NCBI RefSeq assembly: GCF_001302565.1
Contig: NZ_CP012750.1
Coordinates: 2,480,001-2,544,000, forward strand
DNA length: 64,000 nt
Source of the DNA: Glutamicibacter halophytocola
GTDB taxonomy: Bacteria > Actinomycetota > Actinomycetes > Actinomycetales > Micrococcaceae
Direction: 5' to 3'
In this document: positions 1 to 64,000 of the stretch, piece by piece
How positions within the stretch are numbered: the first letter of the stretch is position 1
Layout: the number at the start of each line of letters is the position of its first letter
Program-made: the position numbers and the translations under genes
Notes under the pieces: generated by a model
Told to the model about the DNA's origin: nothing
The model's input: only the letters and a program-made list of their open reading frames with translations
The model's database searches: none

Positions 1-351
1 GATGACCCCGTTCTCGGGGTCGTGCCGCATGAGCGAGAGCGTGCCGAGCGCCGCGCCGGTGGCGTTGTCGACCACGGCATAGTGGCGCGGGTCAGCGCTC
101 CGTGATGCCTCAACGGCCCAGTCCTCGAAGGACTCCCGGGTCGCGAACGGGCCGACCGGAAGGTAGGTCCAGTCGCGGTCGTCCGGCGCGGTTGCGTGGG
201 CCGCGTAGAGGTCGTCGGCGTGCCGCGCCGGGTCGAGTCGTTCGAGCGTGCAGTACCGCCCGTTCAACGTCGCCACCTCAGGCACGGGTACCGGTGCCCA
301 GTCGGGGACCGGGTCGCCGATCGGCTGTCCGTGGTCGTCATGGGTCGTCAT
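1..351 (-). CDS. GNAT-family N-acetyltransferase, RimJ/RimL type (3' end outside window)
   Basis: The minus strand reads from an ATG at 351 to the window edge without a stop, giving 117 residues that start MTTHDDHGQPIGDPVPDW. The segment GRYCTLERLDPARHADDLYAA followed by a DWTYLPVGPF-like stretch and a later YAVVD...GTLSLMRHDPENGVI stretch is the usual N-terminal half of RimJ/RimL-like GNAT acetyltransferases, which transfer acetyl groups from acetyl-CoA to protein N-termini or small amines. A GAGGAG ribosome-binding site precedes the ATG. The catalytic acetyl-CoA motif would lie beyond base 1, so substrate and completeness cannot be judged. It follows a second GNAT gene on the same strand with about 20 bp between them, so the two are probably co-transcribed. 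Confidence 0.75.
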   Translation of the reverse strand, partial: MTTHDDHGQPIGDPVPDWAPVPVPEVATLNGRYCTLERLDPARHADDLYAAHATAPDDRDWTYLPVGPFATRESFEDWAVEASRSADPRHYAVVDNATGAALGTLSLMRHDPENGVI

Positions 352-371
352 GGTGGTGCTCCTCGGATCGG

Positions 372-863
372 TCAGATGTGGGCCGGGGCGGCGTCGTAGG
401 TCACCCAGTGCGTGCGGGTCGCGACCTGGTCGTAGAGGGCGCGCGCCCGGGCGTTGTCCTCCGCGGTGATCCACCGAACCATCGACCGGCTTTCGGCCCC
501 CGCGATCTCTGCGAGCCGTGCGAGGATCGCACGAGCAGCGCCCCGGCCGCGGGCCGCTGGGTCGGTGAAGAGGTCGTCGAGCCAGATTCCGACGGTGCCC
601 GTCGAGGGCCTCGAGAAGGGGCGGTGATGGCCGATCGCCACGATGCCGCCCTCGCCCTCGGCCACCAGCGCCCTGCACTCGTGCCCCGGGTCCATGAGCC
701 AGCCCCACACGCGCGAGACGACTTCTTCGGACTCCGGCAGCCGGTAGAACTCACGGTAGCCGCGGAACAGCTCTCGCCAGCTGGCCTCGTCGGCGGCGGC
801 GAGTGGGCGGATGATGAGGGGCGCGGTGGGAGCCAAGTGCGGAGACCTTCCAGGAGTAGGCAT
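372..863 (-). CDS. GNAT-family N-acetyltransferase
   Basis: A protein of 163 residues if started at the ATG at 863 (MPTPGRSPHL); the frame is open further up to 917 but that extension does not look like GNAT sequence. The N-terminal LIIRPLAAADEASWRELFRGY and the acetyl-CoA pyrophosphate loop RGRGAARAILARL, then EDNARARALYDQV, are the standard GNAT motifs (V/C, A and B). The substrate is unknown. It lies just upstream of the partial GNAT gene on the same strand and is divergent from the MocR-type regulator at 977, which may control it. The very high GC in third positions matches the neighbouring genes up to 5.2 kb and is richer than the core genes beyond 35 kb. Confidence 0.8.
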   Translation of the reverse strand: MPTPGRSPHLAPTAPLIIRPLAAADEASWRELFRGYREFYRLPESEEVVSRVWGWLMDPGHECRALVAEGEGGIVAIGHHRPFSRPSTGTVGIWLDDLFTDPAARGRGAARAILARLAEIAGAESRSMVRWITAEDNARARALYDQVATRTHWVTYDAAPAHI

Positions 864-976
864 GGACGACGCGGCGAGCCGGTGCCCGCGACGCGTCAAC
901 ATCGATGCTACAGCCATTTCCGGACCGTCACCAATGCCAGAAAAGGCGAATCGAGATGGACCAGTAAAATGGGAGC

Positions 977-2428
977 ATGCGTCATCCCTTTCCGATGGAT
1001 CTTGTGCTCGACGCCGAGCGAGCGCCGGGCTACGGCGTGCGCGAGCACCTGGTCGAGCAACTGCGCGCCGTAATCCTGGCCGGCCAGGCCCGCGCGACCG
1101 AGCCGCTGCCGTCGACGCGCTCCCTCGCGGCCGCGGTGGGGGTCTCGCGGGGCACCGTCGTCGCAGCCTACGAAGAGCTTGCCGGGGAAGGGTACGTGAC
1201 TATCGTCCCCGGCTCCGGCACGTTCGTCGCGGCGGATCTTCCGGCTGCGTCGTCGAGCCCCTCGCCCAGCACCGCGCGAGGCGCTGCCGAAACCTTCACG
1301 CGTGCGCAGGAGCCGCCGCGACGGACCATCAACCTGTCACCGGGGAGCCCCGCGGCTCCCTTGCATCGGAACCACGAATGGAAGGTCGCATGGAGAGAGG
1401 CGGCACGGCGGGAGCTGCCAGACCTCCCGCCGCCTCCTGCCGGAGAAGCCGAGTTCCGCGCGGCCATCGCGGATCACCTCAGCGCAGCGCGCGGAGTGCA
1501 GTGCGCGGCGAACGACATCGTGGTGACGGCGGGCGCACGCGACGGGCTCGGGCTGCTGGTGCATGCTCTCCAAGGTGACCGCTCGACCGGCATCCGCATC
1601 GCGACGGAGAGCCCGGGGCACCACGCCTCGCGGGCGGTGATCTCGCGTCTCGGGGCCATCCCGGTCCCGATCCCCGTGCGGGACGGCGGCATGGACGTCG
1701 ACCGCCTCGCGGACGCCTCGGGGCCGTTCGCGGCTGCGCTAGTGACTCCGAGCCACCAGTATCCGCTCGGTGGCCGGCTGCCAGTCCCGTCTCGCCTGGC
1801 GCTGCTCAAGTGGGCGAAGTGCACCGGGGCCGTCGTCGTCGAGGACGACTACGACAGCGAGTTCCGCCATGGCGCGCCTTCGCTACCCGCGATCGCCTCG
1901 CTCAATGACGAAGGGCGCGTGGTCCTCGTCGGCACCCTCTCCAAGACTGTCTCACCCTGGCTGCGCTGCGGGTACCTCCTGGTCCGCGACGACGAGCTCC
2001 GGGCTCGTGTCCTCGAGACACGCGAAGTCCTTGGACATCCCGTCTCCGGCATCGTGCAGATCGCACTGTCAGAGTTCCTGCGCACCGGTGGCCTCCGACG
2101 GCACCTGGTCCGCGTCGCACGGGAGTACGCCCACCGCCGCGGACTCGTGATCGAGGCGACCGCTGACCTCGCCCCGCGCATCCGCCTGGACGCCATCGAG
2201 GGCGGGCTGCATGCGACGCTGTCCTGGGAGAACGGCGGACCGGATGAGTCCGTAGTCGAGGCGCTCGCGAGGGAAGGCGTCGAGGTCGCCCCACTGAGCG
2301 CCTGCTACTACGGACCGACCGAACCTGAGCGTCGCGGCATCGTCTTCGGCTACGGCGCACCCACGGACCTGGAACTGCGAACCGCGCTCGATGCGATCCG
2401 GGATGCACTGGCACCGCAGCGGAACTGA
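977..2428 (+). CDS. MocR/PdxR-type regulator: GntR winged helix fused to class I aminotransferase fold
   Basis: A 483-residue two-domain regulator. Residues about 15-85 form a GntR winged helix (LPSTRSLAAAVGVSRGTVV, then EGYVTIVPGSGTFVA). The rest is a fold-type I aminotransferase domain with VVEDDYDSEFR and the PLP-lysine segment GTLSKTVSPWLRCGYLL. MocR proteins use PLP or an aldimine as effector, and many regulate pyridoxal synthesis or amine metabolism, often from a divergent promoter. Here the divergent genes are two acetyltransferases. A TAAAAT at 966-971 lies only about 6 bp before the ATG at 977, so either the transcript is leaderless or the second ATG at 995 is used. The target genes are inferred from position only. 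Confidence 0.88.
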   Translation: MRHPFPMDLVLDAERAPGYGVREHLVEQLRAVILAGQARATEPLPSTRSLAAAVGVSRGTVVAAYEELAGEGYVTIVPGSGTFVAADLPAASSSPSPSTARGAAETFTRAQEPPRRTINLSPGSPAAPLHRNHEWKVAWREAARRELPDLPPPPAGEAEFRAAIADHLSAARGVQCAANDIVVTAGARDGLGLLVHALQGDRSTGIRIATESPGHHASRAVISRLGAIPVPIPVRDGGMDVDRLADASGPFAAALVTPSHQYPLGGRLPVPSRLALLKWAKCTGAVVVEDDYDSEFRHGAPSLPAIASLNDEGRVVLVGTLSKTVSPWLRCGYLLVRDDELRARVLETREVLGHPVSGIVQIALSEFLRTGGLRRHLVRVAREYAHRRGLVIEATADLAPRIRLDAIEGGLHATLSWENGGPDESVVEALAREGVEVAPLSACYYGPTEPERRGIVFGYGAPTDLELRTALDAIRDALAPQRN

Positions 2429-2633
2429 TTCCGGCGAGCGCGACTCGGGTCTCGTGTCTGGACTCGAAACCCGCCTGTCTGCGATCAGGTGAGCGCGCTC
2501 GTGCCGATGGCCGCGGCCGAGACTCTCAGCGCGCGAACCTCCATTCCACCGCGTCGCCACACGTACCAACCTGTGCCGATTCGGCCAGGAGCATCCGTTG
2601 CCACAGGTCAGGACCCGCGGATGAGAATCCGAC
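2429..2633. other. Intergenic spacer between convergent genes
   Basis: About 205 bp between the stop of the MocR gene and the stop of the convergent ATPase gene. I see no convincing open reading frame and no strong hairpin. Confidence 0.4.
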
Positions 2634-4601
2634 CTAGCTCGGATCGTCCTCGGAGAACAGCCCCGCCGGCAGGACGTCTGCGTGGTGGTCGCGCAGGTAT
2701 CGCTTAACGTCGATGAGGGAGGCATCGTGCTGCAATCCGCGCTTGTAGTAGAGCAAACGCTGGTCCGCGGACTCGAGAATCTCCGACCAGCGACGCACCC
2801 AGACCCTGTAGCGCAGCGGGGAGTTCGGGTCGAGCTCAGACTCGTCGAGCAGCCCCGACTCACGGCCACGCTGGTTGATGTCGCGTCGCACGTCGTTGTT
2901 ATAGTCATTCACGACGAGTACGAAGTCCCAGACGGTGTGGGTGCCGGCAAACTGCGGATCCTCGACGATCGCGCGAGCATAGCCCTTGATCTGATTGGCT
3001 TCCTTGTACGACGCAACCACGGATGGGGCCTTCAGCTCCACGACCAAGTGCCGCTTCGTCTCGTGCTCTGGCGCAGCCAAGGAGAACATCAGGTCCAGGC
3101 GGCCTTGACTGCCGTCGGTCTTGGTGACCCTCGAAGTGGGCTCCCCTTCGCGACCAAGCATGCTGAGGTGCTGTTCGAGCGCTCGAGTGAGACCGATCTC
3201 CGAGCTCATCATGTTGAACTGCTCCCCGAACACCCAGCTCTCGCGTTCGAGGATCTTGTGCAGGTGATCCCGCTCCTTGACCAACCCCTTGGCTTCGGGG
3301 TTGAACACGATCTCCCGGAGAGCGCTCAGGAAGTCCAGGCGGTCGGTCACATCAGTAGTCGCCCGGATGAGCCTTGAAAGCGGGGTGCGCTCTAGCAGTC
3401 GATCGAGGTCATCGCTCTCGCCTTCTGTGAGCCCTACGTACTGATCCAGGAGCGTCTTCACACCGTCCGGGTTCCGCTGGAGCGTGTCCTTGAGCAGTCC
3501 AAGCGTCAGCTTCTCCTGGTCGCGCTTCTTCGGGATGTGCCGACGCACAGCTGTAGCGATGACGTCGAAGGTGGCTCGTTCGACCACTTCTTCATCCGAG
3601 GTCGGATCACCCTCGTACGGGTAAGCCTTGGTCGTTTTCCAGCGGTCGACGAGCTCTCGCCGCTGCTCAGCTCGGCGAGCCTCGAAATGGTCCTCCAGCG
3701 TGGAGTCCACGACCTGCATCAGAGATCCGAGCAGGGACGTCTCCTGCTCCATATCGACGAGCAGCACCTCATTGGCGTGCTCAGTCATGTCCTCCCAAAG
3801 GACGTACGCGGCGAAGTTGAAGTCGGCGAAGCGCCTAATCGGAGTCTCATCAACGGGAACGCCTTTCTCATCGCAGAGGTAGAGCGTCCGGCCTTTCACT
3901 TGTCGCCATTCGACGACCTTCAACGCGGCTTGATGCTCGACACCGTCGTAAGACCACCTCAGCTCATGCTTCGCCTGGCGCTCGATGCTTGCGGCCGGGT
4001 CAATCTTGACTCCGTCGTACCGGACTTCGATCGTCGGGAAAGTCAGCAAATGCAGAGCAAGGGCGGCACCGATGCGCGGCCTCGCAGCTTCGCCCTCGAG
4101 CCTGCCAAGCGAGTCCCGACCTTCAGCCCGGAACTCCGTATAGGTCGGCCCTTGGGCATCGACAGGATCGGGACCGGAGAAGTCGTTACGATGGTCAATG
4201 GTCGATGACACGCGGGTCTTCTTGAACGCGCCTGTAGGATCCTGACCAACAGTTTCCCAGGTAATGCGAGTTCCCAATGCGAAGGCGCGCAGACGCCCCT
4301 GACCAAGCCTGCCGTGCAGAGGTCGCTTCTCACGCTCAGTGACGCGTGCCCCGACCTTCCAGGAGTTGCCCACCCACTTGAAATCCTGCTCAACGCGTTC
4401 GGGGCTCATGCCAAGGCCGTCATCCCAGACGGTGAGGCCGACAATGCCATCGGCGTCATTGCGTTCGAGAGTGACCGACACCCTATTTGCGTCAGCGTCT
4501 AGGCTGTTCCAGATCAGCTCGATGATCGCTCGCACCGGATCTTTCTCGCCGGCGAGACGCTGGACCAAGTCGTTTCCAGCGTTCAGAATGATTCTAGGCA
4601 T
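2634..4601 (-). CDS. GHKL (HSP90/MutL-like) ATPase with C-terminal PD-(D/E)XK-like domain; possible defence protein
   Basis: 655 residues from the ATG at 4601 (MPRIILNAGNDLVQRL); the frame is open upstream but the ATPase fold starts here. The N-box is ELIWNSLDAD (E28, N32, D35), the G1 box is DDGLGM, and a glycine-rich GRLGQGRLRAFALG lid follows, so ATP binding looks intact. The last 150 residues contain GRLDLMFSL...HLVVELKAPSV followed by QIKGYA, which matches a PD-(D/E)XK nuclease core (D...ExK). GHKL ATPases joined to nuclease-like domains are common in antiphage islands, so a defence role is a reasonable guess, but I cannot assign a named system. There is no obvious partner gene apart from the membrane-anchored protein upstream at 4706-5257 on the same strand. 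Confidence 0.7.
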   Translation of the reverse strand: MPRIILNAGNDLVQRLAGEKDPVRAIIELIWNSLDADANRVSVTLERNDADGIVGLTVWDDGLGMSPERVEQDFKWVGNSWKVGARVTEREKRPLHGRLGQGRLRAFALGTRITWETVGQDPTGAFKKTRVSSTIDHRNDFSGPDPVDAQGPTYTEFRAEGRDSLGRLEGEAARPRIGAALALHLLTFPTIEVRYDGVKIDPAASIERQAKHELRWSYDGVEHQAALKVVEWRQVKGRTLYLCDEKGVPVDETPIRRFADFNFAAYVLWEDMTEHANEVLLVDMEQETSLLGSLMQVVDSTLEDHFEARRAEQRRELVDRWKTTKAYPYEGDPTSDEEVVERATFDVIATAVRRHIPKKRDQEKLTLGLLKDTLQRNPDGVKTLLDQYVGLTEGESDDLDRLLERTPLSRLIRATTDVTDRLDFLSALREIVFNPEAKGLVKERDHLHKILERESWVFGEQFNMMSSEIGLTRALEQHLSMLGREGEPTSRVTKTDGSQGRLDLMFSLAAPEHETKRHLVVELKAPSVVASYKEANQIKGYARAIVEDPQFAGTHTVWDFVLVVNDYNNDVRRDINQRGRESGLLDESELDPNSPLRYRVWVRRWSEILESADQRLLYYKRGLQHDASLIDVKRYLRDHHADVLPAGLFSEDDPS

Positions 4602-4705
4602 GACCCCATTGTGCCAGTTAGCAGGGACGCTCGTCGCGACTGCGGCGGGATGTCGATCGGTCCACGACCCCAAGCTGCTCGCGTTCAGTGGCGAAGCGAA
4701 GAGGC

Positions 4706-5257
4706 CTACTCCAGCGGCTGGATCCGGGCGTTGTTCCGCAGAGGCGGATCCCAGCCGTGGCATTGATGGTTGTCCTTGACCAACTCTTCCGCGTTGGCCT
4801 GGAGCTTGACAAGGGCAGCCGCGTCGTGGCCGGTTGACCGAAGATGGCGCAGGTTGCTGCTCAGCGCGTGCGCCCAGCTCATCAGCGGGTCGAGGTTCGC
4901 CACCCGCCGCTCGACGGTGTCGCCGGGCCTGGCTGCCTCCATGACCTGTCGGCCGATGGTCGCGCCCAGCGTGCGCTCTGCCTCCAGCCACGAGTCGATG
5001 CCATCCCAGCCGTCGAGCTGGTCGACGAGCGCGATCGAGGTGATGCGCAGATTGGCCAGCCGCTCCCCTATCGGCTCTGCGGTGGGGTCGAATCCGATGA
5101 GGCGCTGCACGGCTTCCTGCACCGCGAACCAGCGTGCGTCTTCTGCAGCTTTGCGCGACGCTGCGAGTGCCTCGTTGGCGCGTCTGTTCGCTTGGTACGT
5201 GCCGACGCCGGCGACCAGCAGCGACAGGGCTGAAATCACCAGCGCGAGGACATCCAT
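4706..5257 (-). CDS. Hypothetical protein with one N-terminal membrane segment
   Basis: 183 residues from the ATG at 5257 (MDVLALVISALSLLVAGVGTY), which begins directly with a hydrophobic helix; the longer open frame upstream is proline- and arginine-rich and unlikely to be coding. After the membrane segment comes an Ala/Arg-rich, probably coiled-coil stretch (ANRRANEALAASRKAAEDAR) and a helical domain that I do not recognise. It lies about 105 bp upstream of the GHKL-ATPase gene on the same strand. Membrane-anchored helical proteins of this build often accompany defence or stress ATPases, but there is no direct evidence of function. Confidence 0.55.
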   Translation of the reverse strand: MDVLALVISALSLLVAGVGTYQANRRANEALAASRKAAEDARWFAVQEAVQRLIGFDPTAEPIGERLANLRITSIALVDQLDGWDGIDSWLEAERTLGATIGRQVMEAARPGDTVERRVANLDPLMSWAHALSSNLRHLRSTGHDAAALVKLQANAEELVKDNHQCHGWDPPLRNNARIQPLE

Positions 5258-5546
5258 GGCTCGATCTTGCCATGACGCCCAGACACGGCGAGGGCGCTCT
5301 TGGCCGGTGCCGGCGGCACTGCCGGCGCGAGCTATGCCTGTTGCGCACCATGGCGACGAGCCCGCGGGATCACATGTCGGCATGGAGATCCGGCCTGGCG
5401 GCCGGCGGCCCCGGTCATCTTCCGACAGGGCACCACGTCAGGGATGAGCGGTCAGAGATGAGGGTAAGCGCAAGGCGGGAGATGCCTGTGGGTGCAAGGG
5501 TTGCCGCGCCGACGTCGCGAGCCAGTGGTTGAGGTGTAGGCAAAGC
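5258..5546. other. Intergenic region, probable left margin of the mobilizable element
   Basis: About 290 bp without a supported gene. GC content is high at the left and falls as the iteron region starts. The left end of the element carrying the integrase at 31 kb should lie around here if my reading is right, but I found no clear match to the sequence next to the integrase start. Confidence 0.3.
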
Positions 5547-5795
5547 GTTACGGATGTTACGGATGATTTGAGCATCAGTAACACCATCAGTAACGCCCAA
5601 ACAGACAGGTCAGATAGGGATTTATTGTACTTGTTACTGATGTAACGGATGATTTAGGAGTTCGTGCACATGCGCACACGCGCCTGCGCACACAACCCTC
5701 TCTTGCGAAGTATCCGTAACATCCGTAACGCTTCCAAAATATCCGCTCTGACCAGAGCAAAGGGGTGTTACTGATGGCACCCTCTGATCCGTAAC
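5547..5795. repeat. Iteron cluster, candidate replication origin
   Basis: At least nine copies of a 10-bp word of form GTTAC(G/T)GATG occur in both orientations. Forward copies lie at 5547, 5556 (touching), 5633 and 5767, and a GTAACGGATG variant at 5642. Inverse copies (CATCAGTAAC, CATCCGTAAC or ATCCGTAAC) lie at 5573, 5585, 5712, 5720 and 5786. Between the groups is an A+T-rich segment (5611-5632). Clusters of short direct and inverted iterons next to an A+T-rich stretch and a Rep gene are typical of plasmid and integrative-element origins. The Rep-like helicase lies 1.3 kb to the right. The origin function is inference. Confidence 0.6.
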
Positions 5796-5887
5796 ATTTT
5801 CCAATGAGGCCCATCCACCCTCATGCCTGACGCCCGCCCGGGCAAGGGACCGCTTGGCGCATTCAGCGGAGCCGAGCTGCCCGCAGC

Positions 5888-6310
5888 TCACTCCGGGTGC
5901 TGCGACGAATACCGCATGATGGTAGGCATCTCCGGGTGCTCCTGACCTGCAGCCCGCTGCTCCTCCAGGTGATCGACGATGATCGACAGCCGCGTCATCT
6001 CGGCACGCACCTCCTCGAACCGCGCCTGAGCAGCGATCAGCGCCGTACGATGCTCGGCCAGGACGCGCTCCAGCTCCGAGGATCCGACCAGCATGGAGGA
6101 CAGCTCGACGCCCAGCACTTGGGCCATCGCAACAGCCTCCTCGAGCCTGACGGTGCGCTCCCCCTTCTCGGCGCGCGTGATCGCGCTGGCGTAGACCGCA
6201 ACCCCCAGCGCGTCGCTGAGTCGTGCCGCCAGCTCTGCCTGCGTGAGGCCGGCGCGGGCACGTTCTTCACGCAGGCGCTGCGCGAAGACCTGGCTGATCG
6301 ATGCTGGCAT
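5888..6310 (-). CDS. XRE-family transcriptional regulator
   Basis: 140 residues from the ATG at 6310 (MPASISQVFAQRLREER), preceded by a GAGAGGA ribosome-binding site. Residues about 8-75 form a Cro/CI helix-turn-helix (GLTQAELAARLS ... ASAITRAEKGERTVRLEEAVAMAQVLGV). The C-terminal half is a predicted helix or coiled coil (AQARFEEVRAEMTRLSIIVDHLEEQ), probably for dimerisation. It is divergent from the excisionase-like gene and the Rep operon and sits between those and the iteron cluster, the usual place for the copy-number or lysogeny-type repressor of an integrative element. Confidence 0.8.
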   Translation of the reverse strand: MPASISQVFAQRLREERARAGLTQAELAARLSDALGVAVYASAITRAEKGERTVRLEEAVAMAQVLGVELSSMLVGSSELERVLAEHRTALIAAQARFEEVRAEMTRLSIIVDHLEEQRAAGQEHPEMPTIMRYSSQHPE

Positions 6311-6650
6311 GCGTGATCCTCTCGTAGATGAGTCGAGTCTAGTGCGCCGTTCGCATTCTGACAACAGCAAGTTGCATAGATCGCACGAAAGCTGTAGACT
6401 TGAACCATGACCTCGAAGGTCATCCCGTCGCACGGCTGATAGCTGGCCGGCGAAGCGGGTGACAGGACCTTGCAGTGCCGGTGAGCTGAAATGCCCCGGC
6501 GTCTTGTGCACGAGTGGCAACTCGGTACTCGCGAAAGAAGTGCAGCTGCGGAGCTGGGATGCACCGCGGCCTTGGTCTCGACGTGAATTGCGCCGTCGGG
6601 ATCTCGCGTAGAGCAGCGCGCTCCGCAGACACATTCGCGAGGTGACCCTC
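6311..6650. promoter_or_regulatory. Divergent control region between the XRE repressor and the xis/rep genes
   Basis: About 340 bp with no supported gene. It should contain the promoters of both the repressor (leftward) and the excisionase-like gene (rightward). The A+T-rich stretch around 6355-6405 is the likeliest promoter area. I could not define operators with confidence. Confidence 0.35.
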
Positions 6651-6977
6651 ATGGCACAGTCCACTCTCTCCGCACCAGCCCTCGGCATTCCCGAGCTGGA
6701 CATCAACGACCTGCTGACCGTGCGCCAGGTCTCCGACCTGGGCTACGGCCACCGCCAGACCATTTGCGCCCGCATCAATGACGGCACCTTGCCGGCGGTA
6801 CGCGTCGGCAACCGCTTCGAGATCCGCCGTGGCGATCTCCATTTGCTGGCCAAGCCTGTTCAGGCTGCCGATGAAGACCGGCTCGACGTCTACGTGAAGG
6901 GCATCGTCGACAACTTCCCAAAGCTCAACGCCGAGCAGAAGTCGCAGCTCGGACACCTCCTGGCTCCTGCTCCCTGA
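6651..6977 (+). CDS. Excisionase/MerR-like helix-turn-helix DNA-binding protein
   Basis: 108 residues from the ATG at 6651, chosen because GAGGTGA lies 6 bases upstream; an earlier ATG at 6642 overlaps that site. Residues about 20-70 read LLTVRQVSDLGYGHRQTICARINDGTLPAVRVGNRFEIRRGDL, a winged helix of the excisionase (Xis/AlpA, HTH_17) type: a helix-turn-helix followed by GTLPAVRVGNRFEIRR. The tail is acidic and helical. In integrative elements such proteins bend DNA for excision or control rep and mob genes. It is followed by a strong terminator, so it is transcribed separately from the Rep gene. Confidence 0.75.
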   Translation: MAQSTLSAPALGIPELDINDLLTVRQVSDLGYGHRQTICARINDGTLPAVRVGNRFEIRRGDLHLLAKPVQAADEDRLDVYVKGIVDNFPKLNAEQKSQLGHLLAPAP

Positions 6978-7008
6978 TCGACGACGCGCAGACCAAAGAC
7001 AAAAAGAA

Positions 7009-7030
7009 AAGCCCCGGCGAACCGGGGCTT
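7009..7030 (+). terminator. Hairpin terminator after the excisionase-like gene
   Basis: A perfect 9-bp stem (AAGCCCCGG / CCGGGGCTT) with loop CGAA lies 32 bp after the stop codon. An A-rich run precedes it and a short TTCT follows, so it may work in both directions. Confidence 0.75.
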
Positions 7031-7095
7031 CTCCACTCAACTTCCGCCTGACGAGTTAGCGGCTCGTTTAGCAGGCGATTCCGAAAGGAACAACT

Positions 7096-8865
7096 ATGTC
7101 CAGTGTACCTGATAATGATACTCATTCCAAGTCCTCACCCGAGGCTGCACCTGTGCAGCCTGAGCGGCCCGCCCAGGGCCCTCGCCGCGGGGACTCGGGG
7201 TCCAGCGCACCTGACGTCGGCGGTGCGCCGGCATCGCCTCGGATCACTTCGCGAGTTGACCTGGTACGCAAGGCGACTAACGGATTCTTCGGACTGTACC
7301 CCAACGCCAGCGACGTCTACCGGGTCGAGCCAAGGCTCCTGAGCTTCATCAACGACATGATCAATGTCGCCAACCAGGACCGCGCCCGGAACGACAAGAT
7401 CGGGTTGCTGACGAGCCTGCCTGCGTCTGCTGTGGCCGAATGCGTCCTCCACTGCTTCCCTGTGCGCATTGTCGTCCAGTCGGACCAGGAAGACCGCTGG
7501 AAGGACATGCTCGCGGTCTACGAGAGCGACGGGCCGAACACCGGCTTGCATATCGGCGAACCGGGCCGTCTGCGCCAGCTTGTCCACGTCTTCGATCCGA
7601 ACATCGGACGCAAGGGTGCCGACGACATCGTTGAACTGATCCGCGCCAAGGCTCCGATGCGGCAGATGACCATCGACCGGGATCTGGTTCCCGTGCAGAA
7701 CGGCATCTTCAACTACAAGACGAAGGAGCTGCTTCCGTTCAACGAGAGCTACGTCTTCACCACGAAGGTGCGCACCCGGTACGTCGATGCCCCCTCGTCC
7801 CCTGTCATCCATGACTCCTTCGGTGCGTGGGATGTCGAGTCGTGGGTCGAGGAGCTCCACGACGATCCAGAGCTGGTCGACCTGACCTGGAAGGTCATCG
7901 GCGCGCTGGTCCGCCCTCTGGTCGGCTGGAAGAGGTGCATCATGCCCTTCGACGAACGGGGCAACAACGGCAAGGGCACCCTGCTGGTGCTCATGCGCCA
8001 CCTGGTCGGCCCGCAGTCGTGGACGTCCATCCAGATCAACCGTTTCAGCGACAAAAACGAGCGCGGAAAGATCGTGGGCAAGATGGCCGTCCTCACGGAC
8101 GAGAACGACGTGGGCGCGTTTGCCAAGGAGTCTGCTGACTTCAAGTCCTGCGTGACTCATGACCCAGTCAGCATCGAGATGAAGTACGAGAAGCCGTTCA
8201 ACTACACCTTCTGGGGCCTGATGGTGCAGTGTCTGAACGGCTGGCCCAAGGCCAAGGACAAGTCCGACAGCTTCTACCGCCGCCCGCTGTTCTTCCCATT
8301 CACCAAGTCCTTCGCCGGCCGCGAGAACAGCGCGATCAAGGACGACTACCTGACCCGGCCTGAGGTCGCCGAGTACGTCTTGCACAAGGTGCTGACGATG
8401 GAGGACTTCTACACGCTGCCCGAGCCGGCTGCGTGCAAGGCCGTGATGGAGGAGTACAAGCAGAGCAACGATCCCGTCCGCATGTTCTGGGGCGAGTACT
8501 GCAATGACTACGTCTGGGACTTGCTTCCGACGTCGTTCCTCTACGAGCACTTCAAGGCATGGTTCGCCTACAGCAGCCCGTCGGGGACCGCCATGGGGCT
8601 CACTGAGTTCTCGCGGCAGCTTGCAGCGATCGTCCGTGACGACGACGGCTGGAAGCAGGGCACGCATCGCGTCTCGAAGCGCATGTCCGCTGCCGAGCCG
8701 CTGCTCTCGCGCTGGGGGCTGCTGGGCTGGACCTCGTACAGCCCCAACAAGCCCGTCAAAGGGTTCTTGCGCACTACGGCTCCGCGGCCGGCTGCCCACG
8801 GAGTGAGCGGCCCTGACCTCAGCGATCTCGTGGACGAGGTGATGGGCAATGCGCCGACTGACTGA
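7096..8865 (+). CDS. Replication protein with superfamily 3 (D5/NrS-1-like) helicase domain
   Basis: 589 residues from the ATG at 7096, preceded by AAAGGAAC. The N-terminal 60 residues are Pro/Ser-rich and probably disordered. The core contains a P-loop GNNGKGTLL (G289 to K293), typical of D5-type phage and plasmid primase-helicases, preceded by RPLVGWKRCIMPFDER. Walker B-like and sensor segments follow (GKMAVLTDENDV; YTFWGLMVQCLNGWPKAKD; DSFYRRPLFFPF). No N-terminal primase catalytic motif is evident. It is the first gene of a rightward run of small genes and lies next to the iteron cluster, so I take it as the initiator helicase of the element. It overlaps the next gene by 17 bp. Confidence 0.8.
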   Translation: MSSVPDNDTHSKSSPEAAPVQPERPAQGPRRGDSGSSAPDVGGAPASPRITSRVDLVRKATNGFFGLYPNASDVYRVEPRLLSFINDMINVANQDRARNDKIGLLTSLPASAVAECVLHCFPVRIVVQSDQEDRWKDMLAVYESDGPNTGLHIGEPGRLRQLVHVFDPNIGRKGADDIVELIRAKAPMRQMTIDRDLVPVQNGIFNYKTKELLPFNESYVFTTKVRTRYVDAPSSPVIHDSFGAWDVESWVEELHDDPELVDLTWKVIGALVRPLVGWKRCIMPFDERGNNGKGTLLVLMRHLVGPQSWTSIQINRFSDKNERGKIVGKMAVLTDENDVGAFAKESADFKSCVTHDPVSIEMKYEKPFNYTFWGLMVQCLNGWPKAKDKSDSFYRRPLFFPFTKSFAGRENSAIKDDYLTRPEVAEYVLHKVLTMEDFYTLPEPAACKAVMEEYKQSNDPVRMFWGEYCNDYVWDLLPTSFLYEHFKAWFAYSSPSGTAMGLTEFSRQLAAIVRDDDGWKQGTHRVSKRMSAAEPLLSRWGLLGWTSYSPNKPVKGFLRTTAPRPAAHGVSGPDLSDLVDEVMGNAPTD

Positions 8866-9484
8866 CCGCGAGACGGTGCGCCTTGCCGCTGCCATTGGCG
8901 GGCGTCGCAACGCTGTCGCAGTAGCCCAGATGCTTCCGCTTCGGCGAGAAGCGGCCAGGACGTACATCAGGTTCTTCCGCGTCGATCAGCACTGGATGGC
9001 ATCGAACGCAGACCCCTCGCAGATCCAATGGCTGGTCGACGACCCTTCGTGGGCTATGAACCGCGACCTGCTCGACGAGCTGGATGCCGCCGACCGCCGC
9101 AGGCAGCTGGACTTCATCCTCCTATGGGTTGGAGCCGAGCTCCGCGACTCGCGCTTGACCACATCCGACGAGCGCTTCCGCGACGCCGTGCAGGCGGCGA
9201 TGCATCGCTGCTCGATCTCGATCCATCGCCACAACCTCAGCGACGTGGTCGATACGGCTCCGGCGATGGCGGAGATGGAGATCCGCAGCTTCTTGCAGCG
9301 GATCTACACGGCGGTCCCCGGCGGACTGCCGAGGGCCATCGAGGGCTACGTCTCGTCGTACGCCAACGAAAAGCCGGGCGGCCAGGCGGCCGGCGAAGTC
9401 GGCATCGAACGCCGACTGATTGACCCATACGACGCCTTGGGGTTTTCCCTTGACGTCACCACCACTACTCCAGAGGAGAACTGA
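8849..9484 (+). CDS. Hypothetical protein downstream of Rep
   Basis: 211 residues, overlapping the end of the Rep gene by 17 bp, which suggests translational coupling. The N-terminus MRRLTDRETVRLAAAIGGRRNAVAVAQMLPLRREAARTYIRF looks like a small helical, possibly helix-turn-helix, domain; the rest is helical and unfamiliar. It ends in TTTTPEEN, encoded by a 33-bp segment that recurs at the end of the gene finishing at 10373. The function is unknown; the position suggests an accessory replication factor. Confidence 0.6.
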   Translation: MRRLTDRETVRLAAAIGGRRNAVAVAQMLPLRREAARTYIRFFRVDQHWMASNADPSQIQWLVDDPSWAMNRDLLDELDAADRRRQLDFILLWVGAELRDSRLTTSDERFRDAVQAAMHRCSISIHRHNLSDVVDTAPAMAEMEIRSFLQRIYTAVPGGLPRAIEGYVSSYANEKPGGQAAGEVGIERRLIDPYDALGFSLDVTTTTPEEN

Positions 9485-9489
9485 TCATG
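9457..9489 (+). repeat. 33-bp direct repeat at a gene junction, copy 1
   Basis: This copy spans the last codons of the preceding gene, its TGA, and the ATG of the next gene; it includes AGAGGAG, which serves as the ribosome-binding site for the start at 9487. It is identical to 10346-10378, and similarity continues a further 8 bp with one mismatch. Confidence 0.85.
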
Positions 9490-9762
9490 ACGACCACGAC
9501 CATTTGCCCGCACCAGATCCAAGGGGTGAGGTTCCGGCAGCTGCTTCTCGGCGATGGCCGGCCCAGCGTCTGCGAAATGTGCACCGATGCACAGACCCGC
9601 GCATTGGTCGCCGAGCTTGACAGTCAGGCAACCTCGATCGGAGTCAAGCGCGTTCCTCCCGAGATGAAGTGCTGGTCGCTGAACTGCGGCTGGCCCTACG
9701 GAGCCGACATCGACCTCGCCGCTCGCCAGTCGATGGTCGCCTGGGCACGGGGAACAGCTTGA
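9487..9762 (+). CDS. Small Cys-rich hypothetical protein
   Basis: 91 residues with an ideally placed AGAGGAG upstream. It holds ICPHQ near the start, CEMC at about 30-33 and CWSLNCGW at about 62-69, so a zinc-binding fold is likely. It resembles small phage or plasmid zinc proteins of unknown role. It sits in the rep operon of the element, and its stop overlaps the probable TTG start of the next gene. Confidence 0.55.
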   Translation: MTTTTICPHQIQGVRFRQLLLGDGRPSVCEMCTDAQTRALVAELDSQATSIGVKRVPPEMKCWSLNCGWPYGADIDLAARQSMVAWARGTA

Positions 9763-10373
9763 CGCTGGCAAATGGGTCCACGGACCGGTGCCTCCACCGC
9801 CTGATTGGCCAGAGATGCTCTGACCCCCACTGCTACACGACCAAGATCCACGGCTTCAGCGATCTGCGCGTGGGTGGCATCGAGCTGAGCACCGCCTGGA
9901 TCGATCACACCACTGCCCGGAAGCGCGATGGGCAGCTCGCTGCGCTTGTCGCGCAGCCGTACGGGCTCGGCGACGACGATCGTGCGGCACTGCTCCGGCT
10001 GGGGGCCAAGCCGGGACTCGGCGTCGAGATCGACGACGCCGGCGGGTGGTACGGACACGGCACCATCTGGATCGCCATCTGGCGCGACGGCGAAATCTCC
10101 CTGGCAGACGTTGCCACTGAGTGCTCCGAGTGCTTCCCCGGTGACTGGCTCATGCGCTGCGCCGACAAGGCATTGCTCTGCGGACGGTGCGCTCCTGACC
10201 TCTACGGAAATCGCGTGACGCTCATTGACTCCGATGATCCGTTCAGCGATTCGGCCAACTCCGAATGGGTTTCGGGCAGGCTGCCTGCTCTTCGAAAGTG
10301 GGCCCAAATGGCGACCTTCATGTACGACGCAACGAGCTTGCCAGCCACCACCACTACTCCAGAGGAGAACTGA
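9759..10373 (+). CDS. Hypothetical zinc-ribbon-like protein
   Basis: 204 residues if the TTG at 9759 is the start; this codon overlaps the TGA of the upstream gene. The frame is open back to 9669, but there it would lie over the coding part of the upstream gene. The protein has an early CLHRLIGQRCSDPHC, then ECSECFPGDWLMRCADKALLCGRCAPDLYG, four or more CxxC-type pairs that suggest structural zinc. The middle part GHGTIWIAIWRDGEISL is beta-rich. It ends SLPATTTTPEEN through the shared 33-bp repeat. The function is unknown. Confidence 0.5.
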   Translation: MTLANGSTDRCLHRLIGQRCSDPHCYTTKIHGFSDLRVGGIELSTAWIDHTTARKRDGQLAALVAQPYGLGDDDRAALLRLGAKPGLGVEIDDAGGWYGHGTIWIAIWRDGEISLADVATECSECFPGDWLMRCADKALLCGRCAPDLYGNRVTLIDSDDPFSDSANSEWVSGRLPALRKWAQMATFMYDATSLPATTTTPEEN

Positions 10374-10378
10374 TCATG
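10346..10378 (+). repeat. 33-bp direct repeat at a gene junction, copy 2
   Basis: Identical to 9457-9489. It supplies the C-terminal TTTPEEN of one gene, its TGA, the AGAGGAG ribosome-binding site and the ATG of the next gene (10376). Confidence 0.85.
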
Positions 10379-10741
10379 GCGACCACCATCAACCCCCGCA
10401 TCGCCGGCCTGCGCGCCTGGGCCGACACGTCGCTGGAGCGCGCCGCCGTCGAGCTGCTGATCGGCTTCAACGGCAGCCACCTCATGGACGGCCCGTGGAT
10501 CCGTCGCGGAGCCCCTGGGCTCTTCTGGTTCGACCCCGACACCGCGGCCGACGAGAGCGGCCACCTCAGCGGAGGAGAGCGTCGCGTCCTGGCTGTGGCG
10601 ACCAGCCTGGTCTCGCCCTCCCGTCCTGTCGACCTGGGCGACGTCATGACCGGGATCGACCCCAACGCCTTCGCGCTGGTCATCCAGGCCATGGGACAGG
10701 CGTACGGGCTGACTGCAACTGACAACGAGAAGGGAGCGTAG
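10376..10741 (+). CDS. Hypothetical protein
   Basis: 121 residues starting MATTINPRIAGLRAWADTSLERAAVELLIGF. It starts at the ATG inside the second 33-bp repeat. It is a soluble, acidic alpha/beta protein containing GPWIRRGAPGLFWFDPDTAADESGHLSGGERRVLAVATSLV, with no membrane segment or recognisable catalytic motif. It is encoded in the rep operon two bases before the next gene. Confidence 0.5.
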   Translation: MATTINPRIAGLRAWADTSLERAAVELLIGFNGSHLMDGPWIRRGAPGLFWFDPDTAADESGHLSGGERRVLAVATSLVSPSRPVDLGDVMTGIDPNAFALVIQAMGQAYGLTATDNEKGA

Positions 10742-10743
10742 CG

Positions 10744-11013
10744 ATGACGGAACTGGCCAGCGCCGGCCTGTACGAGTGGCTCAAGAACCGCGACCCGCAA
10801 CTGCTGGTCGCGTTCCACGAGGAGGCCATCGAGCAGCACCGCAACGGTCTTGATGCCGCGCTCGTGGCCTGGGACGAGCACTTCGAGCCGGCCGAGCCCA
10901 GCGACTCGTCCGCTCCCGCTCCCGAGTCCGCCGGCCCATCTTCCGCTCCCGCTCCAGATGGCACCGGCAAGTCCTCCCCCGACGCTCCCGCTCTGGGCGA
11001 GAACGAACTGTAG
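10744..11013 (+). CDS. Small acidic hypothetical protein with Pro/Ala/Ser-rich tail
   Basis: 89 residues. The first 55 are helical (LYEWLKNRDPQLLVAFHEEAIEQHRNGLDAALVAWDEHF); the rest is a low-complexity tail of Ser, Ala and Pro. It starts two bases after the previous stop with GGGAGCG just upstream, so it is translationally coupled. No function is recognised. Confidence 0.5.
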   Translation: MTELASAGLYEWLKNRDPQLLVAFHEEAIEQHRNGLDAALVAWDEHFEPAEPSDSSAPAPESAGPSSAPAPDGTGKSSPDAPALGENEL

Positions 11014-11061
11014 CTCCACACCGCATCAACCAGATAAATCACTATGGAGAGGATGGTCACC

Positions 11062-11358
11062 ATGACCAAGCTCAGCATCGAAGAAGAGATGAAGCTGGCC
11101 AAGAAGGCCCACAACGAGAAGATGGCGAAGCTCAAGCGCAAGCAGGCCGCCGAGGAGAAGCGCATCACCGATCGCGTCCTGGAACTGCTCAAGGGCGACG
11201 AGCATGCCGAGCTGTTCGGGCAGCTGTACCAGCAGGCGTTCCAGGAGCTGCTGGCCGAGCGCGAGGAGCGCAGCCGCAAGGCGAAGGAGGCCCGCGAGAT
11301 GGCACCTGTCGGAGCTGACAACGAGGCGGGAGCCACCTCGCTGACCTCGGGCTACTGA
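11062..11358 (+). CDS. Small charged coiled-coil protein
   Basis: 98 residues from the ATG at 11062, chosen because GGAGAGGA lies upstream; the ATG at 11044 has no such site. The composition is almost wholly helical and charged (EEEMKLAKKAHNEKMAKLKRKQAAEEKRITDRVLELLKG). This is the last gene of the rep-associated run before a strong terminator. It could be an accessory DNA-binding or relaxosome protein, but that is only a positional guess. Confidence 0.5.
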   Translation: MTKLSIEEEMKLAKKAHNEKMAKLKRKQAAEEKRITDRVLELLKGDEHAELFGQLYQQAFQELLAEREERSRKAKEAREMAPVGADNEAGATSLTSGY

Positions 11359-11383
11359 CGCGAAGGCGTCGCCCCGAAAGACC

Positions 11384-11413
11384 GAGCCCCGGTTGCTGTT
11401 GCAGCCGGGGCTC
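11384..11413 (+). terminator. Terminator of the rep-associated operon
   Basis: A perfect 9-bp stem (GAGCCCCGG / CCGGGGCTC), with the loop partly closed by GC pairs, followed by TTTG, 26 bp after the last stop codon. Confidence 0.75.
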
Positions 11414-11439
11414 TTTGCTGCCCAGAACCGGTCTCTAAG

Positions 11440-11968
11440 TGGCCAGATCCCGGCCAGGCCCAGACTGGTAGAAGCCCAGCAATGGGCCAGCGGTGACCAG
11501 GTGGGACCTGAGTGGAAAGACCATGGCCTTTCTGTGGCCATTAGGCACCCATCCGAGGTCTTGCTCGGGCCAAATCTTGGCCATCCTCGACCAGAGCGAA
11601 TAGTGCTGGCCATTTCAGGACCACTGAAGGGCTCTCTGCGGTCAGCATTTGGCCACTTTCAGCCCGCCATGAGCCCTCAAATGACCGGGCGATGCCTGAT
11701 GCCGAGTCCGGGTGCATTCATGGCCTCCTTCTGGCCAATTTGAGCCCATTGATGGTCTCCCGCTGACCACGTAGAGACCTCGTTTGGCCAGTCCACATTC
11801 CGTTGGCCATTGCTGGCCTGTTTCCGGCCAGCTGGGTGCCAAGATGAGCCCGGACGCAGTCCTTGAATGGGCCAGCAATTGAGCGCTGGTCACGAATAGG
11901 CCAAATGAAGCCCGCAAGCGGGAGCAGAATGGCCAGACTCGGACCGGCAGAAGCCCACCAATGGGCCA
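11440..11968. repeat. GGCC(A)-rich degenerate repeat array in non-coding DNA
   Basis: About 20 GGCC sites, most as TGGCCA, TGGCCAG or GGGCCAG, occur in roughly 530 bp, several times more than base composition would give. Two longer related units share GAAGCCCA-CAATGGGCCAG (11471-11490 and 11949-11968, one mismatch). The stretch carries no convincing gene on either strand. It lies between the rep operon terminator and the candidate oriT, where a partition site, protein-loading array or secondary origin could sit. None of these is shown. Confidence 0.6.
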
Positions 11969-12145
11969 GGCAGAGACATCCGCCCGGGGATGCGGCCGAC
12001 TTGATGCGGTGCATAGCAGGCTTGCCCGCTCGCATTGCAGCATCGATGCCGCAGAGATACGCCAGCGCGTTCATGCCCGAGTGACAGGTGCAGCGCGGGC
12101 TATCCCGTGCCCTTTGCCTGGCACCAGCGTTGGGTACGACGTGGT

Positions 12146-12227
12146 ACTGCCGCCAAGCTGTTGCCAAATGACCCTCCGCTCCCGCTTCGTGGGGCGTGCG
12201 AGGCATTGGCAACAGCGGTGCGGCAGT
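12146..12227. other. Candidate origin of transfer (oriT): long inverted repeat
   Basis: Two arms of 22 bases face each other: ACTGCCGC-caa-GCTGTTGCCAA (12146-12167) and TTGGCAACAGC-ggt-GCGGCAGT (12206-12227). This gives 19 paired positions broken by a symmetric 3-base bulge, with a 38-base loop. The hairpin lies about 250 bp upstream of the MobC-like and relaxase genes, the normal place for oriT in mobilizable elements. I could not identify the nick site. Confidence 0.55.
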
Positions 12228-12391
12228 TAAGCCCGAAGCAACGCGCAGGGTCTTCTTGACCGGGTATCGGGCCGGAGCCTATGAAGCGGAGCGAAATAGA
12301 CGTGAGGCCTGATCGAGAGTGATGGAGGCCGGCGCAGCCGGGGTTGAGCGTAGCGAAACTGTATACACCATCACTACTCGTCATGCCTGTT

Positions 12392-12442
12392 ATTGCGCGA
12401 TACAATAGTTATAGGTGCGGAGCATCGAAAACATCGCGCAAT
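12392..12442. promoter_or_regulatory. Probable promoter/operator of the mob operon
   Basis: A perfect 10-bp inverted pair, ATTGCGCGAT (12392-12401) and ATCGCGCAAT (12433-12442), flanks a TACAAT -10-like hexamer at 12401-12406. The arrangement suggests autoregulation of the mob operon, for example by the ribbon-helix-helix protein encoded just downstream. No clear -35 box is seen. Confidence 0.45.
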
Positions 12443-12473
12443 CTGGTGTTCGGAGACAGAAAAGGGAATTGCC

Positions 12474-12992
12474 ATGGCGACGAAGGAGCAGCAGGGCAGT
12501 CCCGAGCTGTCGGAGAACACCGTGGGCCACGGCGAAGCCGGGGTTGGTACACCCATTGCCGGTGAGCCGAAGGCGACGCGGTCTTCTACGTACCCGATCA
12601 GCGGCCGCGTAGCGGTAGAGCACCTGAAGCTGATCGACGAGGCGGCGGAACGCCGTGAGATGAAGCGCTCGGACCTCGTCGTGGCTGCGGTGCTCCAGTT
12701 CATCGGCAAGGGACGCGCTGGTGCCCGCAAGGTGCGGGTCGACGTGCCCGATGAGGTGCGCCGCGAGGTGAGGGCAACGCAGGAGTCGTTGGACCGGCAG
12801 ACGACTGCGCTGAACCGCTTGGGACACAATGTGCTGCCGCAGCTCAAGAAGCTGTGGGCCGGCGAAGACGTGCGCGACGCCGAGGTCATCGAGCTGCTGA
12901 CGCGCATCGACCGGAACCTCGAAGCGATGAAATCCGAGGCCACTGCTGTCGCTATGGATCTGCGCACCGTGCTCGAACGCCCGACGTGGTGA
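12474..12992 (+). CDS. mobC: MobC-like relaxosome accessory protein
   Basis: 172 residues from the ATG at 12474, preceded by AAGGGA. After a disordered N-terminus of about 40 residues comes a ribbon-helix-helix-like segment (RVAVEHLKLIDEAAERREMKRSDLVVAAVLQFI), then a helical part with LNRLGHNVLPQLKKLWAG. The latter resembles the conserved N-x2-Q/N-x-N-Q-like helix of MobC relaxosome proteins. MobC proteins bind oriT and help the relaxase to melt and nick it. The gene is directly upstream of the relaxase gene, with 6 bp between them. Confidence 0.7.
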   Translation: MATKEQQGSPELSENTVGHGEAGVGTPIAGEPKATRSSTYPISGRVAVEHLKLIDEAAERREMKRSDLVVAAVLQFIGKGRAGARKVRVDVPDEVRREVRATQESLDRQTTALNRLGHNVLPQLKKLWAGEDVRDAEVIELLTRIDRNLEAMKSEATAVAMDLRTVLERPTW

Positions 12993-12998
12993 TGGCAG

Positions 12999-15326
12999 GT
13001 GTACACAGGAATCCAGAGCACAGAAGTCGCCGACCGCATCGCCGACTACGTCCAGAACCCGAAAGGCGACGACAGCATCGGCCGCTGCCTCTACGCCTCG
13101 GGCATCGGCTGCTCCGCAGCGACTGTCAAGGCCGACTTTGCAGATACGCGGTCGCGATATGACCCGAACTCCAAACTGAAGATCGAAGCCTTTGCACTCG
13201 TTCTGAGCGCCTCGCGCGAGGAATTTGATCCCGAGGACCCGGAGCAGGTGCACCAGCTGCACCAGGTTTCGCTGGAGGTCTACCGCCGCGCGTTCCCTGG
13301 CCGGCAGCTGATGGCTGGCACGCAGATCGATGGCCAGTCCGGACTGGCGCATACCCACGGCATCGTCTCCAACATCGCCCACGAAGACGCCGAGATGACC
13401 CACACGGTCAAGGGCCGGAAGGTCACCGAGCAGGTGGTGGCGGGCAAGCCGTTCAGCTCACGAATGTCGAACGTCTTCCGAATCCGGTCAGTCACCAACA
13501 AGGTGCTGGCGGACGAGGAGTTCATGGCCTCCATCGGCTACGACAACAGCCGGCTGGGCGAGCTGATGAAGGGCCGCGCCGGCCTGGATGGCACGAAGTT
13601 CAACGGCTTGATCGGCAAACATGCCTACGACAACCGGGAACTGGTGCGCGTCACCCGGGGCACCAATGCCTGGCTACAGGCACTCAAGGACCGTATCAAG
13701 GACGCGGCATCCAGGAGCACCGACGAGGCGTCGTTCCGGCAGGAGCTGTCGCAGGACGGAGCTGTGGAGCTCGTCGAACGCGGCAATAAGAAGGTCTGGT
13801 CGTACAAGTACACCGACGAGAACGGAAAGAGCCGTACCGTGCGCTCCGGCTCCAAGCGGCTGCATCTGGACGAAGGCGGCCGAGAGGCGATCCTGCAGAC
13901 CCTTGACACCAACGGCATCGACGCCGCTGCCCAGAAGAAGTCGGCTGCCGCCCTGGCCTTCGAAAGGCACGAGGCCGAGCGTGTTGCCCGCTGGAGGAAG
14001 CGGGCTGCCGAGCGCGACGCGGCGATCCGCGCCATGCACGAAGCGCAGTCGGCACTCATCGCTCAGGAGGCCGCACTCCATGCCGCGCAGCAGGCAAATC
14101 GCGATGCCCAGCGGGCCGAAGCGACTTCACGGCAGCAAACGGCACGACGCGCGGTCCTCGACAACCCTCCGGCGCGCTTCCAGCAACTGCCGGAACCTGA
14201 GCTCTCGCAGCAGGTTGAAGAGCTGGTCGTCGTGAAGAACGAGCGCCTGGTGGGCTTGTGGTCAATTACCCGAATTGCTGATCGCGACGCAATGCGCAAG
14301 CGCCATGGCCTAACATTCGAGGAGTCCAAGTACCTTGATGTGCTGTGGGAGGACCTGGGGCGGCCTGAGACCTCTTCAGAACGGCCAGAAGAGCTGGCGG
14401 CGACCGTGCATGCCCCTGAGCCGTCCGAGGCGACTGTCAAGCCGGGACCAAGCGCGGTTCCTGCGCAGGCGGATGCCAGCTCTCGCGACTTCGAAGAAGT
14501 GCTGGCCGAGGTGAAGGCTGCTGAAGTCGAGACCGACCTGTCATGGCTTGACCGGCTGCATCCGAAGCGGAAGCGCCCAACTCCTGCGGCGAAGCCCGCG
14601 GAGCCCGAGGATCGCGAGGAAGCTGAAGCTGTCGTGCTGCCAACTGATGAGCCGTCACAGGATGTCGTGGATCTGCACGAGGTCGAGGTGGATGCACAGC
14701 TTGCCGACGAGGGGCCGCAGGCACCTGAGGTCGAGGCCGCGCCAATTGCCGAGCCGATCGCCGCGGAGCCCGTGGCCCCAACACCGGCAGACGAGCCGGC
14801 AACACCCTTGCGGGAGTCCAACCTGCGGTTGATCAAGCGCACCAACGAGCGCAAGCAGCGCACGCTGGATGCCATGGCCGACTTCGAGGAACAGCACGCC
14901 TGGACTGCCCTGGCCTGCGGGGAGCATCTCGACGAGGCGCTGGTGCCCAGTGGCGTGGGCAGGGCATGGATGACCGAGTTCGGCGAGTACCTGGACCCGG
15001 CCGTCAGCGAGCAGTTGTGGCTGCGCGTGGCGCTGATCGAGGAGCACGACGCCGAGTTCAGGGCAGGCCACGAAGCGCTATCGCAGCGCAACGAGTTGCG
15101 GGCCGCGCTGGGCTCTCGTAGTGAGTCTTCGAAAAAATTCTTGAGGCTTGATACCTCGGTGCGTCGTTCAAACTTGCGACGCCAGTGGCTGAAGTCGAAG
15201 CGGGCAGCAGGCGACTACGACCTGGGTGACGAGGACCGCAGTGCGTACACCAAGGTCGTCATCGCCGAACGCGCGGCACAGAACGATCAGGCTGCCACAT
15301 CGGAGCTGCAGCAGCCTTCGATGTAG
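12999..15326 (+). CDS. mobA: MobA/VirD2-type relaxase
   Basis: 775 residues from a GTG at 12999. The N-terminal 250 residues form the relaxase domain: a Tyr in the opening MYTGIQSTEVADRIADYV, then EEFDPEDPEQVHQLHQVSLEVYRRAFPGRQ, and the HxH metal motif in GLAHTHGIVSNI. This fits MOB_P-type relaxases, which cut one oriT strand and pilot it to the recipient. The C-terminal 500 residues are Ala/Glu-rich, coiled-coil and low-complexity with no recognised primase or helicase. No coupling protein or type IV secretion genes are seen, so the element is probably mobilizable rather than self-transmissible. A strong terminator follows. Confidence 0.8.
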   Translation: MYTGIQSTEVADRIADYVQNPKGDDSIGRCLYASGIGCSAATVKADFADTRSRYDPNSKLKIEAFALVLSASREEFDPEDPEQVHQLHQVSLEVYRRAFPGRQLMAGTQIDGQSGLAHTHGIVSNIAHEDAEMTHTVKGRKVTEQVVAGKPFSSRMSNVFRIRSVTNKVLADEEFMASIGYDNSRLGELMKGRAGLDGTKFNGLIGKHAYDNRELVRVTRGTNAWLQALKDRIKDAASRSTDEASFRQELSQDGAVELVERGNKKVWSYKYTDENGKSRTVRSGSKRLHLDEGGREAILQTLDTNGIDAAAQKKSAAALAFERHEAERVARWRKRAAERDAAIRAMHEAQSALIAQEAALHAAQQANRDAQRAEATSRQQTARRAVLDNPPARFQQLPEPELSQQVEELVVVKNERLVGLWSITRIADRDAMRKRHGLTFEESKYLDVLWEDLGRPETSSERPEELAATVHAPEPSEATVKPGPSAVPAQADASSRDFEEVLAEVKAAEVETDLSWLDRLHPKRKRPTPAAKPAEPEDREEAEAVVLPTDEPSQDVVDLHEVEVDAQLADEGPQAPEVEAAPIAEPIAAEPVAPTPADEPATPLRESNLRLIKRTNERKQRTLDAMADFEEQHAWTALACGEHLDEALVPSGVGRAWMTEFGEYLDPAVSEQLWLRVALIEEHDAEFRAGHEALSQRNELRAALGSRSESSKKFLRLDTSVRRSNLRRQWLKSKRAAGDYDLGDEDRSAYTKVVIAERAAQNDQAATSELQQPSM

Positions 15327-15356
15327 GACCTTTTAAGGTGACCAGCCTCCAGCGTC

Positions 15357-15392
15357 AGAATCCCACTTAGCACTTTTGGCAAGTGGGATTCT
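15357..15392 (+). terminator. Terminator of the mob operon
   Basis: A perfect 12-bp stem (AGAATCCCACTT / AAGTGGGATTCT) with a 12-base loop, 30 bp after the relaxase stop codon. Confidence 0.8.
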
Positions 15393-16271
15393 CTGTGGGC
15401 CTGACAATTTCCTATGCCCGGCACAACTGTCGCCACCCCGGCACCAAACAAGTGGCCACATTAATGAATTACTGATTCATACCTGCATCGGCAAAGCCTG
15501 CAGTAAGGAGTTCACAGACCGACCCTTCCATAAGCGCGTAACCGGGGTTTCGCATTGCCGACTTGAGTAACGAAATATCGAAAACACTTCTGGTCCCGTG
15601 GCTCGGGTGGAGTTCAAGGCAATTCAACCTTCCAGCGGCTACCTCACGCAGTGCGGGGCCAGGTTCAATAAGCCGAGCAGGAAATTACGTTGTTGCTAGA
15701 AGGCTGTAATCGATAGAGTCCAATGTTGACTGCCGGGAATTACGAAATCACTACTCAGAAATACAGCGCGTACCTGAAGGTCGCTATCTGTGAGAACGCG
15801 AGACAGCTCGTTATCCAAAACTACATAGCCGTCCAGTATCAATCGGATCAGTCGGCGCAGGGGGGAAGAGCTGGCTTCATGGGGTCGGAGTATTTCACTG
15901 CCTAATGCTGCGGCGGCGTGGCACCAGCCGGTTACGCTGAGGATACTCCTGGAACTCGAGAAATCCGCATCCTAACGGCTTAGACCGATGTGGCTTCAAC
16001 TCCAGTCATTGAGAGGCATTTGAGTTACTTGAAGGTGACGAGAACAGGGCTGCACTTTACCGGTTAGAAAGCCTTAGAAGTCAAGTTCACCAAGATGTGC
16101 GGTAAATTCGGAGACTCAATGCTGACCACCCTTCCGCGGGGAATAACGGCCTGTTGGTACGCAGAAAGCGAGACGCCTCCCGCCGTCTTGCTTCGCGTTG
16201 AGTAGCCTAAATGTCGCTCGTCCATGGAAGACTTGCCAACGAATCAGGAAAATAGACCAAGGGCGGTAACT
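15393..16271. other. Non-coding A+T-richer stretch before the OLD nuclease gene
   Basis: About 880 bp in which base composition shifts from the GC-rich mob genes to the A+T-richer cargo. Only short open frames occur (for example 15723-15905), with no ribosome-binding site or recognisable protein. I take it as decayed DNA or a long regulatory leader and see no RNA gene. Confidence 0.35.
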
Positions 16272-18197
16272 ATGCGTATTAAGTCAGTCGGTATCGAGAA
16301 TTTTCGATGCCTAAATAAAGCGGATATCGATTTTAGCCAGATTACGACATTCATCGGCCCCAATGGGGCCGGAAAAAGCTCAGTTCTTCGTGCATTGGAC
16401 TGGTTTTTCAACGGTGGCGTCATCGACGAGAAGGATGTATGGTCGGGAAGCAACCAACAGCGAGTACGAGTGCGCGTAACTTTTGACACATTGACGGGCA
16501 CGGACCGTGTGGCCCTGGGTGACAAGTACGCTCCAGCAGGCGCAGATACATTCACTGCTTGGCGCACTTGGTCGAACGGCCAGGACAAGATGACAGGCAA
16601 TGCTTTATCCTTCCCGCCATTCGAAGATGTCCGAAATGCCGTTGGAGCTGGCCCCAAGAAAGAAGCCTGGTTAAAGGTTCTCGAAGCTCATCCGGATCAA
16701 GATCTGCCTAAATGGTCGTCTGCCGCCAAAATCGAGTCCTCTATGGATGACTGGGAACGCGCTCATCCTGAGCACCTTGCGGAGTCTGAATCAGGTGGAA
16801 ATCACCTATTTGGATTCAACGGACAAAACGTTCTGTCTGGAATTTTCGATTTCGTTTTAGTAACAGCAGATCTTCGAGCGAACGAAGAAAGTCAAGACGC
16901 CAGAGGCACGATTATCAGTCGCATTCTGGAAAAAACGGTTGACCGGGCAGCTGCCGACGAGGCGTATGCCCAGCTCGCCGAAGAAGTAGCAACTCGTCGC
17001 GAAGCCATCTCAAAAGCGCATCTCACGGCACAGCTTGAAAAGCTCGGCGCTGACCTAAGCAGTGAAATTGAAGCATTCACCTCCGGTCGCAAGATCCAAC
17101 TAGCGGCAGAAGAGCCCGAGTTGAAACCTCAAATGTCGAAAATCCGAGTCACCGTCAGGGATCAACTGACTCAAACGGATGTCGACCGCCAAGGGCATGG
17201 CTTCCAACGCGCCCTATTGATCTCCAGTCTAAAAATGCTTGCCAGCAAAAGCGCTAGCCAAGATTCTGAGAGTGTCATTTGCTTAGCCATCGAAGAGCCC
17301 GAGCTCTTCCAGCATCCCACCCAGGCTCGTGCGTTCTCCAGCGTCCTACGAACACTCGCGAGTGACCTCGCCAACGGTTTGCAAATTACCTATGCAACAC
17401 ACTCACCCTATTTTGTAGACGCGCGATATTTCGATGAGATTCGGCGAGTTCGGAGAAGCACGGCTGCCTCAGATCAGCACGCTGAAGTCACAATCTCGCA
17501 TGCGAAGCTGGATGCAGTTGCATCCAGATTGACTGGTTACGTCGACCCGAAGGTTGTAACCGCGCGGTGGGACATGGTTTGCAATCAACACCTATCCGAA
17601 GCGCTCTTTGCCGATGCCGTGATGCTGGTAGAAGGCGATGACGATAAGGCCGTATTCGAGGGCATTGCTGCGCGGTCCAAGCACCTTTCCGCGGACGGCA
17701 TTGCTGTCGCCGCTGCACAAGGCAAAGGACATCTGTACATCCCCCATGCAATCCTGAGTGAATTAAAAATTCCCACGATGGTCGTCTTCGACAATGACTC
17801 GGGCTGCGAAGCAAGGATGACCGAGAAGAAAAAGCATGAGAAGAATCCTGAAAAGATCAGAGAGAACGAGAAGACTATAAAGCACACCGTCCGCAACCAT
17901 GTCAAAGATAACCGTGCTCTCCAACGCTACTTCAACCTTGACGAGCTCGATTACCCCACTGGATTACTGTCGCCTGAGCTACACGCCATTGACGACACAC
18001 TTGAGACAGTCATCAACAATGATTGGCCGAGCTGGCACGACACCCTACAGACATTAGTTGACAGCGGTCAGGGTGTAGGCAACAAGAATGCAGCGACATA
18101 CGCCCTTGCCTCAACGAAATGCGAAGAGGAACCGAGCGGGCAAATCGCATTGCCAGTCGAGAGCATCAGAACCTTGGTTCGAGCAGTCAACGGGTAG
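16272..18197 (+). CDS. OLD-family ATP-dependent endonuclease (AAA ATPase + TOPRIM)
   Basis: 641 residues from the ATG at 16272 (MRIKSVGIENFRCLNKADI), the usual start of the family; an open frame back to 16224 lacks similarity. The ABC-type ATPase has Walker A GPNGAGKSS (29-37), Walker B around VICLAIEEPELFQHP (about 335) and a TYATHSPYFVD switch segment. The C-terminal TOPRIM nuclease has VMLVEGDDDKAVFEGI (about 450) and VVFDNDSG (about 503). OLD proteins are DNA nucleases, and phage P2 Old excludes phage lambda. No UvrD-like helicase is adjacent, so it is not a Gabija pair and looks like a stand-alone (class 1-like) OLD. It is more A+T-rich than the mob genes and is probably antiphage cargo. 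Confidence 0.85.
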   Translation: MRIKSVGIENFRCLNKADIDFSQITTFIGPNGAGKSSVLRALDWFFNGGVIDEKDVWSGSNQQRVRVRVTFDTLTGTDRVALGDKYAPAGADTFTAWRTWSNGQDKMTGNALSFPPFEDVRNAVGAGPKKEAWLKVLEAHPDQDLPKWSSAAKIESSMDDWERAHPEHLAESESGGNHLFGFNGQNVLSGIFDFVLVTADLRANEESQDARGTIISRILEKTVDRAAADEAYAQLAEEVATRREAISKAHLTAQLEKLGADLSSEIEAFTSGRKIQLAAEEPELKPQMSKIRVTVRDQLTQTDVDRQGHGFQRALLISSLKMLASKSASQDSESVICLAIEEPELFQHPTQARAFSSVLRTLASDLANGLQITYATHSPYFVDARYFDEIRRVRRSTAASDQHAEVTISHAKLDAVASRLTGYVDPKVVTARWDMVCNQHLSEALFADAVMLVEGDDDKAVFEGIAARSKHLSADGIAVAAAQGKGHLYIPHAILSELKIPTMVVFDNDSGCEARMTEKKKHEKNPEKIRENEKTIKHTVRNHVKDNRALQRYFNLDELDYPTGLLSPELHAIDDTLETVINNDWPSWHDTLQTLVDSGQGVGNKNAATYALASTKCEEEPSGQIALPVESIRTLVRAVNG

Positions 18198-18578
18198 CTA
18201 CATCTATTGCGCTGGATCCCTTACCGGCGATTGCACCGAGAGGGTCAAATGACAGGTAAGGTCTCAAACGTGTGGATGAACTGTCGGTTGAGGTTAACGT
18301 CAATCACAATTGAATTTTCAACTGAAATGGCGTGACGCGGTTCCTTAGATCTCTGTATGTCCAGAACGAATATTTGCGACACATCTTGGGCCGCCCGACC
18401 CTTCGGGAGCTCTGGCCGCTTTCAATCCGAGTACAAAGGCGATCGCAGAAAGCGTCTAGCCATCAACTTCCCCGGGAAGATTGTCCAGCCCATAGGCAAC
18501 CACAAATGCTTGATTCCGGATTTAATCACTAGGCGGTTTCATTCCCGATTTAATGTAAAGCTATTTTTGAAAAAGTAC
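18198..18578. other. Intergenic region upstream of the RiPP cassette
   Basis: About 380 bp, A+T-rich, without a supported gene; an open frame at 18357-18590 has no ribosome-binding site or recognisable similarity. The right end carries the probable promoter of the peptide cassette. Confidence 0.35.
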
Positions 18579-18607
18579 TTGAACACTTAGCGCTTCTCGC
18601 ATAGTGT
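18579..18607 (+). promoter_or_regulatory. Probable promoter of the RiPP cassette
   Basis: TTGAAC (18579-18584) and TAGTGT (18602-18607) are separated by 17 bp, a plausible vegetative -35/-10 pair. It would start transcription near 18614, about 25 bases before the peptide start. A near-palindrome TGTGTTG-t-CAATCACA (about 18605-18620) overlaps the -10 box and start point and could be an operator. Confidence 0.4.
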
Positions 18608-18638
18608 GTTGTCAATCACACATGAGGGGGTGAATTAA

Positions 18639-18725
18639 GTGCAGATGATTCGTAAAATGAAGGCTCGTCTCCTCGGTGAGGAGCGCATTGTTTGCCTCGC
18701 ATACTCGAAGCAGTACTCGTGGTAG
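18639..18725 (+). CDS. Candidate RiPP precursor peptide, 28 residues, aromatic C-terminal core
   Basis: The frame starts at GTG 18639, with GAGGGGG (18624-18630) eight bases upstream, and stops at TAG 18723-18725. An in-frame ATG at 18645 would give 26 residues but lies too far from this site. The N-terminal part is basic and helical (MQMIRKMKARLLGEER), like a leader. The end is VCLAYSKQYSW, with Tyr22, Tyr26 and Trp28 at the extreme C-terminus and Cys19 before them. P450-modified RiPPs (biarylitides, cittilins, atropopeptides such as tryptorubin) have short precursors whose C-terminal Tyr/Trp/His residues are cross-linked by one P450. A hairpin, a P450 gene and an MFS gene follow on the same strand. 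The gene is below normal annotation length. That it is translated and modified is inference. Confidence 0.7.
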   Translation: MQMIRKMKARLLGEERIVCLAYSKQYSW

Positions 18726-18738
18726 AGAAGACCGGTGA

Positions 18739-18780
18739 GCGGGGAGAGCTCGATGCCTTTTGGCGGGTAGATCTCCCCGC
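18739..18780 (+). terminator. Hairpin between precursor and P450 genes (attenuator-like)
   Basis: A perfect 9-bp GC-rich stem (GCGGGGAGA 18739-18747 / TCTCCCCGC 18772-18780) with a 24-base loop, followed by TTTCCTTT. It begins 14 bp after the peptide stop. Such partial terminators are common between RiPP precursor and enzyme genes, giving more precursor mRNA than enzyme mRNA. Confidence 0.65.
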
Positions 18781-18807
18781 TTTCCTTTAGCGGATCGTGG
18801 TGTCATT

Positions 18808-19941
18808 ATGTCTAGAGAGCGAGCAACTTTCCCTCGGCAATCGCTATGGAAGCACATGGCGGGTTGGGATCAAAAGTACGAGAAGCTGTCATCGCCGATC
18901 AGACTAGATTCCGGAGCAATATTGGTGACTGAATCTGCGTTGATTCGACAAATATTGCACGATCAAGAAAATTATGTCGATGAGTCAGCTTTTCTTCGAA
19001 CTAGGAATTTTTTCCCGCTACCTCATGAGCAGCGCATTAATGTCGTTCGGCAATTCATTCGAATCATGAGTCCTGCTACCGATCTCGTATCTGATTCTCT
19101 TAGTTCGTTCTTTGAAGCAAAAAGAACTTTGAAGATGCAGTCAGACGGTATTTGGATGATGTACGCCCTGTACAAAGACAAGATATGGGACCCTCAACGC
19201 TCTGCTGATTACGGTCAATATATTGAACATTACATAGCGCGCAAGACAATTCACGACGATGTCCAAGGCGGCTTTAGGCGCTTGCAAGGCCTCCAAAGGG
19301 AACAGTTAGATGTGAATTTGGGAAATCTACTGCGCGCAGACAGCTCGGGCCCTCACCACGATCTGGTGTCGGTAGTTAAAAACGTTCAGCTCGATTTGAC
19401 GCCAGTTGAAAGTAGCGAGTTGCTTTTGCGACTGGTTCAGTCCCTGGTTGCGTTTACGGGTGTGGCATTCGAATTCTCCCTCTACTACCTTGCGTTGCAT
19501 CCTCAATGGCTACAGTGGATTGACAGCGAAGAAAGAGCTAAAGCATTCGTTCTGGAGCTGCAACGTCTGTACCCTACAGCGTGGAGGCTGACGCGTACCG
19601 CAAAACAATCACATCATCTGGACGGGATCCAAGTAATTGAAGGAGATGACGTGATTCTGGGGCATAGCGTCGCGCATAAAAATTTTGAAGAATGGGGGCG
19701 CGAGAGCCAAGAGTTCCAGCCTGATCGTTGGATTGATCAGTCCCCCACACGGATTTTAACTTTTGGTAGCGGTCCCGGCGCGTGCCCAGGGAAGAACATC
19801 GCACTAAACATCCTTGCTAGATCGCTCCTTTGGGCGAGTGAGCACTTCGCCGAGCTAGACGTAGTACAGAAATCACGCTCGCCTTATGTACGATCAATTC
19901 TCGCTGCTCCAAGGCTTAGGCTCTCGATCCGCAAGAATTGA
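18808..19941 (+). CDS. Cytochrome P450, candidate RiPP-crosslinking enzyme
   Basis: 377 residues from the ATG at 18808; a TTG at 18760 in the same frame lies inside the hairpin and is less likely. The heme-binding loop is TFGSGPGACPGKN (F319, C326), the K-helix ExxR is E250-LQ-R253, and FQPDRW (303-308) is the meander. The I-helix (about 213-222, LVAFTGVAFE) lacks the usual acid-alcohol pair (Glu/Asp-Thr), which is often altered in P450s doing phenolic coupling rather than hydroxylation. No ferredoxin or reductase gene is adjacent, so host partners must supply electrons. The setting directly after an aromatic-ended peptide gene suggests aryl or indole cross-linking. The gene is A+T-richer than the element backbone. 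Confidence 0.85.
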   Translation: MSRERATFPRQSLWKHMAGWDQKYEKLSSPIRLDSGAILVTESALIRQILHDQENYVDESAFLRTRNFFPLPHEQRINVVRQFIRIMSPATDLVSDSLSSFFEAKRTLKMQSDGIWMMYALYKDKIWDPQRSADYGQYIEHYIARKTIHDDVQGGFRRLQGLQREQLDVNLGNLLRADSSGPHHDLVSVVKNVQLDLTPVESSELLLRLVQSLVAFTGVAFEFSLYYLALHPQWLQWIDSEERAKAFVLELQRLYPTAWRLTRTAKQSHHLDGIQVIEGDDVILGHSVAHKNFEEWGRESQEFQPDRWIDQSPTRILTFGSGPGACPGKNIALNILARSLLWASEHFAELDVVQKSRSPYVRSILAAPRLRLSIRKN

Positions 19942-19947
19942 GTTTTC

Positions 19948-21207
19948 ATGAGCAAGAAGAACAATCGACTAACACTGGCGAAGTTCTCGAACGCCGCCGA
20001 CGCATTTTTCGTCCAATCCTTCGACCCTTGGACTGACATTATTGCCGTCTCAGTACTGGCCGCTAGTGCCTGGCAAATCGGTTTGCTCAATGCGCTGACA
20101 ACGGCCTCATTCATGATTCTAGGTATTCCTATAGGGATCTTCGTAGACCGCTATGACGGCGTCCGCGTTCTCAAAACGGCATTGGTCACTAAGGTTCTAT
20201 TGACGTCTGCTTTATTGCTCATGAGCGTTAGTGGATACCTGTCAATCTCACTATTGCTCGTTTTTGCAACGCTTATGGGAATCGCCACCGTTGCTACTGA
20301 AACGGCACAGGTGTCGACAGTTCCGTCGCTGTCTCAGAATGACAGCCAAATTGGTCGAGCAATCGCAACTATCGCAACTTGGGATCGGGTCGCCACACTT
20401 GCCGGGCCCGTGGCGGTCGCATTCGGCATAGTTTCCATCGGAGCAAATAAAGTACTGCTTGCCGTCATTGGGTTCTCAATCGTTGCAATGATCGGAGCGA
20501 TGTTCATCAGGAAACCGCATCGAGTGCATCGCTCAGCTGAACCTGATTCACTGAAAAATGCGGAGTTACCTGCCAAGCAGTCGTTTTGGACTCAAGCCAA
20601 AGATGGTTGGACGGTTTTAGTGAACGATCGTCAGCTTGCGGGGATGACGTGGCTGTCTTGTTTTAGCAACGCAGGGTTGGCCCTCGGGGGTGCGGTTGAA
20701 GCCATACTCGTTATTCAGGTTCTTGACTTAGGAATCGGTTTCTTTGGAATATTAGGATCCATCGGGGCGCTATCGGGAATCGCAGCAGCATTCCTTGCTG
20801 ACCAAATATCTAAGAGTGTTTCCGTCAGAAAGCTCTACCTCTGGGGAGGCTTGGGACAGGTTGTCTCGGCTGCAATGCCCCTTATTGCCTTTTGGGTGCC
20901 TTCCGCTGCAGTTGGACTGCTGATCGTCCACACCGCAGTTTGGGGCGTAATTCTTACAGTGACAAATGTTTCTGCAAGTATCTACGCAGCCGTTACAGTC
21001 GACCAATCATTGCTTGGTCGAATAGCTGCTCTTCGTCGATCACTAACAATGGCACTAGTCCCGATCGGCAGCATAGTTGGAGGTGTCTTGGGTAGTTCTT
21101 TTGGCATATGGCTCCCCTTGTTACTCTGGCCGATCTTCGTGCTTTTTGGCGTTCTATTGTACTCGTCGTTGGACCGTAGCGTCATCAAAGTCAATACCGA
21201 ACAGTAG
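19948..21207 (+). CDS. MFS transporter, probable exporter of the peptide product
   Basis: 419 residues starting six bases after the P450 stop, so co-transcribed. About 12 hydrophobic helices are visible, with the MFS loop 2-3 motif as GIFVDRYDGVRVLK (about 65-80). The sequence is of the MFS_3/enterobactin exporter (EntS-like) class, which exports siderophores and small peptides or drugs. In this cassette it most likely exports the mature peptide and gives self-protection; no peptidase gene is present. The A+T-rich composition matches the P450 gene, so the two probably moved together. Confidence 0.85.
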   Translation: MSKKNNRLTLAKFSNAADAFFVQSFDPWTDIIAVSVLAASAWQIGLLNALTTASFMILGIPIGIFVDRYDGVRVLKTALVTKVLLTSALLLMSVSGYLSISLLLVFATLMGIATVATETAQVSTVPSLSQNDSQIGRAIATIATWDRVATLAGPVAVAFGIVSIGANKVLLAVIGFSIVAMIGAMFIRKPHRVHRSAEPDSLKNAELPAKQSFWTQAKDGWTVLVNDRQLAGMTWLSCFSNAGLALGGAVEAILVIQVLDLGIGFFGILGSIGALSGIAAAFLADQISKSVSVRKLYLWGGLGQVVSAAMPLIAFWVPSAAVGLLIVHTAVWGVILTVTNVSASIYAAVTVDQSLLGRIAALRRSLTMALVPIGSIVGGVLGSSFGIWLPLLLWPIFVLFGVLLYSSLDRSVIKVNTEQ

Positions 21208-21525
21208 TCATTATCAATGATTTCGCTCCTGTCCATGCCAAGGGAGCACAGCAATTCTTATACGGGCGCAAGGTGCCGGCCACCAAGAATCTGCAATACC
21301 CTGCAACGGCTGGCGACATGCTGCAATTAATCGCCAAACGAACCAACAGTCTCACAGTTGCAGATTGGTGTAGCTCGCAAAGCGTTCAAAAAAGGGTCGA
21401 TCAGACGAACACCTGAAGAGTGCCCGAGGAAACCTTGTTTCGTGGCTCAATTCGTTCAATAACTCGTTCAATAACAGGTACCATGGGGATTGGCAATTGA
21501 ACACGTTTTATGAACGGAGCAAGCC
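21208..21525. other. Intergenic region with recombination-site-like repeats
   Basis: 318 bp between the MFS gene and the resolvase gene. The left 240 bp hold nothing I recognise; the right end holds the repeats listed separately. The A+T-richness of the cassette ends here. Confidence 0.4.
21452..21502. repeat. Tandem 12-bp repeats plus inverted half-site, candidate res site/operator
   Basis: TCGTTCAATAAC occurs twice head to tail (21452-21463 and 21464-21475). Its half GTTCAAT recurs inverted as ATTGAAC at 21496-21502. The group lies 24-74 bp before the resolvase start, the normal place for the resolvase binding sites that act both as recombination site and as operator. Confidence 0.5.
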
Positions 21526-22095
21526 ATGGCACTGGTGGGATTGGTGCGAGTCAGCACGAAGGGTCAGGACACCGCGCGGCAACATGACGCACTGGACCCG
21601 ATCTGCGTTAAGGTCTTCGAGGAAAAAGTAAGCGGTAGCTTGAAGGTCGAGAACCGGCCAGGCTTGTGCGCCACGATCGACTACATGCGCGAGGGCGACA
21701 TGCTCGCCGTCCAGGAAGTTGATCGCCTCGGCCGAAACCTGATCGAGGGGCTGGTCGTGCTCACGGACTTGTTCGAACGCGGAATCGCAGTCAAGGTCAT
21801 CGAGGGCATCGCCAAGGGCGAGCACACCGAGCGGAGCTTCGTCCTGGATATGGCCATGGCCCTCGCCGAGGACCGTCGCCGCGACATCGTGCGCAAGACC
21901 AAGAACGGGCTCGAAGCAGCGCGCAAGCGCGGCAGGGTCGGCGGCCGCCCGCGGGTGATCGACGACGACAAGCGCGCGGTCATCATCTCCCGGCGCGAGA
22001 GGGGCGAGTCGATTAGGGAGATCGCTTCGGCTGTCGGAATCTCAATCGGGACAGTGCATTCTGCTCTGGCCGTGGATGAGCAGGAAGCCAGCTGA
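21526..22095 (+). CDS. Resolvase/invertase-type small serine recombinase
   Basis: 189 residues. The catalytic domain has VGLVRVSTKGQD (nucleophile Ser10) and the DRLGRNLIEGL motif, then a long E-helix (RSFVLDMAMALAEDRRRDIVRKTKNGLEAARKRG). It ends in a helix-turn-helix (GESIREIASAVGISIGTVHSAL). The length and layout match Tn3-type resolvases and Hin/Gin invertases. It could resolve multimers of the excised element or be left from a transposon that brought in the RiPP cassette. Its TGA overlaps the ATG of the next gene (TGATG), so the two are translationally coupled. Confidence 0.85.
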   Translation: MALVGLVRVSTKGQDTARQHDALDPICVKVFEEKVSGSLKVENRPGLCATIDYMREGDMLAVQEVDRLGRNLIEGLVVLTDLFERGIAVKVIEGIAKGEHTERSFVLDMAMALAEDRRRDIVRKTKNGLEAARKRGRVGGRPRVIDDDKRAVIISRRERGESIREIASAVGISIGTVHSALAVDEQEAS

Positions 22096-22865
22096 TGGCG
22101 CGGGACATAGGCGAGCAGATGATCCTCGCCGAGTGGCTCTTCGTCGAGACGATCGACGACCTCCGCTGCCGCATTGACGATCCGTCGTCTCGAACAAGGT
22201 ACGAGTTGCTGGGAATCGCACCGCTCCTGAGGAAACTGCTGCTCGATGGCGCGCCGCTTCTAGAGACAGTGAGGGTCGCTAGGCCGGAGGTGCCTGTAGA
22301 GTTCCGCATCCGTCCCTGGACCGAACTGGAGGACAAGTTCGCAGACGAAGGACTGGAGCGCTACCTCGGCCTCGGGGATGCGCGGCTGATCGGCGACCCT
22401 GGCGATCACGCCATCACGAATCTGGAGGAGCTGAGAAGAACAGTGGTCGGCGTCGCCCAAGGCAAACATCTGACGTTCCGGAGCGTCGTCCGGTACTACG
22501 CCCACGTTGAAGGCGGAGTCCACTTCGGTACGGCGAAGGATCCTGGCGAATCTACGCTGAGCAGCATGGCCACAATGCTGCTAGGGCATTCCACTGGCCA
22601 GATCCAGACGCTTGCGCACCTCGGCCAAATTGCAGTTGACGCACTGGAGCCCATGCACCGTTCGATCCTTGCCAGGCCTACTATCCACACCTTGTTGCAC
22701 CTAGAGGACGCTCGGGGCTTGTTTATGAATCACTGGACGACCGACTACTTCAAAGCATTGGACCGTTTCGGCAATGAACCAGAAGAGAAGCCAATTGAAG
22801 TTCCGCCCAATGCTGAGTCCCGAACGCACCATCCTGACTCAGGACCTTCGAAATACAGCTCCTGA
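22095..22865 (+). CDS. Hypothetical protein coupled to the resolvase
   Basis: 256 residues whose ATG overlaps the resolvase stop. The N-terminal half (EQMILAEWLFVETIDDLRCRIDDPSSRTRYELLGIAPLLRKLLLDG) reads like a helical bundle. HLTFRSVVRYYAHVEGGVHFGTAKDPGES includes two His in a beta-helical context. No nuclease or ATPase motif is obvious. I do not recognise the family. The coupling suggests a role linked to the recombinase, or cargo transcribed from its promoter. Confidence 0.55.
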   Translation: MARDIGEQMILAEWLFVETIDDLRCRIDDPSSRTRYELLGIAPLLRKLLLDGAPLLETVRVARPEVPVEFRIRPWTELEDKFADEGLERYLGLGDARLIGDPGDHAITNLEELRRTVVGVAQGKHLTFRSVVRYYAHVEGGVHFGTAKDPGESTLSSMATMLLGHSTGQIQTLAHLGQIAVDALEPMHRSILARPTIHTLLHLEDARGLFMNHWTTDYFKALDRFGNEPEEKPIEVPPNAESRTHHPDSGPSKYSS

Positions 22866-22986
22866 GACCCTTGTTGTCGCGTGACACCGAAGGCATGCAG
22901 AACTCTCGCCAAGGAGATACTTGCGAATCGCCTGATCCCTTGGCCCCACGCGACCTCTTGACCATCGCGAGGACTGAGTTGGCAAA

Positions 22987-23026
22987 AGCAGAAGTCCACC
23001 TGCCCGAAGGCAGGTGGACTTCTGCT
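22987..23026. terminator. Strong bidirectional terminator hairpin
   Basis: A perfect 18-bp stem (AGCAGAAGTCCACCTGCC / GGCAGGTGGACTTCTGCT) with loop CGAA sits between two converging genes, without a long T-run on either side. Confidence 0.85.
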
Positions 23027-23028
23027 GG

Positions 23029-23262
23029 TTAGCCATCCTCGCTGAGGATCAGCGGCGTGAACCCACTCAGTGCCTCCGGTGACGCGCAGGCCATGCAAAT
23101 GACCAGTCCGAGGTTCAGGCACTGCAGCAGCTCATCGCGGTCATGCCCTGTATTCCAGTCACCGGTGAGGTGATCCGGCCCCGGGATCGCACCGCAGTAC
23201 GGCAGCAGATCCCCTGTCCGGTTGTAAAGGTGGTGGACGACGTCGCCAGTTACCGTGCTCAT
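23029..23262 (-). CDS. Small Cys-containing hypothetical protein
   Basis: 77 residues. It overlaps the upstream gene by 4 bp (ATGA), which indicates translational coupling. It contains HHLYNRTGDLLPYCGAI and GLVICMAC, so His and Cys residues may bind a metal. No known function is recognised. It ends directly at the 18-bp-stem terminator. Confidence 0.5.
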   Translation of the reverse strand: MSTVTGDVVHHLYNRTGDLLPYCGAIPGPDHLTGDWNTGHDRDELLQCLNLGLVICMACASPEALSGFTPLILSEDG

Positions 23263-23972
23263 GCTGAATCTTCTTCCGTTGCGTGCGGGTTGGGTGTGTT
23301 GACTGCCTTGGAGAGCCTCGTTGGCATTGGTGCTGTGAACAGTTTCGCCAGGAGCGGCTCCAGTGCGCCGATGGCCTCTGCCGTCTGGTCGTCGGTGGGC
23401 TCACGGCCCAGCTCCTGCTTGAGTTCCTTGATCAGGTCGCTGAACTGGTGCAGAACGGGCTGCCGACCTTGAGACATCTCAAACGCCGCCTCGAAGCCGT
23501 GGACGTAGGCCAGTACGCTTTCGAACGTGGCGGGGCCGCCAACGAACGTGCTCGGCCTCATGACGAACTCGTGAGCCTGCTCCTCGGAAGCTGCTACGCC
23601 GCCGATGCCGTACGACGCGCTGCCCGCGTCCAGGTGCGAGTCGTCGACGCGCTCCGTGCATGCTTGGGCATCGAACACTGCTCGGCGCACATGCTCCGCT
23701 CTGTCGTCGATGTAGTGCTGGCACGCGGCGCGGCATCGCTCGGAGTCGCTGATCTGGAGGATCGACCAGATCTTGCCCTGGCTGATACGGATGTCCCGGG
23801 AGAACCCCTGCCACGTGCTCACCTCGATGACGATCTCATCGCGACCTGCATCCGTCTTGCGCAAGGACAGGTTCATCTGCGCAGGGTCCTCCTGTGGGAT
23901 CGGCCTGCTCGCCGCGCGCATGGCCGCGTGGCCGATGTTGGTCGCGTTGATGGTGAAGAACTCGCCGATCAT
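23259..23972 (-). CDS. Hypothetical protein
   Basis: 237 residues from the ATG at 23972, preceded by GGAGGA. The first half looks beta-rich (QMNLSLRKTDAGRDEIVIEVSTWQGFSRDIRISQGKIWSILQI); the second half is helical and ends in a disordered acidic tail. There is no membrane segment. It forms a two-gene unit with the 77-residue protein. Function unknown. Confidence 0.55.
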   Translation of the reverse strand: MIGEFFTINATNIGHAAMRAASRPIPQEDPAQMNLSLRKTDAGRDEIVIEVSTWQGFSRDIRISQGKIWSILQISDSERCRAACQHYIDDRAEHVRRAVFDAQACTERVDDSHLDAGSASYGIGGVAASEEQAHEFVMRPSTFVGGPATFESVLAYVHGFEAAFEMSQGRQPVLHQFSDLIKELKQELGREPTDDQTAEAIGALEPLLAKLFTAPMPTRLSKAVNTPNPHATEEDSA

Positions 23973-24041
23973 CTGTCCTCCTCGAAGGGATCAATCTTGC
24001 CGCTTGCGGCCCAGATCTGAATCGCTCACCCCTCGGGCCTG

Positions 24042-24380
24042 TCACCAGCGGAGATCGTTCAGCTTGGGAGGCGTGTTCCGGGTAGTTGGCGAGTCCTGCC
24101 CCGGGCCCACCTCCCAGACGAGGTTGGCCCAGCCGGATTCGGATGCGAATGCGACCAGGCGGTCTTGGGTGCGCCTTGCAAGGATGCGCTGCAGATCTTT
24201 GACCTCGCAATGGACATGTTCGAGCTTCTGCTCGGTGACCCTGCTGTACGTGACCAGAAAGACGTCGTCCATGCGGTCCATGCTCTCGACCTTCCAGCCT
24301 TGCTCGGCCATCTGGTTGAGGTTGCCATCGAACTTGCCCTTGTCGGCCCGGTACTTCACTTGCTTGTACTCGTACTTCAT
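24042..24380 (-). CDS. DUF4177-like small protein
   Basis: 112 residues starting MKYEYKQVKYRADKGKFDGNLNQMAEQGWKVESMDRMDDVFLVTYSR. The N-terminal 50 residues match the DUF4177 pattern (YEYKxV ... LNxxxxxGWxV ... ). Proteins of this family are small, often in mobile elements, and of unknown function. The C-terminal half, ending PPKLNDLRW, is not recognised. Confidence 0.6.
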   Translation of the reverse strand: MKYEYKQVKYRADKGKFDGNLNQMAEQGWKVESMDRMDDVFLVTYSRVTEQKLEHVHCEVKDLQRILARRTQDRLVAFASESGWANLVWEVGPGQDSPTTRNTPPKLNDLRW

Positions 24381-24510
24381 CCGTAAAAGGACCTCAGCTT
24401 TCTTCCGAGCAGGGCGCGTGGAAGCTCGCTATTGCAGCAGCACTGAGATCGCTCTCGTTGATCGAATGCGTTCGCTTCCCCTGTGATCATGTCGTGCTGC
24501 GCAACGAGCC

Positions 24511-24562
24511 AAGTTTAGTTGGTCTATGAGTCAAACCTATCAAACTTAGGCGCGTTTAGGTT
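24511..24562. promoter_or_regulatory. Operator-like repeats upstream of the XRE gene
   Basis: A cluster of related words precedes the XRE gene: AAGTTTAGTT (24511-24520), AACCTA (24534-24539), AAACTTAGG and TAGGTT (24557-24562). AACCTA and TAGGTT form an inverted pair. The XRE protein encoded 40 bp downstream is the likely binder. Confidence 0.35.
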
Positions 24563-24598
24563 ACTGTGCAATGAACGCGCCTGCGGGAACGTGGAAGC

Positions 24599-24871
24599 AT
24601 GCCTGCCCCAGTACCCGACATCCATGCCCTTGGCATCGAGATCGCACGCGCCCGACGGGAGCAGGGCATGTCGATCGACCGCCTCGCCGAAGCTGCTGGA
24701 GTGCATCGGAAATCGATCATCCAAATCGAGGCCGGCCGCGTCGCCGCAAAGATCAGCACGCTCCACGGGATCGCCCATGCGCTGGGCGTGCCTCTGACAG
24801 ATCTGGTGGCCGTCGTCTGCGCACGTCATCCGAAGTCGATCCACGTGAAGACGAGACTCGTTGAGCGCTGA
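24599..24871 (+). CDS. XRE-family DNA-binding protein
   Basis: 90 residues. Almost the whole protein is a Cro/CI helix-turn-helix: LGIEIARARREQGMSIDRLAEAAGVHRKSIIQIEAGRVAAKISTLHGIAHALGVPLTDL. It is convergent with ardA. Its target is unknown; the repeats just upstream suggest autoregulation. Confidence 0.8.
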   Translation: MPAPVPDIHALGIEIARARREQGMSIDRLAEAAGVHRKSIIQIEAGRVAAKISTLHGIAHALGVPLTDLVAVVCARHPKSIHVKTRLVER

Positions 24872-24882
24872 TCGCAGCCTGG

Positions 24883-25410
24883 TCACACCGATCTGAAGAC
24901 GAACACCCCGCCGCCTGGCGCACTGGCCGTCGAGTGCTCTTGCTCAAGGTCGCGGGCCCAGGCCTGCCAGTTGAAGTACCGGCGTACTTCTTCGTTCACT
25001 CCATCAAGCAAGGCGATGCCATCAACCAGCTCCCTGGCGTAGTCGTCGAACGAGTCCCAGCGCCCCGCGTACTGGTCTTGGAATGCTTCGAGACCTCCGT
25101 CCTCGGAACTGTTCTCGCCGGAGTGCTCCCAAGCGCAGAACGCAGACCAGAGATCGTTGCCCAGGCGCTCGTACGCCTCGGCCCACGGAACCACATCAAG
25201 GGGCGAGCACTCGCCTTCGATGGGCAGGTTCTCTTGGTCAAAGACCCATAGTTCCTCGTGGTCGCCTACGGGGCGGCGCACTGCGTCATGCAGGCCCTGA
25301 ATCGTAACTGCCGTTGCCTCGTCCAAGTCGTACCACTCGCCTATTAGGCGACCCTCGTTGTAGCAAGCCAGGCAGCCGATCCAGACGCTGGGCTTGTTCT
25401 CTTCAGGCAT
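24883..25410 (-). CDS. ardA: ArdA-type antirestriction protein
   Basis: 175 residues with GGAGAGGA upstream. It opens with SVWIGCLACYNEGRLIGEWYDLDEATAV, the ArdA signature, continues with the acidic PLDVVPWAEAYERL and ends in an EEVRRYFNWQAWARDLE segment. ArdA proteins are acidic mimics of B-form DNA that block type I restriction enzymes when a mobile element enters a new host. This supports the region being a transferable element. It is notable that a restriction-modification module lies 6 kb away in the same island. Confidence 0.88.
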   Translation of the reverse strand: MPEENKPSVWIGCLACYNEGRLIGEWYDLDEATAVTIQGLHDAVRRPVGDHEELWVFDQENLPIEGECSPLDVVPWAEAYERLGNDLWSAFCAWEHSGENSSEDGGLEAFQDQYAGRWDSFDDYARELVDGIALLDGVNEEVRRYFNWQAWARDLEQEHSTASAPGGGVFVFRSV

Positions 25411-25497
25411 GATGCCGTCCTCTCCAGGAAGGGTTTCAGTCGATCGAGGAGGATCCCGGAGCCGATGGCTCGGCTCGGAAGATTGAGTTAAAAAGCA

Positions 25498-25533
25498 AGA
25501 CCTCCTGCCGCCCCAAAGAGCAGCAGGAGGTCT
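25498..25533 (-). terminator. Rho-independent terminator after the lipoprotein gene
   Basis: An 11-bp perfect stem (AGACCTCCTGC / GCAGGAGGTCT) with a 14-base loop. On the minus strand it is followed by TTGCTTTTTAAC. Confidence 0.85.
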
Positions 25534-25620
25534 GACAGGCAGAGCTATCTATCAACCGGCGTGGCACTCCCCATCCACGGTCTCGACAGTCCGTGAGAGC
25601 GCGACCTTCCGGCCCATCGG

Positions 25621-26052
25621 TCAGCTGCAGGCCGCGTCGAAGGCCTCGTTCTCGGGCATGGCCTTCCAGGGCTGGTTCTTGAGCTGGATGGAGCTGCCGT
25701 CGGCCGCGAAGACGACGTTGTCGGTGCCGGACTCGCTCTCGGTCCAGATGATCTGGTTGCCATCGACGCTCAGCGATCCGCGCCATCCGCCGTCCTTGTA
25801 GAGGGACGCGGTGTCACCATCACATTTGAAGCTGTAGACCGCGACAGAGCTTCCGTCGATCACGAGCTGGCGATCGGGGACGTCGCCGGTGCCGTGCATG
25901 TTCATCTGGTAGAAGACCTGGGTCTGGGGTTCCTCGGCTTGGGCATCGCTGCCGGAACCGCCGCAACCAGTCAGAACCATCAGTGTTCCGAAGGCCAGCG
26001 CCGAGAAGCCAACGGACTTCTTCTTCGTGGATCGTCCAAGGTCAAGTTTCAT
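25621..26052 (-). CDS. Secreted lipoprotein, hypothetical
   Basis: 143 residues from the ATG at 26052; a GTG at 26067 is possible. The basic start, a hydrophobic stretch (VGFSALAFGTLMVL) and the lipobox LTGC give a lipoprotein signal peptide with the lipidated Cys followed by GGSGSDAQA. The mature part is a small beta-rich domain with two Cys (FKCDGD and AACS at the end) that may pair. No enzyme motif is recognised. It belongs to a run of four surface or exported proteins on the minus strand (25.6-29.0 kb). Confidence 0.7.
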   Translation of the reverse strand: MKLDLGRSTKKKSVGFSALAFGTLMVLTGCGGSGSDAQAEEPQTQVFYQMNMHGTGDVPDRQLVIDGSSVAVYSFKCDGDTASLYKDGGWRGSLSVDGNQIIWTESESGTDNVVFAADGSSIQLKNQPWKAMPENEAFDAACS

Positions 26053-26091
26053 GCGTGGATTGCCCACTTTCGATAGGGAGCCAGTGGTCGA

Positions 26092-26724
26092 TTACGCAGC
26101 CAGCGACGAATCAGTGGCCGATTTGCGCAACCCCAAGAGAGCGAGGATCGAAGCAACGAGGATGACGGTGGACAACATGGACAACAGGACTGCGCCGGCA
26201 CCCACGGATCCGTATCCATCCGAGATGATCGCCATGTTCCCGAAGCCATCGATGCATCCGATCAAACCCCCTATGCCGCCGATTGTTCCGGCGAGAATGC
26301 AGGAGCGCTTGGTCTTGCTGGCCAGGAAGTAGATCGACGAGGCAATAACCAGCAAGAAGGCCACTATCAGGAAGATGCCTTCTCCTCGACTCTCGCTTCG
26401 GGAGAAGAAGTTCAGAGACCGTCCATAGCCGGTGACCATGGGCAAGAACAGGCTGAAGATTCCGAGGAACCCGGTAACTGGCAGCGCGAAGGGTGCCCAG
26501 CTCACCCATCCTTGGACACCTGGCTTCTGGCCGTCCTTCTGCTCGGCGAGCGCCTGCTTGACGGTACGAGCTGTGCGCCGAGTTGCAGGGGCCACATGGC
26601 CCTCGAACATCGCTTTCGCCCCGTGCGCGATCTGCTTCGCGCCATCCGACATCTGCCTAATCGACTGGTCCTTTGCCGAAGGATTCGCTTCCGGCGGAGT
26701 CGACAGATTGTCCTGCTCGCTCAT
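26092..26724 (-). CDS. Integral membrane protein, four predicted helices
   Basis: About 210 residues from the ATG at 26724; an ATG at 26739 is equally possible since no clean ribosome-binding site is seen. A soluble N-terminus of about 80 residues precedes helices at FALPVTGFLGIFSLFLPMV, GIFLIVAFLLVIASSIYFLA, ILAGTIGGIGGLIGCI and VLLSMLSTVILVASILALLG. The family is not recognised. It lies 40 bp upstream of the lipoprotein gene and is probably in one unit with it. Confidence 0.65.
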   Translation of the reverse strand: MSEQDNLSTPPEANPSAKDQSIRQMSDGAKQIAHGAKAMFEGHVAPATRRTARTVKQALAEQKDGQKPGVQGWVSWAPFALPVTGFLGIFSLFLPMVTGYGRSLNFFSRSESRGEGIFLIVAFLLVIASSIYFLASKTKRSCILAGTIGGIGGLIGCIDGFGNMAIISDGYGSVGAGAVLLSMLSTVILVASILALLGLRKSATDSSLAA

Positions 26725-26760
26725 AACCCCAAATTTCATTTCGGTTGATGTACGAGCCAA

Positions 26761-27006
26761 ACATATCTTAAATAGTAACCTTTACGCCACTGTGCAATTC
26801 ATGAAAATGCAATAAAGAGGCGGCCTCCTAGCGGGAAACTTGCGTGTGGCGCATCACTACGGATACAACGTCTCGATTCGCAACCACCTAGCGCATGAGT
26901 CCAGGAACCAATCTATTCACAGACCCAAGACCTTGAACCTCAAGCCTGCGGGCGCGCCAGATCGCGCCCACTCGACCTTCCATCGATCCCTACGCTGAGA
27001 AGCTGG
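26761..27006. other. Intergenic spacer
   Basis: About 245 bp between two minus-strand genes. It should hold the promoter of the membrane-protein gene (A+T-rich at 26755-26815). No gene is seen. Confidence 0.3.
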
Positions 27007-28182
27007 TTACGGCTTTAGCGCGAAACCCCTAAGGAACAATCCCCCGTGCACGTCCGCAACGTCGTCGTCGATTGTCGTGCGGCCCAGCTCCTGCCCGGTC
27101 CGGCGGTCATAACGGACAATCTCGTACTTCCCGTCGTCGTAGGGCTCAACCAACTGAACGACCTCGTCCCCGTGGAAGATGGCCCTGGACCTCACGGAGT
27201 CATCGGTATAGCCGGCCACCTCGAATTTCTTCTTAGTAGCGCCAGTTGTGAGGTCCGTGGACATGATCGAGTTGCCCACGCCGAACCATTCCAGCTTGCC
27301 ATCTCGGATGGACTCGGCGGTCATTTGCGGATATCCAGCGTCTTCGTGGCTCATCAACGGCTTGCCAAGCACGTCAGCGCGCATGGGGACTTCCGTGTAC
27401 TTGCCAGTGTCGGTGTCCCAGATCGAAAGGACAGGTTTCATGGGGTCTTCGAGCCCGCCTCCGACCGAGTCGGAGATATAGTAGACCTTTCCGTCCACGC
27501 ACGGCGCGTCCGGAACGATCGCATTGTCACGGGCTTTCTCGTTCAGACCGACTTGTTTCTCCTTGCCGTCTGGCGTACCTGTGATCTGGTTGAACATGAC
27601 CGGTTCGGTCTCAGGATCCCCTGTCTTCGAGTAGCGACCCGTCGCGCGCCCAGCGCCGAAGATCTTTCCCCCGCAATTGGCAGTGACGTAGTACCCGCCC
27701 TCGACCTCGTTCAGGGAGCTCTCACCACCGGTGGTTGTCACGATTTGAGTGCCGTAGCCGCCCTCATCAGAGAACCCGAAGTTGTAGATGCCAACCACCG
27801 ACTCGGGGCCGGTAGCCAGCATGGCGTACTGGCTATCAGTCTTCTCGCTCGGAATGCTCTGGAGGCCGCTCTGATCAAGGAGGTAATCGTTTCTCATGTC
27901 ACTGAAGACCAAGGCTTTCTCAGTCCAGGCCATTGCCCCGTAATCCATCCCCAATGTGGGGATTGCTGACAATGAACCATCAGCGTCGACTAGAACGACC
28001 TTCCCGTATTGGTTCTCCTGGTCGAGCTCCGTGCTGGGCGCACTGAAGTACAGGGCATACTCCGCGTCTCCGATGCTCTCAGGTACCGAAAGAGCGGCCT
28101 GTGTCGTGCCGCTGCAAGCTGTGAGGACCACGGGAAGTGCGCCCAGCGCAATAAGCGCATGTTTCATACGTCGCATGTTCAT
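27007..28182 (-). CDS. Lipoprotein with beta-propeller-like repeats
   Basis: 391 residues. The signal (MKHALIALGALPVVLTAC) has the lipobox LTAC followed by SGTTQA. The mature protein is a chain of short beta segments with recurring patterns such as GKVVLVDADGSL, KVYYISDS, LSIWDTDTGKYTEV, KLEWFGVGNSIMSTDLTTG and YEIVRYDRRTGQEL. These look like the blades of a PQQ- or WD-type propeller, a fold used for binding at the cell surface. No catalytic residues can be assigned. It lies downstream of the papain-like gene, from which it is separated by a terminator. Confidence 0.7.
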   Translation of the reverse strand: MNMRRMKHALIALGALPVVLTACSGTTQAALSVPESIGDAEYALYFSAPSTELDQENQYGKVVLVDADGSLSAIPTLGMDYGAMAWTEKALVFSDMRNDYLLDQSGLQSIPSEKTDSQYAMLATGPESVVGIYNFGFSDEGGYGTQIVTTTGGESSLNEVEGGYYVTANCGGKIFGAGRATGRYSKTGDPETEPVMFNQITGTPDGKEKQVGLNEKARDNAIVPDAPCVDGKVYYISDSVGGGLEDPMKPVLSIWDTDTGKYTEVPMRADVLGKPLMSHEDAGYPQMTAESIRDGKLEWFGVGNSIMSTDLTTGATKKKFEVAGYTDDSVRSRAIFHGDEVVQLVEPYDDGKYEIVRYDRRTGQELGRTTIDDDVADVHGGLFLRGFALKP

Positions 28183-28199
28183 ATTTCCGATCTACTGAG

Positions 28200-28233
28200 T
28201 TCAGGCCGGCCCAATTAAATGGGTCGGCCTGAA
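28200..28233 (-). terminator. Terminator between the papain-like and lipoprotein genes
   Basis: A 14-bp stem with one G-T pair (TTCAGGCCGGCCCA / TGGGTCGGCCTGAA) around the loop ATTAAA, 20 bp past the stop of the upstream gene. Confidence 0.75.
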
Positions 28234-28252
28234 CGAGCTACGTCAATGGAAG

Positions 28253-29002
28253 CTAAAGAGTCTTGTAAGTGGTGGTTTTGGAGGAATCCTTGATGTTGTA
28301 CGGATAAACACCTGGTCCGCCGTTGCCATCTAGATCAATGCCCGTTGCGGCCTTGTATGCAGCCCACACCAATTGCGAGCAATTCATCTTGGAACCAGTG
28401 GTGGACTTGTTGAATGCGAAATTCGTGTTGTAGTCCTTGCCGCGCAATTTGTTGTAGGCGTGGTTGGCAGCCTTGCCTCTCTGCGTAGAAGTCGTCTTAA
28501 TGTATTGCTTCACCGCTCCTCTGGCGACCTTGTAGTTGCTCGCTCCGATGGAGCGGCTACGCTTTTTCGTACCCGGGGCTTCTACGATGGTGCCGGTCGT
28601 GTAGTAGATGCCCGTGTGGCCATGCTGCACAAAGCCTGTGGCTGCCGGCGACACAAAGATGTCGCCTTTGCGCGATGCGCTCTTCAGATAGACACCAGAG
28701 CTGCTTCCCCCGCCTTTGCTTGCGGCAGATGCCAGTCCGTCCGTACCGCCTGCGCTGGCTGCGTCCTTTGCCGACTCCTTGCTCTCCGAGAGAGCGCGTT
28801 GGATCGCTTGATCCAAGCTTATTTTCTCGCTCTTGGCGTAGTCACTGAGCGAGGACTTCAACTCGGAAGTCGAGATACCGGGATTCAGCTTGGACAGCTG
28901 GTTGAGAGCATCTGGGCCAGTTGCTGCTGTTGCGGGCAAGGCAGATCCGATCACGAGCAGACCTGAGATAGCGAGACCCGACAAGGCATAGAGTTTCTTC
29001 AT
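28253..29002 (-). CDS. Secreted permuted papain-like (YiiX/NlpC-P60 superfamily) hydrolase
   Basis: 249 residues from the ATG at 29002, preceded by GGAGG. A Sec signal peptide (MKKLYALSGLAISGLLVIGSALPATAATG, cleavage after ATA) is followed by a helical linker rich in Ser and Lys. The catalytic domain follows: GDIFVSP...FVQHGHTGIYYTTGTIVEAPG carries the His and KMNCSQLVWAAYKAATGIDLDGNGG the Cys. This His-before-Cys order is that of circularly permuted papain-like enzymes (YiiX, LRAT-like), which act as amidases or peptidases on cell-wall or lipid substrates. A role in recipient cell-wall opening during transfer or in surface modification is possible but unproven. Confidence 0.75.
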   Translation of the reverse strand: MKKLYALSGLAISGLLVIGSALPATAATGPDALNQLSKLNPGISTSELKSSLSDYAKSEKISLDQAIQRALSESKESAKDAASAGGTDGLASAASKGGGSSSGVYLKSASRKGDIFVSPAATGFVQHGHTGIYYTTGTIVEAPGTKKRSRSIGASNYKVARGAVKQYIKTTSTQRGKAANHAYNKLRGKDYNTNFAFNKSTTGSKMNCSQLVWAAYKAATGIDLDGNGGPGVYPYNIKDSSKTTTYKTL

Positions 29003-29538
29003 GGTTGCACCTCCAGTGCAAGTTTGTAAGGAAAATGGAGCCTGCCGAGCGCGCAAAATGACAAGGAAATGGCATGAGCGGCAAAGCGAGGCATACGGCG
29101 CAATTAGCGCTCCGACAAGCAATTCAAGAGAAGAATGGCCCAACCATCAACTGGGAAACCCGTTGAATAATCCTGAGAATAGAATTAAAAGGCGTCGGGA
29201 GCCAAGAAACCCAAGAAGTTCTCGACATATTGAGTATGTTGTCCGTAACAATTGAATTACTGCTTCTGATTAGGCATTGCTTTATAGCGACATTCGATTT
29301 GCACTTCAAGGTTTCTCGCACGCTTTTGCCATGACAGCACTTATCAGAATGGACCCTCATATTTTTTTCGAATCAGCGATCACATTCTCCAGCCGATTCA
29401 ACTTCCGCCTATATAGCCTTTAGCCGCCCGATTGAGTTCCGTCTCGATAGCTAACAAGACTCCATAGTCGAGCGTTACCACTGCAATACGTCAGCCACGG
29501 GTGCAGCGGCAACTGCCGTGCCCCGAGACTCCTGATTC
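29003..29538. other. A+T-rich intergenic region between the papain-like gene and the integrase 3' end
   Basis: About 535 bp without a supported gene; a 78-codon open frame at 29124-29360 (minus) has no ribosome-binding site or similarity. It includes the promoter of the papain-like gene. Near its right end is a degenerate direct repeat, CCGATTCAACTTCCG (29393) and CCGATTGAGTTCCG (29428), each followed by a (T/G)ATAGC, 35 bp apart. It may be part of an attachment region. Confidence 0.4.
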
Positions 29539-31074
29539 TCAGCGATCCGCAGCAGTGCCCGGCACTGCTCTGGGAGTGATCTCCACCGTTGTGGGATCGA
29601 AGGTCTTCTTGCCCCGCGGATGCGGATGCAGCTTCACCGTCATGAAGAAGTCGATGACCCGGCGCTTGATCATCAGATCGGCATCGTCGAACGCCTTCAC
29701 TGGGCTCTTGGCATCCAGTACTCCCCCGAGATCCGTGGTGATCGTCAAGTTGCGGCGCTCCTTCTCCAGCGCAGCGATCTTGGTGAGCTCTCTGTCCCTG
29801 GTGCGCTTGAGATCGTGGCCCTCGATCAGCTCGTTGTCGTAGTCATTCTGGGCACGCTTGATTCTACCCTCATGGATGCCGATTTCAGCCCTGATCGCCT
29901 GGAGCCGAGGTTCATCAAGGCTCGGGATCGTGTCGACCAGGTCAGGACGACCCAGTCGCTCGCGGACGACAGCCAAAACGAACTGGTCGATCTGCTCCCT
30001 TGAACGCATGATGTGGCCCTCGCAGCGGTAGCGCTGGCTGTGGGCCTTGACCGGCTTCTCGCAGATGCCGCAGAGGAAGAGACCCGAGCCGATGTGCTTG
30101 CGAGCAGTCGAGCCGGTTCGGTTGGTGACCCTCTCGGGCGCATTCAGGCGCTCTTGGACCGTCCACCACACATCGGGCTCAACGATGGGGGTCCACTGCC
30201 CTGCAATGGGATCCCCGTCCTCGTCGCGCACGATCTGGGCGTACCAGGTCCTGCGCTTGTTCTCGGCGCGAGCATTGCGATCGGTGTATACCGAGTAGCC
30301 GGCGTAGCGGGGATTGCGCAGGATGCCGAGCACCGTCGAAGAGTCCCATGGGCCATCGGATGGCACGGGTGCCGGATCCTCGCCGTTAGCTGTCCTGCGC
30401 ACGTTGCGCTCGATCGCCAGCGTCCTGTTGCGCTTGGGCAGGTGCGGCAGCGAGGCCGGGATGTAGTCGGCTTCGAGGCCGGACAGCCCCTTGGCGATCG
30501 ACGCGATAGAAGGCCCATCACTGATGGCGAACAGGCGGAAGATCTCATGGACCGCTGCTGCCTCGTCCTCGATCAGATCGCCGTTGGTGGCATACCCCAG
30601 TGGGCGCACGCCCTTGGGAGCACGGCCCTGCATGGCCCGCTGCAGCTGCGCCCGCGACTGGCGCTCGGCCTTGCGCCGCACTTCGAAGCGGGCAATGGCA
30701 GCCAGCATCGTCGCGCGGAACTCTCCATCGGCGGTCGACAGGTCGATGTCGCCACTGACCGTCACCGCCATGAGGTTGTGCTCAATGAGCACGAGCAAGT
30801 CCTGGAGACTGCGCAGGAGGCGGTCCAAGTCAACACCGATGACGGTGTCGATCTTGCCGGCATCGGCGTCGGCGAGCATCCGCGCCCAGTTCGAGCCCGG
30901 ACCGCGGCTCTTGGATGCGGAGAGGCCATCGTCGACGTACTCGTCCACGATGACCCAGCCACGCTCGTTCGCCAGCTTCCTGATGCGCGGCAGCTGCCGG
31001 TCGATGCCATCAGGGTCGGCTTTGGACTGGCGGGCGTACAGAGCTGCGCGGCGGGGTTCAGAAGTCACGTACAC
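29539..31074 (-). CDS. int: Large serine recombinase (integrase)
   Basis: 511 residues from a GTG at 31074; a GTG at 31068 is an alternative. The frame is open to 31251, but the catalytic fold begins here. The resolvase domain has RAALYARQS, with the Ser as nucleophile, and GVDLDRLLRSLQDL. The recombinase domain follows (PLGYATNGDLIEDEAAAVHEIFRLFA; STVLGILRNPRYAGYSVYTDR). The zinc ribbon is GLFLCGICEKPVKAH...YRCEGH, and a coiled coil (RAEIGIHEGRIKRAQNDYDNELI) completes the typical set. Such enzymes integrate phages and integrative elements unidirectionally and need a separate excision factor. It marks the right end of the mobilizable element; the attachment site is expected beside its start or stop. 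Confidence 0.9.
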   Translation of the reverse strand: MYVTSEPRRAALYARQSKADPDGIDRQLPRIRKLANERGWVIVDEYVDDGLSASKSRGPGSNWARMLADADAGKIDTVIGVDLDRLLRSLQDLLVLIEHNLMAVTVSGDIDLSTADGEFRATMLAAIARFEVRRKAERQSRAQLQRAMQGRAPKGVRPLGYATNGDLIEDEAAAVHEIFRLFAISDGPSIASIAKGLSGLEADYIPASLPHLPKRNRTLAIERNVRRTANGEDPAPVPSDGPWDSSTVLGILRNPRYAGYSVYTDRNARAENKRRTWYAQIVRDEDGDPIAGQWTPIVEPDVWWTVQERLNAPERVTNRTGSTARKHIGSGLFLCGICEKPVKAHSQRYRCEGHIMRSREQIDQFVLAVVRERLGRPDLVDTIPSLDEPRLQAIRAEIGIHEGRIKRAQNDYDNELIEGHDLKRTRDRELTKIAALEKERRNLTITTDLGGVLDAKSPVKAFDDADLMIKRRVIDFFMTVKLHPHPRGKKTFDPTTVEITPRAVPGTAADR

Positions 31075-31144
31075 GAGCTTAACTCGAGATGATTCATATC
31101 GTGGGTATGCCAAGCTGCCAGCTATACCCTGACTAGCGCGTGCG

Positions 31145-31577
31145 TTAGGTTGGAAGATGGAACTGCTTGACGATGGTACTACTGTCGGCGATTTCAACCT
31201 CTGCCACAAACGGGCCGCGGAGACACGGATACGGCATGGTCGCCCCGGCACCCGCCATGACTACCTCTTCAATGACGAACTCGGCGCAGTGGTTCGGTTC
31301 CATGCGGGACGACTTCTTGCCGTCGGTCGTCGTGACAAGAACGCGGAGGCGTTCGTGGTGCTTTCCCCGGTTGGCCAGATGGACTGATTTTGATGGTGAA
31401 CCCCCGGTCCCGACTCTCGACCGCAATGACCAGACGATGTCCGTCAACGACGCGGTGCTCCTCCTGCCGGTATTCCGCCCTCTCGTGCCGCAGCTCGACC
31501 TGCGCGGTAGGGCGCAAGACATTCGCAACCTTCGGTGCCACGTTTATCAACGGCGCGATCAGCGCGATCGGTTCCAC
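31145..31577 (-). pseudogene. Frameshifted hypothetical gene
   Basis: Two overlapping minus-strand frames read as one protein with a one-base offset. The first, from ATG 31577, begins MEPIALIAPLINVAPKVANV and reads sensibly to VIAVESRDRGFTIK. The second then continues SVHLANRGKHHERLRVLVTT...VIEEVVMAG...FVAEVEIADSS to a stop at 31145. The switch lies at an A4 run (31393-31396 on the plus strand as TTTT). The joined product would be about 144 residues with a beta-rich C-terminus. It may be a real loss-of-function change or a sequencing error in the homopolymer. It sits just upstream of the integrase start, beside the expected element end. Confidence 0.45.
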
Positions 31578-31620
31578 GGACTAACCATGCACCCGCAGCG
31601 GCTACTTCGTGTTGCCAGAT

Positions 31621-31647
31621 GCAGAGGTTGCTCTACGCCGGAACTCC
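31621..31647. repeat. Left copy of split direct repeat flanking the RM module
   Basis: GCAGAGGTT (31621-31629), seven bases GCTCTAC, then GCCGGAACTCC (31637-31647). The same two blocks with the same 7-base spacing occur at 35314-35340 inside the 3' end of ychF. Confidence 0.7.
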
Positions 31648-31662
31648 GCGCTGTTCTGTGCG

Positions 31663-32511
31663 CTAATCATGATTTGACATCGCATTGTCTAGACGACGAT
31701 GGACCATGGACACCATGGTCAATACCTCGAGGACCTCCTCCTCGCCGATCGACCGACGCAACCGGGGATCATGCGCAGTTGGATTTCGGTAGAGCCCATT
31801 CAACCCCTTGAGGAGATTCGCAAGCCCTGTTTGCTCATCTCGCTCGGTTTGCGTCTGCAGAGAGTTGATAGCCAGCAGCGGAACACCGGACTTGCCGAGT
31901 GAGAGGACAGCATCTACAAGCCCCGCTCCGTCTCCAGATAAGCCAGAAAGACTCCGAAGCTTGTCGAAGATGCTCTTGGTGGCTTCGAGACAGGCATGGA
32001 AATGCGCCTTCTTCAGGATCTCGACCGAGCAGTATTTGAGCACTTCAGGATGGCACCTACGGCGATCCAACTCATCACGGATCGAAGTCGCCACCCTGCT
32101 CGCCTCGTCAAGAGTATGTGCGACAGCCCCGGTCGCCACCTTGCCGTCGTCGTTCACATGGAGCCCGACGAACGCCAAGCGTTCATTGAGACGATCCTGG
32201 CGGAGCGTGAAGAGGTCCGGCCGATCGCGATAGCGAACCGGCTCCATCGCCGCGACGATAAACGTGATGACGCGTTTGGCGCTCTGGTAGCGATTCTGCG
32301 CAGCGACGAACGACTCCGCTAGTCTGTCGCGCTTCGTCGCGGTGGGCAGCGGGTCCTCCATCCGAAGGCGGACCAGCAAATCACCGATCTCGCGACCAGT
32401 GAGTCCATCGGCAGTGTCCGCGAGAACCGCGGCAATCTCCTTGAGGGTCGAGTACGACCACGCAGTCGGCAGGTAGCTCATCAGGTCAAGCGACTGAGGC
32501 CGCAACCCCAT
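31663..32511 (-). CDS. TIGR02391 (Ymh)/Abi-like HEPN protein in RM locus
   Basis: 282 residues from the ATG at 32511, overlapping the specificity-subunit gene by 26 bp; a second ATG at 32481 would remove the overlap. The C-terminal third reads HFHACLEATKSIFDKLRSLSGLSGDGAGLVDAVLS ... GLANLLKGLNGLYRNPTAHDPR, the TIGR02391/Ymh pattern. RNPTAH (about residue 243) is the Rx4H motif of HEPN ribonucleases. Proteins of this family occur in restriction and abortive-infection loci. As third gene of the RM operon it may be a suicide RNase that acts when restriction fails, but this is inference. Confidence 0.7.
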   Translation of the reverse strand: MGLRPQSLDLMSYLPTAWSYSTLKEIAAVLADTADGLTGREIGDLLVRLRMEDPLPTATKRDRLAESFVAAQNRYQSAKRVITFIVAAMEPVRYRDRPDLFTLRQDRLNERLAFVGLHVNDDGKVATGAVAHTLDEASRVATSIRDELDRRRCHPEVLKYCSVEILKKAHFHACLEATKSIFDKLRSLSGLSGDGAGLVDAVLSLGKSGVPLLAINSLQTQTERDEQTGLANLLKGLNGLYRNPTAHDPRLRRSIGEEEVLEVLTMVSMVHRRLDNAMSNHD

Positions 32512-33430
32512 CTCGGTCTTTCAAAATGTCAGACACGAACGCGGGCGGGGCCGCTGGCACCAGGAGGGAGGACAATGTTCTATTCGCTTGGCGACCGTAG
32601 GAATACCGGTATTTATTAGCCTCAATGGCGATTTTCCACCAAAGAAGTTCCCCAACAGACATCTCCGTCTTCGGACGCAGCACTGCGACATGGTAACCGG
32701 TGAGGTACGGTTCGCTGTGGAAGAACGTAGCGAGCGGAGTTGCTCCCAGCGCTACCGAGAGCGTCTGCGCTGGAGCCGGAGTTATTCCCTCAGGTATGAG
32801 GACGCGGCTGGCGATGCCGTTATCTTTCGTCTTGCGACTCACGAAGTTGACTCCCCTGGGCGCTTCGACCTGTACGAGTCGACTCAACGACAGCGCGTGG
32901 CCATACTCGATATCGAAGTGCGCCGTAATAGGTACCAGGTCGTCATAGGAACCAGGGTAGATCCCGGTCACCAGTCCAAAGTTTGATACGTCGGCCCAGG
33001 CGAGTGACGGAATCGGAGTTTCGTGGACCCAGTTCGGCACTTCGCTCGGAACGATAAGCGATCCCAGGGTTCTGTTCGCCTGGCGACCGTACGAGAACCG
33101 ATACTTGTTCTGCCAGATGCATCGGCACCACCAGAGTTTCTCCGCAAGGGACATCGTCGGGTCCTTGGGCGTCAGGATCATCACGTCCCGACCGCAGACG
33201 AATGGCTCTGGCTGCACGAAGGACGAAAGAACACCGTTGCCGCCTAGGGCGACCGTGATCGCGCCCGTCGGCCCCGGGTCCGCAGTGGTGCTCACACGGG
33301 CAGTGACACCATTGTTACGCATTGCCCTTGAGACGAAGTTGACGCCCCGGGGTGGAGCGACCTGTTTCAGTGCGTTCAGTTCAAGCGATTGACCGTAGCG
33401 GAGGTCGAAGAGGTCATCCAGCCGCTGCAT
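32486..33430 (-). CDS. Specificity subunit of BcgI-like restriction-modification system
   Basis: 314 residues with two similar halves. The first has LFDLRYGQSLELNALKQVA then PPRGVNFVSRAMRNNGVTARV; the second has HFDIEYGHALSLSRLVQVE then APRGVNFVSRKTKDNGIASRV. Each half ends in an NKYR(F/Y)SYGRQANRTL(G/S)SL(I/L)VP block. These are two type I-like target recognition domains, each reading half of a bipartite DNA site, but without the long coiled-coil spacers of classical HsdS. The length fits the BcgI B subunit. It starts one base after the stop of the nuclease-methylase gene. Confidence 0.8.
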   Translation of the reverse strand: MQRLDDLFDLRYGQSLELNALKQVAPPRGVNFVSRAMRNNGVTARVSTTADPGPTGAITVALGGNGVLSSFVQPEPFVCGRDVMILTPKDPTMSLAEKLWWCRCIWQNKYRFSYGRQANRTLGSLIVPSEVPNWVHETPIPSLAWADVSNFGLVTGIYPGSYDDLVPITAHFDIEYGHALSLSRLVQVEAPRGVNFVSRKTKDNGIASRVLIPEGITPAPAQTLSVALGATPLATFFHSEPYLTGYHVAVLRPKTEMSVGELLWWKIAIEANKYRYSYGRQANRTLSSLLVPAAPPAFVSDILKDRDGVAASVA

Positions 33431-33431
33431 C

Positions 33432-35288
33432 TCAGTCCCGCCTTCCCATGACGTCTGAGCTTTTCAGGATAAAGAGCGCATAGTCTTTCAGCGCGCCCTC
33501 GAACGACTCTCGGGTCAAGGAAGAGTAATCGGTTTCCATGTAGGCCTCTGCAACCCACTCATCCTTCGCTCCCACTCGCTGCGTAACAGCCTGGCCAGGC
33601 TTGACCTCGCGGTTGCGATACATCTCAATCCACTTGTCACGAACATCAAGCCAAGTGTTGTTCCTGTCGACACGGCCGAGGTTCTTGACCTTGACGAAAG
33701 TGTCGTCGCGCCAATATCCGAACCAAGTCTTTCTGTCCGACTTGGCATGCGGCACACCTGCGGTGAACACCATGATGCAAGTAATTACGCCGACTGGGTA
33801 GAACAGTTCCGGCGGCATCGACATAACGGCTTCGAGCGTGTGCTTCTTCAACAGATTACCCTTGTGGACACTCGGGGAGGTGGCGCAGGAGACCGGCACG
33901 ATCGCGATCCCGGTGCCTCCCTTCTCGAGGTTGTCGAGCATTTGCTCGACGAAGCGCAGCTCGTGCAAATCTTCTTTCGTCTTCGCATAGGGCGGGTTGA
34001 CCATCCCCACGTTAGCATTGTGCGCCTTCACGCCTCTGGCGATCGCGGTGTCGAAGCAAGAGCCCTGGTAGAGGTTCGCCTTCCCGTCGCCGCGCAAGAT
34101 CATGTTCGACGCACCAAGCGCATACATGCTAGGGTTCTGTTCGACGCCGATCAGTCGGTTCTGCTTGATGTCGGCGACGTCGGCTTCCGTCGTCGCGCTC
34201 TTGATCATCTGCATCATCGCCGAGATCAGGAACCCGCCGGTGCCGGCACAGATGTCGAGGACTTTGTCGTCCTTGCTTACGTTGGCTATGAGGCCGAAGA
34301 GCTCAGTGACGTGGCGAGGTGTAAGGACGATGCCGAGACCTTTGCCATCGCCGCCCGTGTACTTCAGGAACTCGCCGTAGAACGCGCCCACAACATCGAA
34401 GTCATGGTAAATCGTCAAGAACGGCATGACCTTGTCCGCGAGCATCGTGACGATCTCGTTCAACAAGCCCTTCGGATAGCCCTTAGTCGGCTTGCGCAGC
34501 TCCGGGTGCACCTGGATGCCGGTGAACGGCTGCGTCATGTTCTCGAGCTTCGCGACCGGCAGCTTCGCCTCTCGGATCACGCGTTTGATCGACTGGATCC
34601 AAAATTCGGGCAGCTCGCTCGCAGGGTAGGAGTCGTAGGTCTTGGCGAAGATCTCATCGTTGAGCGCGATCAACGTGCCGGCGACAGCGAGCGGTTTCTC
34701 TTTCTCCTCGAGCTCGGCCTCGTCGCGCATGAACTCGTGCATCTCCATCGAGAACGCGATTAAGTCGTGCTCGCGCTGCCGCTGGACACGCGGGTCAAAG
34801 GACGCGGCCGCGATAAGGTCATTCAGCCCGATCATGGTGGTGACCGGCGCGCCGGTGGGAGAGACAAGATCCTGCTCTTGCGAGGACCCCTTCGGGGTAA
34901 CGAAGAACGACCAGGCATTCGTCCGCGCGGTGCCCGAGACGGCGATCGAGATCACGGTGTACGACGACGAAAGGTACCGGGCGTAGTGGAGAACTCCGTC
35001 GACCGCGTAGTCTCTCGGGTGGTCGCGATCTGCGGACTCGTGATGCTTGATGTCGGCCTTGCACTCGACGAGCACCACCATGTCCGGGGTGCCAGGAGCG
35101 GTGATGATGAACTCGGGGTAGCCGGCGGCTTTGCCCTTGCCCGTCTTGGACGCCTTGGACAAACCCTTGCGAATCTCCTGCACCACCGACTGCTGCTTCT
35201 CTACAACGATAGCGTCGTGGTCATCGTAGTAGCCAAGGTCACGGAGATGGGACTCCACGAGGTCCTCCGTGATGCGCTCGTTAGCCAT
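33432..35288 (-). CDS. BcgI-like bifunctional restriction nuclease / N6-adenine methyltransferase
   Basis: 618 residues. The N-terminal domain contains TPDMVVLVECKADI (D69, E75, K77), a PD-(D/E)XK nuclease site of the HsdR_N type. The centre is a type I-like N6-adenine methylase: motif I KVLDICAGTGGF (about 345) and the catalytic NPPY (about 428). Fusion of nuclease and methylase with a separate specificity subunit is the layout of type IIB enzymes such as BcgI, which cut on both sides of a bipartite site. The 5' end lies 6 bp from the ychF stop, and no own promoter region is visible, so it may rely on read-through from ychF. Confidence 0.82.
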   Translation of the reverse strand: MANERITEDLVESHLRDLGYYDDHDAIVVEKQQSVVQEIRKGLSKASKTGKGKAAGYPEFIITAPGTPDMVVLVECKADIKHHESADRDHPRDYAVDGVLHYARYLSSSYTVISIAVSGTARTNAWSFFVTPKGSSQEQDLVSPTGAPVTTMIGLNDLIAAASFDPRVQRQREHDLIAFSMEMHEFMRDEAELEEKEKPLAVAGTLIALNDEIFAKTYDSYPASELPEFWIQSIKRVIREAKLPVAKLENMTQPFTGIQVHPELRKPTKGYPKGLLNEIVTMLADKVMPFLTIYHDFDVVGAFYGEFLKYTGGDGKGLGIVLTPRHVTELFGLIANVSKDDKVLDICAGTGGFLISAMMQMIKSATTEADVADIKQNRLIGVEQNPSMYALGASNMILRGDGKANLYQGSCFDTAIARGVKAHNANVGMVNPPYAKTKEDLHELRFVEQMLDNLEKGGTGIAIVPVSCATSPSVHKGNLLKKHTLEAVMSMPPELFYPVGVITCIMVFTAGVPHAKSDRKTWFGYWRDDTFVKVKNLGRVDRNNTWLDVRDKWIEMYRNREVKPGQAVTQRVGAKDEWVAEAYMETDYSSLTRESFEGALKDYALFILKSSDVMGRRD

Positions 35289-35294
35289 GCAGCA

Positions 35295-36404
35295 TCACTT
35301 CTTGCCTTGGGACGCAGAGGTTATTCCGTGCCGGAACTCCACAACGTCGCCGTCCTTCATGATGTAGTCCTTGCCTTCGATGCGGGCCTTGCCAGCGGAC
35401 TTGGCGTTGGCGATGGAGCCCAGCTCCACCAGATCATCAAAGGCCACAACCTCGGCCTTGATGAAGCCACGCTGGAAGTCGGTGTGGATCACGCCGGCGG
35501 CTTCCGGAGCGGTCGCGCCGCGGCGGATGGTCCACGCACGGGTTTCCTTTGGACCAGCGGTCAGGTAGGACTGCAGGCCCAAGGTGTCGTAGCCAACGCG
35601 AGCCAGCTTGTCCAGGCCGGACTCTTCGATGCCGGCATCTTCCATCATCTCGGCAGCTTCGTCTTCTTCCAGCTCGGCCAGCTCGGATTCGAACTGGGCG
35701 TCCAGGAAAATCGCCTCGGCAGGTGCCACCAGCTCGGAGAGCTTGGCCTGCATCTCGGTGTCGGCCAGCCCGGCCTCATCGGTGTTGAACACGTAGATGA
35801 ATGGCTTGGTGGTCATCAGCTGCATTGGAGCGAGCTCTTCAAGATCGATGCCCTTGGTCTTGCCAGCGGCGAACAGGGTGATGCCCTCTTCAAGCACCTT
35901 CTGCGCGTTGAGCACTGCATCCAGGAAGGACTTCTCGATCTTCTTGCTGCGCAATTCCTTCTCAAGGCGTGGCAGCTGGTTCTCGATGGTCTGCAGGTCG
36001 GCAAGGATCAGCTCGGTAGCGATGGTCTCGATATCCGAAGCCGGGTCCACCTTGCCGTTCACGTGGATGACGTCGTCATTGACGAATGCGCGGGTGACCT
36101 GGCAGATCGCGTCAGCTTCGCGGATGGTGGCCAGGAACTTGTTGCCCAGGCCCTCGCCCTCGGAAGCGCCCTTGACGATGCCAGCGATATCCACGAAGGA
36201 TACGGTGGCTGGCAGGATGCGCTCGGAACCGAAGATCCCGGCGAGCACCTTCAGGCGCGAATCTGGCAACGGCACGACACCCACATTGGGTTCAATGGTT
36301 GCGAACGGGTAGTTGGCTGCCAGTACCTGGGCACGGGTCAGCGCGTTGAACATGGTGGACTTGCCGACGTTGGGCAGTCCGACGATTCCGATAGTAAGAG
36401 CCAC
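35295..36404 (-). CDS. ychF: Redox-regulated ribosome-binding ATPase YchF
   Basis: 369 residues. The G1 loop is [15 protein letters not shown], followed by [42 protein letters not shown] (G3) and FIYVFNTDE (in place of NKxD, as expected for the ATP-preferring YchF group). The C-terminal TGS domain is [31 protein letters not shown]. YchF binds ribosomes and hydrolyses ATP. The tail [19 protein letters not shown] is unusual: family members end shortly after an FRF(N)V-like sequence. The change coincides with the split repeat at 35314-35340, so the last codons were probably replaced by island DNA. Confidence 0.95.
35314..35340. repeat. Right copy of split direct repeat, within ychF 3' end
   Basis: GCAGAGGTT (35314-35322), seven bases ATTCCGT, then GCCGGAACTCC (35330-35340). 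The second block encodes VEFR of YchF. It pairs with 31621-31647; a GA dinucleotide also matches just to the left of each (31618 and 35311). Confidence 0.7.
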
Positions 36405-36465
36405 GGGAGAAAATTCTACCTTTTGCTAGTGATGAGCGCGCAATTGCCTGCGGCGCAGGAATTCT

Positions 36466-37563
36466 TTAGTTGGACTGCGGGCGGGTGCCGCGGCCGCCCA
36501 GGGCGCGGTCCTCGTCGCCGGCTTCCTTGAGCTTGCCGCGGATTTCCTTGGGCAGCGAGAAGATGATGTCCTCTTCGGCGGTGGTCACCTCGGCCACGTC
36601 GGTGAATCCGTAGTCGGCCAGCAGCGAGACGACCTCGCGCACCAGCACCTCGGGCACCGAGGCTCCGGAGGTCACGCCCACGGTGGAAACGCCCTCGAAC
36701 CAGGACTCGTCCACTTCGTTGGCGAAGTCCACGCGGTAGGCGGCCTTGGCCCCGTGATCCAGGGCCACCTCGACCAGGCGCACCGAGTTCGAGGAATTGG
36801 CCGAGCCGACCACGATCACCAGGTCGGCCTGCGGGGCGATGTTCTTGATCGCGGCCTGGCGGTTGGTGGTGGCGTAGCAGATGTCATCGCTGGGCGGATC
36901 CTGCAGATTCGGGAAGCGCTTGCGCAGCCGGCGCACGATCTCCATGGTCTCGTCCACGCTCAAGGTGGTCTGCGAAAGCCAGATCAGCTTGTCCGGATCC
37001 TTCACCTGCACGGTGTCGGCTTCTTCCGGATTGTTCACGATGGTGGTGACCTCCGGAGCTTCCCCGTAGGTGCCCTCGACCTCCTCGTGGCCTTCATGGC
37101 CGATCAGCAGGATCTCGTAGTCGTTCTTGGCGAAGCGCACGGCCTCGCGGTGCACCTTGGTGACCAGCGGGCAGGTGGCGTCGATGGTCTGCAGGTTGCG
37201 GTCCGCGGCGGACTGGACCACCGCTGGAGAGACGCCGTGGGCAGAGAAGACCACCAGGGCGCCCTCGGGAACTTCCTCGTTTTCCTCCACGAAGATCGCT
37301 CCGCGGGACTCCAATTCGGAAACCACATGGAGGTTGTGCACGATCTGCTTGCGCACGTACACCGGAGGCCCGTAGTGCTCCAGGGCCTTCTCGACAGCCA
37401 CCACGGCGCGATCCACGCCGGCGCAGTAGCCGCGCGGGGCCGCAAGCAGGACCTTGCGCTCGGAAACCTGCGGGGACGCAGCGGCGATCTCGGCCGGGGT
37501 GCGGCGAACGCGCGGGATCCGTGGAACTGGCAGCGATACCGGGATGGAAGTGGAAGTAGCCAT
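36466..37563 (-). CDS. ispH: 4-hydroxy-3-methylbut-2-enyl diphosphate reductase
   Basis: 365 residues. The last enzyme of the MEP pathway, it reduces HMBPP to IPP and DMAPP with a 4Fe-4S cluster. The three cluster cysteines are in [25 protein letters not shown] and [11 protein letters not shown], and the substrate-binding histidines are in IVHNLHVVS and [11 protein letters not shown]. An N-terminal extension of about 35 residues precedes the conserved core, and another ATG is lacking. It lies near xseAB, a usual actinobacterial arrangement (lytB next to xseA), though here a deacetylase gene is interposed. Confidence 0.96.
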
Positions 37564-37663
37564 ATCTCTAGTCTACGAACTGCATGCAAGTTAGCCCATG
37601 CTCATATGATGCGCGCCACCATCTGCCGGCTGTGAGTTCTGCCTCCACGCTCCCCCTGCCCGC

Positions 37664-38857
37664 TCAGCAAGGCAGCGAGCTGGGCAGCTTCACGCTGGTG
37701 CGCACGATCGATCCAGCGCCATCCGATCCCCGGTAGGCACGGCAAACCCCGATGCCGCGGTTAGCCAAATTGGCTTTGATCTGGCGCAGCGAATCCGGTG
37801 AGAACCCGTACCACTGCATGTGCATCAAGACGGTGTCGCCAGCAACCGCTGCGGAAGCGCGGGAAATGGTGATCGACTTGGATTTCACGTCCCAGTCCTC
37901 GGTATCCCTCGTCCAGATCCACATGGCCATGCCGCGGCTGTCGTAGCCGCAGCGCACCGATCCATCCACGGCACCGTAGGGCGGGCGCCCGAAGTTGGTG
38001 TGCACGCCGGTGCCGCTCAATTGAGCCCCGGCCTGTTGGCAACTGAGCGGGCGCAGATCGGGGTGGCTGATCGAATGGTTGATAACCCATTGGCCCTTGG
38101 CCCGGGCCAGGCTGGGCAGGTCCACCCCGTAGCGGGATTTGTAGGAGGCAATGCAATCACCCGTGGGAGCGAGCACCAGGCCGATATTGGCGCTGGCGGC
38201 ATAGTCGATGGCCGCCTTGTACTCGTTCAGGGTGCGCGGGCAGTCATCAAAGGTCAGCACGACTCGCGAGGTCCGGTTCGGGCCGCTATACAGCGGAGCC
38301 GACGGCGGCTTGGGATAGGTGGTCACATAAGTGCCGCTGACCCAGCCGGTATATCCGCCATAGCTCACCTTGTACCAGCCATTGGAGGCCCGCGCGTAGG
38401 CGGGAACCGTGGTTCCTTTCGGGATGGTGATCAGGATCCGGTAGCTGGTCGAGGTGCCGGTGCGCAGATTCAAGCTGTCGAGAGTTCGCACATTGGCCGC
38501 GACCACGTAGTAGTCGCTGACATACCCGGTGCGCCCGGAATAGCTGACCTTGTACCAGCCGCTGGAGGCCCGCCCCAGGACCGGCACGGAGGTGCCTTTG
38601 GGAACGCTCAGCAGCACGGAATAGGCGGTGGACGGCCCGGTGCGCAGGTTCAGATTTGCCGTGGTTCGGACCCGGGCAGGCAGGTCGATGGACAATTCGC
38701 TGGCCACCGTGACGCTAGCCGCTCGCGCCACGGGCGCTACGCTGCTTGCCGGAGTGGCCGCCGCAGCCAACGGAATAGAACCGGCGATGAGGCCAGCAGC
38801 GAGCGCGAGGGCTCCGAGCGAGCGAGTGGCAAGGCCATGAAAATTTTCCCCAAGCAT
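37664..38857 (-). CDS. Secreted polysaccharide deacetylase-like protein with two SH3 domains
   Basis: 397 residues from the ATG at 38857 (MLGENFHGLATRSLG), with AAGGAC upstream. A signal peptide (ALALAAGLIAGSIPLAAAA) precedes two bacterial SH3 repeats, each with NLRTG.ST.Y.(V/I)L..(V/I)PKGT.VP....SGWYKVSYSG(R/Y)TG(Y/W)VS. The NodB-like domain follows: VVLTFDDCPRTL (motif 1), NHSISHPDLRPL (motif 2, the metal His) and GRPPYGAVD (motif 3), then LMHMQWYG. It probably trims acetyl groups from cell-wall glycans, with the SH3 repeats binding peptidoglycan. Its place between ispH and xseA is not the standard order. Confidence 0.85.
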   Translation of the reverse strand: MLGENFHGLATRSLGALALAAGLIAGSIPLAAAATPASSVAPVARAASVTVASELSIDLPARVRTTANLNLRTGPSTAYSVLLSVPKGTSVPVLGRASSGWYKVSYSGRTGYVSDYYVVAANVRTLDSLNLRTGTSTSYRILITIPKGTTVPAYARASNGWYKVSYGGYTGWVSGTYVTTYPKPPSAPLYSGPNRTSRVVLTFDDCPRTLNEYKAAIDYAASANIGLVLAPTGDCIASYKSRYGVDLPSLARAKGQWVINHSISHPDLRPLSCQQAGAQLSGTGVHTNFGRPPYGAVDGSVRCGYDSRGMAMWIWTRDTEDWDVKSKSITISRASAAVAGDTVLMHMQWYGFSPDSLRQIKANLANRGIGVCRAYRGSDGAGSIVRTSVKLPSSLPC

Positions 38858-39152
38858 GTTGACTGCGTCCTTATGAAGTTGTTCCCCAATGCTCAACAGT
38901 GTCCGCGTGCGATGGGCACCGGGCAATAGCAAGGCCAAGGCTTGACCAAATTGTTGGAAATACTCCTTGCGACCCGTGGCCACCAGGGCAACGACCACAA
39001 AATTCACCCGTTTTGTCACCAATGCTCCACTTTGCTGGCGCCCTCACCCCTGCCCCTAATCCGCTGAACCGTCGGCCTCATGCGGTAGTCTCACTTGTGC
39101 AGCAGCAACGCGCAGGCTGGTGCAACGTTTCGATTCCCAAGGAGCGGCCCGG

Positions 39153-40415
39153 ATGGAGCCCCAAACAGCAGCGAGCTTGCCAAGCACGGCAGGGCAGACC
39201 ACGGCGGATAATCCTTGGCCGTTGCGAGTCCTTTCGGAAAAGCTCAAAATCCATATTGAGAACTCCCCCTTCGCCTGGGTTGAAGGGCAGCTTCTGGAAG
39301 CCAATGTGCGCAACGGGCATGCCTACCTGACCCTGCGCGATGTCGATGCAGACAATTCGTTTTCGGTGACCATCTGGTCCTCGGTCATGCGCAAGCTGGA
39401 GACCACGCCACAGGTTGGCTCCCGCGTCGTTGCCCGCGTCAAGCCAAGCTTTTATGCCAAGACCGGGCGCCTTTCGCTGAACGCCACCGACCTGCGGCCG
39501 GTCGGCCTGGGCGAGCTATTGGTGCGCCTGGAGCGGCTACGCCAAGCACTGGGCGCCGAAGGCCTTTTCGACCCGGGCCACAAGCGGGCGCTCCCGGTGC
39601 TTCCAGGACGCATCGGCTTGATCACCGGACGCGACTCGGATGCCGAAAAGGATGTGCTGCGCAATGCCACGCTGCGCTGGCCCTCGGCACAGTTCAGGGT
39701 CATCAATACCGCAGTGCAGGGTGTGGACGCTGCCACCCAGGTCATGGCGGCGCTCAAGGAACTCGATGCTGATCCAGAGGTTGATGTGATCGTCATTGCC
39801 CGCGGCGGCGGCGCTTTGGAAGACCTTCTGCCGTTTTCCAATGAGGAGCTGGTCCGCGCGGTCTTCGCCGCGCAGACCCCGGTGGTCTCGGCCATTGGCC
39901 ACGAGGCTGATCGGCCGATCCTCGACGACGTGGCGGACTTGCGCGCCTCAACCCCGACGGACGCGGCCAAGCGCATCGTTCCGGATCTCAATGAGGAATT
40001 CAGCGGATTGCAGTTGGCACGCAACCGCCTTGAGCGTTCCATCAACAATTTGCTGGAGCGCGAGGCCCAATTGCTGGCCGCCGTCCGTGAACGTCCGGTG
40101 CTGGCCAACCCGCAGGTCATGGTGACCAGCCGTGCCGAGGACCTGGCCCGCTATCGGCAGCGTTCCAGCGACCTATTGCACTACCGGGTGCAGCGTGCCC
40201 GCGACGAGATTACCCATCTGAAATCGCAGGTTCGCGCCCTCTCCCCGCAACAGACCTTGGACCGCGGCTATTCGGTCACCCAGTTGGCCGACGGCAGCAT
40301 TGTGCGTGAAGCCGCCAACGCTCCGGTCAACACCGAAATCTTCATTCGGCTGGCATCGGGCCAATTGGCGGCGCAAACCACCGAATCCCTGCCTGCCGGC
40401 GACGCCGCACGCTAA
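39153..40415 (+). CDS. xseA: Exodeoxyribonuclease VII large subunit
   Basis: 420 residues from the ATG at 39153, chosen for AAGGAG eight bases upstream. The N-terminal OB fold is [22 protein letters not shown]. The catalytic domain contains [52 protein letters not shown] and [31 protein letters not shown], the conserved nuclease core, and coiled-coil segments follow. Exonuclease VII degrades single-stranded DNA from both ends. The gene is divergent from the deacetylase and followed by xseB after 32 bp. Confidence 0.96.
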
Positions 40416-40447
40416 CTCGAACCAACGCGAACTACCCTGGAGCCATC

Positions 40448-40678
40448 ATGACTGCACAAATCCCTGAAGATATTGCCAAGCTCTCCTACGAGCAAGCCCG
40501 CGAAGAACTGCTCACCGTGGTCAACCAGCTGGAGACCGGCGGCGTGGCCCTGGAGGCTTCACTGGCTTTGTGGGAACGCGGCGAAGCCCTTGCCGCCCAC
40601 TGCGAAAATTGGCTCAATGGAGTTTCGCAGCGCCTGGAGCAGGCCCGCGCCAAGCAGGTCGGCGCAGACTCGGAATAA
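40448..40678 (+). CDS. xseB: Exodeoxyribonuclease VII small subunit
   Basis: 76 residues, the usual size. [45 protein letters not shown] is the XseB signature helix pair that packs on the XseA coiled coils. It is preceded by GGAG and co-transcribed with xseA. It converges with the PPK2-type gene. Confidence 0.95.
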
Positions 40679-40695
40679 TCCTGATTGGCTGAAGG

Positions 40696-41559
40696 CTACC
40701 TGGTGGCTTCCAGCCGGGCTTTTTCAGCGGCCACATCGAAGTCGGCTGCTGGCCATGGCACGGTAATTTGCTGCAGCGTGTCCAACAGCAGCTCCGCAAC
40801 GCACAGCCGCGCCCGCCATTTCTGATCCGCAGGAACTACCTGCCATGGGGCTGCAGAATTATCGGTCCGGTTGATGGCGATCTCGTAGGCCTGCTGGTAG
40901 TCCTCCCACAGCAAGCGGTCATCGATATCCCCGGGCGAGTACTTCCAATGCTTGTCCGGGCGTTCCAGGCGTTCAGCCAGGCGCTCGTACTGCTCCTCCT
41001 TGCTGATATGCAGCATGACCTTGATCGGGTGGATGTTCTGCTGTGCCAATTGCTTCTCAAAGTCCACGATTTTCATATAGCGAGAATCAAGGATGTCCGG
41101 GCTGGCCAGCTGCTTGACACGAGCGATCAAGACGTCCTCATAGTGGGAGCGGTCAAAGACTCCAACCATTCCCCTGCCTGGCAAGCGCTTGGTGATGCGC
41201 CACAAGAAATCATGGGCGGATTCCTCGGGCGTGGGAGCCTTGAACGCATGGTGCTCCACACCTTGGGGATCCAGCATGCCCATCACGTGGCGCACAATGC
41301 CGCCCTTGCCCGAGGTATCCATGCCCTGGAGAACCAGCAGCACCGAAGGCGCGGCCTGTCCCTGAACCGATGCCGCGAAGAGCCGTTCCTGGAGATCCGA
41401 GAGCGGCTGGGCGATCTCTTCCATGCGCTGTTGCGCTGCCTTCTTGTTCTGTGGCGCATCGTCGGGCCACCACCCGGGATCCTTGGTTGCCCTTTGTGAA
41501 AGTTTCAGGCCCGGCTCGGCACGCAGGGCTTCGAGCAGGTTCGCGGGGTATGTGCTCAA
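40696..41559 (-). CDS. ppk2: Polyphosphate kinase 2 family protein
   Basis: 287 residues. Walker A is VLQGMDTSGKGGIVRHVMG, Walker B VGVFDRSHYEDVLIARV and the lid GDIDDRLLWEDYQQAYEIAINRTDN, all typical of PPK2. These enzymes transfer phosphate between polyphosphate and nucleoside mono- or diphosphates. The single-domain length and the sequence PQGVEHHAFKAPTPEESAHDFLWR match the actinobacterial PPK2 group often annotated as polyphosphate:nucleotide phosphotransferase. It is convergent with xseB with only 17 bp between the stops. Confidence 0.92.
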   Translation of the reverse strand: MSTYPANLLEALRAEPGLKLSQRATKDPGWWPDDAPQNKKAAQQRMEEIAQPLSDLQERLFAASVQGQAAPSVLLVLQGMDTSGKGGIVRHVMGMLDPQGVEHHAFKAPTPEESAHDFLWRITKRLPGRGMVGVFDRSHYEDVLIARVKQLASPDILDSRYMKIVDFEKQLAQQNIHPIKVMLHISKEEQYERLAERLERPDKHWKYSPGDIDDRLLWEDYQQAYEIAINRTDNSAAPWQVVPADQKWRARLCVAELLLDTLQQITVPWPAADFDVAAEKARLEATR

Positions 41560-41748
41560 GGCAGGCTCCTTCTTCGGTCTTCACTACCGTGAATCTGGAT
41601 ATTTGCCAGCGTACTGGCATTAGCCCGCGGTGTCTCGAAGATTGAATTGGAACGGTGAGTCTTTTCAAGAATTGATCGCCCGGCAAGCCGAGAGTTCTGG
41701 ATCAGCCAACTGGCTCGGAAGGGTTCCACAGATGAATTTGGACAAAAG

Positions 41749-41798
41749 AAAACACCATCGCACGACCACAATTAATGGCCGTTGTGCGATGGTGTTTT
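41749..41798 (-). terminator. Terminator downstream of the aminotransferase gene
   Basis: A 15-bp perfect stem (AAAACACCATCGCAC / GTGCGATGGTGTTTT) with a 20-base loop lies 9 bp past the stop codon. On the minus strand it is followed by TCTTTTGTCC. Confidence 0.85.
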
Positions 41799-41807
41799 CC
41801 GTTGCTT

Positions 41808-43028
41808 CTATGCGCGGGCGCGCCAGTCCTCCAAGAACTGTCCGATCCGTCCCACAGCGTCGGTCAAGTCCCGCACGCTAGGCAGGGTCACCAGCCGGAA
41901 ATGGTCGGGACGCACCCAGTTGAAGGCGGTGCCCTGGGTAATCAGGATTTTCTGCGCCTTGAGCAGTTCCAAGGCGAAAACCTCGTCGTCGTGCATCGGA
42001 TACACTTCTGGATCCAGTTTCGGGAACATGTACAGCGAGCCCTTGGCCTTCTGCACCGAGACTCCTGGGATGGCCGAGAGCAGGTCATAGGCCGCATCGC
42101 GCTGTTCCAGCAGGCGTCCGCCGGGCAGGATCAAGTCGTTGATGGACTGGTATCCGCCCAACGCCGTCTGAATCGCATGCTGCGCTGGCACGTTGGCACA
42201 TAAGCGCATATTGGTCAGCAGGTTGATGCCCTCGATGTAGTCCGCGGCCTGGTGCTTGGGGCCGGAGATGGCCATCCAGCCTGCGCGGAAACCACATACG
42301 CGGTACGCCTTGGACAATCCGGAGAAGGTCAGGATCAGCACGTCATCGGCTAGCGAAGCGGTGTTGATGTGCACTGCGTCTTCGTAGAGGATCTTTTCGT
42401 AGATCTCATCCGAGTAGACAATCAGACCATGCTTGCGCGCCAGTTCCAGAATCCCTTCAAGGGTTTCCTTCGGATAGACGGCACCGGTGGGGTTGTTCGG
42501 GTTGATGACCACGATGCCCTTGGTGCGATCGGTGATCTTGGCTTCCATGTCTTCCAGGTCGGGAAGCCATCCCTCTTCCTCGGTATTCAGGTAGTGCACC
42601 GGGGTGCCACCGGCCAGCGAAACCGATGCGGTCCACAGCGGGTAGTCAGGGGCGGGGATCAGGATCTCGTCGCCGTTGTTCAATAGCGCATTCAGCGACA
42701 GGGTGATGAGCTCGGAAACACCGTTGCCAAGGTAGATGTCGTCCACGCCAATGGTCTGGATGCCACGGGTCTGATAGTACTGCGAGACCGCGGTACGAGC
42801 AGAAAGGATGCCGCGGGAATCCGAGTAGCCCTGGGCATTTGGCAGGTTGCGAATCATGTCGACAAGCACCGCGTCGGGCGCCTCGAAGCCGAACGGCGCG
42901 GGATTGCCGATGTTCAGCTTCAGGATACGGTGCCCTTCGGACTCCATGCGCTGCGCATGCTCCAGCAGCGGACCGCGGATGTCGTAGAGGACGTTGTGCA
43001 GTTTCGTCGATTGCTTGAATTCTGCCAT
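41808..43028 (-). CDS. AlaT-like class I/II aminotransferase
   Basis: 406 residues. The PLP-fold motifs are present: LNIGNPAPFGFEAP, GYSDSRGILSAR, GNGVSELI, PDYPLWTASVSLAGG, VVINPNNPTGAVYP, DEIYEKILY and the Schiff-base lysine in LTFSGLSKAYRVCGFRAGWM. This pattern is that of AlaT/AlaA, which makes alanine from pyruvate and glutamate and can also use valine. A short inverted repeat lies 20 bp upstream of the start and may be an operator. Confidence 0.9.
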   Translation of the reverse strand: MAEFKQSTKLHNVLYDIRGPLLEHAQRMESEGHRILKLNIGNPAPFGFEAPDAVLVDMIRNLPNAQGYSDSRGILSARTAVSQYYQTRGIQTIGVDDIYLGNGVSELITLSLNALLNNGDEILIPAPDYPLWTASVSLAGGTPVHYLNTEEEGWLPDLEDMEAKITDRTKGIVVINPNNPTGAVYPKETLEGILELARKHGLIVYSDEIYEKILYEDAVHINTASLADDVLILTFSGLSKAYRVCGFRAGWMAISGPKHQAADYIEGINLLTNMRLCANVPAQHAIQTALGGYQSINDLILPGGRLLEQRDAAYDLLSAIPGVSVQKAKGSLYMFPKLDPEVYPMHDDEVFALELLKAQKILITQGTAFNWVRPDHFRLVTLPSVRDLTDAVGRIGQFLEDWRARA

Positions 43029-43047
43029 GATTACACTTTCTCATGTC

Positions 43048-43066
43048 AGGTGTGCAGAACACACCT
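43048..43066. promoter_or_regulatory. Inverted repeat upstream of the aminotransferase start
   Basis: AGGTGTG-cagaa-CACACCT, a perfect 7-bp inverted repeat 20 bp before the ATG at 43028. It could be a regulator binding site or a leader hairpin. Confidence 0.35.
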
Positions 43067-43137
43067 TATTACTCGGCCACCGTCAGGTGGGGCCGAAATC
43101 CTTGGTGGTCGAATTGCTTAAGCGGTGCCATGCGCTG

Positions 43138-44043
43138 CTAGTCGATAATCCATTCCCAGCGGGTCGCCGCCTGCGCGGGCTTCATCGCCCCGGGCCCGGT
43201 GACCATTCGATTCAAATCCACCAAGGTCTGCTGTGACAGATCCCCGGTGATTTTGTTCAACTCGCCGCGGGCCTTGTCATCCACGTTGCCGTTGGCCAGC
43301 AACATGAAAGGCTGCGCGTCAAAGAGCTTGGCGGTATCGGAAATGATCATGAAGCCCTCATCGGAAATCATCGCGTTGCCGGCGCTCAGGGCGACGGCGC
43401 GGTCCACTGAAGCTCGCAGCTGAGTCGCAAGATCAGCGCTCTCCACCACAGAAACCTTGGGCTTCTCGCAACCTTCGGTTTTGAGTGCCGCTTCCAGATT
43501 CTTCGTCTCCGAATCATCGGTAATGATCGTGATCTTCTGGCAATCACCAGCCAACGAGGACAGGGAATCAACACTGTGGGTTTGCGCCTCGGCCGAGCTC
43601 ATCACAAGGACTTTGCCTGAATCAGCGGCGCTCAGCTCCAATGCGGCGACCTTGCCATCCGAATCATTGATCTCGGTGCGCAAATTCTTCAAGTCATCAA
43701 CGGAGAGCACACCGTCTTCGCCTGTGATGCTGGCGGCGTCCTTGGACATGCCCAGCGCAGCTCCTGCGTAATCCACGGCGATGTCCGCCTGCCCGTCAAG
43801 TACTTGCTGATAGGGGTTGTCCGTGGACTTGTTGATCTCTACGTCGTATCCCTCGGCCGCCAAAGCATTCTTGTAGACCTCGGCTAATGCCTGCTGCACC
43901 GGCTGCCCGCCACGTGCCAACTTCAAAACTGCGGCCTGGTTCGACTCAGCCGGAGCCGCCGGTTCGTTGTTGGTGCAAGCAGACAGTGGCAACAACAGGG
44001 CAAGGCACAGGACACCAAGACTGGAGGTTTTTCGCAAGTTCAT
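43138..44043 (-). CDS. Glycine betaine/quaternary amine-type substrate-binding lipoprotein
   Basis: 301 residues. The lipoprotein signal ends in LSAC followed by TNNEPAAP. The mature part has the OpuAC/QAT-type fold: EVYKNALAAEGYDVEINKSTDNPYQQVLDGQADIAVDYAGAAL, AALKTEGCEKPKVSVVESADLATQLRASVDRAVAL and a helical C-terminus (GELNKITGDLSQQTLVDLNRMVTG). Proteins of this class feed osmolytes to ABC transporters. No permease or ATPase gene is adjacent, so it may be an orphan receptor or work with a distant system. The ligand is not certain, since the aromatic cage residues cannot be placed. Confidence 0.75.
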   Translation of the reverse strand: MNLRKTSSLGVLCLALLLPLSACTNNEPAAPAESNQAAVLKLARGGQPVQQALAEVYKNALAAEGYDVEINKSTDNPYQQVLDGQADIAVDYAGAALGMSKDAASITGEDGVLSVDDLKNLRTEINDSDGKVAALELSAADSGKVLVMSSAEAQTHSVDSLSSLAGDCQKITIITDDSETKNLEAALKTEGCEKPKVSVVESADLATQLRASVDRAVALSAGNAMISDEGFMIISDTAKLFDAQPFMLLANGNVDDKARGELNKITGDLSQQTLVDLNRMVTGPGAMKPAQAATRWEWIID

Positions 44044-44083
44044 ATCCCTATTGATTCTATGGCAGAGTTTTTTGATTCGACGG

Positions 44084-44554
44084 TTACTCGCGAGGCGCGG
44101 TCAGTCGCAAAATGCTGTCCACCCGCTCGATGCAATTGAGCTGGCCGATTTCTTCGCGCGAGAACCACGCGGCCTGGCTGGTAGATCCATTGACCTCATG
44201 GCGCAATTCGCCGCCGGTAAGTTTCGCCCGGTAGGTCACGGCCACGGTTTGCATCGGATGCCCTTCACCCGAGTAGCGTTTTGCTCCGGGAATCACACCG
44301 GTGGTGACATCCAGCAGTGAAAGCTCCCCCACCGCGTAACCGGTCTCTTCATACACTTCGCGTTTGGCGCCTTCGACAATTGGTTCGCCCAGGTCGATGC
44401 CGCCGCCGGGAAGCGACCAGCGAGGCGTGAATTTTGGATCACGATGGCGCATGTCCCAGAGCGTCAGCAGTATCTTTCCTTCGTGTTCCACCAAGCAGTA
44501 GGCCGCAAGCCTGGTATCGAAGAATTCACCGGTATGCTCTGAACGTCGTGTCAT
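44084..44554 (-). CDS. NUDIX hydrolase
   Basis: 156 residues. The Nudix box is GGGIDLGEPIVEGAKREVYEETGY, matching Gx5Ex7REUxEExGU, preceded by FTPRWSLP. It hydrolyses a nucleoside diphosphate-linked substrate that cannot be specified. It lies upstream of the substrate-binding lipoprotein on the same strand with 40 bp between, and is divergent from the Lrp gene. Confidence 0.9.
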   Translation of the reverse strand: MTRRSEHTGEFFDTRLAAYCLVEHEGKILLTLWDMRHRDPKFTPRWSLPGGGIDLGEPIVEGAKREVYEETGYAVGELSLLDVTTGVIPGAKRYSGEGHPMQTVAVTYRAKLTGGELRHEVNGSTSQAAWFSREEIGQLNCIERVDSILRLTAPRE

Positions 44555-44666
44555 AACCCCAATATATCGGTTTGTTCACCGTTTATTTTCCCTATCGCGC
44601 AGGGCATGAGCTGGTTTATTGGCCAAATATCGCGCTGAAGGCTTGCGAATGTGATGAAATATTCTT

Positions 44667-45173
44667 ATGGCCCAGCACTCAGAGCATTCTTCAAACGTCG
44701 ATCTTGATGAAATAGATCGAATCATCATCGACGAATTGGTCGCCAACGCGCGCATCTCCAATGCCACGCTCGCCCAGCGTGCAGGCATCGCCCCCTCCAC
44801 GGCCCTGCTGCGCACCCGCTCACTGGTTGAGCGCGGCATCCTCACCGGCTACCATGCAGAGGTTGCTCTCGGCACTGTGGGCCGCACCGTCCAGGCCCTG
44901 ATCTCGGTGAAGCTTCGCGCCCATGACCGCGAAAAGATCGATACCTTCGTGGAGCGCATCCCCAGCCTTCCAGAGGTGCTCTCGATGTTCCACGTTTCGG
45001 GCGGAACCGACTACCTTCTGCATATCGCTGTCGGGTCAACCGACCACTTGCGCGACTGGGTGCTGGACAACCTGGCCACCGACGAATCGGTGGGCCACAC
45101 CGAAACCACTTTGGTCTTTGCCCACCACCGCGGCAACCGTGGACCACTGCCCTCAGACGACATGATGAGCTAG
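44667..45173 (+). CDS. Lrp/AsnC-family transcriptional regulator
   Basis: 168 residues. The N-terminal helix-turn-helix is LDEIDRIIIDELVANARISNATLAQRAGIAPSTALLRTRSLVERGILTGYHAEV. The C-terminal RAM domain (VQALISVKLRAHDREKIDTFVERIPSLPEVLSMFHVSGGTDYLLHIAV) binds amino acids. No ribosome-binding site precedes the ATG. The target is unknown; the nearby AlaT-like aminotransferase gene would be a reasonable candidate. A strong terminator follows. Confidence 0.92.
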   Translation: MAQHSEHSSNVDLDEIDRIIIDELVANARISNATLAQRAGIAPSTALLRTRSLVERGILTGYHAEVALGTVGRTVQALISVKLRAHDREKIDTFVERIPSLPEVLSMFHVSGGTDYLLHIAVGSTDHLRDWVLDNLATDESVGHTETTLVFAHHRGNRGPLPSDDMMS

Positions 45174-45207
45174 CCGGCACCCCAGGAACTCAGCTCCCAG
45201 GCAAAGC

Positions 45208-45242
45208 GATGGCCCCCACCGAATTTTTCGGTGGGGGCCATC
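45208..45242. terminator. Bidirectional terminator between converging genes
   Basis: A perfect 16-bp stem (GATGGCCCCCACCGAA / TTCGGTGGGGGCCATC) with loop TTT between the lrp-like gene and the convergent membrane-protein gene. Confidence 0.88.
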
Positions 45243-45261
45243 GGCCTCTGGTGCGAAATCT

Positions 45262-46122
45262 TTATGCGCGGCGGCGCTGCATCACTGCATCCAAGTTCAG
45301 CCGCGGCTTGGTGCTGGAAACCGAAAGATCAGCCGCAGGCAAGGTCCCGGTAACTGGAGGAACAGTTTCGGCCACGGGCGCCTCGGGCTCCTTGGGAGCC
45401 GATTCCTTGGCGTGCTCTTCACGCTTGACGGCTACCGAGGTCACGGCGGCACGCTCTTCAGCGGAAACTTCCGAAGCCAGGCGCTTGGCGTCTTCGGAGG
45501 CCTTCAGGCTGATCTGCTTGCTTGGGCGCAGCGGCTCTTCCGCTGGAAGCGGAGCTTTCGGCATGCGTTGGGCAGCGGTTTCGCTGGAAGCCTGGGCAAC
45601 CTTGGCGATGCGTTCAGATGCCGCAACATAGGTTGGCTTCGGCACGCGGGTTGGCGTCCAGGTATCAGGCTGCTTCACGCCGCCATGGCCGTGGGCCACA
45701 CGCAGCGCTTCGGCGCGAAGTTCTTCCGCAGTAATAGCTGGCGCGCGGCGGGAGGATCCCGGACGAGCGTCAAAGACCTCTTCGCCTTCGTGCTTGCGGG
45801 CGATGACCTGGTTGGCTGAGTCTTCGAAGGCCGGAGTCTGCATCGCCTTCTGGCGGGTTGCTTCCAAATGCTCAAGCAGCTTGCGGTTCCGGTCCCGGAC
45901 CGCGAGCATGCGCAAGGTGGCGAATGAGAGCACTGCGACCAGGGCGAAGATCCCTACTGTTCCGAAGGACAGTGCGGTGAAGGGGGCCAAAACGACTCCG
46001 AGGACGGTGGCGATAACTGCCAGCGCGCCCACCAGCGCGACGGACAATCGGCCATAGCGCACACGTATCTTGAGTTTGGTCGCAGCAACTTCCTGCGAAG
46101 CGCTCTGTGACGTGCCAGCCAT
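45262..46122 (-). CDS. Hypothetical membrane protein with long disordered tail
   Basis: 286 residues, with GGAGGA before the ATG. Two hydrophobic helices (about 27-50 and 53-72: LSVALVGALAVIATVLGVVLAPF, FGTVGIFALVAVLSFATLRML) are followed by a charged cytoplasmic tail of over 200 residues rich in Ala, Glu and Lys, with low complexity at the end. It is of a type common in Micrococcaceae and without a known function. Confidence 0.75.
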   Translation of the reverse strand: MAGTSQSASQEVAATKLKIRVRYGRLSVALVGALAVIATVLGVVLAPFTALSFGTVGIFALVAVLSFATLRMLAVRDRNRKLLEHLEATRQKAMQTPAFEDSANQVIARKHEGEEVFDARPGSSRRAPAITAEELRAEALRVAHGHGGVKQPDTWTPTRVPKPTYVAASERIAKVAQASSETAAQRMPKAPLPAEEPLRPSKQISLKASEDAKRLASEVSAEERAAVTSVAVKREEHAKESAPKEPEAPVAETVPPVTGTLPAADLSVSSTKPRLNLDAVMQRRRA

Positions 46123-46296
46123 CTGCGTCCTCCATCACCGATTGAGTCGGTCAACTTCCTTAGAACCGGGTACGGCTCTTTCAAATCAACCCTATGCAAC
46201 CTTTCTTGCGGTGACACGCACATATGTCGGTGTGTCTATAAGTTTTCAGCACTACTTTGCGTGTTTCCAAGGGCTATCGGCTGAAGAAACTCGCAT

Positions 46297-46929
46297 TCAA
46301 GCTTTGCGTTCGTAGATGCGTTCGAGCATCGTGCTGGAAAGCTCTTCACGGTTCAAGGCAAAGGTCCGATGATCACGCCACGCGCCATCGATGTGCAAGT
46401 ACGCCCGGCGCACCCCTTCGTCCCGGAATCCCAGCTTCTCGACTACGCGCAGGCTCGGGGCATTCTCGGGGCGGATGTTGATCTCAAGGCGATGCAACTG
46501 CAGGTCATCAAAACAGTGATCAACCACCAGCGCACATGCTTCGGGCATCAGCCCGAAGCCTGCATGGTTGCGATCAATCCAATAGCCGATGGAAGCAGTG
46601 CGCGCGGCACCGTATTGGACAGCGGACAGCGATACCTGTCCGATCAATGGCGGCCTGGACTGATGCAGCTGTGGCAGGACAATGGCCCATGAATAGCCGG
46701 TGCCGTCCCGCGCCGCCTCATCCTTGCCGGCGATCATCTGCCGATAAGTCATAGACTCCGGCGGCCCCATCGGGCTGGTGGGATCCCACGGGCTTAGCCA
46801 TTGCGCATTGGCATACCGCAAGTTGATCCATTCGGTCTCGTCGCGCATGGTCAACTGGCGCAGCAGCAAACGGTCCGAACCCAGTTCGGGAACCAGCTGC
46901 GAGGCACGGCGAGAGAAGAACATGAGCAC
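46297..46929 (-). CDS. RimJ/RimL-type GNAT acetyltransferase
   Basis: 210 residues from the GTG at 46929, favoured over the ATG at 46923 because GGGAG lies 9 bases upstream. The sequence LGSDRLLLRQLTMRDETEWINLRYANAQWLSPWDPTSP is the RimJ start. The acetyl-CoA region is IGYWIDRNHAGFGLMPEACALVVDHCFDDLQLHRLEINIRPENAPSLRVVEKLGFRDEGVRR. RimJ acetylates the N-terminus of ribosomal protein S5 in E. coli, but actinobacterial members have mostly unknown targets. It is divergent from the cyclo-ligase gene. Confidence 0.9.
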   Translation of the reverse strand: MLMFFSRRASQLVPELGSDRLLLRQLTMRDETEWINLRYANAQWLSPWDPTSPMGPPESMTYRQMIAGKDEAARDGTGYSWAIVLPQLHQSRPPLIGQVSLSAVQYGAARTASIGYWIDRNHAGFGLMPEACALVVDHCFDDLQLHRLEINIRPENAPSLRVVEKLGFRDEGVRRAYLHIDGAWRDHRTFALNREELSSTMLERIYERKA

Positions 46930-47009
46930 ATCTTAATACTCCCGGGTGGCTTAAATGCATTGCATTGCCGGCCAGATGCAATTCGTTGCATTTTGCGTAA
47001 GCTGGTGCC

Positions 47010-47624
47010 ATGACTGCGAACCCTGCGAACAACCACGACACCGAGAAGAATGCTGTCCGCGCGTCCATCCGAGCGGCCAGAGATTCAATGGATACCCGGA
47101 CGCGTGCCGAGCTTGGCGAAAAGCTGGCTGGAACAGTTCTCGGATATCTGGCGCAGAGCACCGGTATTGTCCGCAAGGTTGCCGCCTATACTTCCTCCCC
47201 CGGCGAGCCTGATACCGCGAAGCTCCTGGATGCCATGGTCGATGAAGGCATTGAGGTGTTCCTGCCCGTATGCGAACCAGGGTTCGCCTTGTCCTGGGCT
47301 GCCTATGTGCCGGGGATTGAATTCCAGCGCAGCACCCTGGCCCCGGTGATGGAACCGGTAGGGCCACGGCTGGGAACGCAGCTGTTTGATGACATCAATA
47401 CGCTGATCATCCCGGCGCTTGCCATCGATGAGCAAGGGCTTCGCCTGGGACAGGGCGGCGGCTACTACGACCGCTTCCTGCCGCTCATCGAGGATTCACC
47501 GGTGCGGGTCGCGGCAATCGTTTACGACAATGAATTCGTCCCTGCCGGCACCTTCCCTGTCGCCGAGCATGACCAGCCGGTGGACCTCGTATTCACCCCT
47601 GCACAGGTGCACCAGATCATCTAG
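47010..47624 (+). CDS. 5-formyltetrahydrofolate cyclo-ligase
   Basis: 204 residues. It opens with KNAVRASIRAARDSM and has VAAYTSSPGEPDTAKLLDAM, then the conserved ATP-binding LIIPALAIDEQGLRLGQGGGYYDRFL. The enzyme turns 5-formyl-THF into 5,10-methenyl-THF with ATP, returning stored folate to one-carbon metabolism. Its usual companion in this lineage is a SAF-domain protein, which follows here on the same strand. Confidence 0.93.
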   Translation: MTANPANNHDTEKNAVRASIRAARDSMDTRTRAELGEKLAGTVLGYLAQSTGIVRKVAAYTSSPGEPDTAKLLDAMVDEGIEVFLPVCEPGFALSWAAYVPGIEFQRSTLAPVMEPVGPRLGTQLFDDINTLIIPALAIDEQGLRLGQGGGYYDRFLPLIEDSPVRVAAIVYDNEFVPAGTFPVAEHDQPVDLVFTPAQVHQII

Positions 47625-47707
47625 GGCGCGTGTCGCCGGGTTCCCGCTTACTCACATTTCGCAACCGGGCGAGCCAAGCGGTGGACGTCCACAGCTTGCA
47701 TGGGAGG

Positions 47708-48418
47708 ATGAACTATTTCTCCAGGCCCTCCACGGCGCCCCGTCCCCCAACGATTCCCCGGCCGAAACTGCGTCCTGTCCGCACGCGCAGCGAACTGCTG
47801 CGGCGCTATCGGAAGCCCCTTGCCATGGCCTTTGCGCTCTTGGCCTTGGCTGGTGTGCTCAATGTCTTTTCTTCGGGGCAATTGACCCAGCGCGAAGTGG
47901 TCATAGTGACCAGCGATATTGCCGCAGGAAGCGAAATCTCCGCCACCCATATATCGCTGCAGACCGTTCGGCTCGACCCGCAGGATGAGGAAGTTTTCCA
48001 TTCCCCCGAACAGCTGGTTGGCCAGCGCATCGCGGTGGGCCTCAGCGCAGGAACGGTAATTCGCAAGTATGCGTTGGTGGGCGAGCAACTCCTAGCCGGC
48101 AGCGCTGAAGGCACAGTAGCCGTCCCGTTGCGCTTGAGCGATCCCGCAACGGTGACCCTGCTTCATCCCGGCCAGCTGGTGGACATCGTCCTGACCACCG
48201 GTGACGGTTTTGACCGCGAGATCGCCTCGCGCACTATTGCCCAATCGGTGCCGGTGCTGTGGGTGCCGCACAGTGCCGCTGATTCCGAGTTCGGCATGCT
48301 CAACGGCGCGGCCCCGACCGGTGAAGGGATTATCGTGGTCGCGGCGGCCAGCAGCCTCTCGGATGACCTGTCCGGCGCGGTGTCGCGGGGCAAGGTCTCA
48401 GCCGTCTTGGTCAACTAG
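47708..48418 (+). CDS. SAF-domain (CpaB/RcpC-like) membrane-anchored protein
   Basis: 236 residues from the ATG at 47708; GTG starts at 47630 or 47681 are possible. A basic, Pro-rich N-terminus is followed by one membrane helix (LAMAFALLALAGVLNVF). An SAF domain follows (VVIVTSDIAAGSEISATHISLQTVRLDPQDEEVFHSPEQLVGQRIAVGLSAGTVIRKYAL), then the RcpC/CpaB-type part AVPLRLSDPATVTLLHPGQLVDIVLTT. CpaB proteins help assemble Flp-type pili, but no pilus genes are adjacent, so the role here is open. Confidence 0.75.
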   Translation: MNYFSRPSTAPRPPTIPRPKLRPVRTRSELLRRYRKPLAMAFALLALAGVLNVFSSGQLTQREVVIVTSDIAAGSEISATHISLQTVRLDPQDEEVFHSPEQLVGQRIAVGLSAGTVIRKYALVGEQLLAGSAEGTVAVPLRLSDPATVTLLHPGQLVDIVLTTGDGFDREIASRTIAQSVPVLWVPHSAADSEFGMLNGAAPTGEGIIVVAAASSLSDDLSGAVSRGKVSAVLVN

Positions 48419-48426
48419 CCGGGAGC

Positions 48427-48744
48427 TCAGCCCCAGTGCGGCGGCTTTTCCCGCTTCATGTCCTCGGCGAGATCTTCTTTCGCTTCGCCCCACATCCGGG
48501 GGTCCTGGTCCTTGGCGACAAATTCAGCCAATGGATCAGCGCTGCGTTGCGCCTGGTTTCGGGCAATAGCCGAGGCCGGGCCATCAGCGGATTGCGGGTC
48601 CGCCAAGGCACGGTCAACCGAGGCCGAGTGCGGAACCGGAGTGTAGCTTCCGGTAAGTTGAACGCGCTGTTCCAAATGCTGTGGTGGTGCGACAACGCGC
48701 GGCCGCTTGCGGCGGCCGCGCGTTGGTTCTTGCTCAGAAGTCAT
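48427..48744 (-). CDS. Small hypothetical protein, disordered
   Basis: 105 residues, rich in Arg, Pro and Ala at the start (RGRRKRPRVVAPP) with a C-terminus DPRMWGEAKEDLAEDMKREKPPHWG that looks conserved. Its start overlaps the stop of the large helicase-like gene by 4 bp, so it is translationally coupled to it. No function is known to me. Confidence 0.65.
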   Translation of the reverse strand: MTSEQEPTRGRRKRPRVVAPPQHLEQRVQLTGSYTPVPHSASVDRALADPQSADGPASAIARNQAQRSADPLAEFVAKDQDPRMWGEAKEDLAEDMKREKPPHWG

Positions 48745-51700
48745 GACTCCTTGGGCTCCGACCGCTCAGCGGACTGGCTGGCTGGAACCGGTGCTGGGGT
48801 GGCGTTCGCCTGCGCGTCGGCAGCCGATGTTTCCGCGGCCTTGGCTTCCTTGCCATCAGCCTGCTTCTCGCCAGAAGGCTCGCCGGCCGCACCCTGCTTG
48901 GTCTCCAACTTGGACTTCGCCGTCTTGAGCAATCCGGTCTTTTCCTTGGGCGCTGGTTCGGTGGTCACCTCGCGGGCTGACACCGGGCGGGCTGCTGCCA
49001 CAGCACTGCGCGAAGGCGAATCCCCGGAGGGTGCCGGGCTGCTCGATGATTTCAGCGCCAGGGCCCTGGCCAGGCGTTCGGTGACGGCTCCCGGGTCGGT
49101 GAACACGTCAATGGTCCACAGCGGGACGTAGCGCCAGCCATGCTTCTCGAAGAATTCCGGGCGCAGCCGGCTGCGCTCGCGAACGGTCAGCTCGGAATAG
49201 TGCTCGGTGCCGTCATACACTACCGCCAACGGGCGGATTCCAGTGTCAGCGGCATCAAAGACGTGGGCTGAGAGGTCGAGTACTCCGCGGTAGTCTTCCG
49301 AGACGATGGCCCCGCGTTCGCGCAGGCGGCGAGCCAAGTCAGAGACCAGCGGGTCAAAGCGCGGGTTGCGCATGGCGCTGACTCCCGAGTCCCCGGCCTC
49401 AACGCGGCCGAAGAGCTCGAAGAACTGGCGGGCGCCGCGGTAGACGCGGTTCAGATCCACATCTCCTGGCAACAGGCTGGAGACCAGGGTCATGCGGCTT
49501 CGCGAACGAGTCATCGCAGCGACAAAGAGCTGTTCTCCGCCTTCGCGGGAGAGCGCGCCGAATTCGTGCAAGGTCTTGCCGTGCGGAGTGCGCCCATAGC
49601 CCCAGGCAAAGATCACGGCATCACGGCGCAGGCCGATCAGGCGGTCCATGGTGGTGACAACGAATGGTTCCTGCTTGGAACGCAGGTAGTCCATGGCGTA
49701 CTTGTGATTTGGCAGCTGGACCCGAATGGCTTCGGCAATGGCTGCCGCGTGGCTGCGATTCGAGGCGATGACGGCCAGGGATTCGCGGCCCTGGTTCTTG
49801 AAGTGCTCGAAGACCAGGTCGACAACGCGAGCCACCTCGGCCGCGGTGGTCTGCACGCCATCTTCGCTATTGGACAGCGAACCGGTGGCGTCAGGCACGT
49901 ACTCGCTGCGCAGCAGCGGCGAATTGCCGCTGATATTCACGGCCATCGGCAAGCGCGAGATACTGGAGTCGTAGTAGGTGGTGGACAGCTGCTCCACCAG
50001 TCCCTCGTCAATCCCCCGGTACACGGTGGACAGCGAACCCGAAACCAGGACCTTGTTCAGCGCGCTGAGCGCCGAACGCTCCTGCTGGAGTTCCACCGCG
50101 CGGGCGGTCGGGTCAACCGAGACTTCAAAGCGCTTTGGCCCGCCAAGCATTTCATCGCCGATGGCGATGACCTGGCTGGAGCGCCGCAAGGCATCAAGGA
50201 CCTCGCGCAGGGCAAGGTAGTTGGCTTCCAGGAGGATGACCGCGTCGAATTCCGCGTCTTCTGGCAGCGCGCTGCCCAGCAGCAGCGGAGCCGAAACGAT
50301 CACCGGCGTCAGCGAGTTGGCCAGCGGGGCGCCGAGCTGCAAGAGGCCGGCAATGCTCGGGTTGCCGGACTTGAGCATCTCGCGCAAGGCCCGCGAACCG
50401 GCGCGGTGGTCGGCCAGGGCGGCCTTCCAGTTGCGCGACAGGGCCCAGCGGATGCGCTGCGGGCCGGCAGCGATATGCGCGCCGTCGGCCAGGCGGTAGT
50501 CGGCTTCGATTTTCTCAAGCTTGGAGCCGTCGTTCATCGCCAGGAAATCATCCCCGGAAATCATGGCGTCCAGGACGGACTGCCACCAGGCAAGTTCCAG
50601 TTCGCTGTCTACCGCGTCGGCATCGATCTCGCGCTCGGCGAAGTCATCCAGCAGATCGCCCAGTCCGGCTTCGGCCAGCTGCTCGGAGATCAGGGTGCGC
50701 TCGGGCAGTTCTCCCAGATCTTCGCGGCGGTCAACCAGCGCTGCGATGGTATCGAGCAGCTCGGCGATCGGCATTTCTCGCAAGCGCGAGCCCAGGGCCG
50801 CTGGAAGCATGCCCGCCAGCTTGTCGATCCGGGCTCCTGCGTCATGGTAGCCGGCTTCAACATCCAGCAATCCGCCGGGAACCTGCGGGTTGCGCTGGCT
50901 GGTGGCGATGGCGCGCCAGGCGTCGCGCTGCACCGATACTGCCTGCAGGGCTGCCTGCAGGTCGGCGACGTGCATGCCCGGGCGGACGTATTCCTTGGCG
51001 ATCTTGCGCAGCCGGGAACGGACGATGGAGCCCATTTCCACGCCGTGCTCGCGGCGCCATGCGCTGGTGGCGGTGGCCGCGATCAGATCGTCGATGTCGC
51101 CCTCGAAGATGTCCGATTCGAACTTGTCCAGCGAACCGCGCACGGCGACAAGCAGCTGGAGCTGGTCGCCCCACTTGTCGTAGCTGTCTTCCAGCCGGAT
51201 CTGCGACTGCTTGGCGATCTTCTCCATGTGCTCGTGGAGAATTGGCAGGTCGCGGCCCAGGCCGCTGGCCAGGTTCAGGGCCTGCTCGGTGGCTTCGGCA
51301 TTGCGCAGCGGCGCACCGTGCCATGGGCTGGTGGTGTGCTCCTTGGAGTACGCGCCGAGCTGTGCCGCGCGCTTGAGCTGCGCGGCAACATGGCCGCGCT
51401 GCCCCATGGAGTCGAGGACCGAGCGCTTCAGGCGCACGGTGGTTGATGGCGCCAGTTCCAGCGCGGAGAGCCGCGCCAGCTCCTGCATGGCCTGGTACGG
51501 CGAGCAGCCCCAGCGGCTGCGGACCGAGTGCAGCGACTTGACGTGTTCGTGCAGCGCGTGGCGGGATTCGCGCAGGCGCTTGAAGAGCGAGCCGAGCTGC
51601 GGCTCGCTGGCCTTCTCGTTGCGCAAGATGGCCTTGGTGAGCAAGGTGCGCAGCTGTTCTGGATCCTCATTGGGTTCCAGCAACAGGCTCGAGGCATCCA

Positions 51701-52961
51701 GCTGTTCGTTGAAAAGCTTCACGAATTCTTCGGCGGCTGAGCGCTGCTCGGCCACCACCAGTACGCGCTTGCCCTGTGCGGCCAAGAGCGCGGCGGCGTT
51801 CAGCGCGGTCTGGGTGGCACCGGTGCCGGCGGCCGCATTGATGGCTACCGATTCCCCGGCGGCGACGTAGTCGAGCATCTTCGACTGCGACTCATCGGCA
51901 TCCAGCAGGTAGAGCTCGTCTTCCGGGTCGCGTTCATCCGAGGACTTGACCAGGGTGCTGCTGCCGGTGTGGACCTTGCGGGTGGAAGGTTCCTCCACGG
52001 CGCCGGCATCGGATTGCTTGCGCGGGCGGGTGCTGTCCTTGAGGATGTTGCGCACCCGGCGAAGACGCGAGCTTCCCTCTTCGGCGGACTTGGCTTCCTC
52101 GGGCTTGGCATCTGCCGCTTCGGGCGCGTCGCCGGTCGGCTTGGCGGTTTCAGGCTTGGCAGCCGCGGTGTTTCCCGGCTTGGCTGCCACCAGGTTGGCC
52201 AGTGCTTCGGAGGCCTTGGAGTCAGCGGAGTCCTTGGCCTGCTTTTCGCTCAGGTCCTGGCGGATCAGCGCCTCGATGACCGGGTGCGATCCGGTGAGCT
52301 TGGCCGGGTCTGCCGGGTCCATCAGCTCGGAGAAGGTGGACAGCAGCAGCCGGTGGCCCACGACCACGCCGGGCACTTCTGCCATCTGGTGGCGCAGCGC
52401 GTCCATGCCGCGCACCGGATCAAAACGGGCAATGGAGTAGGCGGCGGAGTCAACGGCGCTGACATCCACCGTGGCGTTGTGGTCTGCCTCGAATTGGCGG
52501 ACGAATGCCGGGGAGACGGTGGCACGGCCAACAAGCTGCAGGTCGTAGTCGTCGGCATCAACGTGCTTGGTCAGGGTGATCCGGCCCAGCATGATCGGCG
52601 CGGAGACCGGTTCGCTCTTGCCCTCGTGCACGGCACGCCAGTTGGCGACACCGGCGGCCAGGTAGCCGACGTCGATGCCGCGCTCTTCCCAGAGCTCGCT
52701 GATCTTCGAGGCCAGGGCGCGGGCGGTGCGCCGCGCGGTGGCGTACTGCTCGGCATCATGCAGCAGCGTAGAGAGCCGGGTGCGCCGTCCGGCAAGAAAT
52801 TGCGCCAGCCCGGAGGGATTGGCATGGGTGATGTCGATGCTGTTGGACGTCGACGGGGCAAACCGCAAGGTGGTATCTGCACCCGCGCTTTGTCCCAGGG
52901 ATTTCACCCAGGTTGCTACCCGCTCGGCGGCAGCATTCTGTCCACTAGCCACGACAGTCAT
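48741..52961 (-). CDS. Large helicase-like protein with degenerate P-loop and C-terminal MTES_1575-type (DUF559-like) domain
   Basis: 1406 residues from the ATG at 52961; a GTG at 52952 fits better with the AAGGGA site. The layout resembles SF1 helicases of the DNA2/DUF4011 group: MLDYVAAGESVAINAAAGTGATQTALNAAALLAAQGKRVLVVAEQRSA, a long helical insert, FDAVILLEANYLALREVL, then FVVTTMDRLIGLRRDAVIFAWGYG and LFVAAMTRSRSRMTLVS. But the Walker A lysine is Ala (GTGATQT) and the Walker B DE(A) is LEA, so ATP hydrolysis is unlikely. The C-terminus (LAVVYDGTEHYSELTVRERSRLRPEFFEKHGWRYVPLWTIDVFTDP) is a Vsr/DUF559-like nuclease fold. A linker rich in Ala, Lys and Glu follows. Confidence 0.7.
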   Translation of the reverse strand: MTVVASGQNAAAERVATWVKSLGQSAGADTTLRFAPSTSNSIDITHANPSGLAQFLAGRRTRLSTLLHDAEQYATARRTARALASKISELWEERGIDVGYLAAGVANWRAVHEGKSEPVSAPIMLGRITLTKHVDADDYDLQLVGRATVSPAFVRQFEADHNATVDVSAVDSAAYSIARFDPVRGMDALRHQMAEVPGVVVGHRLLLSTFSELMDPADPAKLTGSHPVIEALIRQDLSEKQAKDSADSKASEALANLVAAKPGNTAAAKPETAKPTGDAPEAADAKPEEAKSAEEGSSRLRRVRNILKDSTRPRKQSDAGAVEEPSTRKVHTGSSTLVKSSDERDPEDELYLLDADESQSKMLDYVAAGESVAINAAAGTGATQTALNAAALLAAQGKRVLVVAEQRSAAEEFVKLFNEQLDASSLLLEPNEDPEQLRTLLTKAILRNEKASEPQLGSLFKRLRESRHALHEHVKSLHSVRSRWGCSPYQAMQELARLSALELAPSTTVRLKRSVLDSMGQRGHVAAQLKRAAQLGAYSKEHTTSPWHGAPLRNAEATEQALNLASGLGRDLPILHEHMEKIAKQSQIRLEDSYDKWGDQLQLLVAVRGSLDKFESDIFEGDIDDLIAATATSAWRREHGVEMGSIVRSRLRKIAKEYVRPGMHVADLQAALQAVSVQRDAWRAIATSQRNPQVPGGLLDVEAGYHDAGARIDKLAGMLPAALGSRLREMPIAELLDTIAALVDRREDLGELPERTLISEQLAEAGLGDLLDDFAEREIDADAVDSELELAWWQSVLDAMISGDDFLAMNDGSKLEKIEADYRLADGAHIAAGPQRIRWALSRNWKAALADHRAGSRALREMLKSGNPSIAGLLQLGAPLANSLTPVIVSAPLLLGSALPEDAEFDAVILLEANYLALREVLDALRRSSQVIAIGDEMLGGPKRFEVSVDPTARAVELQQERSALSALNKVLVSGSLSTVYRGIDEGLVEQLSTTYYDSSISRLPMAVNISGNSPLLRSEYVPDATGSLSNSEDGVQTTAAEVARVVDLVFEHFKNQGRESLAVIASNRSHAAAIAEAIRVQLPNHKYAMDYLRSKQEPFVVTTMDRLIGLRRDAVIFAWGYGRTPHGKTLHEFGALSREGGEQLFVAAMTRSRSRMTLVSSLLPGDVDLNRVYRGARQFFELFGRVEAGDSGVSAMRNPRFDPLVSDLARRLRERGAIVSEDYRGVLDLSAHVFDAADTGIRPLAVVYDGTEHYSELTVRERSRLRPEFFEKHGWRYVPLWTIDVFTDPGAVTERLARALALKSSSSPAPSGDSPSRSAVAAARPVSAREVTTEPAPKEKTGLLKTAKSKLETKQGAAGEPSGEKQADGKEAKAAETSAADAQANATPAPVPASQSAERSEPKES

Positions 52962-53071
52962 TCCCTTCACTGAACCGACCACTTTCGGGCGCACTGCGGT
53001 GCAGAGGCGCCTCTTTCTAACGTAGTGCACAAGCCCGGCAGATCAGGGATGCGAAACACGTTTTAACTGCG

Positions 53072-53141
53072 GGAAGCGGAACCGCAACCGGTGGGCGCAC
53101 CCGTTTGAGGTGCAGCTCACCGGCAGGCCGGTTCCGCTTCC
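53072..53141 (-). terminator. Nested hairpin after guaA (terminator or leader structure)
   Basis: Outer arms GGAAGCGGAACCG (53072-53084) and CGGTTCCGCTTCC (53129-53141) pair perfectly over 13 bp. Inside, CCGGTG (53088-53093) pairs with CACCGG (53118-53123). It lies 43 bp past the guaA stop and upstream of the helicase-like gene. Confidence 0.65.
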
Positions 53142-53183
53142 GATCCACCAGCCGAAGCTGCGTGGACTAGCAGTATTGCGGGA

Positions 53184-54770
53184 TTACTCCCACTCGATGG
53201 TTCCTGGCGGCTTGGAAGTCACGTCCAGCACCACTCGGTTGACCCCATCGACCTCATTGGTGATGCGGTTGGAGATCTTCGAGAGCAGATCGTAGGGCAG
53301 GTGCGACCAGTCCGCGGTCATGGCATCCTCGGAGGATACCGGACGCAGCACGATCGGGTGGCCGTAGGTGCGGTGATCGCCCTGCACGCCTACCGAGCGC
53401 ACGTCGGCGAGCAGCACTACCGGCATCTGCCAGACTTCCTCATCCAGTCCTGCTGCGGTCAGCTCGGCGCGAGCGATCGCGTCGGCCTTGCGCAGGATGG
53501 ACAGGCGCTCCTCGTTGACCGCGCCAATGATGCGGATGCCCAGGCCCGGGCCGGGGAATGGCTGGCGGCCGACGATTTCCTCTGGCAGGCCGAGCTCGCG
53601 GCCCACGGCGCGGACCTCGTCCTTGAACAGGGTGCGCAGCGGCTCGACCAGTTCGAACTGCAGGTCCTCGGGCAAGCCGCCCACGTTGTGGTGGCTCTTG
53701 ATGTTCGAGGTGCCTTCGCCGCCGCCGGATTCGACGATGTCCGGGTACAGGGTGCCCTGGACCAGGAACTTCACCGGCTCGCCCTCGGAAGCGGCCTCGG
53801 CGATGATCGCCGCTTCTGCCGCTTCGAAGGCGCGGATGAATTCGCGGCCGATGATCTTGCGCTTGGTCTCCGGGTCGGTAACCCCGTCCAGAGCAGAAAG
53901 GAAGCGCTCGCGCTCATCGGCAATGTACAGCTTGGCGCCGGTGGAAGCGACAAAGTCCTTTTCAACCTGCTCAGCTTCGCCTTCGCGCAGCAGGCCGTGG
54001 TTGACGAAGACACAGGTCAGCTGGTCGCCGATGGCGCGCTGCACCAGGGCAGCTGCAACAGCGGAGTCCACGCCGCCGGACAGGCCGCAGATGGCCTTGC
54101 CGGTGCCCACCTGGGTGCGGATGCGCTCGATCTGCTCCTCGGCGATGTTGTCGGCGGTCCAGTCGCCGGCCAGGCCCGCACCGTTGTACAGGAAGTTCTC
54201 CAGGACGTCCTGGCCGAACTCGCAGTGCTTGACTTCCGGGTGCCACTGCACGCCGTAGAGGCGCTTTGCCTCATTGGCGAAAGCAGCGACCGGAGCACCA
54301 GCGGTGGTGGCCAATACTTCGAAGCCCTCTGGAGCTACGGAGACGGAGTCGCCGTGGCTCATCCACACGGTAGGAGCCTGTGCGGCCCCGGCCAGGATGG
54401 AGCGTGCTTCGCCGTCAAAGGCGGTTGCGGTGCGGCCGTACTCGCGCAGGCCCGTCTCCGCAACGGTGCCGCCCAGGGCGTTGGCCATGGCCTGGAAGCC
54501 ATAGCAAATGCCCAAGACCGGCACGCCGGCTTCAAACAGGTCGGCCCCGACGGAAGGGGCGCCATCGGCGTAGACGCTGGAGGGACCACCGGAGAGGATG
54601 ATCGCTGCAGGGTTCTTGGCCAGGATGGCTTCGGTGGACAGGGTGTGCGGAACGATCTCCGAGTACACACGGGCCTCGCGTACGCGGCGAGCGATAAGCT
54701 GCGCGTATTGGGCCCCGTAGTCGACGACCAGAACCGGCTTATGTTCTGGATTGAGGGGAGCAGTAGTCAC
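53184..54770 (-). CDS. guaA: GMP synthase (glutamine-hydrolysing)
   Basis: 528 residues from a GTG start. The class I amidotransferase domain has the nucleophile in [12 protein letters not shown] and the His/Glu pair in [11 protein letters not shown]. The ATP-pyrophosphatase loop is [14 protein letters not shown]. The dimerisation domain ends in the XMP-binding [30 protein letters not shown]. It converts XMP to GMP. It is near guaB3 on the same strand but separated by the DUF3817 and SURF1 genes. Confidence 0.97.
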
Positions 54771-54873
54771 CGTTACAGTCTACGCGGTTCGCCGCCCGCG
54801 AAACAGCCGGAGAACTGTCATCAGCGTCACCAAGCGCCAAGCCGCCGACCCTAAGCCCTGCCATGCACGCAAA

Positions 54874-54908
54874 CAGCGGGCAAACCAGGTGTTCTGGTTC
54901 GCCCGCTG
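54874..54908 (-). terminator. Terminator after the DUF3817 gene
   Basis: A 15-bp stem with one mismatch (CAGCGGGCAAACCAG / CTGGTTCGCCCGCTG) around a 5-base loop, 20 bp past the stop codon. Confidence 0.7.
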
Positions 54909-54928
54909 GCTGATGGGTTCTTGCCCTA

Positions 54929-55393
54929 TTAGTAGCGCTTGGCGGCCTTGGGGTGGGCGGCCAATTCGCGGTCCACTTCTGCATGCACCTTGGACTCGGT
55001 GTAGAAGGACAGGAATGGAATCACGCCGCCGAGAGCGATCGTAATGAAGCGCATAAATGGCCAGCGCATCAGCGACCAGAGGCGGAAGTCAGCGAACAGG
55101 TACACCACATACAGCCAGCCGTGGGCAATCAGGATCCCCAGGGAGATGTTCGCTCCCCCGACTACTTCGGCGCGGTTGTACAGGCCGATGGAGTTCGCTG
55201 CCCCGTCTGCCAGGGTGCCGCCGACAAAGAGTTCCAGGGACCAGAAGTACTTGAAGATCATCTCCACGACCAGCAGCAACAGCATCACACCGGTGATGTA
55301 GGCAAAGACCTTGTAGAACTTTGCGGCGCTGCGAATCTGCGCTGGGGTGCCGCCAAATTTCCTTGGCTTCGGTGCGGGGGTGGTGCTGGACAT
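54929..55393 (-). CDS. DUF3817 membrane protein
   Basis: 154 residues from the ATG at 55393, with AAGGAA nine bases upstream; an ATG at 55417 is possible. After a Pro/Lys-rich start come the DUF3817 elements: FYKVFAYITGVMLLLLVVEMIFKYFW, ANISLGILIAHGWLYVVYLFADFRLW and ITIALGGVIPFLSFYTESKVHAEV, three membrane helices. The family occurs in actinobacteria, often near guaA or cytochrome oxidase assembly genes. Its function is unknown. Confidence 0.9.
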   Translation of the reverse strand: MSSTTPAPKPRKFGGTPAQIRSAAKFYKVFAYITGVMLLLLVVEMIFKYFWSLELFVGGTLADGAANSIGLYNRAEVVGGANISLGILIAHGWLYVVYLFADFRLWSLMRWPFMRFITIALGGVIPFLSFYTESKVHAEVDRELAAHPKAAKRY

Positions 55394-55440
55394 GGCTGGT
55401 GGTTCCTTCCGAGTCATGAAAGAGGTCGGTATGCGTGATG

Positions 55441-56250
55441 CTAGTCGTTCGTGGTGCCCGGCGGGCTCTGTCCGGTGCCTGCATCGCGGGCTTGGGCGGC
55501 CCGCTCGGCAATCTCATCGAGGTCCCGCTGATAATCATCGCGGACCATGCGGTACCAGAGGAAGACTGCGAAGCCGGCGAAGAGCACCCATTCGATTCCG
55601 TAGAAGACGTTGAGCCAGTTGACCTGGGCTTCCTGCGGCTGTGGCCCGACGTAGATCATGTCGATGCCGGGCTGTTGAACGCTCTGGCCCTTGATGGTGG
55701 TGATCTCGTGGGCTGAGATGAATCCGTCATAGAGGACCGAATCCCACATATTCGCCAGCTGCGCTGAAGCGATCGATGGGAGGGTCTTGCTGCGCAGGTC
55801 GTGCTCGTTCTCCGGGCCTTCGCTCGGCAGCAGGCGACCGGTGATTTTCAGTTCGCCCTGAGGAGCTGCCGAAGGCGTGGTTTCCTCTGGCTGCCAGCCG
55901 CGCACTACCGCTATGCCTGCATCCTGCTTCGCGCCATCAACCTTGAATTCGCTGATGACCCAGACGCCTTTTTTGCCGTTTTCGATTCGCTCGTCGATGA
56001 GCTGGTCGGTTCCGGGAACAAATTCACCGGTGAAGGTGACGATTTGATCCGCTTTGGTGCCCAGAAGCTCGGTGCCGATCTCTTGGTGATTGATCAGTTC
56101 TACCGGCTTCTCGGTCTTGTCGACCTTGACAATGGGCTCGCTCTCGGAGGCGCCGAACTGCCAACCCGAGAGGGCGACGAATCCGGTGGCGAGGGCGAGC
56201 GCGGCAATGAGGGCGCCGATCCACTTGGGCTTCAGAGCGGTTTTAAACAC
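55441..56250 (-). CDS. SURF1 family cytochrome oxidase assembly protein
   Basis: 269 residues from a GTG start. An N-terminal membrane helix (WIGALIAALALATGFVALSGWQFG) and a C-terminal one (NWLNVFYGIEWVLFAGFAVFLWYRM) flank the extracytoplasmic SURF1 domain with VTFTGEFVPG and VVRGWQPEE. SURF1 proteins help insert heme a into cytochrome c oxidase. The gene is upstream of DUF3817 on the same strand with 47 bp between. Confidence 0.92.
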   Translation of the reverse strand: MFKTALKPKWIGALIAALALATGFVALSGWQFGASESEPIVKVDKTEKPVELINHQEIGTELLGTKADQIVTFTGEFVPGTDQLIDERIENGKKGVWVISEFKVDGAKQDAGIAVVRGWQPEETTPSAAPQGELKITGRLLPSEGPENEHDLRSKTLPSIASAQLANMWDSVLYDGFISAHEITTIKGQSVQQPGIDMIYVGPQPQEAQVNWLNVFYGIEWVLFAGFAVFLWYRMVRDDYQRDLDEIAERAAQARDAGTGQSPPGTTND

Positions 56251-56417
56251 CCTCTAACCGTACTTCTATTTGGTGTAGAACTCGAAATAATGAGGGCGTG
56301 AGATTGGCCTAACAACCATATTTTTGGTTCTTGGGAACGAACCACGCAGGCTGTTCGTTGAGTTCCAGCGCCCAAGGCTGCGCACGCAGACCCGAGGGAC
56401 GACGTCGTTAAACGAAT

Positions 56418-56449
56418 CGAGCCCAGTTCATTTTCGTGAACTGGGCTCG
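56418..56449 (-). terminator. Terminator after guaB3
   Basis: A perfect 13-bp stem (CGAGCCCAGTTCA / TGAACTGGGCTCG) with loop TTTTCG, 11 bp past the stop codon. Confidence 0.85.
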
Positions 56450-56460
56450 AATCCTGGAGA

Positions 56461-57612
56461 TCAGTAGCGGTCAGACTCGTATGGGGAAAGCACCACGTCT
56501 ACACGCTGGAATTCCTTCAGGGTCGAGTAGCCGGTAGTGGCCATCGAACGGCGCAGTGCGCCCACCAGGTTGGAGGTTCCGTTGGTTTCATGGGATGGGC
56601 CATAGAGGACCTTTTCCAGGGAACCGACGGTGCCAACCTTGGCACGGTCGCCACGTGGGCTGGCCTCGTGAACCGCTTCCATGCCCCAGTGGTAGCCGGC
56701 GCCTGGTGCTTCTTCGGCACGAGCCAGTGCGGTGCCGAGCATGACAGCGTCGGCGCCCATGGCGATGGCCTTGACGATGTCCCCGGAGTTGCCCATGCCG
56801 CCATCGGCGATGACGTGGACATAGCGTCCGCCGGACTCTTCGATGTAATCGCGGCGTGCAGCAGCTACGTCAGCAATGGCGGTAGCCATCGGCGCGTGGA
56901 TGCCCAGGGTGCGACGGGTGGTCGACGAAGCGCCACCACCGAAGCCGACCAGGACACCGGCAGCACCGGTGCGCATCAGGTGCATTGCCGGGGTGTAGCC
57001 AGCGGCACCGCCAACGATGACAGGGACGTCGAGTTCATAAATGAACTGCTTGAGGTTCAGTGGTTCCGTGGTCTTCGAGACATGCTCAGCCGAAACGGTG
57101 GTGCCGCGGATGACAAAGATGTCTACGCCGGCAGCAACTACGGTCTTGTAGTGCTCTTGGGTGCGCTGTGGAGTCAGCGATCCGGCAACAACAACGCCGG
57201 AGTCGCGGATCTCGGAGATGCGCGAGGTGATCAGTTCCGGCTGGATGGGTGCCGAGTACAGTTCCTGCAGCTTGGCGGTAATCTTCGGGTCGTTGCGGGT
57301 TGCCGCCTCGGACTTCAAACCGGCGATTTCAGCCAGCACGGCTTCCGGGTTCTCGTACCGAGTCCACAGGCCTTCGAGGTTCAGCACGCCCAAGCCGCCG
57401 AGCTTGCCCAGGGCAATGGCGGTGGCCGGCGAGGTCACCGAGTCCATCGGTGCGCCCAGGATAGGGGTGTCGAATTGGAATGCGTCAATCTGCCAGGACA
57501 CCGAAACGTCCTTCGGATCACGGGTACGGCGATTCGGTACGATCGCTACGTCGTCCAGGGAATATGCCTTTTGTGCCCGCTTGCCGCGGCCGATCTCAAT
57601 CTCATTGCTCAC
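56461..57612 (-). CDS. guaB3: GuaB3 family IMP dehydrogenase-related protein
   Basis: 383 residues from a GTG start. It matches the GuaB3 branch: AYSLDDVAIVPNRRTRDPKDVSVSW, LGAPMDSVTSPATAIALGKLGGLGVLNLEGLWTRYE and VIADGGMGNSGDIVKAIAMGADAVMLGTALARAEEAPGAGYHWGM. The loop that carries the catalytic Cys in IMPDH reads GFGGGASSTTRRTLG here, so the usual Cys is absent, and the CBS domains are also missing. This is normal for GuaB3 in actinobacteria, whose reaction is less clear than that of GuaB. The neighbouring guaA supports a purine role. Confidence 0.93.
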   Translation of the reverse strand: MSNEIEIGRGKRAQKAYSLDDVAIVPNRRTRDPKDVSVSWQIDAFQFDTPILGAPMDSVTSPATAIALGKLGGLGVLNLEGLWTRYENPEAVLAEIAGLKSEAATRNDPKITAKLQELYSAPIQPELITSRISEIRDSGVVVAGSLTPQRTQEHYKTVVAAGVDIFVIRGTTVSAEHVSKTTEPLNLKQFIYELDVPVIVGGAAGYTPAMHLMRTGAAGVLVGFGGGASSTTRRTLGIHAPMATAIADVAAARRDYIEESGGRYVHVIADGGMGNSGDIVKAIAMGADAVMLGTALARAEEAPGAGYHWGMEAVHEASPRGDRAKVGTVGSLEKVLYGPSHETNGTSNLVGALRRSMATTGYSTLKEFQRVDVVLSPYESDRY

Positions 57613-57730
57613 CTAACTAGGTTACCAAGTCTCGGCCGAATTCCCGCTTTTCATAGAGCTACGGCACTCTGTCGTGACGTTTCCAAAGCCCCGCTTAGCA
57701 ACAAAACTGTCAACGGAACAGACGAAAATA

Positions 57731-57769
57731 CCCTGCCCTGCGGTGAAAGCTGGTCACCGCAGGGCAGGG
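57731..57769 (-). terminator. Terminator after the BtrH-domain gene
   Basis: A perfect 16-bp stem (CCCTGCCCTGCGGTGA / TCACCGCAGGGCAGGG) with a 7-base loop, followed on the minus strand by TATTTTCG. Confidence 0.85.
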
Positions 57770-57792
57770 CTGAGAAACTCATAGTTTCGTTC

Positions 57793-59178
57793 TTATCGAG
57801 TTTTCGGATCCAAGGATTGAGCGGTACGTGCCAGCGCCGACGCTGCCTGGTGTTCGGCTTCGGCAATCCGGTCCATGGCCTCGGCCATCCGCTCAAACAT
57901 TGCACTGCGATCGTCCACCGCGATTTCTGGATCGACGAGGTCCGCGAATTCATCCCAGAGCTGGGCCAGCTGCACGTAGTCTGCGCTGTGCTCGCCCAGT
58001 GCCGACAATCCTGGCAGGCCCGAAGCTTCGTCGAGGAAGTCCGCGTAGAGTCCGCGCAAAGCGCCTTCGCCGCCAAAACGCGTGTCCGTGAGGAACCCGG
58101 AGAGCTGGTTCATGCCACCGGCTAGTCGTTCAGGGTCGGCAAACATGCGAGTCCAGCCGGTTTTGGTGGTGGTGTCGCGCAGCCGGGATGCAAAGCTGTG
58201 CATCCCGGTGATGCCGAAGTTCTTGGCGAAGTGCTCCGGAATGCCGGAGAGCTCGCGGGTTCCCAAAAGGCGCGAGGTGGTTTCCTCGATGGCTTCCAGT
58301 GCATTGGCGGCCAGGGTTTCGGCCTCCGGCGAGCGCGTGGAAGGCACCCATGCCTGCCAGTGCTTTTCCTTCTTGCGCTTGGCCCGGGCGAATGCCAGGT
58401 CCTCTGGGCTGATGACATTCAGTAGGCCCGAGCCATCATCGACCAGCAGATCATCTTCGTGGTCCCCCACGACAACCAGATCAATGGTTTCTGCTTCATC
58501 AACTTCGTTGCCATCAATCCATGGCAGCGCGTTGATGGCTACGCGAACCACTACAGCGCGTCCGGCATCCAGTGCTGCATCCATGTATTCGGCAGCCTTC
58601 TGGGCGGAGCCGGTGGTGCGTTCATTGATCTTGGCACCGCAGCGGGCCAGCAGGTTCTGGGTATATGGCTCCGGGTGGGCACGGGTGACCAGGGTCGCGG
58701 TGGTGGATTCTGCATATTCAAAGGTGAAGACCATGAAGCCGATACCCCCTGCCAGCCCTGCCAGCAGTGCCTGGCTCAGTGGAGCGCTGGTCAACGGATT
58801 GGTGACGCCGGCTTGAACCAGGACGCGGTGCCAGAGCGCGGCATCGTATTGGATGACATCTTCTGGTGCCGGGTATTCCGGCAGCTCATCTTGCGGAACT
58901 GGCGCGGGTGCGGGTTTAGGAGCTTTGGGCTTGGCCCCGATTTTTCCTTCCCTGGCTTCTTTGGCGTAGTCACGAGCCTGGGCAGCACGAGCAGCTTTAG
59001 GGCTTTCCGGTTTCCCGGTGAGGATATTCTTGCGCGCGGTGGTGTAGCTCTCCCCCGTGCGTGCCATGCGTTCTCGTGCTTGCTTCTTCAGGTTGGCTGG
59101 CTGGCCCAAAATGTAGTCCTTTATTCGCGGTCGCGCACAGTCCGCGGGATCCCGCGCCGATTGGTGCTGTCTGCCCAT
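57793..59178 (-). CDS. BtrH N-terminal/DUF4872-type protein
   Basis: 461 residues from the ATG at 59178. The N-terminal 110 residues are basic and Pro/Ala-rich with a helical RIKDYILGQPANLKKQARERM. The core (LTSAPLSQALLAGLAGGIGFMVFTFEYA ... AGRAVVVRVAINALPWIDG ... DLVVVGDHEDDLLVDDGSG) follows the BtrH N-terminal/DUF4872 papain-like pattern, though the usual Cys near the start is Ala or Leu here. BtrH transfers an acyl group in butirosin synthesis; in Micrococcaceae such proteins are stand-alone with unknown substrates. The second half is helical and matches DUF4872. Confidence 0.75.
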   Translation of the reverse strand: MGRQHQSARDPADCARPRIKDYILGQPANLKKQARERMARTGESYTTARKNILTGKPESPKAARAAQARDYAKEAREGKIGAKPKAPKPAPAPVPQDELPEYPAPEDVIQYDAALWHRVLVQAGVTNPLTSAPLSQALLAGLAGGIGFMVFTFEYAESTTATLVTRAHPEPYTQNLLARCGAKINERTTGSAQKAAEYMDAALDAGRAVVVRVAINALPWIDGNEVDEAETIDLVVVGDHEDDLLVDDGSGLLNVISPEDLAFARAKRKKEKHWQAWVPSTRSPEAETLAANALEAIEETTSRLLGTRELSGIPEHFAKNFGITGMHSFASRLRDTTTKTGWTRMFADPERLAGGMNQLSGFLTDTRFGGEGALRGLYADFLDEASGLPGLSALGEHSADYVQLAQLWDEFADLVDPEIAVDDRSAMFERMAEAMDRIAEAEHQAASALARTAQSLDPKTR

Positions 59179-59471
59179 AATTCTACGCGTGGTCAATCAG
59201 TTCCCCGGTCGCTATCCGTGGTGAGAAATGTCTGGCTCAGGATGGCGGCCCATGCGTTCGCTATTCTCCCCGCCATCATCCAAGCAGGCCAAGGCGTATG
59301 CTTCCCAGGGCGGTGATCCGCCATCAATTCCAGGGCGTTCCGGGCGCCCGTTGGAGGTTCCCCGCGCCGACGAATTCTCCCCTCAGCAGTAGATTTTCCG
59401 CCACCATCTCGTTTTGCGCCCCTCGGGGTTCCCTGCCGTTCAGGGCGCAGGGAACTATCGCGGAGTGGCTT
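59179..59471. other. Intergenic region
   Basis: About 290 bp between two minus-strand genes. The 59380-59470 part is GC-rich with some hairpin potential (CCCTCGGGG...; CCTGCCGTTCAGGG). No gene is supported. Confidence 0.3.
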
Positions 59472-60044
59472 CTAAAGTCTGGTAATGCGAGCGATGGCGC
59501 TTCGGACTTCTTCAGGGTCGCGCGCTTCTGAGTCCAGCGCCCTGTGAATGGTCAGCCCCTCGATCATGGCGTCCAGCAGACGGGCGGTCTGCGGGTCGAA
59601 ATGGGCCCCTAGCGCTAGCTGGCTGCGCCCCATCCACCAGGTGGTGATGGAACGGAAGGAAGCATCACGGGTGGCGAGGGTATATAGCTCATGCGACAAG
59701 ATCAGTTCATCACCTTGACCGCTACTGGCTTGCAATATCCGTTCAAACACCGCTTGGCAGGCAGATTCCCTATCGGCTGCCTCGGCCATCTGGCGCTCAA
59801 ATCCATTGCTGATGCTTGTGGCGAAACGGCTGAAGGCACTGTGCAGGAGGTCGTGCATGCCGTCAAAGTAGTAGGTCATCGCCCCGAGCGGCACACCTGC
59901 CTGGGCCGCGACTTTTCGGTGCGAGGTGCCCGTGACACCGGAGTGCGCAATCACTTCAAGACACGCATCCATGATCTTCTCGCGGCGTTCAGGATCATTG
60001 CGGCGCCCCAGGCGTGAACCGGTGGAGGAGTGTTGAGCGGACAT
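59472..60044 (-). CDS. TetR-family transcriptional regulator
   Basis: 190 residues. The N-terminal helix-turn-helix is RREKIMDACLEVIAHSGVTGTSHRKVAAQAGVPLGAMTYYFDGMHDLLHSAF, and the C-terminal ligand domain is all-helical. It starts 4 bp after the sugar acetyltransferase stop, so the two are in one operon, divergent from the MFS gene. It probably represses both directions. The ligand is unknown. Confidence 0.92.
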   Translation of the reverse strand: MSAQHSSTGSRLGRRNDPERREKIMDACLEVIAHSGVTGTSHRKVAAQAGVPLGAMTYYFDGMHDLLHSAFSRFATSISNGFERQMAEAADRESACQAVFERILQASSGQGDELILSHELYTLATRDASFRSITTWWMGRSQLALGAHFDPQTARLLDAMIEGLTIHRALDSEARDPEEVRSAIARITRL

Positions 60045-60048
60045 CTAA

Positions 60049-60633
60049 TTATCCAATGGCCCTGATGACCCGAGCTGGGTTACCCGCGGCAACGGCGTTA
60101 GCTGGAATGTCCTTGGTGACAACAGCGCCGGCACCAATAACCGAATTCTCCCCGATACTCACTCCCGGGCACACGATCACACCACCTCCAAGCCAGACAT
60201 TGTCCCCGAGGATAATCGGCGCGGCCGCTTCAAGCTTGTCGCGGCGAGGTTGCGGGTCAATCGGGTGGGTGGGCGTCAGAAGCTGGACGTTGGGTCCAAT
60301 TTGGCAGTCTTCACCAATGGTTATGGTCGCAACATCCAATGCGGTGAGGTTGTAGTTGATGAAGGTGCGGGCGCCGATGTGCAGATTCTCGCCGTAGTCC
60401 ACAAAGATCGGGGAGTTTACATGGGCACCTTCGCCCAAGGTGCCAACAAGTTCTGCGAGGATCCCGCGTGCTTGCGGATCCGCCGCGACATCCGCGCGGC
60501 GATAGGCTTCAGCCAGCTGGACGCCACGCTGGTGCAGACGTTCATTCTCGGGATCATCCGCGATGTACAGGTCACCTGCAAACATGCGCTCGCGGTTGCT
60601 GCGGGAGTCTCCTTCAAAATAATTCTCAGTCAT
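60049..60633 (-). CDS. Maltose/galactoside O-acetyltransferase-like protein
   Basis: 194 residues from the ATG at 60633. The N-terminal Mac domain is NRERMFAGDLYIADDPENERLHQRGVQLAEAYR. The left-handed beta-helix follows with NLHIGARTFINYNLTALDVATITIGEDCQIGPNVQLLTPTHPIDPQPRR, and then NVWLGGGVIVCPGVSIGENSVIGAGAVVTKDIPANAVAAGNPARVIR, with the catalytic His in PTHPI. It acetylates sugars from acetyl-CoA. There is no clear ribosome-binding site before the ATG. Confidence 0.93.
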   Translation of the reverse strand: MTENYFEGDSRSNRERMFAGDLYIADDPENERLHQRGVQLAEAYRRADVAADPQARGILAELVGTLGEGAHVNSPIFVDYGENLHIGARTFINYNLTALDVATITIGEDCQIGPNVQLLTPTHPIDPQPRRDKLEAAAPIILGDNVWLGGGVIVCPGVSIGENSVIGAGAVVTKDIPANAVAAGNPARVIRAIG

Positions 60634-60742
60634 GGGAGTGAATATACACGAGATTTGGGTACACTCGTACATATAATTTGAGTAGTCGTCCAGGCAGTGG
60701 CGATGCTTCCATCCCCCGGCACGGCGAAAGACACCAACGCCC

Positions 60743-61957
60743 ATGTATTCAATACTCCTGACCATCATCTACCTCGCTTTCATCAGCCTCGGACTCCCCG
60801 ATTCGCTTGTGGGCGCTGGGTGGCCGGTGATGCATCAAGATCTTGGCGTGCCGCAGTCTTTCGCCGGTATCCTCACCATGGTCATTGCCATCGGAACCAT
60901 CTTTTCCAGCCTTGCTTCGGAACGTTTGACCCGCAGATTCGGCGCAGGTGCGGTGACGGCAGTCAGCGTTGGACTGACCGCAACCGCATTGTTCGGATTT
61001 TCGTTCTCCGGCTCATTCTGGATGCTTTGCCTCTGGGCTATTCCGTATGGCCTAGGCGCGGGAGCGGTAGACGCAGCCCTGAACAACTACGTAGCGCTGC
61101 ATTACGCGGCACGGCATATGAATTGGCTGCACAGTTTCTGGGGCGTGGGAGCCTCGATCAGCCCATTGATCATGAGCCATGCCCTGACATCCGGGATGGG
61201 ATGGCCTGGCGCCTACAACGTTGTTGCCGTCATCCAAATCATCCTCACGGTGGCACTGGTCCTCACACTGCCTCTCTGGCGCAAAGTGAATACCATGACC
61301 CCGCGGAGCCACAGCCGCACTGAGGTCGAAGCCGATCCAGAAGACATTAAAGCGCCTGCAACCGAAGCAGCCCACGTTCCACTAACACAAGTCCTGAAAA
61401 TTCCGGGCGTCATGCTGGTCCTCGCGGCGTTCTTCGCGTACTGCGCGCTAGAAAACACCTCGATCCTCTGGGCTACGACGTACCTTGCCGGCGATCGTGG
61501 CGTGCACCCTGCAACAGCGGCCGCCTTCGCCTCATTCTTCTTGCTGGGCATCACCGGCGGACGCTTCCTCGCTGGATTCTTCGCTGATCGCATTGGCGAC
61601 CGCAACCTGATTAGAGGCGGCTTCATGATGGTGGGAATCGGTGGCCTGATGCTCCTGCTGCCGCTGGAAACCAACGGCATTGCCCTGGCCGGGCTCGCTA
61701 TCGCCGGCCTGGGATCAGCACCGATTTACCCCGCCATTATTCACTCGACTCCGGCGAATTTCGGGCGCCATAACTCACACGCGATCATTGGCATTCAGAT
61801 GGCCGCAGCCTACCTCGGCTCGACGTTGATGCCTCCGCTATTCGGCGTCTTGTCTTCCGGGGTGGGACTGTGGCTCTTCCCGCTCTTTGTTCTGCTTCTC
61901 GCCGCCATGGGGATGATCTTCTCAGAACGCCTGAACCGTCTTGTGGATGCCAAGTAG
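60743..61957 (+). CDS. MFS transporter
   Basis: 404 residues with about 12 membrane helices. The N-terminal part has GLPDSLVGAGWPVMHQDLGVPQSFAGILTM and SSLASERLTRRFGAG (loop 2-3), and a central cytoplasmic loop (TMTPRSHSRTEVEADPEDIKAP) separates the halves. The type resembles sugar or drug MFS proteins (FucP/YfkF-like). It is divergent from the acetyltransferase-TetR operon and likely controlled by that regulator. The substrate is unknown, perhaps a sugar or its acetylated form. Confidence 0.9.
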   Translation: MYSILLTIIYLAFISLGLPDSLVGAGWPVMHQDLGVPQSFAGILTMVIAIGTIFSSLASERLTRRFGAGAVTAVSVGLTATALFGFSFSGSFWMLCLWAIPYGLGAGAVDAALNNYVALHYAARHMNWLHSFWGVGASISPLIMSHALTSGMGWPGAYNVVAVIQIILTVALVLTLPLWRKVNTMTPRSHSRTEVEADPEDIKAPATEAAHVPLTQVLKIPGVMLVLAAFFAYCALENTSILWATTYLAGDRGVHPATAAAFASFFLLGITGGRFLAGFFADRIGDRNLIRGGFMMVGIGGLMLLLPLETNGIALAGLAIAGLGSAPIYPAIIHSTPANFGRHNSHAIIGIQMAAAYLGSTLMPPLFGVLSSGVGLWLFPLFVLLLAAMGMIFSERLNRLVDAK

Positions 61958-62112
61958 CAGAAAATGTAGTGCTGGTTCCCCTGCACCTACATAATTCGTC
62001 TAGCCGGCCCCACTGCTAAGGTCTCCTAGACGGTTACAGGACAAGTAACACAGCTATAAACTGCTACGTCGATCAGATGCAATCGACGAATAACGCGGGA
62101 TTTCGTGCCAAG

Positions 62113-62153
62113 GGAAGATGTAATTCCGTGATACGCCCGGAATTACATCTTCC
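62113..62153. terminator. Terminator between MFS and BKACE genes
   Basis: A perfect 15-bp stem (GGAAGATGTAATTCC / GGAATTACATCTTCC) with an 11-base loop, 20 bp past the stop of the minus-strand gene and followed by TTTCC on the plus strand. Confidence 0.8.
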
Positions 62154-62172
62154 TTTCCGTATATATCCACGC

Positions 62173-63105
62173 CTAGAAACCTACTTTGTCCCTGCCCTTC
62201 AAGGAAAGCATCTCGCGTGCTTCATCCGGGCTGGCAACTTCAAAGTTCAATGCTTCGAGAATTGTGCGGATTCGAGTAACTTGCTCAGCGTTGGAGGCGG
62301 CGAGCTGCCCAGGACCGATCCACAAGGAGTCCTCTAGTCCAACGCGTACATGGGACCCCATCGCCGCACCAATAGTTGCCAGCGGCATCTGGTTTTTCCC
62401 AGCACCGAGAATCGACCATTCGTAGTTATCGCCCAAGAGCCGGTCGGCAGTTCTCCTCATGTGCATGAGGTCTTCCGGATGCGCGCCGATTCCTCCCAGC
62501 AGGCCAAAGACTGACTGAACAAATAGCGGCCCGCGTGCCAAGCCCCGCTGGTGAAAGTGGTTCAGGTTGTTCACGTGGGAAATGTCGTAGCATTCGAATT
62601 CAAACCGCGTGTCGTTGGCATTGCCTATATCAAGGATCTTCTCAATGTCGGCGAAAGTGTTCTTGAAGACAAGATCGCGTGAATTTTCTAGGGCTTCACG
62701 TTCCCATTCATGCGCGAATTCCTGGAACCGACCAAGCATCGGGAAGAGTCCGAAGTTCATCGACCCCATATTGAGTGAAGCAAGTTCAGGCTCAAAAGTC
62801 GCCACCGGAATCATGCGTTCTTCAACGCTCATGTGTGGAGATCCACCGGTAGTGATGTTGATGACCGCGTCAGTGCTGTTTTTCAGTTTCTCTAGGATTG
62901 GTTCAAAGTGTCTCGGGTCCTGGGACGGACGCCCGTCTTTGGGATCGCGTGCATGCATATGGACTATTGCAGCTCCGGCCTTTGCTGCGTCAATAGCGGC
63001 TTCAGCAATTTCATCTGGAGTAACTGGCAGGTGCTTAGACATCGAGGGTGTATGGATTGCGCCGGTTACAGCACTGGTGATGATGACTTTGCGTTTGTTT
63101 TTCAC
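62173..63105 (-). CDS. BKACE (beta-keto acid cleavage enzyme, DUF849) family protein
   Basis: 310 residues from a GTG start. The family pattern is clear: KVIITSAVTGAIHTPSMSKHLPVTPDEIAEAAIDAAKAGAAIVHMHARDPKDGRPSQDP, the zinc ligands being in HMHARD, then INITTGGSPHMSVEERM and the later VRVGLEDSLWIGPGQLAASNAEQVTRI. These enzymes cleave beta-keto acids with acetyl-CoA, as Kce does in lysine fermentation; different members take different acids. It lies 11 bp after the SDR gene, so the two probably act in one catabolic route such as oxidation of a hydroxy acid followed by cleavage. Confidence 0.92.
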   Translation of the reverse strand: MKNKRKVIITSAVTGAIHTPSMSKHLPVTPDEIAEAAIDAAKAGAAIVHMHARDPKDGRPSQDPRHFEPILEKLKNSTDAVINITTGGSPHMSVEERMIPVATFEPELASLNMGSMNFGLFPMLGRFQEFAHEWEREALENSRDLVFKNTFADIEKILDIGNANDTRFEFECYDISHVNNLNHFHQRGLARGPLFVQSVFGLLGGIGAHPEDLMHMRRTADRLLGDNYEWSILGAGKNQMPLATIGAAMGSHVRVGLEDSLWIGPGQLAASNAEQVTRIRTILEALNFEVASPDEAREMLSLKGRDKVGF

Positions 63106-63116
63106 AATGGCTCTTT

Positions 63117-63902
63117 CTAGTAAAGCTTCTCGGTATTGCCGTCTACTGCCATGGCTTGGCCGTTGATGCGTTGGGCCATTTGACTGGCCAAGAACACAGC
63201 CATGTTCGCAATGTCTTCGGCCTCAACCAGTTGATTCAAGGACGATTGCGCATGATAAAGATCCGAAACTTCGGCTACTGGACGCTGAAGCATCGTTGCT
63301 TTAGCCTCGATGACGGCCTGAATCCTCGGTCCGTTGACTGCACCGGGACAAATAGCGTTTACACGGATTCCTTCGCCGCCGAGTTCGATGGCCAAGGTCT
63401 TCGTCAATCCGACAACAGCCCATTTCGATGCCGAGTAGGGGCTTCGCCCCGCCATTCCAAGACGCCCCGCTGCAGAAGACAAATTGATGATTGAAGCACA
63501 TTCGGATTTCCTCAGGAATTTCAGCAAGTATTTGATGCAGAAAAACTGTCCATGAACGTTGATATCAAATGTGGTTTTCCAAGCCTCGGCATCCAGGGTT
63601 TCGATGGGACCGGTCGGCCCGGCGATCCCTGCATTGTTGACGAGGACGTCAAGCCCGCCAAGCTGTTGCTCAACCTGCTCGGCTAGATTCTTTACCTGCT
63701 CTTCGTCCGAGACATCACTGACCGCAGCGGAAAATCCGCTGTCTTGCGCAGCCCTAACTGCTTCTGGATTGATGTCGGTGACGAAAACTTTCGCACCAAG
63801 ATCTTTGAATGCTGTAGCTATAGCCAGGCCTATACCTGCGGCGCCAGCCGTGACCAGCACTCGCTGTCCGTCGAGGTCGAGTTTGATATTTGCATTGCTC
63901 AA
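63117..63902 (-). CDS. SDR-family oxidoreductase
   Basis: 261 residues from a TTG start with GGGAG nine bases upstream. The cofactor loop is VTAGAAGIGLAIA (TGxxxGxG variant), with NNAGIAGPTG. The catalytic Ser, Tyr and Lys are in NLSSAAGR and YSASKWAVV, and RVNAICPGAVNGPR follows. The Asp in VTDINPEA suggests NAD preference. It probably makes the beta-keto acid used by the BKACE enzyme downstream, from a beta-hydroxy acid. The upstream 98 bp to the window edge hold no gene start that I can confirm. Confidence 0.9.
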   Translation of the reverse strand: MSNANIKLDLDGQRVLVTAGAAGIGLAIATAFKDLGAKVFVTDINPEAVRAAQDSGFSAAVSDVSDEEQVKNLAEQVEQQLGGLDVLVNNAGIAGPTGPIETLDAEAWKTTFDINVHGQFFCIKYLLKFLRKSECASIINLSSAAGRLGMAGRSPYSASKWAVVGLTKTLAIELGGEGIRVNAICPGAVNGPRIQAVIEAKATMLQRPVAEVSDLYHAQSSLNQLVEAEDIANMAVFLASQMAQRINGQAMAVDGNTEKLY

Positions 63903-64000
63903 GGTCTTAAGACTCCCTGCTTGGATTTCTTTAATGGCCAGACACGCTGGCTTTGGACGGGTCTTCGGTGCCTCGACGCAACTTCAACGTGAGTACGGCA

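Follow-up and report, generated by a model that had tools for sequence, protein, structure and literature searches.

A kit of three genes in Glutamicibacter halophytocola, encoding a 28-residue peptide, a cytochrome P450 and an MFS protein, very probably yields a short peptide carrying two tyrosines, four residues apart, that the P450 would have joined. Judged from the sequence, the reading as a P450-modified RiPP is strongly supported, and we consider a minimal RiPP cassette whose P450 joins Tyr22 to Tyr26 (i,i+4) the likely interpretation. The genes lie in a stretch of 64,000 nucleotides, hereafter the window. Direct reading of the DNA bore out the arrangement described in the initial annotation: a 28-codon gene with a ribosome-binding site, a hairpin, a P450 gene and an MFS gene follow each other on the plus strand in DNA richer in A+T (Table 1). 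A mechanical ORF scan recovered the same precursor ORF (L003:1332-1418, L003 being the window locus), and the MFS gene starts six bases past the P450 stop. GC content is 0.50 in the cassette versus 0.606 across the window; the cassette DNA looks recently acquired.

Table 1. Features of the cassette in the G. halophytocola window.
Feature	Position	Strand	Remarks
Ribosome-binding site GAGGGGG	18624..18630	+	Read directly; 8-nt spacing to GTG
Precursor peptide gene	18639..18725	+	GTG start, 28 codons, TAG ends at 18725; MQMIRKMKARLLGEERIVCLAYSKQYSW
RNA hairpin between precursor and P450	18737..18782	+	Presumed attenuator or processing element
Cytochrome P450, 377 aa	18808..19941	+	ATG at 18808, stop ends at 19941; PF00067
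MFS protein, 419 aa, presumed exporter	19948..21207	+	PF07690, 60.2 bits

The cassette had also been placed on a mobilizable element. The window encodes ArdA together with a small serine resolvase and a large serine recombinase, which support this part only indirectly, but the putative relaxase (12999..15326) had no convincing Pfam match. The gene upstream of it gave only a NikA-like match with an E value of 0.23. Repeats flanking the cassette were short and chance-like in the repeat search, and the window DNA had no near match in the plasmid collection.

The same cassette occurs in another genus (genome G028), where the P450 is 57% identical to that of the window and the precursor homologue (L004:1327-1413) also has 28 codons. 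Between the two precursor genes we counted 29 base differences, 19 of them at third codon positions. The stretch RIVCLAYSKQY is unchanged in its residues and differs by six synonymous codons. Codon-level conservation of the frame, on which the initial annotation had staked its peptide gene, was therefore found, and it points to selection acting on the precursor.

We then compared small ORFs around P450 genes, with family and control loci both anchored on the heme Cys. An upstream small ORF with Y-x3-Y near its end was present at all 18 family P450 loci, the window included (152 small ORFs), and at none of 62 control P450 loci (360 small ORFs), five of 67 controls having been left out for want of a usable ORF or flank. 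An earlier version of the comparison was anchored unevenly, family loci at the point where the match began and control loci at the beginning of their longest ORF; it gave 18/18 against 0/60 with seven of the 67 controls left out. At the family loci no such ORF was seen on the opposite strand (0/18) or downstream (0/18). A further precursor-P450 pair was found at locus L023. Relatives thus carry the small ORF upstream of the P450, so that neither of the two outcomes named in the initial annotation as refuting it, a missing small ORF or a frame without codon-level conservation, came true, and conservation of a precursor gene together with its modifying enzyme, the mark of a RiPP, is seen both in this co-occurrence and at the level of codons. 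The cassette is more than a chance arrangement, the small ORF having been retained alongside its P450. Genome tallies scored first-look candidates only, at most four or at most six per genome, and are therefore "at least" figures. Plain homology from the window P450 returned no relative in the first scan of genome contigs, for which the query was too narrow, and searches of viral contigs and phages gave none either.

Tyrosine stands at positions 0 and +4 in every one of the 28 peptides gathered; since Y-x3-Y was the criterion of selection, this invariance is built in, and the controls bear only on the presence of the pair. The ring residues between the paired tyrosines vary (SKQ, RNQ, KNQ, SSN, FVG, GDR), and relatives appear to keep the pair while most other residues of the peptide change. 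Precursor length ranges from 25 to 30 aa. At nine loci two precursors stand in tandem with conserved leaders and different ring residues (YFVGY and YGDRY types), the pair being present in both. Trp occurs at the position of the window Trp28 in two of 28 peptides and Cys at that of Cys19 likewise in two; both residues are found in the two closest cassettes, those of the window and G028. Trp three residues ahead of the pair is seen in nine of 28. Of the Y-x3-Y-x-W unit originally proposed, the tyrosine pair hence recurs (28/28, pattern-picked) but Trp28 finds no support, and the idea of such a unit was dropped. For the window peptide we infer a leader of about residues 1-20 and a core around Y22SKQY26SW.

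The window P450 matches PF00067 with 59.4 bits (cut-off 22.8) over its C-terminal part, and an alignment of 18 P450s, the window included, shows E250xxR253 and the heme Cys326 without variation. In a tree with tryptorubin-type and control P450s, the Y-x3-Y P450s formed one clade of 18 rows (support 98/90), separate from both of these groups. Six tryptorubin-type P450s formed a clade of their own (100/100), and the two clades may be sisters (90/83). Neither the tree nor the alignment includes locus L035, whose P450 was read in two frames, and 31 of the 63 control P450s were kept out of the tree; 17 atropopeptide loci were found and ten fetched, four of which gave no P450 under the rule applied, leaving six in the tree. 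Relatives other than G028 share about 22–30% P450 identity with the window and could treat the tyrosine pair differently, for instance by hydroxylation. An AlphaFold model of the P450 alone, without the peptide, has a P450 fold with TM 0.70 to CYP109B4 (pLDDT 73.8 for the best model, 62.4 to 42.5 for the other four). Since P450s of other known kinds are among the 50 structure matches listed, the fold identifies the protein as a P450 but carries no information on what it acts on. The best PDB sequence match, 9ulw chain A ("Cytochrome P450", 376 aa; family profile E 8.8e-40), is the sole near-full-length one among the 60 matches listed. In the tree it sits apart from the Y-x3-Y clade, on a long branch of unsure place, and the literature matches listed for its code held no title about P450s.

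The main stem of the hairpin comprises 11 bp (18737-18747/18772-18782). Folding of 18726-18808 yielded an MFE of -34.3 kcal/mol with a z-score of -2.34, and four of 200 shuffles did equally well. The four other loci of the MFS type all have a hairpin in the same place (z -3.5 to -9.5); among the 18 loci folded, nine had z ≤ -2.2 and the other nine lay between -1.74 and +0.94. In the hairpin region, matches to the terminator consensus (three found, 3.2 expected) and promoter-like sites (three found, 3.3 expected) were at chance level. Rfam gave no match at the hairpin, its sole match elsewhere in the stretch being far below threshold.

An MFS homologue accompanies the precursor-P450 pair at five of the 18 loci compared, the window included, after the P450 in four and before the precursor in one (L023). 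Within the flanks compared, no further gene turned out to be conserved next to the pair, whether for a protease, a redox partner or another tailoring enzyme. From these elements we propose the following pathway. The basic, probably helical N-terminal two thirds of the 28-residue precursor would serve as leader for the adjacent P450, which would oxidise the C-terminal core and link Tyr22 to Tyr26 (i,i+4) through an aryl bond, either C-C or C-O, with loss of two hydrogens. Electrons would come from host redox partners. A host protease would then cut off the leader and the MFS protein would export the product, while the hairpin past the precursor gene may hold P450 and MFS transcripts below precursor levels.

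Other readings of the cassette have to be weighed. The P450 might modify the peptide otherwise, by a Tyr26-Trp28 bond (i,i+2), a multicyclic system of Tyr22, Tyr26 and Trp28 as in the initial annotation, a bond to Cys19 or hydroxylation, which we regard as unlikely. Such a reading would suit the presence of Trp28 and Cys19 in both closest cassettes, the P450-made Tyr-Trp i,i+2 links reported in the part of PMC11002830 available, and other conserved aromatics near the pair in subsets of peptides, such as the Trp at -3. Yet each of the two positions is kept in only two peptides whereas both tyrosines, albeit pattern-picked, are in all of them, and a single P450 clade serves all peptides.

A function of the small ORF as regulatory leader peptide, with ribosome stalling at the two Tyr codons controlling an attenuator hairpin before the P450, is considerably less probable. 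Although the Tyr codons lie shortly before the hairpin and upstream of the P450, they are neither adjacent nor repeated, the surrounding residues are kept while their codons change, leaders are conserved in the tandem peptides, and hairpins are weak in half of the folded loci. We give least credence, very little indeed, to an ordinary small-molecule P450 with an efflux pump beside a chance or unrelated small gene: the co-occurrence with family but not control P450s and the codon-level selection on the precursor argue strongly against it, even though genes of both kinds are widespread and the window P450 reaches only 59 bits to the Pfam model over its C-terminal part.

Cross-linking of two tyrosines by the P450, the reading we prefer, has precedents. 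The excerpts available describe P450s that join the side chains of aromatic residues in short ribosomally made precursors, and C-C or C-O bonds from Tyr to Tyr are among the links (PMC13192836, PMC11450843, PMC11002830). The atropopeptides (tryptorubin family; PMC11450843, PMC12352619, as far as excerpted) resemble the present cassettes in a two-gene layout, with the short precursor immediately ahead of a single small P450, an N-terminal leader and C-terminal aromatic residues. Their leader motifs given in the excerpt of PMC11450843 (KSLK, RSLK, ESLK, KSRK, KPLK, PSLK) stand at residues 17-20 and are absent there from all 28 peptides, that of the window included; KSLK was present in all ten atropopeptide precursors we examined, and KSLR or RSLR occurs in six of our 28 peptides, but at residues 6-9. 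According to the same excerpts core position 2 is Trp in atropopeptides, in a Trp-x2-Trp/Tyr arrangement, whereas it is Tyr in all 28 peptides here (core AYSKQYSW), as part of the i,i+4 pair. Their P450s fall in a separate clade, and one branch here has an MFS gene. Membership in the atropopeptides was rejected on the missing 17-20 motif, the missing core Trp2 and the place of the P450 outside the tryptorubin-type clade.

Biarylitides likewise depend on one P450 that cross-links aromatics of a tiny ribosomal peptide (PMC13417212, PMC12951456, in part). That peptide is, in the excerpt of PMC13417212, a pentapeptide with aromatics sought at positions 3 and 5, in contrast to 25–30 aa here, with spacing i,i+4, and to tyrosines at 22 and 26 of 28 residues in the window, so that the window precursor does not belong with the biarylitide precursors. 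One strict pattern search of 219 genomes yielded no biarylitide P450 of the BytO type for the tree. Cittilins have a core of the YxYY type, from which AYSKQYSW and the other peptides differ. The present cassettes might fall under the cyptides (roseovertin, rubrin, lapparbin), for which Nam et al. 2023 is reportedly the source paper. In the excerpts of PMC12299652 and PMC11002830 this name serves as an umbrella for biaryl RiPPs that P450s make on a variety of aromatic patterns, the links given in PMC11002830 being Trp-His i,i+3, Trp-Tyr i,i+3 and Tyr-Trp i,i+2. Aminopyruvatide P450 ApyO also joins two tyrosines of its precursor, though in YLY (i,i+2) and within a cluster containing an MNIO enzyme (PMC13192836, in part). 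The ApyO-type model is the best-scoring NCBIfam model for the window P450 but reaches 37 bits against a cut-off of 525, the core is not the C-terminal YLYD of aminopyruvatides, and the one conserved neighbour of the pair here is the MFS gene.

Whether these loci represent an undescribed actinobacterial P450-RiPP family, defined by the P450 clade and a Y-x3-Y core with an i,i+4 Tyr-Tyr macrocycle, we consider evenly balanced. Such a family would comprise a single-precursor type with MFS (window, G028, G086, G648, Curtobacterium) and a second type, centred on Streptomyces, with a single P450 acting either on one precursor or on two that differ in their ring residues. If true, the i,i+4 span would be wider than the i+1 to i+3 spacings stated in the excerpts of PMC11002830 and others, spacings that also count against the preferred Tyr22-Tyr26 link. 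Among the literature matches listed, no title named a Y-x3-Y or i+4 tyrosine P450-RiPP family, though one of the key P450-RiPP surveys may already describe it, and the peptide motifs had no literature match. There is demand for biocatalysts that make rigid cyclic peptides, and P450 macrocyclases with short ribosomal substrates are being sought for this role. A clade whose substrates keep the tyrosine pair around a variable ring would lend itself naturally to one-turn stapled peptides in which the loop can vary. The precursor gene is so short that annotation may easily miss it. In the plasmid collection one family record was found, from Streptomyces sp. KN37.

Direct reading confirmed the gene order proposed in the initial annotation, a small gene followed by a hairpin, a P450 gene and, after a six-base gap, an MFS gene. 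The cassette is also A+T-richer as described, with a GC content of 0.50 versus 0.606 for the whole window.

Features of the cassette and of the neighboring DNA (positions within the window)
Feature	Position	Description
Precursor gene	18639..18725	GTG start after GAGGGGG; 28 codons ending AYSKQYSW, then TAG; read directly
Hairpin	18737-18782	between precursor gene and P450
P450	ATG 18808, stop ends 19941	ExxR and heme Cys present
MFS gene	19948..21207	six bases past P450 stop
Small serine resolvase	21526-22095	
ArdA antirestriction protein	24883-25410	
Large serine recombinase	29539-31251	

The encoded enzyme is a genuine but divergent P450. It matched Pfam p450 with 59.4 bits, the match being confined to the C-terminal part, and the ExxR motif and heme Cys, already reported as intact, are unchanged across 18 aligned P450 sequences. 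The I-helix segment VAFTGVAFE is without the acid-alcohol pair usual in P450s. An AlphaFold2 model built from 13 sequences (pLDDT 73.8, pTM 0.78) showed a P450 fold, and the PDB structure matches listed for it were other known kinds of P450, headed by one at TM 0.70; the predicted structure itself carries no information on the substrate. A second P450 match lies elsewhere in the same genome (G000:C1:833680-833940).

Of 58 genomes searched with the P450, 19 gave matches with E <= 0.001. The sole close match besides the window's own came from G028, a genome of another genus in the same family (57% identical), and the best match among 17 other genomes of the same genus reached E 3.4e-5. In G028 a 28-codon ORF, MKTLRKVKARLRGQGRIVCLAYSKQYTW, is located just upstream of the P450 and an MFS gene follows downstream in two very similar tandem copies (L021:9336-10634 and 10782-12080). 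Aligned over 29 codons including start and stop, the two precursor genes show 29 base differences: 19 at third, seven at first and three at second codon positions. Codon-level conservation of the peptide frame, on which the initial reading had depended, is thus present. Since the differences are biased to third positions and RIVCLAYSKQY is identical in both genes, the comparison suggests selection on the peptide.

Relatives of the P450 are rare around the host. Within the host family, order and class, members were found in 2 of 395 genomes at E 1e-20 and 3 of 396 at 1e-14. Profile searches at 1e-25 gave 2 of 394, and 3 of 295 when a larger profile was used; every count includes the window's own genome. 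Among plasmids one record, from Streptomyces sp. KN37, carried a member. A profile scan of genome contigs yielded at least 591 pattern matches, at least 488 of them encoding relatives, of which the best 80 were retained. Thirteen near full-length matches (L025-L037) were assigned to the family; the remaining 67, matched chiefly over the C-terminal part, were treated as ordinary P450s and served as controls. At one family locus, L035:3989-5136 from Streptomyces altiplanensis HST21, the P450 is read in two frames, either because the gene is broken or through a sequencing error.

For family and control loci alike, one upstream stretch anchored on the heme Cys was scored for a same-strand small ORF with Y-x3-Y within its last 22 residues. 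All 18 family loci, among them that of the window, had such an ORF (152 small ORFs scanned); after 5 of the 67 controls were dropped, none of the remaining 62 did (360 small ORFs). A version with unequal anchors for the two groups gave 18/18 versus 0/60. No Y-x3-Y small ORF was detected at the 18 family loci on the opposite strand (116 ORFs) or downstream of the P450 (75 ORFs). The upstream small ORF expected beside homologous P450s was found at every family locus scanned; L023, an additional family locus, carries MKLLKSQVARAFAAAAYKNQYGGPQ.

Y-x3-Y occurs in all 28 peptides collected from 19 loci, which is not independent evidence because the ORFs were chosen by that pattern. What is informative is the contrast with the controls, the constant placing of the pair, 2–4 residues before the peptide end, and its retention in both tandem precursors. 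At nine loci (L020, L024, L025, L027, L028, L031, L032, L034 and L035; seven named Streptomyces genomes, one Streptomyces plasmid and genome G1008) two precursors with differing ring residues, of YFVGY and YGDRY types, precede one P450, and the pair is kept in both. The equivalent of W28 is Trp in 2 of the 28 peptides, and that of C19 is Cys in 2. On these sequence grounds the proposed cross-link of Tyr22, Tyr26 and Trp28 is better narrowed to the two tyrosines, with Trp28 dropped.

Neighboring genes were compared at 18 loci, leaving out L024. A homologous MFS gene adjoins the precursor-P450 pair at five. It follows the P450 in four of them (the window, G028, G086 and Curtobacterium) and lies ahead of the precursor in the fifth, genome G648 (L023); within the flanks compared no homologue was found at the other 13. 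An annotated MFS gene near the KN37 plasmid pair is on the opposite strand and did not group with the family MFS genes. At the five MFS-type loci the stretch between precursor and P450 folded better than its shuffles (z -2.34, -3.51, -5.91, -4.60 and -9.50); folding was not uniform elsewhere, and 9 of 18 loci reached z <= -2.2. The hairpin may act as an attenuator or processing hairpin. The ArdA protein, small serine resolvase and large serine recombinase together point to a mobile element. Directly upstream of the cassette (16224-18197) lies an OLD-like AAA ATPase/TOPRIM protein, of a kind often linked to defence, and 28253-29143 encodes a protein that matches YaeF/YiiX-type (C92) amidases.

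Judged from sequence, this is a real and conserved cassette of predicted P450-RiPP type. Most likely the precursor would bind the P450 guided by its leader, the heme would oxidise one of the two tyrosines and radical coupling would join it to the other; a host protease would then take off the leader and the modified peptide would be exported. RiPP P450 cross-links span i+1, i+2 or i+3 where the available portions of the sources state a spacing (PMC11450843, PMC12352619, PMC13192836, PMC13417212, PMC13383641, PMC12951456, PMC12299652, PMC11002830). Beside the spacings described there, a Tyr-Tyr i,i+4 link, if formed, would be new. A literature search by peptide motif, YxxxY and Tyr i+4 found no paper on such a P450-RiPP group; possibly it is already listed in Nam 2023, Hu 2023, He 2023 or Liu 2024, the surveys most likely to include it.

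A P450 tree of 57 rows comprised 18 family members, 6 tryptorubin-type P450s (those adjoining AWYxWY precursors), 32 controls and PDB 9ulw. Family P450s formed one clade (98/90), tryptorubin-type P450s a separate one (100/100) and controls a third (100/99). The fork uniting family and tryptorubin-type P450s is not strong (90/83), several branches are long, within the family foremost that of L018, and the program flagged the rows of the window and of G028 for an atypical residue composition; a sister relationship is therefore only hinted at. AWYxWY tryptorubin-type precursor ends (L108-L119) occur in 17 of 219 genomes of the genus of G1008, which from the P450 tree we infer to be Streptomyces.
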